The notes under the pieces are model-generated. The model had not been told where the DNA came from. It worked only from the letters and a program-made list of their open reading frames with translations, and ran no database searches. Below, piece after piece: positions 1 to 24,952 of a DNA stretch of 24,952 bases; position 1 is the first letter of the stretch, and the number at the start of each line of letters is the position of its first letter. The DNA lies in the IMG/VR virus record IMGVR_UViG_3300032087_001037, positions 1-24,952 of that record, one strand, 5' to 3'. The DNA comes from a virus. Made by a program: the position numbers and the translations under genes.

Positions 1-3000
1 GCAAAACTATCAGCCATTTGCGTAGGTATAAAACCTTTTTGTAATAAATATCTTAATATAGCGGCTGGCTTGTTATTAGATGTATTCATTGCTTGTGCTA
101 TTTCAGCTTCATTAACATCTGTTTGTAAACCTCTTCTTCTTTGCTTTAACATGTCTGAGTTAAATATCGTAGCAAAGTCTTTAGCATATTGCTTTGTGTT
201 TAGTATAGCTTTACCAAACTTAACTGGATTATTATCTGACCAGTTAATAAAGTTAAATAAAGATATTGTTTGTAAAGTCGCCGATCTAAAGTTAAAGAAC
301 ATGATAGCACCAACAGAGTTGTTAACCCAATTTAAAAACGAGTTTGTAAGCTTATTGTTACCACTTTGTCTATTAGTACCGTTTTCCATACGGTATAATA
401 TATCTTCTAACGCGCTTCTAAAATCATCACCATATGTAGCTTGGATTTTATTTAAGTTATCTTTACTGAATATTTCGTTTTTGTTTTCTATAAAGTCACC
501 TAAATATTTTTTTCTACCAACTCTTTGAGTTATATCATTTATATCAGATACGATAGTACCTATAACCCAGTTTTCACTTGGCTCAGGGAAGTTTTTCTTA
601 CCAGTAATATTATTTAATACCTCAGCATAGCTTTTTAAATCAGCATCAGCTGCTACTATTTCTGATAATCTTTTTTGATCAGTCTTTGATATACCAGGTA
701 TTTTATAATTTAATTTATCCCATAAATAAACTCTAATAGCAGCATCATATGTAAAGTCGTTATAAGCTGTTTTTCTTGACAATAGTTTTTTAACTTGAGG
801 ATAAAACTTACCAAGCTCCCTATAGTTTTTAGCATAAGCTTCTTTAGCGCTGTTTATTTCCTGTATACCTCTAGTAAAAGGTTTTATTAAGTTATCTTCA
901 AAGAATTTTAATTGAGTTTCACCTTGTTTACCTTTACCTAAAAAGCTGTATATAAGACCAACAAAGTCTTCAGCTGAAGGTGGTAAAAAGAAAGTAAACT
1001 TATCAGCACCTCGACCTCTTGATTTTGCCGCAGCATCAGAAAATACTTTTTGTGCTTCAATACCTTTTGTTTGCTCCAATATATTATTAAATCCTTCACT
1101 TAAGCTAAACTGTATCTTAGCTTGTTGTACATCAGATTTAACATCTATTTGATTTAAAACATCTTGTACTGCTTTTACATTTTTATAAGCATCATCAGCG
1201 AAATAAAAATTATTATAACCTTCAGCTGCTTTGTCTATAATCCAGTCAGCTTTTGCTTGTGGTGTACCATTTTCTAAGCCAGTTATATTTTCTATAGGTA
1301 TTTCTAATCCTATACCTTTTAAAAAAGCGTGTATCGCGTAAGCTGCTTCTTGTGGTCTTGCTGTTAATACAAATATGTCTTTGCTAGTAAACTTATCTTG
1401 TCTTCTTAGTGCTAGTTCAAATAAAGGACCTTTCTTACCATCAATAACTTTATTGAACTCACTAAAATCAAATGTAGCGCCTATGGATTCAAAGCCTTCA
1501 GCATCTTTTGCAAATTCAGTTGCGTTTATTTTTGTTGTAGCTTCGCTAGTCAATTTAACCTTTCCATCAGCCCATGTTTCATAACCATATTGTTTACCAG
1601 CTACTATATATGGTGGGTTGTTAACTATAACTTGACTGTTTGTTTGAGCTAAAGTGTCATCAAAGTCAAATACACTAATACCTTTTTCAGGTTTGTTTTT
1701 TAATCTACCTTGCTGTTTAGCTTCTAATATTTTACTGTTTTTATTAACCTCATTTATAGATAATTGTAACTGAGATGATATTTTTAAACCTTGGTTGTTT
1801 ATATTAAAGTCTTCTAAAAATGATTTACCTGTTTCTGCATTTATTAAGTTTTCTGTACCTACAAATCCTAACGCAGCCATTGTTTCATTAAAATATCTTT
1901 CAAACCAGTTGTTATCAAACACGTTCCATTCACCCGTAAGATCCATATTGTTTTTTAAATCACTTTGATCTAGCTTTTTATTATCAGCGTAGCTTATACC
2001 AATAAGTTTATAGTTATTTTTTAAAGCAGCTAATGTAGACTGAAAGTTTTGATTAGAATCCATTATAGAATCTATTAACGTAACGTAAGCGTTTACATTT
2101 TGTAGAGCATGCTCTAAATAAACTTTACCAGTATTAGTTTGATCATAGTATGTAAACTCAGCGCCACCTCTATGCATGTGTGTTTTAGAGTTTACAGCGT
2201 TTTCTAAAAACTGTAAAACAACACCAAGAGCTTCTGGATTTTTAGTTAATATTTCATTTATGTTATTCCAAAAGGCGTCAAAGTTTATACCAGCCTGTTT
2301 ATTATATTCAGGTATTTTTGATTTATTTTTTTGTATATCTTTTACTGTTTTACCAACGTATGTAGCAAAATCTCTTTTAGGATAATTACCTCTTACAAAT
2401 TTTATATTATTTAACTTCTCTCTCAAATATATTTTTACTGGTTTATAATTTCTTAAATTAAGACCGTTTACAAATTCACCAGCTGTTAATAAACCTGGGT
2501 GGTTTTTTGCAAATACAGGATATATATAATTTAAAACACCACTTACATAAGCGTCTACAGCCATAAATCCATCATCTATACTTTTTCTTGAGTTTCCAGT
2601 TACATCAGGATATGTATTAAGTAAATCATATTTACTAGCTAAGTCTATACTTGTTTTACTAAATTGTATTTCTTGAGTACCAGCTGCTACATCTTGAATA
2701 ATGTTAGCAGATGCTCCTTGCTCTTTTAGTTTTTGCCTAACTATGGTGTTTGTTATTAATTTGTCACCTAAATTTAATAAAGCTTTTTGTACTTGTGCTT
2801 CGGCTGATCTAGGTGATAGACCTTCAACTGGATTACCATTTTTATCTATACCAGCTTTTTCTAAAAATTGAGTATCATTTAATTTATCTAAAGCATGTGG
2901 GTATAAGTTATCTGCTCTATCTTGTTTAGTGTAATAAGCGTTTAATAAAGATTTTTGAACACCAGTTGATGTGCCTATTAATTTATCCGATGCAGCCTCT

Positions 3001-6000
3001 AGAACAGCACCTTTTGGCATAAGTTTTCTAAATAATGTTTTAGATTCAAATATAAACTTAGATGCTTTTATTAAATCAGCTTTACTAAAGTTGTTAGCTG
3101 GTTTTAATTTACTAACTGGTATACCAACAGCTTCAGCTATAATAGCTTCGCCCTGTCCTTTTACGTTTTTAAAACTTACATTATCAGTATCTATATTATC
3201 CAAAGTAACAGTTTCGTTATAAGCTTTTTTAAACTTAGGTTTAACTATATCTCTAGGATCTATCTTTGTAACTGGTTTGGTCTTTTTTGTTTCTACAGGT
3301 TGATCTGCTATTTGTTGAGTTGTATCATCTATACTTGTTGTAAACTGACTACCTTCGTCTTTACCTAAAATTCTATCAGCAATTTCAACATATCTTTTAA
3401 AACCTGTTTTTGTAGAAAAAGCATTATTTAAATAACCGGATAATGGTGCAGGTTCTTTACCTTGTAATTGTTGTTTCTTAACATACTCAGGATAACTTCT
3501 TATAACATCTAACATACCTCTTTCACCTGTTTGTATTTCGTCTACAAGTATATCTGCAAACTCAGAATAATTAGGTCTTTGTTCATATCTACGAGCTATA
3601 CCTTGAGCTGTAGGCCTTAATACATTTAACATTTCAAAAGCACTAAGATCTGTTATACCTTGCTCTCTATATATGTCATTTACTAACTGTGAATCTACAG
3701 CATTTAAAGAAAATTGTGCTTCTGAAAGCGTAGCCTGTTCAGCTGTTATTGGTCCTATTTCATCTAACAAAGCTTGAGATATTTGACCTTCTTTAACACT
3801 ATCTGTGTACTCTTGCATAAACTTTAACACGTCTTCTGCTTTATTAAAATCTATGTTTTTATAACCAAACTTTCTAAGTATGTTTATAATAAATTGTTTT
3901 ACGTTACCTACAAATCCTTTATCTTTAAATAAACTTTTTACTTGCATAGCGGCTGCAGATGTATCACTTGGGTTTAGCATGTCTGACATGACTGTAAGAT
4001 ATTCTTGATGCTGTTTGCCTCTTTTATAACCCCTATCCTGCATCCTTTTTATAATAGCTGCATTGATATTATCTGGTAATATTCTTTGCATATCATTCAT
4101 TAAAGCCTTTTGGTTTTTGACTTTAGAATTAAGGATGCCGTGTAGCAATTCATGCGCACCAACGTTTAGCTGTAAAGTATTAGCTGCGGCCTCTTTATTT
4201 ATATATATTACGCCATCTTGAATAAAGCCACCTACACGATTTAATTGAGATTTTTGTTTATTTGTTAATTTTATTTTATTGTCTTTTATTGCTTTATTAA
4301 AGCCTTTTGTAGTGTTTTCTATTACAGTTTTTAAACCAAGTTTTTTAGCACCTGTTTCAGCAAATCTAGCGGTTTCCTCTGTTTTTCTTTTTGCAATAGC
4401 ATCTGCAACTCTTGATCTATCTGCTTCATTTTGTAAAGTAGCTTTTGACTTTCTACCTTTCCTTGAGTACTTAGAATTTATGTCTTTTATTTGACTTTGT
4501 ATATCAGCTAATTGAGCTTTAGCAAAAGATGAATCCTTACCTATAAATTTTAAAGCTCTTCTTTCTAATTCAAATAAAGCATCTCTATCTGTTTTATTTG
4601 TAATTCTTGGATCTATATTTGATTTTAATTGCGTTTCTTGTTGTATCTTACTTACGTATTGCGCTAGCTCATTGTCATTTTTAATAACAATATCCATAGC
4701 TGTTATCTCCTCGTTTGTAGCTGTATCAATAATATCTTGCATTTGTTGAGGCGTAACATCTTTACCATCGATAGAATATTTAGTGCCTTTTCTAACGTTT
4801 GATAATAAACTCACAGCTCCAGTAACAGGAGCACCACCTAGTCCTATAACGCCTTCGTTAATTATTTCACCAGCATCTAGTTCTTTACCTTGTATTGTTA
4901 AACCAACAGCTTCACCAGTCATACCACCAACAACTTCTGACGCGCCAACTACACCACTTGCTTTTATAGTACTAGCTTTTGGTATAAACCTTGAGCTTCT
5001 AACTACAGCTGTTTTTGCAGAGCTTGATATTATTTTTGAAGCGCCAGCACCTCCAGCAAGAGTAAATACAGATTCAATAACACCTATACCTATACCTCTT
5101 GCGGCAGCTTGGTTACGTGCTTTATCATAAAAATCTTCATCTTGAAATAATACTCTTAAATTCTGTACATTTCTTGCTAAACCTCTTTCTGCTAGCTCTT
5201 CATCTAACGACTGTTTAAAACTCATTAAAGCATCGTTATAAGCATTAATACCTCCCCAAATACCAGCAACTCCACCAACAGTAGCCCCTTTTGGTCCACC
5301 AACTAAAAAACCACCTGCAGCACCACCAGCTCCAGCACCAAGACCAGCTTTAACACTTTCAAGGTTAATCATACCTCCCATACTAGCTAAAAATTGTTCT
5401 GTCATGAAAGAAGCACCACCAGTAGCTGACGTTGCTCTCATCCAAGCAACAACACCATTTGTGCCTTTTTGTTTTTCTTCTTCATATACTTTTTGCCAAA
5501 GCTTAGTTGCTCTACTAGGCCCACCATTTTCTTCTAGTTCTTCTGCTGCAGCTATAAATTTAGCTATATCTTCATCTGTCACACCTTCAGGATTAAACTT
5601 CATAACATTAGCTATATCATCAGCTGAAAAAGCTCTATATTTACCCTGATAGTATCCACCCACAACAGCATCAACAAAACCATCCCAAGAACTAGCATAG
5701 TCACTTTCTATAGTGTTATTAGTATAAGATCCATCAGCTGCATAATCACCATAATACTCAGGTGCTTCTGTAAAGAACTGCTCATTAAAAGCATCATAGC
5801 CTTTAGTGTATATTCTTTGCTCTTCTAAATAATTATGTAATTTTTGTCTACTTCCTTCGTCGTGAAATTGTTCTGTGAATTTATCAAACGGTTTAGTGTA
5901 TATACCGTTTTCAACTAAATGTTTGTATAGTTTAGGTAGGCTTTTTTTAGTTTTTTCAAGATGTAATCTTCTTTCTTGTTCTGCTATCCTTTCTTGTTCT

Positions 6001-6107
6001 TCAAGATACTTATCGTAATCGTCTTGTGCTTCTTGATGTTTATCAGTAATGTTGTAGCTAGCGCCAGCAATGTTATACTGGCTAGTCATAAACTTAGCAT
6101 CACTCAT
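1..6107 (-). CDS. Giant ejection/cargo protein with zincin motif and HAD phosphatase domain (partial)
   Basis: The frame opens at the ATG at 6105-6107, after an A-rich leader, and has no stop before base 1. At least 2035 residues are visible and the C-terminus lies outside the window. Residues about 15-110 are helical and charged. Segments around 245-290 and 335-430 are Gly/Ala-rich and hydrophobic (GAGAGGAAGGFLVGGPKGA). An HELLH motif at 652-656 with E702 downstream matches a gluzincin-like metalloprotease. A HAD-type phosphatase set follows: DFDDT (D1481, D1483), LTARP (T1582), a Lys-containing stretch near 1619-1626 and FADD (D1638, D1639). The later region has FFLPPSAEDFVGLIYSFLGKG near 1705-1725 and SLFNFINWSDNNP near 1945-1957, resembling conserved segments I recall from giant marine phage proteins. 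Delivery into the host with the DNA is inferred from size, segments and position. Confidence 0.85.
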   Translation of the reverse strand, partial: MSDAKFMTSQYNIAGASYNITDKHQEAQDDYDKYLEEQERIAEQERRLHLEKTKKSLPKLYKHLVENGIYTKPFDKFTEQFHDEGSRQKLHNYLEEQRIYTKGYDAFNEQFFTEAPEYYGDYAADGSYTNNTIESDYASSWDGFVDAVVGGYYQGKYRAFSADDIANVMKFNPEGVTDEDIAKFIAAAEELEENGGPSRATKLWQKVYEEEKQKGTNGVVAWMRATSATGGASFMTEQFLASMGGMINLESVKAGLGAGAGGAAGGFLVGGPKGATVGGVAGIWGGINAYNDALMSFKQSLDEELAERGLARNVQNLRVLFQDEDFYDKARNQAAARGIGIGVIESVFTLAGGAGASKIISSSAKTAVVRSSRFIPKASTIKASGVVGASEVVGGMTGEAVGLTIQGKELDAGEIINEGVIGLGGAPVTGAVSLLSNVRKGTKYSIDGKDVTPQQMQDIIDTATNEEITAMDIVIKNDNELAQYVSKIQQETQLKSNIDPRITNKTDRDALFELERRALKFIGKDSSFAKAQLADIQSQIKDINSKYSRKGRKSKATLQNEADRSRVADAIAKRKTEETARFAETGAKKLGLKTVIENTTKGFNKAIKDNKIKLTNKQKSQLNRVGGFIQDGVIYINKEAAANTLQLNVGAHELLHGILNSKVKNQKALMNDMQRILPDNINAAIIKRMQDRGYKRGKQHQEYLTVMSDMLNPSDTSAAAMQVKSLFKDKGFVGNVKQFIINILRKFGYKNIDFNKAEDVLKFMQEYTDSVKEGQISQALLDEIGPITAEQATLSEAQFSLNAVDSQLVNDIYREQGITDLSAFEMLNVLRPTAQGIARRYEQRPNYSEFADILVDEIQTGERGMLDVIRSYPEYVKKQQLQGKEPAPLSGYLNNAFSTKTGFKRYVEIADRILGKDEGSQFTTSIDDTTQQIADQPVETKKTKPVTKIDPRDIVKPKFKKAYNETVTLDNIDTDNVSFKNVKGQGEAIIAEAVGIPVSKLKPANNFSKADLIKASKFIFESKTLFRKLMPKGAVLEAASDKLIGTSTGVQKSLLNAYYTKQDRADNLYPHALDKLNDTQFLEKAGIDKNGNPVEGLSPRSAEAQVQKALLNLGDKLITNTIVRQKLKEQGASANIIQDVAAGTQEIQFSKTSIDLASKYDLLNTYPDVTGNSRKSIDDGFMAVDAYVSGVLNYIYPVFAKNHPGLLTAGEFVNGLNLRNYKPVKIYLREKLNNIKFVRGNYPKRDFATYVGKTVKDIQKNKSKIPEYNKQAGINFDAFWNNINEILTKNPEALGVVLQFLENAVNSKTHMHRGGAEFTYYDQTNTGKVYLEHALQNVNAYVTLIDSIMDSNQNFQSTLAALKNNYKLIGISYADNKKLDQSDLKNNMDLTGEWNVFDNNWFERYFNETMAALGFVGTENLINAETGKSFLEDFNINNQGLKISSQLQLSINEVNKNSKILEAKQQGRLKNKPEKGISVFDFDDTLAQTNSQVIVNNPPYIVAGKQYGYETWADGKVKLTSEATTKINATEFAKDAEGFESIGATFDFSEFNKVIDGKKGPLFELALRRQDKFTSKDIFVLTARPQEAAYAIHAFLKGIGLEIPIENITGLENGTPQAKADWIIDKAAEGYNNFYFADDAYKNVKAVQDVLNQIDVKSDVQQAKIQFSLSEGFNNILEQTKGIEAQKVFSDAAAKSRGRGADKFTFFLPPSAEDFVGLIYSFLGKGKQGETQLKFFEDNLIKPFTRGIQEINSAKEAYAKNYRELGKFYPQVKKLLSRKTAYNDFTYDAAIRVYLWDKLNYKIPGISKTDQKRLSEIVAADADLKSYAEVLNNITGKKNFPEPSENWVIGTIVSDINDITQRVGRKKYLGDFIENKNEIFSKDNLNKIQATYGDDFRSALEDILYRMENGTNRQSGNNKLTNSFLNWVNNSVGAIMFFNFRSATLQTISLFNFINWSDNNPVKFGKAILNTKQYAKDFATIFNSDMLKQRRRGLQTDVNEAEIAQAMNTSNNKPAAILRYLLQKGFIPTQMADSF

Positions 6108-6118
6108 ATTTTTTTTGT

Positions 6119-7387
6119 TTAAAAGTTATCAGCAGCACCAACGTTTGAATTAGTTTGCTCGTTTGTTTCTTCTGTATTCTCTTCTTGTGTAAGCTGTGGC
6201 CAATATATAGGATCAATTTTAGCATATCTTAAAATATCAAGAAAAGATTTTGGATCGCCAAGATCTATAATTTTACCGTCTATATAGAATACACCATCGT
6301 CTTCCTGTATTTCGATGTTTGTAGGTAAATAAAGCTCTATGTCATTTATATTTTTATTATTAAACGCATCAATAAGTTTATTTACTTTGTTTTGATTTTT
6401 AATATCTGTAGCTGTAGGTTTGTTTGTTCTACTAGTTGTTCTTGTGTTTGTTGATTTAGGCCTTTTACTAACACCAGTTTGTGATTGTTTAATTAACACT
6501 TTCATAAAATTATCTACAGTAGCATCTCTAAGTTGATCAAAACCTATAGATCCGTTTCTAAAACCTTCTATCATTTTCTGCATTATAGGATCTTCAGCCA
6601 TAACTATATCACCAACTAATCCGTCATATAACATAGACATAATAGTATTTTTACCTCCTTGATCTATTAATCTTTTTAAAGTATTTTGATATTGATGGTA
6701 CATTATACTATCAGGAGTTAAAGTAACACCACTTTTATAACCATTTTGATAAACTTGACTACCCATGGTCATCATTTTTTCTGCGGTTTCATAGTCTTTA
6801 ATACCATAATCAGGTAAATCGTTTAAAGATATTTTACCATCTTCACCTATAAAAAATAAATTACCAGTGTCGTCTATTTCTAACTCATATTCTTCGTTAA
6901 ATATACCTCTAAGTAAATTTACACTTTCTTGATTTTCGCCATATAATGATATTGTTTGACCCTCTATATCATCTATAATTTCTTTTTTGTTTTGGCCATA
7001 AAGCTTAAATTGTTTATCTAGATTTTCAAAAGCAGATTTTACATTATTCATTTTGCTTACAGTTTGCATATAATCGTCTGATCCAACAACTAACTCATCA
7101 AGTATATTAGCAGCTCTAACGTATTCATTTTTTTGTTTAGATAAATAATTAGATAATGTATTTCTGTATTTATCTGGTATTTGTGACAAATCAATATCAG
7201 CAGGTAATTGCTTTAAATAATTTCTTAGCTTCTGCTCATATAAATTTTTAACAGACTTAGTTTTATTTTTAGAAGCAATACCATTAGCATATGCCTCTTG
7301 ATAACCAGCATCAAAAGCGTTTGTTGCGTTTACAAATCTACGTGTTCCATATATCGCGCTGTAATCTACATTTGTATATCTAGCCAT
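6119..7387 (-). CDS. Helical protein of unknown function, probable internal virion protein
   Basis: I chose the ATG at 7385-7387 (protein starting MARYTNVDYS, 422 residues) over one 33 bases upstream. The longer start would overlap the previous gene, while the shorter one follows AAAATAAAAATT, the leader style of its neighbours. The first 180 residues are mostly helical and charged. A short beta stretch, GNLFFIGEDGKISLNDLPDYG, lies near residues 183-203. A Lys/Arg/Thr-rich low-complexity linker (KRPKSTNTRTTSRTNKPT, about 305-322) then leads into a compact C-terminal part with DGVFYIDGKIIDLG. The tail is acidic and Asn/Gln-rich. I do not recognise a family. Its place between the Gln/Ala-rich protein and the giant protein suggests it is packaged or ejected with them. 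Confidence 0.75.
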   Translation of the reverse strand: MARYTNVDYSAIYGTRRFVNATNAFDAGYQEAYANGIASKNKTKSVKNLYEQKLRNYLKQLPADIDLSQIPDKYRNTLSNYLSKQKNEYVRAANILDELVVGSDDYMQTVSKMNNVKSAFENLDKQFKLYGQNKKEIIDDIEGQTISLYGENQESVNLLRGIFNEEYELEIDDTGNLFFIGEDGKISLNDLPDYGIKDYETAEKMMTMGSQVYQNGYKSGVTLTPDSIMYHQYQNTLKRLIDQGGKNTIMSMLYDGLVGDIVMAEDPIMQKMIEGFRNGSIGFDQLRDATVDNFMKVLIKQSQTGVSKRPKSTNTRTTSRTNKPTATDIKNQNKVNKLIDAFNNKNINDIELYLPTNIEIQEDDGVFYIDGKIIDLGDPKSFLDILRYAKIDPIYWPQLTQEENTEETNEQTNSNVGAADNF

Positions 7388-7397
7388 AATTTTTATT

Positions 7398-8027
7398 TTA
7401 TAAAGGAGTAGTACCTCCAAGAAGTGAACCAGCCATATCGCCTACACCTGATATAGCCATATTATCATGCATAGCTTTTTCAGCTTGTGCTTTTTGAAGA
7501 TCTTGACCTGTTAAATTCATCATACTTTCTATTTTAGAAAACTCAGCTTGTCTTTGCATTATATCACCTTGTATTTTTGAATCTTGTATTCTACCAGCTT
7601 CACCCATAGCAAGTCTTTGATTAGCTTGTTCTTGCTGACCAATACTAGCAGCCGCTTGTTGAGCGTTTTGTGATTGTTGCTGTGACATAGCTTGAGCTAA
7701 AGCAGCAATACCAGAACCACCAGCCGCAGCACCAAATTGATCCATCATATTAGCTTGTGACTGCATTTGCTGTTGTTTTATCATATCAGCTTGCTGTGTA
7801 TTAACTGTAGCATCCTCATATACGTTTTCCATAGTAGCATATGGATTAGAGGTGTCCATGTTTTCAAATCTTTGTTTTTGCATATCATATGCGCCTTGAG
7901 CTCTAGCTAAAGCTCTTTTTCTTTTACCTCCACCTATTAAACCTATCGCAGCTTTTGCAAGCCCAGGGGCTACTGCCGCGGCTATAGGCGCCAATTTTAA
8001 GGGTGATTCTCCTTGATATTTTTTCAT
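7398..8027 (-). CDS. Gln/Ala-rich internal virion (ejection) protein candidate
   Basis: This 209-residue protein has a hydrophobic Ala/Gly/Leu N-terminal segment (LAPIAAAVAPGLAKAAIGLIGGG, about residues 11-33) followed by basic residues (KRKRALAR). A long helical stretch rich in Gln, Ala and Met follows (residues about 75-180), and the end is Gly-rich (GVGDMAGSLLGGTTPL). In T7-like and related phages, small internal proteins with such an amphipathic start and coiled Gln/Ala body are ejected with the DNA and help form the channel through the host envelope. That parallel, together with its position just before larger internal proteins, is the basis of the call. The hydrophobic segment could also be read as a membrane anchor. 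The start codon has no Shine-Dalgarno sequence. Confidence 0.7.
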   Translation of the reverse strand: MKKYQGESPLKLAPIAAAVAPGLAKAAIGLIGGGKRKRALARAQGAYDMQKQRFENMDTSNPYATMENVYEDATVNTQQADMIKQQQMQSQANMMDQFGAAAGGSGIAALAQAMSQQQSQNAQQAAASIGQQEQANQRLAMGEAGRIQDSKIQGDIMQRQAEFSKIESMMNLTGQDLQKAQAEKAMHDNMAISGVGDMAGSLLGGTTPL

Positions 8028-8055
8028 TATAAGTTATTTATATTATTATTACACA

Positions 8056-8424
8056 TTATTTGCTAGATTCAAATATTTCTGAACCAGCGCTATATAATTC
8101 TGCTTTATCTGTAGAGTTATTAGTAAACTCAACCTCGGCATAATAACCGAGTAAACTAGCCATATTGGCTCTATTATCTTTACTAAACAAAAAGAAGCTA
8201 GTACCTGTTGGTAAAGCTGTACTGTTTTGTATATCAGCAACTATTGTATTAGTTGCGTAGTTTACAGTTGTTATTTCTCCAACCTCTATTATACCATCAT
8301 TGTTAAACGGTATTACGTCACCACCTTGTAATGTATCGTTAGTTGGATTAACATAATGTAATGTATCTCCTAATTGTACTGATTCGTTTAAATCGAAACT
8401 AAATGTTACTGTTATATTTGGCAT
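8056..8424 (-). CDS. Small probable virion protein
   Basis: This 122-residue protein looks beta-rich. It opens with ITVTFSFDLNESVQLGDTLHY, then has a Gly-Asp turn region (GGDVIPFNNDGIIEVGEI, about residues 34-51). The C-terminal third contains FSKDNRANMASLLGYYAEVEF followed by NNSTDKAELYSAGSEIFESSK. I recall similar C-terminal stretches in uncultured marine phage proteins near tail genes, but I cannot name a characterised family. It is placed between the adhesin and the Gln/Ala-rich internal protein, so a structural accessory such as a tail or decoration component is possible. There is no signal peptide or membrane segment. A 63-residue frame overlapping it on the same strand is not supported. 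Confidence 0.72.
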   Translation of the reverse strand: MPNITVTFSFDLNESVQLGDTLHYVNPTNDTLQGGDVIPFNNDGIIEVGEITTVNYATNTIVADIQNSTALPTGTSFFLFSKDNRANMASLLGYYAEVEFTNNSTDKAELYSAGSEIFESSK

Positions 8425-8434
8425 CTTATATATT

Positions 8435-10216
8435 TTAGCATGTTATACCATTTTGTTCATTTTCAGCATCAACTCTGCTATTGTAATACGTGTCATCTAG
8501 CGAATATGCTGTGGCACTAAATGTAGTTGTTGATCCTTTTACTTGACCTACCATTTCAGTACTACTACAACCACCAGCTATAGAAACTAATCTTATCCAT
8601 TTGTTTTCTATATTAGCAAAATTTAAACAAGTTACAGCTGTGCTACCACCACTACACCCAGTCGTTAAATGAACATAATGTTGTCCACTTAGGAAACCTC
8701 CTGAATTATATATATCAACTTTATAAGCTAATATAGTTCCACCACCACCACCACTACCACTAGGTAGATCACAAAAGTCATCAACATCAAAATTTATTAC
8801 AGTATCAGCTGTACCCATTTGATTTGTATACCAATTAGTACCTGTTATTGTTAGTAAATGGTGATTGTTTCCACCTCTTGTGGCAGTTATTGTACCAGCG
8901 TTTGTACTTGCTCTAGTTATGTCATTAGGCGTTATAGTGAAATCGTTACTATCTAAAATTATTGAAGTAGCCGAACCATTTGGTGATTTAAACTGAAATG
9001 ATTCGTTGTCCTCGATACTTACAGTAAAATTAAATTCAGAATTCGTTTCTGATCCATCTAATTCAATACCCGCTTGATTATACGTTGCATTGACCCCATT
9101 ACTTTGATTTATAGTAGTTCCAACATAATTAGTATAAGCTACAGTTTTACTTGTAAATGTACCTCTTGATACGGATGTAGCATCAACGGTAATGCTTTTA
9201 AAACCTTTTCTATCTATTGTAAAAGGGTTTGGTTGTGAGCTGTTTAAACTCAACGTTGTTGGTGACACAGCTGCTATTGTAAACGTATATGTTACATCAG
9301 CTGTAACAACAGGTAAATCAATTAACGTGCTTTGTTGACCATTACTAGCTATTGTTAACGTGCCAGAGTTTGTGCTAGCACTAGTAAAATCTTTTGTGCT
9401 AAAATCATAAGTGTGACTATCACCAGTTCTTGTTATGTTTATAGTATATGTAGCTCCAACAGCACCATAAACTATAAGACCTCTTTTAGTTAAAGCATAT
9501 GGAGCGTCTTCAGTGTTTATAGAATATGCTGTTATATTGTTTGGTGGAGCGGGAACAGTTTTAACATCGTTTGCTGTTATAAAAATCGTATCGCTTGTAT
9601 CAGTCTCTAAAGGTATTATACCGTCTACATCAAAAACAACGCTATTTAAATTATTATCATTATCATATCCTAGTGTTTTTGTTACAGAATAATTATTAAC
9701 ATCGCCTACAGATATTTTAAGTGAAGGTTCTGTTGCAAAATAATAACCAGCACTAGTGGTTACGGTTTGAGAAAATAAATCTACAGTTGTACCAGTTGAT
9801 CCCGTACCAGAATAAGCAACATTGGATACAGCACCACTTAAAGGCGTCATGTTAGCACTTGCTGCAGTAACGCTATATCTACCAGATAAAGTTTTAGGCA
9901 CGTCTTTTTCTAATATAGCTTTACCATCAATGTCTATTGTTATTGTTTGATTTGTAGTACCTGGGTTAAATGAATCATCAAGATCTACAGTAACTAAAAT
10001 AGTATTATCTTCAGCATAAGCAACACCACTATCAGACAATGTAATACTAGTAACACCTGTTAAAGTGCCACTGTTATTGGTAAATAACGAAGCTGCAACT
10101 CTATAACCAGTGTTTGGTGTTATAGTTAATACTTGATTAGCAACTCCACTACCTAATGCTTGTGATGGTGTTACCAAAACAGATGATGAATTTATAGTAC
10201 AATTAGTTAATGCCAT
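8435..10216 (-). CDS. Beta-rich tail fibre/adhesin with Gly linker and Cys-containing tip
   Basis: This 593-residue protein is almost entirely Ser/Thr/Asn/Gly-rich beta sequence with few charged helices, as in phage adhesins. The first two modules share a pattern (ITPNTGYRVAASLF and VTTSAGYYFATEPSL), suggesting tandem domains of about 100 residues. A second pair of similar short units, STNSGTLTIASNG near residue 275 and STNAGTITATRGG near 433, points to further repeats. A glycine linker, SGSGGGGG, at about 480-487 separates a C-terminal domain of about 100 residues. That domain has several cysteines (CSGGSTAVTC, GGCSST and a terminal Cys), while the body is nearly Cys-free. Receptor binding by this tip domain is inference. 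It starts within the stop of the 1441-aa gene (TAATG). Confidence 0.7.
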   Translation of the reverse strand: MALTNCTINSSSVLVTPSQALGSGVANQVLTITPNTGYRVAASLFTNNSGTLTGVTSITLSDSGVAYAEDNTILVTVDLDDSFNPGTTNQTITIDIDGKAILEKDVPKTLSGRYSVTAASANMTPLSGAVSNVAYSGTGSTGTTVDLFSQTVTTSAGYYFATEPSLKISVGDVNNYSVTKTLGYDNDNNLNSVVFDVDGIIPLETDTSDTIFITANDVKTVPAPPNNITAYSINTEDAPYALTKRGLIVYGAVGATYTINITRTGDSHTYDFSTKDFTSASTNSGTLTIASNGQQSTLIDLPVVTADVTYTFTIAAVSPTTLSLNSSQPNPFTIDRKGFKSITVDATSVSRGTFTSKTVAYTNYVGTTINQSNGVNATYNQAGIELDGSETNSEFNFTVSIEDNESFQFKSPNGSATSIILDSNDFTITPNDITRASTNAGTITATRGGNNHHLLTITGTNWYTNQMGTADTVINFDVDDFCDLPSGSGGGGGTILAYKVDIYNSGGFLSGQHYVHLTTGCSGGSTAVTCLNFANIENKWIRLVSIAGGCSSTEMVGQVKGSTTTFSATAYSLDDTYYNSRVDAENEQNGITC

Positions 10217-13200
10217 TAGTCGTTGTTTTCGTTTACTGTTATTGTTACACCGTAAGAATAATCATTACTAGCTGCTACAGATGCGTTACCTAATCCTTGA
10301 ACACTAAATTCGCTAGTATCTATATTAGTTGATGTTGGTGCAGTTCCTTTTATAAAATTAAACCACTTACCTTCTTTTTCTTCAAAATTTAATACCTGTC
10401 CACTTTGCTTATCAGATTCTATAGAATTTGACCACCAACCTGCTTTTTCAAATTTATTTGGAAAATAGTTGTCTGTATCAGCGCTACCGCTATTATCTTG
10501 AAATATTCTAGCTTGTGATCCTTCGTAATTTAATGTCTTAAATTGTTTAACAGAACCAGGAGCATCGTTGAATATAAACTTAATACTTGAATTATATTGA
10601 GTGCCATAAAAACTGTTTCTTGTTTGATTATCGTGAGACCAAAGTTGACCATCTTTAAATGTGTAATATATATTATTTAAACTAACACCTTCTTCTTGTA
10701 AAAAGCTTTTTCTACTCGTCCAAGCGTTTGTATCTTCTTTAAAACTAACAGTATCAAAGTTTAAAGTAACATTATATTCTTTTTTATAAGTATCATAGCT
10801 ACCTATCACAGTCGTAGAAGCCGCTAGATGGTCCTTAAAGTAATCTTCTAGTCCATAACGTGATATAGGCTCAAGTCCATCAGCAGAGAGCCTTAGAATC
10901 ACTCCTCTGGCTTTGTCTGAAAAATACGCTCTATAGCCATATTGCGTATAAGACTCAGGGTTTTTACTAATACCAAACTCACCTGTGTAAGGATTTGGTG
11001 TTCCTAATACGTTTGATGATACTGAAACTTGTTTACTACCATCAGCTGTAAATAATATATCTTTATTTGTAGGTATTTTAAAACATTTATCTTCACATAA
11101 AACATCTAAACCTCCGTGTCTATGTCTCATTAATTGTATTGAGCCATAAACAGGATTTATTGATTTAGTTATTTGATCTGCTTGTATAAATTGATTAGTA
11201 TTATTAGTACCACTAGTAGAGTTGTATAAACCAGAAAATATAACCTGGTTTGATTTTCTTTCTTCTGCATAAGGTATATCTAATACTGTACTAGCTTTTA
11301 TACCTTTTGTTATTTGAGCAGCGTTAAAATCATCTCTAATTCTATTTGACTCAACACCATTACCAAAACTAAAACAGTTAGAATAATCTAACGTTTGTTC
11401 ATTACCATGTACACTATCATCGTATGCTTGGCTTGCTTCATAAAAAAGATTTAAATCAGCAACTTCTTTTGGTTCTGTTTCAAATATAGCTGGATTATTA
11501 CTAGTAAAACCATCACCGTCAATATATGTATTTACAAATTCCATTCGAGTAGCTGTAGCTTTAGTTGTATGGCCATTATCTCCTGGTGCCCAATCTATAG
11601 CTTTATCTAATTTTAAAGTCCAGCATATCATTCTTTCACTACCATATCTACCTTTTCTATTATTACCACCTCTTCTATAAGGTATCCAATGTGTTCTTCT
11701 ATATGATTTTATAGTATATATAGTTTGATCTGGATCATCTTCAAATCTAAACTTTGAATTTCTTTGTTGAAAAAATCCTACAATTTTTCTATATTGTGGT
11801 TTAAAATCTCTTTCAAATCTATACCAAAAAGGCTCTCCATTTCTCCAAGCGTCTCTATCATCTCCACCCCACCAATGATAAGCTATTTCTATTATATCAC
11901 TACCTGAAACAACGCCATTACCAGCTGTACTTATAGCCGTATCTGGGTTTGAAAATTGACCTCTAATATGACCACCACCAGAAGCTGACGTGTCAAAACT
12001 ACCACCAGCATCTGATATTCTGTATAAGCCAGATTGTTTATTTATAAACCACTCCGCTTGTCTGCTATTTTCATTACTACCCGGATAAGTACCTTTTTCT
12101 GCACCTTGCCAAAAACTTTGAGAAGAACCATAGTTAGCTAGATCATATGTTTGTATTGAGGCGGCTATTTTATAATCATCTATATTTTCTTGCCTTAATA
12201 TATTTTCTTCAAGAACACCATCTCTTTCTATTTTAGCAAAAAACCTACCTTCAAACTCAGGTTTTAATTTTATTTGCTTTTGCGCTATTTCCATTGAAAC
12301 ACTATCATCACTTTGTAAATAAGCAGAAGCATCGCTGTTTCTAGCAAATCTCACGTCATCTTCCTCAAATTTTTCTTCTATTTCAACTCTATAATAAGCT
12401 GTAGCTGAATTACCTGTGTCAAAATACTGTATATTAGCTATGTCATACCACTGCGATATACCACCATTACCTATAATTCTTAGTACTAAATCTGATAGTT
12501 GATGTACTGGTATTTGATATACGTTGCTATCATTATCATTAGGACTACCACCACCAAAAACTTTTTCCCATGTAGATTTTAAAACAGAAACGTGACCAAA
12601 GTCTGCTTCTGGAAAATGACCATCGCCTTTAAATATATTTGTCCCAGAAGTGTCTGTGTTTGCTGATGATAAAACACCTTTCGAAACTTTGTCTTCTTTT
12701 AAAAATGTAGGCGCTTCGTTTGAAACTGCAATTACTTTATATCTAGCTTCGTCAGCAACAAAATCATTAGCATCGTGTCTCTTTTTTAATATTAAGAAAC
12801 TTTCATCTGTTATTTTATTTCTTTCAGACGATGCAAAAGCTATCCACACATTACCATCTTCAGCTTCATAATGTCTATCCATAGCCAAATTATAATACTC
12901 ATCAGATGATTCTTTTATATAGTATTTATATGATTCAGCCCAATGTGGTATTGCGCTTGTTATTCTTACTTTTATAACATTGTAATTTATAGCAGCAGAT
13001 TTATCTAACGTAAATGAACCAGACGGATCTGTAAATACAGGTGTTTCTCTACCGTACTTATCTCTATAAACTACACCAACTTGATATGTTCTTATAGATT
13101 TTATAGATGGTTTTGGTTCAGCTGGAACAACGTTTAAATTATCGTTTTGAACTATTGACACTTCAAACTTAACACTTATATCAGCACCAGAAGCGTCTTC

Positions 13201-14541
13201 AATATTAAAGTTTTCTAAATAATTACCATACATTATTCTATTAGCAGACAACGCTTGTGCTTTAGCTTTTCTAGGTACGTTATCAAAAGGTCTTAATGAT
13301 TGTATAGATGGTAAAACTTTAAATATAACATCAGACGTTATTTCAATCTCACCGTTAGTACCAGCTATATATTCAGGATCTGTAGTTTTTATACTTTGTA
13401 CAACGTATATATTATTATTAGAGCTTTCTTTATATAGTATATCTATTTCTTTAACACCATCAGGTGCGTTACTTGTAAATCCACCAATTTTTAAAGATCT
13501 TAAATTATTAACCATACCTTTATTATAACCGTTTTTTGGATCATAATTAAAATTGTCTGGTAAAAAAGCAACTGGGCTATAAGGTCCTATCGATGAATAT
13601 TCGTTATCATTAAACTTATATCTATATGAAAATTGAGGAAACTTAAACTCAAACATTGGTTTTTCTTCAATTAACTCTACTTTCCAGTTTTGTAAATTTT
13701 CTGCAATATCCTCTGGCACAACATCAAGGTTAACATTATATGTAGTTGAGCTTATTACTTGAGTCACACTTAATATAACTTCAATATCTGCTGAGTCGCC
13801 AATTTCTTCTAATAATGTTAATTTTAATTTATCACCCACTAAATAGTTTACAGCATTAGAAAATGTTACATTGCCATAATCTCCAGTGTCTAATAAATCA
13901 AAAGGTGAAGTTGTTTCTGTAAAAGACTTTTGTATTAATGAAGTTTCAACAACGCCAGTTCTCTTAGTTGCTGACATTGTAATGGTTGGAGGACTTAGTG
14001 GTGATTTTTTAATTACTGTTATTTGATCTTCAGTAAAATCAGCACTATTTATTTGTGTGTGAGTATAACTTGTGTTAGAACTGTTATAGCCTTTCCAAGT
14101 TTTTATATTTATCTTTTTAGGCTCAGTTTGATCGTCTGTCCAAAACAACAAATCATCTATTATATTTATACCAGTTATTAAATAAAACGTAGAAAAGTTT
14201 AATATATTATTTACGTCTACTAATACAGGTGAAACAACATTATTTGTTTGATCATATTCTAATATTATTGATTTAGTATCACTTGCTATAAACCAATATA
14301 TCATTTCTGTTTTAGAGTTTACGTAAGCACCTATACAAACAGGGTTGTTACCAAGGTTAGCCAACGCATTACCATAAGGTCTTCTATTACCTAATATATT
14401 TTGTACAGCTCCAACGTCACTAGCTTCAGAACTAGATACTTGTATGTTCAAAGCATCTCTATACTGACCGTTAGGAAGTATTCTTTCGTCGAGGTCCTTA
14501 TTCATAGCACCACCGCCGAACTGTCTCTTTACTTCTCGCAT
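10216..14541 (-). CDS. Very large tail hub, 'stabilization/muzzle'-like protein
   Basis: This 1441-residue protein begins with a striking motif: FGGGAMNKDLDERILPNGQY at residues 8-27, then RDALN and, further on, GAVQNILGNRRP. An N-terminal motif of the type GG-N-KD-LP-G-Y-DA-N-G-N occurs in large tail 'stabilization' or muzzle proteins of crAss-like and related phages, as I recall them. The remainder is beta-rich with many aromatic and Asp/Asn/Gly turns, including a basic patch around residues 940-970 (RGGNNRKGRYG). No transmembrane segment or signal peptide is visible. It would form the bulk of a short tail below the ring proteins. The downstream adhesin gene overlaps its stop by one base. 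Length, position and motif support a tail hub; the exact structural role is inferred. Confidence 0.7.
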   Translation of the reverse strand: MREVKRQFGGGAMNKDLDERILPNGQYRDALNIQVSSSEASDVGAVQNILGNRRPYGNALANLGNNPVCIGAYVNSKTEMIYWFIASDTKSIILEYDQTNNVVSPVLVDVNNILNFSTFYLITGINIIDDLLFWTDDQTEPKKINIKTWKGYNSSNTSYTHTQINSADFTEDQITVIKKSPLSPPTITMSATKRTGVVETSLIQKSFTETTSPFDLLDTGDYGNVTFSNAVNYLVGDKLKLTLLEEIGDSADIEVILSVTQVISSTTYNVNLDVVPEDIAENLQNWKVELIEEKPMFEFKFPQFSYRYKFNDNEYSSIGPYSPVAFLPDNFNYDPKNGYNKGMVNNLRSLKIGGFTSNAPDGVKEIDILYKESSNNNIYVVQSIKTTDPEYIAGTNGEIEITSDVIFKVLPSIQSLRPFDNVPRKAKAQALSANRIMYGNYLENFNIEDASGADISVKFEVSIVQNDNLNVVPAEPKPSIKSIRTYQVGVVYRDKYGRETPVFTDPSGSFTLDKSAAINYNVIKVRITSAIPHWAESYKYYIKESSDEYYNLAMDRHYEAEDGNVWIAFASSERNKITDESFLILKKRHDANDFVADEARYKVIAVSNEAPTFLKEDKVSKGVLSSANTDTSGTNIFKGDGHFPEADFGHVSVLKSTWEKVFGGGSPNDNDSNVYQIPVHQLSDLVLRIIGNGGISQWYDIANIQYFDTGNSATAYYRVEIEEKFEEDDVRFARNSDASAYLQSDDSVSMEIAQKQIKLKPEFEGRFFAKIERDGVLEENILRQENIDDYKIAASIQTYDLANYGSSQSFWQGAEKGTYPGSNENSRQAEWFINKQSGLYRISDAGGSFDTSASGGGHIRGQFSNPDTAISTAGNGVVSGSDIIEIAYHWWGGDDRDAWRNGEPFWYRFERDFKPQYRKIVGFFQQRNSKFRFEDDPDQTIYTIKSYRRTHWIPYRRGGNNRKGRYGSERMICWTLKLDKAIDWAPGDNGHTTKATATRMEFVNTYIDGDGFTSNNPAIFETEPKEVADLNLFYEASQAYDDSVHGNEQTLDYSNCFSFGNGVESNRIRDDFNAAQITKGIKASTVLDIPYAEERKSNQVIFSGLYNSTSGTNNTNQFIQADQITKSINPVYGSIQLMRHRHGGLDVLCEDKCFKIPTNKDILFTADGSKQVSVSSNVLGTPNPYTGEFGISKNPESYTQYGYRAYFSDKARGVILRLSADGLEPISRYGLEDYFKDHLAASTTVIGSYDTYKKEYNVTLNFDTVSFKEDTNAWTSRKSFLQEEGVSLNNIYYTFKDGQLWSHDNQTRNSFYGTQYNSSIKFIFNDAPGSVKQFKTLNYEGSQARIFQDNSGSADTDNYFPNKFEKAGWWSNSIESDKQSGQVLNFEEKEGKWFNFIKGTAPTSTNIDTSEFSVQGLGNASVAASNDYSYGVTITVNENND

Positions 14542-14542
14542 A

Positions 14543-15631
14543 TTAGTGTTTTATATGTTTTGATTTGTTTTTCATTATCAAGTTAAGCTCTTCTATTTTT
14601 AAATTAGATAATCTTAGCTTAGCTTGTCTAACAGCTGCAAATCTTTCTTTTTTAAATCTTGCTATTATATATTCTGGTGTGTTAACTCTAGACGCTAATA
14701 TAGCGTGAGCAACCCATTTATAAACAGCTTCCTCAGCTAGTTTATGTACTCTTATTTCATCTTCAGTTCCTAAACTATCACTTATGTATTTTAAAGTTAT
14801 GTTTTTATTTGCTAGTCCTGAGCTAAAAAATATATAACCAGTTCTATTATCTATCATAAATAAACCATTAAACTGTGCGTGCTCAGGATTTAAACCAAAT
14901 CTTCTACCTTCAGCCAATGTAGCATCGACGTCAGGACCACTGACTTCTTCAACTGTATTTGTTGGACCATTAGCGCTTTGAAAAGTATCTAGTGTATATG
15001 AATTTAAACTATCAAGTAATGAACCATCTTCATTATATAAATAGTCATAACCTTCATTTTGTAATATCGCTTTTGGATTACTAGATTTTCTAGCTGGATA
15101 TATAACTCTTTCAACACCACCATTATCTGTCCATGATAATTTAACATAGTTGACGTAGTCATGAGGTAATCTCATACGCAATGTTGGTGGTATATCTATT
15201 TCTTGTGTTTTTTCTGATCTAAAAGTATCGTAGCTTAATTCAGCTATTGCTCTCTGCACATGAAAAGATATTTCAGGTAGTTTTACTTTTTTAATTATCT
15301 TATCTTCGCCAACGTAGTTAACTTGAAAGTTAGCTATTAAATCGTCAATGCCAACGTACTGATAACCTCCTAGTTCTTCTACATTTGTAATCTGTCTAGC
15401 TGTAACTTCTGTGCCACTAGCTAAAGCTGTACCTAGTGTTATAACACCAGTCCCAGCATTATAAGTATATGTGTTAGTGTTTATTTGACTACCAGCAACA
15501 TATAATTCAAACTCACCTTCATTAGCTGGTAAAGGACTAAACGCTAAAGCAGGTAATGTAGTTGTACCATCACTAACAAGTATCTGTTCGTTTTCGTAAT
15601 ATTGTCTTTCTGTTATGTTAAATAATGGCAT
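14543..15631 (-). CDS. Tail/ring structural protein with N-terminal beta domain
   Basis: This 362-residue protein has two visible parts. Residues about 15-85 are Thr/Gly/Ala-rich and beta-strand-like (VSDGTTTLPALAFSPLP, then INTNTYTYNAGTGVITLGTA). This is the pattern of small beta domains common at the start of phage tail and fibre proteins. The rest holds a conserved-looking stretch with IDIPPTLRMRLPHDYVNYVKLSW at about 145-168 and a basic C-terminus (KNKSKHIKH) with helices that may face other ring proteins or DNA. It follows the 245-aa gene by three bases and precedes the 1441-aa gene by a single base (TAATATG), so the three are likely made together as parts of the neck and tail. The role is inferred from position and fold hints. 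Confidence 0.65.
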   Translation of the reverse strand: MPLFNITERQYYENEQILVSDGTTTLPALAFSPLPANEGEFELYVAGSQINTNTYTYNAGTGVITLGTALASGTEVTARQITNVEELGGYQYVGIDDLIANFQVNYVGEDKIIKKVKLPEISFHVQRAIAELSYDTFRSEKTQEIDIPPTLRMRLPHDYVNYVKLSWTDNGGVERVIYPARKSSNPKAILQNEGYDYLYNEDGSLLDSLNSYTLDTFQSANGPTNTVEEVSGPDVDATLAEGRRFGLNPEHAQFNGLFMIDNRTGYIFFSSGLANKNITLKYISDSLGTEDEIRVHKLAEEAVYKWVAHAILASRVNTPEYIIARFKKERFAAVRQAKLRLSNLKIEELNLIMKNKSKHIKH

Positions 15632-15634
15632 GGC

Positions 15635-16372
15635 TTATTGTTTTTCTTGTTGAATTTGTTTAACTTCTTCTTGAGCTGCTTGTTGATACAACAGTGGATC
15701 TTTTATAACAATACCAGCTAAAGCTAATATTTTAAATACTAAATCGGTTTCTTCTGACTCGTGTAATTCAAAATGTGTTGTATATGAAGCATTAGCATTA
15801 TACAACGCTTTATCATTAACAATAGTGTAACCCCATCTTACAGTTGAAGGTCTTGCTATGTAGTTGCAGGAAACATCTGCTTCGATTGTTATAGGATAGA
15901 TTTGTATTCTTTGCTCTCTGTTTTGTTGATTATCACCAGCGGTTGAATATCTAACGTATATTGGTCTTGTGAGCGTTGGAGCAGTTAAAGGTGAGCTTAG
16001 ATATATGTGATGTTCGTTTTGTTCAACGTTTTCTATTTCGTAGTATCTACCATTTTTCTTATAATATAAAGCACCCATGCGATAATAATCAGGTAGTATA
16101 CCTACACCACCTCCATTACTCATGTCTACAGCTGCTCTAAATTTTTCAAAATGATCTATTTTTTCTTGTAAAATGTCTACAGTATCTGTATATATAGTTT
16201 CATTTATGCTTTGTATTCTATGAAATTGATTTAAATCATAGAAGTATTGCTCAAATATATCCATCTGAGCTTGGTTGGCAAGTATATTAAACTCTTGTGG
16301 AGTTATATACCCTCGTTGCTCTTTATTAGCAATGGTTAATACTCTTTGATATACTGTATTTATATTGACCAT
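15635..16372 (-). CDS. Neck/ring (head-tail adaptor) protein candidate
   Basis: This 245-residue protein opens with helices, including YITPQEFNILANQAQMDIFE at about residues 21-40, followed by YFYDLNQF. A beta-rich centre with GVGILPDYYRMGALYYK follows at about 91-107, and the C-terminus is helical and Gln/Glu-rich. This combination, an N-terminal helical part with a later beta sandwich, resembles tail-tubular or ring proteins that dock under the portal in short-tailed phages. I recall similar ITPQEFN-type proteins in uncultured marine phages, but that is memory and not a search. It lies between the hairpin at 16384-16420 and the next tail gene, whose ATG is three bases past its stop. The ATG at 16370-16372 follows AAAAAGAAAAAT, the A-rich leader seen throughout the window. 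Confidence 0.65.
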   Translation of the reverse strand: MVNINTVYQRVLTIANKEQRGYITPQEFNILANQAQMDIFEQYFYDLNQFHRIQSINETIYTDTVDILQEKIDHFEKFRAAVDMSNGGGVGILPDYYRMGALYYKKNGRYYEIENVEQNEHHIYLSSPLTAPTLTRPIYVRYSTAGDNQQNREQRIQIYPITIEADVSCNYIARPSTVRWGYTIVNDKALYNANASYTTHFELHESEETDLVFKILALAGIVIKDPLLYQQAAQEEVKQIQQEKQ

Positions 16373-16383
16373 ATTTTTCTTTT

Positions 16384-16420
16384 TATAGTAGTAGTCACCC
16401 CATAGAGTGACTACCCTATA
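16384..16420 (-). promoter_or_regulatory. Long RNA hairpin upstream of the 245-aa gene
   Basis: An inverted repeat sits in the 58-base gap between two genes. The inner stem is eight perfect pairs, GTAGTCAC with GTGACTAC (16391-16398 and 16407-16414), around an eight-base loop. An outer stem of five pairs, TATAG with CTATA (16384-16388 and 16416-16420), continues it across a small asymmetric bulge. On the transcribed strand it is followed by an A-rich run and the ATG of the next gene, not by T residues, so it is a poor intrinsic terminator. It could protect an mRNA end, be a processing site or influence start-codon access; the sequence does not decide among these. Confidence 0.6.
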
Positions 16421-16430
16421 AAGTGATTAA

Positions 16431-17162
16431 TTATTTTAATCTTTTTTCTAAATTTTTATAAACTTCCATACCTTCGTCAGTTTTAAACCATACAGCTAAA
16501 GCTGAATAAGGATGTTCGTCCATAGGAACTTCAAATAGTTTTCTACCATTTGATGCCCACTTAAATGTTCTTTGGTCTTGTGTTAACTCAATTATTTTTG
16601 CTTCAACACACTTAATACCAAAGTTTCTTAAAGGAACATTATCATCTTGAACTAAATCTAAAAACAACTTAGGTTGTCTTTGTGCCATTATGATAAGATC
16701 TCTTCTTATTTCTTTTGTAGTCATTTTATTGACTTCACTACCAATCTCAACTCTTAGTATAGCTTCAGCCATATCTATTTCCATTTCTTTAGCATACTTC
16801 ATAGATTCAACTTGAAACTCAAGATAATCTAATTCATTTTCAGCAATAGCTTGTTTATTGTGTTCTCTAAAAAGCTTACCATTTAATGGGTGTATTGCTA
16901 AAAACTTTTGTAAGTTTTGATCTTTAGCTTCAACAAAAAGTTTACCATTTCTAAAAACAATGTGACCTAAAGTTGCTGGTCCACTTTGCTCATCAACAAA
17001 TGGTGATTTTTGATTTGTAGCGTATCTTAACTCTCTTTGATAACCTTTTTCTGCATCAAAATAAAGTAAAGGTGTTTTTCTACTATGTCTTGCAGGTATC
17101 CTGTTTATTAAAGGTTGTTTATTACCTATCAATTCATATAATTTATTTGTGTATTTTTCCAT
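16431..17162 (-). CDS. Conserved-looking late protein of unknown function
   Basis: This 243-residue protein has no domain I can name. The first 60 residues are basic and aromatic (TPLLYFDAEKGYQREL). A short beta-like stretch, HIVFRNGKLFVEAKDQNLQ, starts near residue 88. Residues about 125-205 look helical and charged (LEFQVESMKYAKEMEIDMAE). A C-terminal stretch TFKWASNGRKLFEVPM is followed by acidic and basic helices. There is no signal peptide or membrane segment. It lies between the capsid and neck genes and starts directly after the capsid terminator, so a virion or assembly role, for example head completion, is plausible from position alone. Its codon use matches the AT-rich background. 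The 5' flank is AT-rich without a Shine-Dalgarno sequence. Confidence 0.75.
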   Translation of the reverse strand: MEKYTNKLYELIGNKQPLINRIPARHSRKTPLLYFDAEKGYQRELRYATNQKSPFVDEQSGPATLGHIVFRNGKLFVEAKDQNLQKFLAIHPLNGKLFREHNKQAIAENELDYLEFQVESMKYAKEMEIDMAEAILRVEIGSEVNKMTTKEIRRDLIIMAQRQPKLFLDLVQDDNVPLRNFGIKCVEAKIIELTQDQRTFKWASNGRKLFEVPMDEHPYSALAVWFKTDEGMEVYKNLEKRLK

Positions 17163-17180
17163 GATATAATATAATTAAAA

Positions 17181-17222
17181 AGTTTAAAAATAAGGTATTG
17201 GGCGCCGAAGCGCCCTTACCTT
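17181..17222 (-). terminator. Rho-independent terminator after the capsid gene
   Basis: Read on the minus strand, this is GGGCGC-TTCG-GCGCCC, a six-base-pair GC stem closed by a TTCG tetraloop (17200-17215). It is extended by an outer AAGGTA/TACCTT stem (17192-17197 with 17217-17222) across a small internal bulge. ATTTTTAAACTTTTT follows immediately. Both the stem and the T-rich tail have the right orientation for transcripts leaving the capsid gene. Such a site would end or thin out transcription after the gene needed in most copies. The 243-aa gene starts only about 20 bases beyond it, so read-through or another promoter must supply the tail genes. Confidence 0.9.
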
Positions 17223-17238
17223 AAAAAATATTAAGTAA

Positions 17239-18711
17239 TTAGTTCTTAAATAATACGAAGTTGTTTGCTGCTTGAACGCATAAACATCTTTCAGATAAGA
17301 AGTTAACTACCATCTCATCAGCGTCAGAAGTATAGTTTCCACCAACAGATCCAGTGATCCATGATTTCATTTTTCTATCATCAGCTTCAGAAGCTCTATA
17401 TCTAACGTGTAAGAACGGTCTAGAGATATTTTTACCCATAGACTGATCATATACAGTAGATGTACCAGCTGGTACTAACAATCCTTGAATATCAACTAAA
17501 TTACCTCTAGTTGTAGAATCGTTTAAGTATTTCCAGTCAGATTTGTAGAAGTCATAAGAACCTCTTCTGAAACCAGAGAAACCTAAGTTTAACGCCATAT
17601 CTTCTGCGTTGTTGAATACTCCATAAGAAGCACCACCAGCTAAAGCAGAGTTTACAGACGCTAGCATATTATCGATTTCTAAAGAAGTTGCTCTATCTAA
17701 GAACATCATGTTCTCTTCAATAGCACCTTGCTTATCTAGTTCTTGAAGAATAGTATCAAACTCAGCTAAACCAGCGTTTATTACATAAGCAGTAGAAACA
17801 CCAGCAGAGTTGTATCCAGTTTGTACATCAAAGTCAGTTCCAGTAAATACTAAACCTCTGTTTTCGATTGCATCAAATAAACCTTGAGAACCTTGAACAG
17901 CTGTAATAGCAGAACCTGAATTAACTTCTTCAGCTTCTAACATAGACATTTCTAAATAGTCTTCAAATCTTAATCTTGCTTCGTGCTCAGATTTAAGATA
18001 CCATAGGTAACCAGAAGCTCCGTTTTCAGTAGTAACTTCAACCCAACCGATCTGTGCAGTATCAGAACCATTAACTTGGTATCTGTCTCTTAAGATGATT
18101 GGTCTGTTGCTAAACTGAGTGAAAGAAGCATCGATAGAACCAGTGATTCCAGATGATCCTTTTGGATACTCATTACCATATACAAATACTTTAATATCGT
18201 CACCGTCTTGGAAAGTAACATCACCTAAAGCAGCTTGTGCATAAGGTTGAGCAGTTACAGTCTGTCCGTTAACATTAGATACAAAACACTTTAATGTGTT
18301 GTTTAATCTAGCTGTTTCGTTGTTGACAACGATAATAGTATCGTTAATTTGTACTAAGTGATTAGCAGGTAACGTAATTGTGTTTGCACTACCGTCTAAT
18401 ATTTGTACTGTGTCAGCTCCTGATTCTAATGAATCATAAGCGATGTGTAATCTTCCTTGTTCAGACCAAATAACTTGATCAGAAGCAAGAGGCATTTCAG
18501 CTCCTACCATTTTAAGGAAACCAGATACAGTTCTTTTTCCATATCTTTCTACTTCCTTTTCATAAATTTCTGGTAGAAATTGTTGCGCAAAAGTACCACC
18601 GCCAGAATTAGAGTCGAAGCTTAAATAGTTGTCACCCCACAACGTCTGAGTTGGACGAGGAGTCAACGTGTTTAAATTTGCCAATGTGCTTGGCGAACTC
18701 GAAAAAGGCAT
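17239..18711 (-). CDS. Major capsid protein (HK97-fold candidate)
   Basis: This 490-residue protein follows the scaffold gene and has the length and order expected for the shell subunit. It opens with a Ser/Thr/Pro-rich arm (MPFSSSPSTLANLNTLTPRP). A helical segment around residues 45-70 contains LPEIYEKEVERYGKRTVSGF, resembling the N-arm and spine-helix region of this family as I remember it. The C-terminal part ends with MVVNFLSERCLCVQAANNF. Codon use is somewhat richer in G+C (about 35-45% by line) than most neighbours, with more C-ending codons, as expected for a very highly expressed gene. Upstream of the ATG are 18 A/T-rich bases and no Shine-Dalgarno sequence. A strong terminator sits just after the stop codon. 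I identify it by position, length and overall resemblance; the fold was not tested. Confidence 0.85.
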   Translation of the reverse strand: MPFSSSPSTLANLNTLTPRPTQTLWGDNYLSFDSNSGGGTFAQQFLPEIYEKEVERYGKRTVSGFLKMVGAEMPLASDQVIWSEQGRLHIAYDSLESGADTVQILDGSANTITLPANHLVQINDTIIVVNNETARLNNTLKCFVSNVNGQTVTAQPYAQAALGDVTFQDGDDIKVFVYGNEYPKGSSGITGSIDASFTQFSNRPIILRDRYQVNGSDTAQIGWVEVTTENGASGYLWYLKSEHEARLRFEDYLEMSMLEAEEVNSGSAITAVQGSQGLFDAIENRGLVFTGTDFDVQTGYNSAGVSTAYVINAGLAEFDTILQELDKQGAIEENMMFLDRATSLEIDNMLASVNSALAGGASYGVFNNAEDMALNLGFSGFRRGSYDFYKSDWKYLNDSTTRGNLVDIQGLLVPAGTSTVYDQSMGKNISRPFLHVRYRASEADDRKMKSWITGSVGGNYTSDADEMVVNFLSERCLCVQAANNFVLFKN

Positions 18712-18730
18712 AACTTTTAATTTTTAATGT

Positions 18731-20002
18731 TTAACTTATTTTATTTGGATTTCTCCTAATCTTTACTTTAAAGTCGTTAGATGAATCACCAGATATAGCT
18801 CTTACTTTCATACCGCCAGTTTGAATAACATTACTGTTAGTTTGTCTAGCAGACATATCAACATTTTTAGCACTTGCCATACTTTCTTTTATAGCATCTG
18901 CTTTACCTTGTTGATAAAAATGATTTGCAACTAAATCAGGGTTCATTGCTGTAAAAATTGATTTATGATAACCTTTAGCATCTTCAACCGCTTGAGTATC
19001 TTTATTAGTAAATCTACTCACGAAATTGTTAATGTTCATTTGGTTACTTTTAACCTTGTTAGGATCTTTGATGTTAAGTCTGAAACGTTTTTCACCAATT
19101 TTATATTCAAAACCTTTGAATTCATCGTTAAAAACTTCATTTGACTTTTTCTCAAAAATCGACTTGTTTTTTTCAACAGCCTTAGCGTCTTCATTGTATC
19201 GATTAAAGAAGTCAACAGCTTTTTGTTGTTCAGGACTCAATCTTGAACCAGCTTTGACTTCAGCATAGTATTTGGACTTTTGCCCGTCCAAGTGGCTTTT
19301 GGCATTCGCAACTTGCTCTTTTAATGCCAGTTTTTTTCTTTTAATGTCTTTAGGGTCATCTTCTTCTTCATTATAAGAATAAAGATCTTCCATAACAAAC
19401 AACCTTTCTTCATCTGTTAAATGTGGTTTTGTTTGTTTAAAATACTCGTTTAATAACTCGTTATCTTCCATGTCATCATAATTCTGATTTAATCTAACAT
19501 AGTCACTTAGAGTACCACCCGTTTCATTAATGAACTCTACTACCTTTTGTATGTTTTCAGGTAAAGGTTCACCAGTTTCTTGAGCTTCAGCAACAGCTTC
19601 TTCAACTTCTTCTTGCAGCTCTTCAACTTTTTCTTCAACCTCTATTTCAGTAATTTCTTCAACAACTGGTGGTTCTTCAACACCATCCTCAACAGTTTCT
19701 TCAACTTTTTCTTCAACAACAGGTGTATCTTCTACCTCCGTTTGTTCTTCAGGGGTAACTTCTTTTACTTCTTCTTTTGGTTGTTCTTCTTTTTGTTTAG
19801 ATAAATCAACTTTAGCTACATCAGTATCTTCTTTTTTCTGATTAACTTTAGCCCATTTATCTAAATCTACTTTTATAGTACCATCTTCTTTAATCTCATT
19901 AGGATTAGACGGTTCTTCAACCTTTTGTTCTTCAACAATTGGTTGTTCTTCTTTTTGTTCAACGATCTCTTCGACCGCCTCAGCTTTCTTTTTTCTAGCC
20001 AT
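18731..20002 (-). CDS. Putative scaffold protein, acidic low-complexity N-terminus
   Basis: This 423-residue protein lies between the portal and major capsid genes, the usual place for a scaffold protein, which guides capsid assembly and is then removed. Residues about 8-144 are extremely rich in Glu, Val, Pro and Lys, with repeated EEQ, VEE and PVVEE units. The middle is charged and helical, with PHLTDEERLFVMEDLYSYNEEE near residues 190-215 and probable coiled coils to about 290. The C-terminus is basic (VKIRRNPNKIS), which would suit contact with the capsid shell. No protease signature is visible, so if the scaffold is cleaved, the enzyme must be encoded elsewhere. The N-terminal composition makes homology searches unreliable, so the role is inferred from position and composition. 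Confidence 0.7.
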   Translation of the reverse strand: MARKKKAEAVEEIVEQKEEQPIVEEQKVEEPSNPNEIKEDGTIKVDLDKWAKVNQKKEDTDVAKVDLSKQKEEQPKEEVKEVTPEEQTEVEDTPVVEEKVEETVEDGVEEPPVVEEITEIEVEEKVEELQEEVEEAVAEAQETGEPLPENIQKVVEFINETGGTLSDYVRLNQNYDDMEDNELLNEYFKQTKPHLTDEERLFVMEDLYSYNEEEDDPKDIKRKKLALKEQVANAKSHLDGQKSKYYAEVKAGSRLSPEQQKAVDFFNRYNEDAKAVEKNKSIFEKKSNEVFNDEFKGFEYKIGEKRFRLNIKDPNKVKSNQMNINNFVSRFTNKDTQAVEDAKGYHKSIFTAMNPDLVANHFYQQGKADAIKESMASAKNVDMSARQTNSNVIQTGGMKVRAISGDSSNDFKVKIRRNPNKIS

Positions 20003-20028
20003 AATATAATATTATAAAATTAAACAAA

Positions 20029-22455
20029 TTATCTTGGTTCAAAGGCATTCATGCCGAACCCACCACCCATTATATCATTACCTGAAGATTCAAAGTTTTT
20101 AGGTGGTTTATTACTTTTTCTTTGATCTATTAATTCAGATTGTTGACTCGCTTGGATTTTTGTTCTTTCGTCCTTACGATCTTCTTTATTATTTTCATTT
20201 TGTTTTGCAGTTTCAGCTTTCATTTGCTCTATCTGCATATTTAATTTAAACTCATGATTCATGAGCTCTTTCTTTAACATAGCCTCTTGCTGCATCTTTT
20301 CTATTTCTAGTTTAGATTTAGCTTGCTCTAATTGCATATTGCTTTGTGTTATAGCTTGGTTTTTTTGTACTTCAGCTTGCGCTGCAACCTGTTGAGCTTG
20401 AGCATTAGCTTGAGCTTGAGCCTGTATATTTTGCTGCTGAATCATTTGATCTTCTTCAGCTTTTCTTTTTCTTTTTAACTTTAAAAGTTGGTTTGCTAGT
20501 TTTACATTTTTAATCTCTCTAATATCAATAGCATCTTCAAGATTAATACCTTGCTGCTGCAATGCTTGTTGTATATTATTTTCTAGCATAGCTTTTTCTT
20601 CTTCATCTGGTGCTAACTCAATAAATATACCAAAATCATATAGATGCAAGTTGCCCATTTCTTCTAGTGTAGCAACGTTATGTCTACCTAGTTTCTGAAC
20701 AAAAGCATCTCTTGTTGGTGAGTATTCTATAACATCAGATATTCTTAATGATAAACACTCTGCAAGTTCTGTTGTAATAAATAAACCAGCTTGCAATATA
20801 TGTCTTGTAGCCGTGTTACTATTAGCAGCTGCAAGTTTTTGAACACCAACTAAAGTCTTAGCATCAGGCATACTACCGTCACGCGCCTCGTTTAATCCGG
20901 TGACATCTCTGATCATTTGTAAGTAGTAGTTATATGTTTGTATAAGAGAAGCTAATTTAGCACCTCCTGCGCCACTTTGTATTTCTTGTATTGGCACTTT
21001 ACCTGGGTTCATATCACCGTCAGATGTAAAAGATCTACCAATAATACTACCAGTTTGGAAAAACATATTTAATGCTTCTTGTGGGTTATAGTTAGTACCG
21101 TTACCTAAATCAACTTCAGCTAAACCATCAGCATCTAAATAAACACCATCAGGTACCATACGTGACATTACCTGTTGTATTTTTAAATGTGTTAATTGTA
21201 TCATGTCAGCAAAAGTAGTTATTCTACTTACTAATGATTCAATTTTACCTTTATACATACGCGGTGCACATAAGTTATAATTCATTTTAACTTTTGTGTA
21301 ATCACTTTTAGGTCTCATCATGTTAGGAGCTAATTCCCATTTTAGTAGTTGATTACTACCTAAAACCATAGCACCTTCAAATAATACTTCTATTTGTTTT
21401 GATAATTTACCAAATCTTTCTTCTAATAAATCTGTTGGAGGATTAAACTGATCATCTTTAACTATAACTTTATGAGCACCTGTAGAAGTTTCTTTTGTTT
21501 TATAAACCTGGTTCATATACGTTTTATAATTAAAATAAAGTATTTGAATTTGGTTTTTATCAACATTAGTTGATTCTGCTAAACTTCTATTATAAAAACC
21601 TGTAGTTTGATGACTAGCATTTTTTAATTGCTTCAAGTCCTCTTCTGTTAAACCAGGAAACTCTTTTACTATTTCGTTAATAGGTAAAGTTTTTATTTCA
21701 CCAAAATAATATATATCTTCAAAATATGGATCTTCTGTATATGAGTAAACTATATTAGCAGGATCAACATACTCTACTGTAACTCCTTTTGATTTATTAA
21801 AACTATTTTTTACGCAACCAATACCTAATACAGTTAAATCGTAATTTACTTTTTTACGTATAAGTTCATATCTATTACCTTCTAATAATACATTTAACGC
21901 TTGTTCTTCAGCTATTTCAACTGCTTGCTTATAGTTAAGTTGCATGTGTAATTGTAACTCTTCTTCGTTTGAAGGTAACGTTTCAAGTTCACTAGACTGT
22001 AGATTTATACCAAAAGCTTGAGCAGCATACTCATTTAAATCTTGAGACTTCATATCTGCCAATATTCTTTCCATGTATTTGGTTCTTTTATCTACACCGT
22101 ATGGATCTTGTGAATATGCTTTTATATCAAATGTTCTTTCTGATATACCATTAACTACTATATCTACAAATTTAGGTATAATAGGTACTGGTTTCCAGTC
22201 TAAATTAAGATATGATAAATCACCATTAATAGATAATTCATCTTTATATTTTTGAATAGCTTGTTCTCCCCTAGCATAAAGTCTAAGTTTGTGGAAGTTA
22301 TTTTGATTACTAGCAAATCTATTTGTGCCAGAGTCTCTTTTAAACCACTCGCTCTCAATAGCTCTACCTATTTTTAGCCCGTAATCTGGTGATAACTTCT
22401 CTACGTCACTAACTACTTGACTAGGAAAATTTGTGCTCATGTAAGACTCAGCCAT
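20029..22455 (-). CDS. Portal protein with long coiled-coil C-terminus
   Basis: This 808-residue protein is the best candidate for the portal, the ring at one capsid vertex through which DNA enters and to which terminase and neck bind. The call rests on position between terminase and scaffold/capsid genes, on size, and on portal-like features. These include a mixed alpha/beta N-terminal half with DPANIVYSYTEDPYFED around residues 225-245 and a central helical region with NEARDGSMPDAKTLVG near 522-537. From about residue 635 the protein turns strongly helical and Gln/Ala/Lys/Glu-rich up to about 770, a likely long coiled coil, and it ends in a Gly-rich tail (GGGFGMNAF). Most portals are 450-700 residues, so the C-terminal extension could form a long barrel inside the capsid. 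The gene starts one base after the terl stop (TAATATG). Confidence 0.85.
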   Translation of the reverse strand: MAESYMSTNFPSQVVSDVEKLSPDYGLKIGRAIESEWFKRDSGTNRFASNQNNFHKLRLYARGEQAIQKYKDELSINGDLSYLNLDWKPVPIIPKFVDIVVNGISERTFDIKAYSQDPYGVDKRTKYMERILADMKSQDLNEYAAQAFGINLQSSELETLPSNEEELQLHMQLNYKQAVEIAEEQALNVLLEGNRYELIRKKVNYDLTVLGIGCVKNSFNKSKGVTVEYVDPANIVYSYTEDPYFEDIYYFGEIKTLPINEIVKEFPGLTEEDLKQLKNASHQTTGFYNRSLAESTNVDKNQIQILYFNYKTYMNQVYKTKETSTGAHKVIVKDDQFNPPTDLLEERFGKLSKQIEVLFEGAMVLGSNQLLKWELAPNMMRPKSDYTKVKMNYNLCAPRMYKGKIESLVSRITTFADMIQLTHLKIQQVMSRMVPDGVYLDADGLAEVDLGNGTNYNPQEALNMFFQTGSIIGRSFTSDGDMNPGKVPIQEIQSGAGGAKLASLIQTYNYYLQMIRDVTGLNEARDGSMPDAKTLVGVQKLAAANSNTATRHILQAGLFITTELAECLSLRISDVIEYSPTRDAFVQKLGRHNVATLEEMGNLHLYDFGIFIELAPDEEEKAMLENNIQQALQQQGINLEDAIDIREIKNVKLANQLLKLKRKRKAEEDQMIQQQNIQAQAQANAQAQQVAAQAEVQKNQAITQSNMQLEQAKSKLEIEKMQQEAMLKKELMNHEFKLNMQIEQMKAETAKQNENNKEDRKDERTKIQASQQSELIDQRKSNKPPKNFESSGNDIMGGGFGMNAFEPR

Positions 22456-22456
22456 A

Positions 22457-24667
22457 TTATTGTTTTATTAATTTTGATTGCATGCCTTTGTTTTTATATT
22501 TAGCTATGCTTAAATTTATTTTTTGTTTTTCAACATTTGCTCTAGGTGAGTATAAATGCCTATTGCAAGCCATAATAGCTAAACCGCTACTAATCGTTGC
22601 ATCAAATTTAGTTCTTCTTGTTATATCAAAGCCAGCCCAATCATTTAACGTGTTGTTAAAAACCATACTACCAACACTACCGTCTTCCTTCATACCAACA
22701 TGATCATTGATATACATTTCAATTGCGGCAGCGTGTGCCTGTTTAATATCTTCACTAGAGTTTGGCATACCACCTACTTCTCTTTCAGCAACTGATAATT
22801 TATTCCAAACTTTATCAGGTCTATTCATTGAATAACCTCTATATCCTCTTCTTTTTAAATAATATAATAATCTAGGTTTGTTGTTTTCTGCGAGTAAAGG
22901 CATGCCATAAAAAACCAGTGCCATTAAAACATCCTCAAAAAACATTTCAGCTGTTTGCGGTCTAGCTATATACTCTAAGAAAAACTCACTAGCAGGTGCG
23001 TCTTCCATACTAAATTTAGTTAAACCGTGTAAAGCACCTTTAGATCCTTTACCATCAACAGTACCTGATATATCATAACTATCACATCCAAAAGCACCCA
23101 TATGCTCGTTACCTGGATATTTTATACCATTTTTTACTATTTGCTTGTTTTGTAAATGTCTTGGTGGCACCCAACCTATGTTAAATCTACCCTGTTGATT
23201 TGGTAAAAACATAACAGTTGTGTCTTTTATACCATTAGCCCATTGAAAATTACCTTTAGTATAATTAACACCACCTTCATTAACATCTATTTGCTCGTAT
23301 ATTTTTACTAGATTAAATATACTATTTTTAGTTTCATCTCTGAAAGCATGTTCTTCAGTTCTTGGAAACTGTCTATAAAATTCGTTTAAAGCATCTTGAT
23401 CATTTCTTAAACCATCTGCTTCGTTTTGCCAATGATCTATAACACCTATATCTATATAATCACCATAGTGATCTAATATTTCTTCTTCAGGCGTTTCAAA
23501 AACAGGTCTACCATATTGATCCATAAAACCCTCATAATTCCACTCCATTGGAATAAACAAAGAATAAAGACCAGAACTAGTTTGACCATTTCTGTTTCGT
23601 TTTGTAACATCAGAGTCGTAATATAGTTTTTTAAATTCGTTTCCACCTTTATCCAAAGCGTTTGATGTTGACCCCATCATACACTTGCCTATAATTTTAC
23701 TACCTAATCTTAATGTCGTCTTTGTGACCCTCCAGTTGTTGAGGATATTATTGGGTTTTTCCCATTTCCCGGATTCGTCATGGACGAGGAGTTTGAGTTT
23801 TTCTCCATCGTACGAGTTGTCCCCGGTGTTTTTCCAATCGATTGTGGTATCAAGTCCCGTGAGCTCCTCGGGCCTTTCACTCGTACTCGTGATATTCCTT
23901 CTTGTGAGCTTTGATGCGGGTACCCTATATGCCAGCTCGGTCTTGGGTCTATCCATACCGTCCTGTATTGGTTTAAAAAAGAACGGGTAATTGACCGATA
24001 TTGGTACCACTTTATCTGTGAACATTTTCTTAGCATCGGGCCCAGATTTGGACAATATGCCGAATCGTGCATCGGAACTAATTGTAGCTGAATTAACCAC
24101 TTCTCCACTGGCCATAAAGCTAAATCCCGATCTACGGTTTTTGAGATAGCACATTCCGTAACAACGTCTGTCTGCTTTACAAGCTTCCCAGAATATGTAG
24201 AAGAGTCTGTTAGCTTCTCTGAAGTCTGGGTTACCAACATCAATTTTGGACCACTGCAAGTACATATAATGAGTGCCAGTAATATAAGTAGCAATACCCT
24301 TGTTATAAAACCAGAAACCATTTTCTCTTTTTCTAAACTCATCTTCTATATAGTCAATATATTTACTTTTAAAATCTTGCGGATATTCACGCCAATCAAA
24401 TATTGTTTTTATCCTATTAAGCTCTTTTGGATACGGTGTTACTTGCCATTTGTCATGCTCAAACTTCTTAACTACTTTTGGCGTTTTTGGCAAAGCTATT
24501 TTTAAATTCTGTATGCTATACACATCGCCAATCGTACCATCTTTGCTAATAACTACAACGTCATGTTCTTTGTTATAGCCATATTCCCAAGCCTTTCTTT
24601 TATTAAGCCTTTTAATTGTGTTTAATTTTATAGGCTTAATAATTTCGTATAAATTTTGCTTGTACAT
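22457..24667 (-). CDS. terL: Large terminase subunit (packaging ATPase/nuclease)
   Basis: This 736-residue protein is the motor that pumps phage DNA into the prohead and cuts concatemers. Visible motifs match the family. A Walker A-like NRRSGFS at residues 177-183 has the RR-x-G-x-S form seen in divergent phage terminases in place of classical GxGKS. A Walker B strand LKLLVHDE ends in D297-E298, and a coupling-motif-like GSTSN starts at 332. A C-terminal RNase H-like nuclease is suggested by GCDSYD (D529) and a late acidic residue in KFDA (D689). It is longer than many terminases, with about 130 N-terminal residues before the ATPase core. The portal gene follows after one base. The tract from about 23690 to 24260 is far richer in G+C than the rest of the gene and uses different synonymous codons (see separate entry). 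Function is confident; catalytic residue assignments are by motif only. Confidence 0.93.
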   Translation of the reverse strand: MYKQNLYEIIKPIKLNTIKRLNKRKAWEYGYNKEHDVVVISKDGTIGDVYSIQNLKIALPKTPKVVKKFEHDKWQVTPYPKELNRIKTIFDWREYPQDFKSKYIDYIEDEFRKRENGFWFYNKGIATYITGTHYMYLQWSKIDVGNPDFREANRLFYIFWEACKADRRCYGMCYLKNRRSGFSFMASGEVVNSATISSDARFGILSKSGPDAKKMFTDKVVPISVNYPFFFKPIQDGMDRPKTELAYRVPASKLTRRNITSTSERPEELTGLDTTIDWKNTGDNSYDGEKLKLLVHDESGKWEKPNNILNNWRVTKTTLRLGSKIIGKCMMGSTSNALDKGGNEFKKLYYDSDVTKRNRNGQTSSGLYSLFIPMEWNYEGFMDQYGRPVFETPEEEILDHYGDYIDIGVIDHWQNEADGLRNDQDALNEFYRQFPRTEEHAFRDETKNSIFNLVKIYEQIDVNEGGVNYTKGNFQWANGIKDTTVMFLPNQQGRFNIGWVPPRHLQNKQIVKNGIKYPGNEHMGAFGCDSYDISGTVDGKGSKGALHGLTKFSMEDAPASEFFLEYIARPQTAEMFFEDVLMALVFYGMPLLAENNKPRLLYYLKRRGYRGYSMNRPDKVWNKLSVAEREVGGMPNSSEDIKQAHAAAIEMYINDHVGMKEDGSVGSMVFNNTLNDWAGFDITRRTKFDATISSGLAIMACNRHLYSPRANVEKQKINLSIAKYKNKGMQSKLIKQ
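23690..24260. other. GC-rich tract with divergent codon use inside terL
   Basis: Hand counts per 60-base line give about 40-55% G+C from 23761 to about 24240 (33 of 60 at 23821-23880 and 31 of 60 at 23881-23940). Flanking lines in the same gene give about 25% (24301-24420) and 35% (23461-23520). The reading frame is unbroken, and the encoded residues, roughly 137-326, hold the Walker A and Walker B motifs. Third positions shift to C or G: around the Walker B motif Leu is CTC, Val GTC and Ser TCC, while neighbouring genes mostly use TTA, CTT and GTT. This suggests a replaced segment, not a new domain. The edges are approximate because they were judged by eye. Confidence 0.75.
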
Positions 24668-24942
24668 TATTTAGATCTTCTTTCAGCAAAACCAGAAAAA
24701 GACTCTTGCTTAACTTCTTCTTTTACATTACCGTCAAGCATGTCTTGCTCGTCTTGTATTTTATTTAATATTTCAAATGCATCAAATATAGCTAGCTTCT
24801 TTGTTGCTGCAGCATTTTTTAATCTATCAGCAGATACATCATCTTCTGTTTCTACAATTTTTTCTTTAGCAACTTTAATTAATTCATCAACAGCTTTATA
24901 CCCAGCTTGGATTATATTCTTCTTCTTTTCCTTGATATTCAT
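24667..24942 (-). CDS. Small helical protein upstream of terminase (possible small terminase subunit)
   Basis: This 91-residue protein is rich in Lys, Glu and Ala and looks mostly alpha-helical. Its start is Lys-rich, the middle contains a KNAAATKKLAIFDAFEIL stretch predicted to be a helix, and the tail is polar and ends in RRSK. I do not recognise a domain. It sits directly before the large terminase gene, and its TAA stop overlaps the terminase ATG by one base (TAATG), so the two are probably translationally coupled. By position it could be the small terminase subunit, which recognises DNA and regulates the large subunit, but I see no clear helix-turn-helix, so this is inference from context. 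The ATG at 24940-24942 follows an AT-rich stretch without a Shine-Dalgarno sequence. Only 10 bases of upstream sequence are in the window, so its promoter cannot be assessed. Confidence 0.75.
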   Translation of the reverse strand: MNIKEKKKNIIQAGYKAVDELIKVAKEKIVETEDDVSADRLKNAAATKKLAIFDAFEILNKIQDEQDMLDGNVKEEVKQESFSGFAERRSK

Positions 24943-24952
24943 ATTTAATTGT

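Follow-up and report, generated by a model that had tools for sequence, protein, structure and literature searches.

A giant phage protein, a proposed cargo polyprotein, with predicted zincin and HAD domains and recurring motifs at its domain joints

The giant protein encoded in this window, which is an entire viral contig of 24,952 bp, carries a predicted zincin-type metallopeptidase domain and a HAD phosphatase domain in one chain, with a short motif that recurs at the joints between domains and that changes between relatives together with the zincin sequence. The single chain, the motifs, their conservation, location and co-variation, and the position of the gene in the late module are all directly visible in the DNA and its translation. 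The reading that we favor, with somewhat better than even confidence, is that this is a polyvalent cargo polyprotein that would be cut at the joint motifs by its own zincin.

The giant gene and its late-module context

The giant gene, its terminal regions and its relevant neighbors are as follows.
3..6107, minus strand: proposed giant cargo polyprotein; of its 2,334 residues the window encodes the first 2,035, and the other 299 lie outside
5178..5417, minus strand: glycine/alanine-rich hydrophobic stretch, residues 231-310
3..1100, minus strand: C-terminal region from residue 1670 onward, conserved, with net positive charge, running past the window
6119..7387, minus strand: 422-aa protein just upstream of the giant, in an ejection/cargo position
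7398..8027, minus strand: Gln/Ala-rich protein of 209 aa, located where a small internal ejection protein would be expected
10216..14541, minus strand: muzzle-type tail protein of 1,441 aa with a crAss_MUZ_C domain

The giant gene starts with an ATG at position 6107 and runs for 2,035 codons without a stop to the window edge at position 3 of the minus strand, which bears out the frame of at least 2035 codons described in an earlier sequence-only reading of this DNA. That reading had also proposed recovering the rest of the gene, and this is provided by a 67,435-bp contig of the same DNA (1 mismatch in 16,107 bp) on which the gene is complete, with 2,334 aa. The gene is likewise a single frame, of 2,253-2,326 aa, in relatives of 89%, 75% and 45% identity. 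Because the near-identical contig and these relatives all keep one frame, an assembly error or split frame is excluded as the source of the giant gene, and with it the in-frame stop or misassembly that the sequence-only reading had named among the outcomes that would refute it. Across the giant gene dN/dS is 0.08-0.30, indicating purifying selection in each of its parts. The glycine-rich hydrophobic segments noted earlier are seen at residues 231-310, a stretch with no 19-residue segment of mean hydropathy above 1.5, glycine being most frequent at about 250-310.

TerL and portal are both nearest to those of a Manatee Spring podovirus assembly, followed by Flavobacterium elemo, Maribacter and Cellulophaga phages, with Tenacibaculum phages also among the closest isolates by these two proteins. 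Together with other virion proteins and the muzzle protein, whose match to PF25729 is above the curated cut-off, they share a late block with the giant gene, so that a crass-fold muzzle protein and a crass-type late module are both present. The order TerL, portal, virion proteins, muzzle-position protein, small proteins and terminal giant is common to elemoC, Cellulophaga phi38:1 and the Manatee Spring phage, where the terminal giants are gp20 (3,694 aa), gp101 (1,691 aa) and a protein of 3,859 aa, respectively. This gene order supports the earlier statement that the giant gene ends the late module. The phage, a marine virus of Bacteroidetes, is a podovirus whose relatives include the Flavobacterium elemo phages and Cellulophaga phages, and its muzzle is of the crassvirus type.

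Comparison with the syntenic genomes also suggests that the 422-aa and 209-aa proteins, neither of which has a family match, are putative ejection or cargo proteins. The giant itself is likely virion cargo since it occupies the gene position of the ejected cargo of phiCrAss001, where mass spectrometry of virions revealed gp45, gp46, gp47, gp49 and gp50, all proposed to be ejected (PMC10172136); the 'structural protein' annotation of both elemoC gp20 and phi38:1 gp101 points the same way. The phiCrAss001 cargo resembles the window giant in lying in the late module near the muzzle gene, in its very large size and in its predicted injection. However, the large phiCrAss001 cargo is RNA-polymerase-related, and the main text of that report mentions neither protease nor cleavage (PMC10172136).

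Domains of the giant protein and their distribution

Four domains could be delimited between the N-terminal and C-terminal parts of the chain.
3903..4400, minus strand: zincin-like metallopeptidase domain, residues 570-735
4140-4154, minus strand: zincin motif HELLH, residues 652-656
4002-4004, minus strand: third zincin ligand E702, within QEYxTxxSDM
2670..3704, minus strand: domain M1, residues 802-1146, helical
1773..2654, minus strand: domain M2, residues 1152-1445, with a conserved Glu-His pair
1122..1691, minus strand: HAD phosphatase domain, residues 1473-1662
1653-1667, minus strand: HAD motif I, DFDDT, residues 1481-1485
1353-1367, minus strand: HAD motif II, T1582 in LTARP
1251-1253, minus strand: HAD motif III, K1619
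1191-1196, minus strand: HAD motif IV, DD, residues 1638-1639

The presence of a zincin-type motif and a full HAD motif set in one chain, first pointed out in the sequence-only reading, is confirmed and extends to relatives. Specifically, HELLH, E702 and all HAD motifs show no change among the four closest members and are conserved in relatives of 45-89% identity. Across 49 diverse members the H, E and H of the zincin motif never vary and at least 90% have the third glutamate, and across 53 members the HAD catalytic motif residues are invariant. As judged from these alignments, conservation of both motif sets is far beyond chance.

The predicted order of elements in the zincin domain is a helix, strands, the HExxH helix and the glutamate helix, the same order that is given for polyvalent zincins in the main text of Iyer et al. 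(PMC5512222). The zincin profile also matches residues 1538-1669 of elemoC gp20 (hhalign E 5e-6), which shares with the window giant its location at the late-module end and contains AHEIFH, whereas M1, M2, HAD and the C-terminal part have no match to gp20 in profile comparison. Peptidase_M78 was matched at an E of 0.046. None of the curated LPD domains scored above threshold, and of the known polyvalent-associated domains (LPD, ArdC, DdrB-ParB and others) the single one seen was LPD37, in one member at an E of 0.023, below the cut-off; a polyvalent protein need not contain such a domain. A Foldseek search of BFVD returned unnamed viral proteins as best matches, with LPD/polyvalent-annotated proteins and a Cellulophaga phi17:2 structural protein among the weaker ones. 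Of the predicted structures, the HAD model falls in a HAD fold; the zincin was not clearly recognized when the two-domain model was searched against the PDB with Foldseek. Overall, the HELLH region is a predicted zincin-type metallopeptidase with putative protease activity. Three members have EEIFH, in which the first histidine is lost, and one of these (L079) still has motif recurrences of the kind described below.

The HAD domain is modeled with a pLDDT of ~85, and most of its best eleven PDB matches are HAD-type enzymes (best E 0.08, probability up to 0.92), so that model, PDB matches and profiles agree on a Rossmann-like HAD fold. The phrog_415 'polynucleotide kinase' profile matches the HAD region in 41 of the 53 members (best E 2e-8), and the TIGR01664 DNA 3'-phosphatase profile matches three members at an E of 0.001. 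From these profiles the domain is most likely a 3'-end or nucleotide phosphatase, and of the substrates suggested earlier nucleic acids fit well, given that the nearest profiles are polynucleotide-kinase-type 3'-end phosphatases. The same nearest profiles make an L-2-haloacid dehalogenase less likely. Note that the likeness to polynucleotide-kinase 3'-phosphatases includes the full HAD set and a profile match that in many members covers almost all of the domain, whereas the window giant has no recognized kinase part and embeds its HAD in a virion-type chain.

M1 was considered as a sigma factor. A profile of the zincin together with M1 had a sigma factor as its best PDB match (E 0.06), and in hhalign comparison phage sigma factors scored an E of 0.02, versus 0.10 for one reversed control. 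This assignment was dropped, as it found no support in Pfam, with a profile of M1 alone, with the Sigma70_r2 model or in a search for similar folds in the PDB.

Scanning viral contigs with the HAD part returned 142 related stretches, from which 80 loci were kept, most of them with one frame of 2,000-3,300 aa that has an HExxH upstream and a HAD downstream. Giants with both zincin and HAD are common in uncultured, mostly marine phage contigs. When the window protein and two relatives were used as queries, no zincin plus HAD protein was matched in the annotated phage collection, in keeping with the earlier remark that no characterized protein with this order comes to mind. A search for prophage copies among 84,980 genomes gave as its sole match a contig of 3.5 kb from a Bacteroidetes MAG. 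Among uncultured phages the order zincin, M1, M2, HAD and C-terminal part is common, and the annotated collection searched has no example of it.

With the zincin set and the HAD in one chain of 2,334 aa, the giant holds at least two unrelated enzymatic domains, and it is encoded with the virion genes of a portal-terminase phage. These features support the likeness to large polyvalent phage proteins proposed earlier, as the main text of Iyer et al. describes for P1 DdrB and similar proteins a long chain of unrelated domains encoded beside the virion genes of such phages (PMC5512222). The polyvalent zincins described there also have an HExxH with a later glutamate, and self-processing was proposed for them. 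The words 'phosphatase' and 'haloacid' are absent from that main text, and its passages covered here name no recurring joint motif. A further likeness is to the N4 virion RNA polymerase (gp50 type), a giant ejected protein of ~3,500 residues with an HExxH domain (PMC12633501), for which no demonstrated cutting by that domain was found in the literature covered. The window giant differs from it in having a HAD and no recognized RNA polymerase domain.

Recurring motifs at the domain joints

The window protein has xQ[F/L]S at 798, 1148, 1448 and 1666, which places one copy at each joint from the zincin onward.
3705..3719, minus strand: joint motif A, AQFSL (797-801), after the zincin; coil/loop, pLDDT ~60-70
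2655..2669, minus strand: joint motif B, IQFSK (1147-1151), at the M1/M2 joint; predicted disordered, pLDDT below ~50
1755..1769, minus strand: joint motif C, LQLSI (1447-1451), before the HAD; predicted helix start, pLDDT ~77
1101..1115, minus strand: joint motif D, IQFSL (1665-1669), directly after the HAD; disordered, pLDDT below 50

Aligned relatives keep the joints and differ in wording, with IQFSK (at four or five joints), KFSK, MASK/KASK or FNSMDL. The copies within a protein differ in codons, including use of both serine families (TCN versus AGY), indicating that the motif is conserved as protein and not as a DNA repeat, an origin that is therefore unsupported. Natural gene splits at joints in two loci (L018 and L038) were also considered and set aside, as the breaks resemble an assembly-type frameshift and a duplicated stretch.

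We measured recurrence in 55 representatives with the 7-mer that follows the HAD, which was chosen by position and not by motif, counting as a near copy at least 4 of 5 identical residues and using comparison members of less than 50% identity. Per 2,600 aa, near copies numbered 1.80 in a motif's own protein, 0.75 in other members, 0.71 in shuffled sequence and 0.38 for the reversed motif. The excess of own motifs over unrelated members is 2.4-fold (Wilcoxon 7e-8), a value as high being reached in 0 of 20,000 permutations, and in a clade-level test (40% single linkage) own exceeded others in 18 of 21 clades (p=8e-5). The recurrences concentrate at the joints, with a density per 1,000 aa of 2.0 directly behind the zincin and of 6.1 directly ahead of the HAD versus 0.43 elsewhere, while the motifs of other members reach 0.32 and 1.05 per 1,000 aa at the same two places. 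No own-motif recurrence was seen in 5 of the 55 representatives. The pattern was first spotted by eye and the tests came afterwards, not blind, though their anchor is independent of the motif.

One could argue that short linkers rich in Ser, Lys and Phe resemble each other by chance or composition, and that related proteins share them by descent. The motif is indeed short, single proteins lack significance on their own, and motif counts per protein showed no clear excess over shuffles, the signal being at the level of the family. However, the shuffled and reversed controls, the controls with other members' motifs in the same linkers, the clade tests and the differing codons of each copy all run against this explanation, which we regard as highly improbable. 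The motif is also largely particular to the giants, with [VILM]QFS occurring 49 times in their 46,200 aa versus once in 25,631 aa of neighboring frames.

Motif distance between members follows zincin distance once HAD and C-terminal distances are removed (partial Mantel r=0.33, p=0.0005), and does not follow HAD distance (partial r=-0.05) despite the site adjoining the HAD. There is a further correlation with C-terminal distance (partial r=0.27). As several separate joint copies change together, one common reader is needed, and the zincin is a candidate for this reader because it lies in the same chain and because self-processing has been proposed for polyvalent zincins. The main rival to cleavage reads the joint motifs as tags for docking or packaging, bound by a single partner such as a portal, ring or ejection protein, or aids for threading through the tail. 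Concerted change would then require just one shared reader and no protease, the motifs do track C-terminal distance too, and crassvirus cargo is thought to thread through the tail (PMC10172136). Yet a binding tag need not occur at each joint, copies lie between globular domains and flank the HAD on both sides, and motif drift tracks the zincin after controls. We consider such tags possible but unlikely.

Proposed processing and its products

Under the self-cutting reading, the chain would be made late and, we infer, packaged as virion cargo. The zincin, through HELLH and E702, would be the presumptive cutter at joints A-D, presumably either ahead of ejection through the tail, in the course of it or once it is complete. 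The predicted products are pieces of ~88 kDa (N-terminal part plus zincin), 39 kDa (M1), 33 kDa (M2), 24 kDa (HAD) and 74 kDa (C-terminal part) that would act separately, with the freed HAD most likely taking phosphates off nucleic-acid ends or nucleotides early in infection. Several observations weigh against this reading, namely the 5 representatives with no own-motif recurrence, the predicted helix start at site C, the recurrences in the EEIFH member L079, the PDB search in which the zincin was not recognized, and a best E of no better than 0.08 for the HAD fold matches. This is in line with the main text of Iyer et al. (2017), which predicts self-processing of polyvalent proteins by zincins and gives P1 DdrB as a processed example (PMC5512222).

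The sequence-only reading suggested that the protease could act on host proteins, and in that case the zincin would be mainly an effector that cuts such proteins after injection, with the joint motifs being incidental. Iyer et al. do count host targeting among the roles that such domains may have (PMC5512222), and the sequence around HExxH is variable between members, as it should be if an effector were in conflict with its host. This explanation leaves the repeated, protein-specific joint motifs and their link to the zincin unexplained, and we hold it to be decidedly unlikely. The single chain, both of its domains, the late position and the polyvalent likeness have thus stood up from the earlier interpretation, whereas cutting of host proteins is less supported, as the joint motifs and their co-variation point first to self-processing.

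It was the presence of zincins that led, in 2017, to the proposal that giant injected phage proteins process themselves, and the literature covered here names no recurring cut sites. The dozens of natural versions now at hand display candidate cut positions, a candidate read sequence and a joint change of site and protease domain, and they make the question of giant-protein self-processing directly testable. On a broader scale, we see about an even chance that a large, mostly marine family of Bacteroidetes phages delivers a self-cleaving polyprotein, each phage having a co-evolved protease/motif pair of its own, with a payload that includes a nucleic-acid 3'-end phosphatase. If so, it would be an injected toolkit with a logic comparable to that of RNA-virus polyproteins. 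The HAD would add a 3'-end-phosphatase-like enzyme to the possible tools of phage infection, one that would be suited to repairing or masking the ends that host nucleases leave.

Zincin motif variants in the family giants

The giant proteins from three of the viral genomes of this family (L049, L051 and L079) have EEIFH in place of HExxH, a substitution that likely marks loss of the protease. These giants could serve as natural controls for decay of the joint motifs, the short protein-specific repeats between domains that are the proposed zincin cutting sites. The giant protein of another family member, L072, has HExxH twice (HEIIH and HEDLH, at residues 1056 and 1152, a spacing of 96 residues), which is possibly a chance occurrence or a second motif that has now decayed.

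The HAD and M2 domains of the window protein

The HAD domain of the window protein has an insertion of ~22 residues in the interval from motif I to the cap (residues about 1495-1526; window 1530-1625) that is missing from relatives at 75-89% identity. In M2, the domain between joint motifs B and C (residues 1152-1445; window 1773-2654), a Glu-His pair is almost invariant while the remaining sequence is divergent, and this domain may perhaps be a further enzyme.

Tail protein and related phages

The 1,441-aa tail protein (window 10216-14541) contains a crassvirus muzzle C-terminal domain and is therefore a tail part common to these flavophage-like podoviruses and crassviruses. A relative genome, the 67 kb contig L112, encodes its own sigma-70-like factor of 255 aa (L112:2064-2828; PF04542, E 5e-8), a type found in five further family genomes.

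In the Maribacter phage Panino, the syntenic giant (PP540027.1 28228-33717) is annotated as a tRNA methyltransferase and lacks HExxH; the annotation of this phage also includes 15 tRNAs and a tmRNA. GroES is annotated adjoining TerL in Panino and in the Flavobacterium elemo phages, and both GroES and GroEL genes are annotated in the related Manatee Spring phage (MW202828.1 40671-42561).
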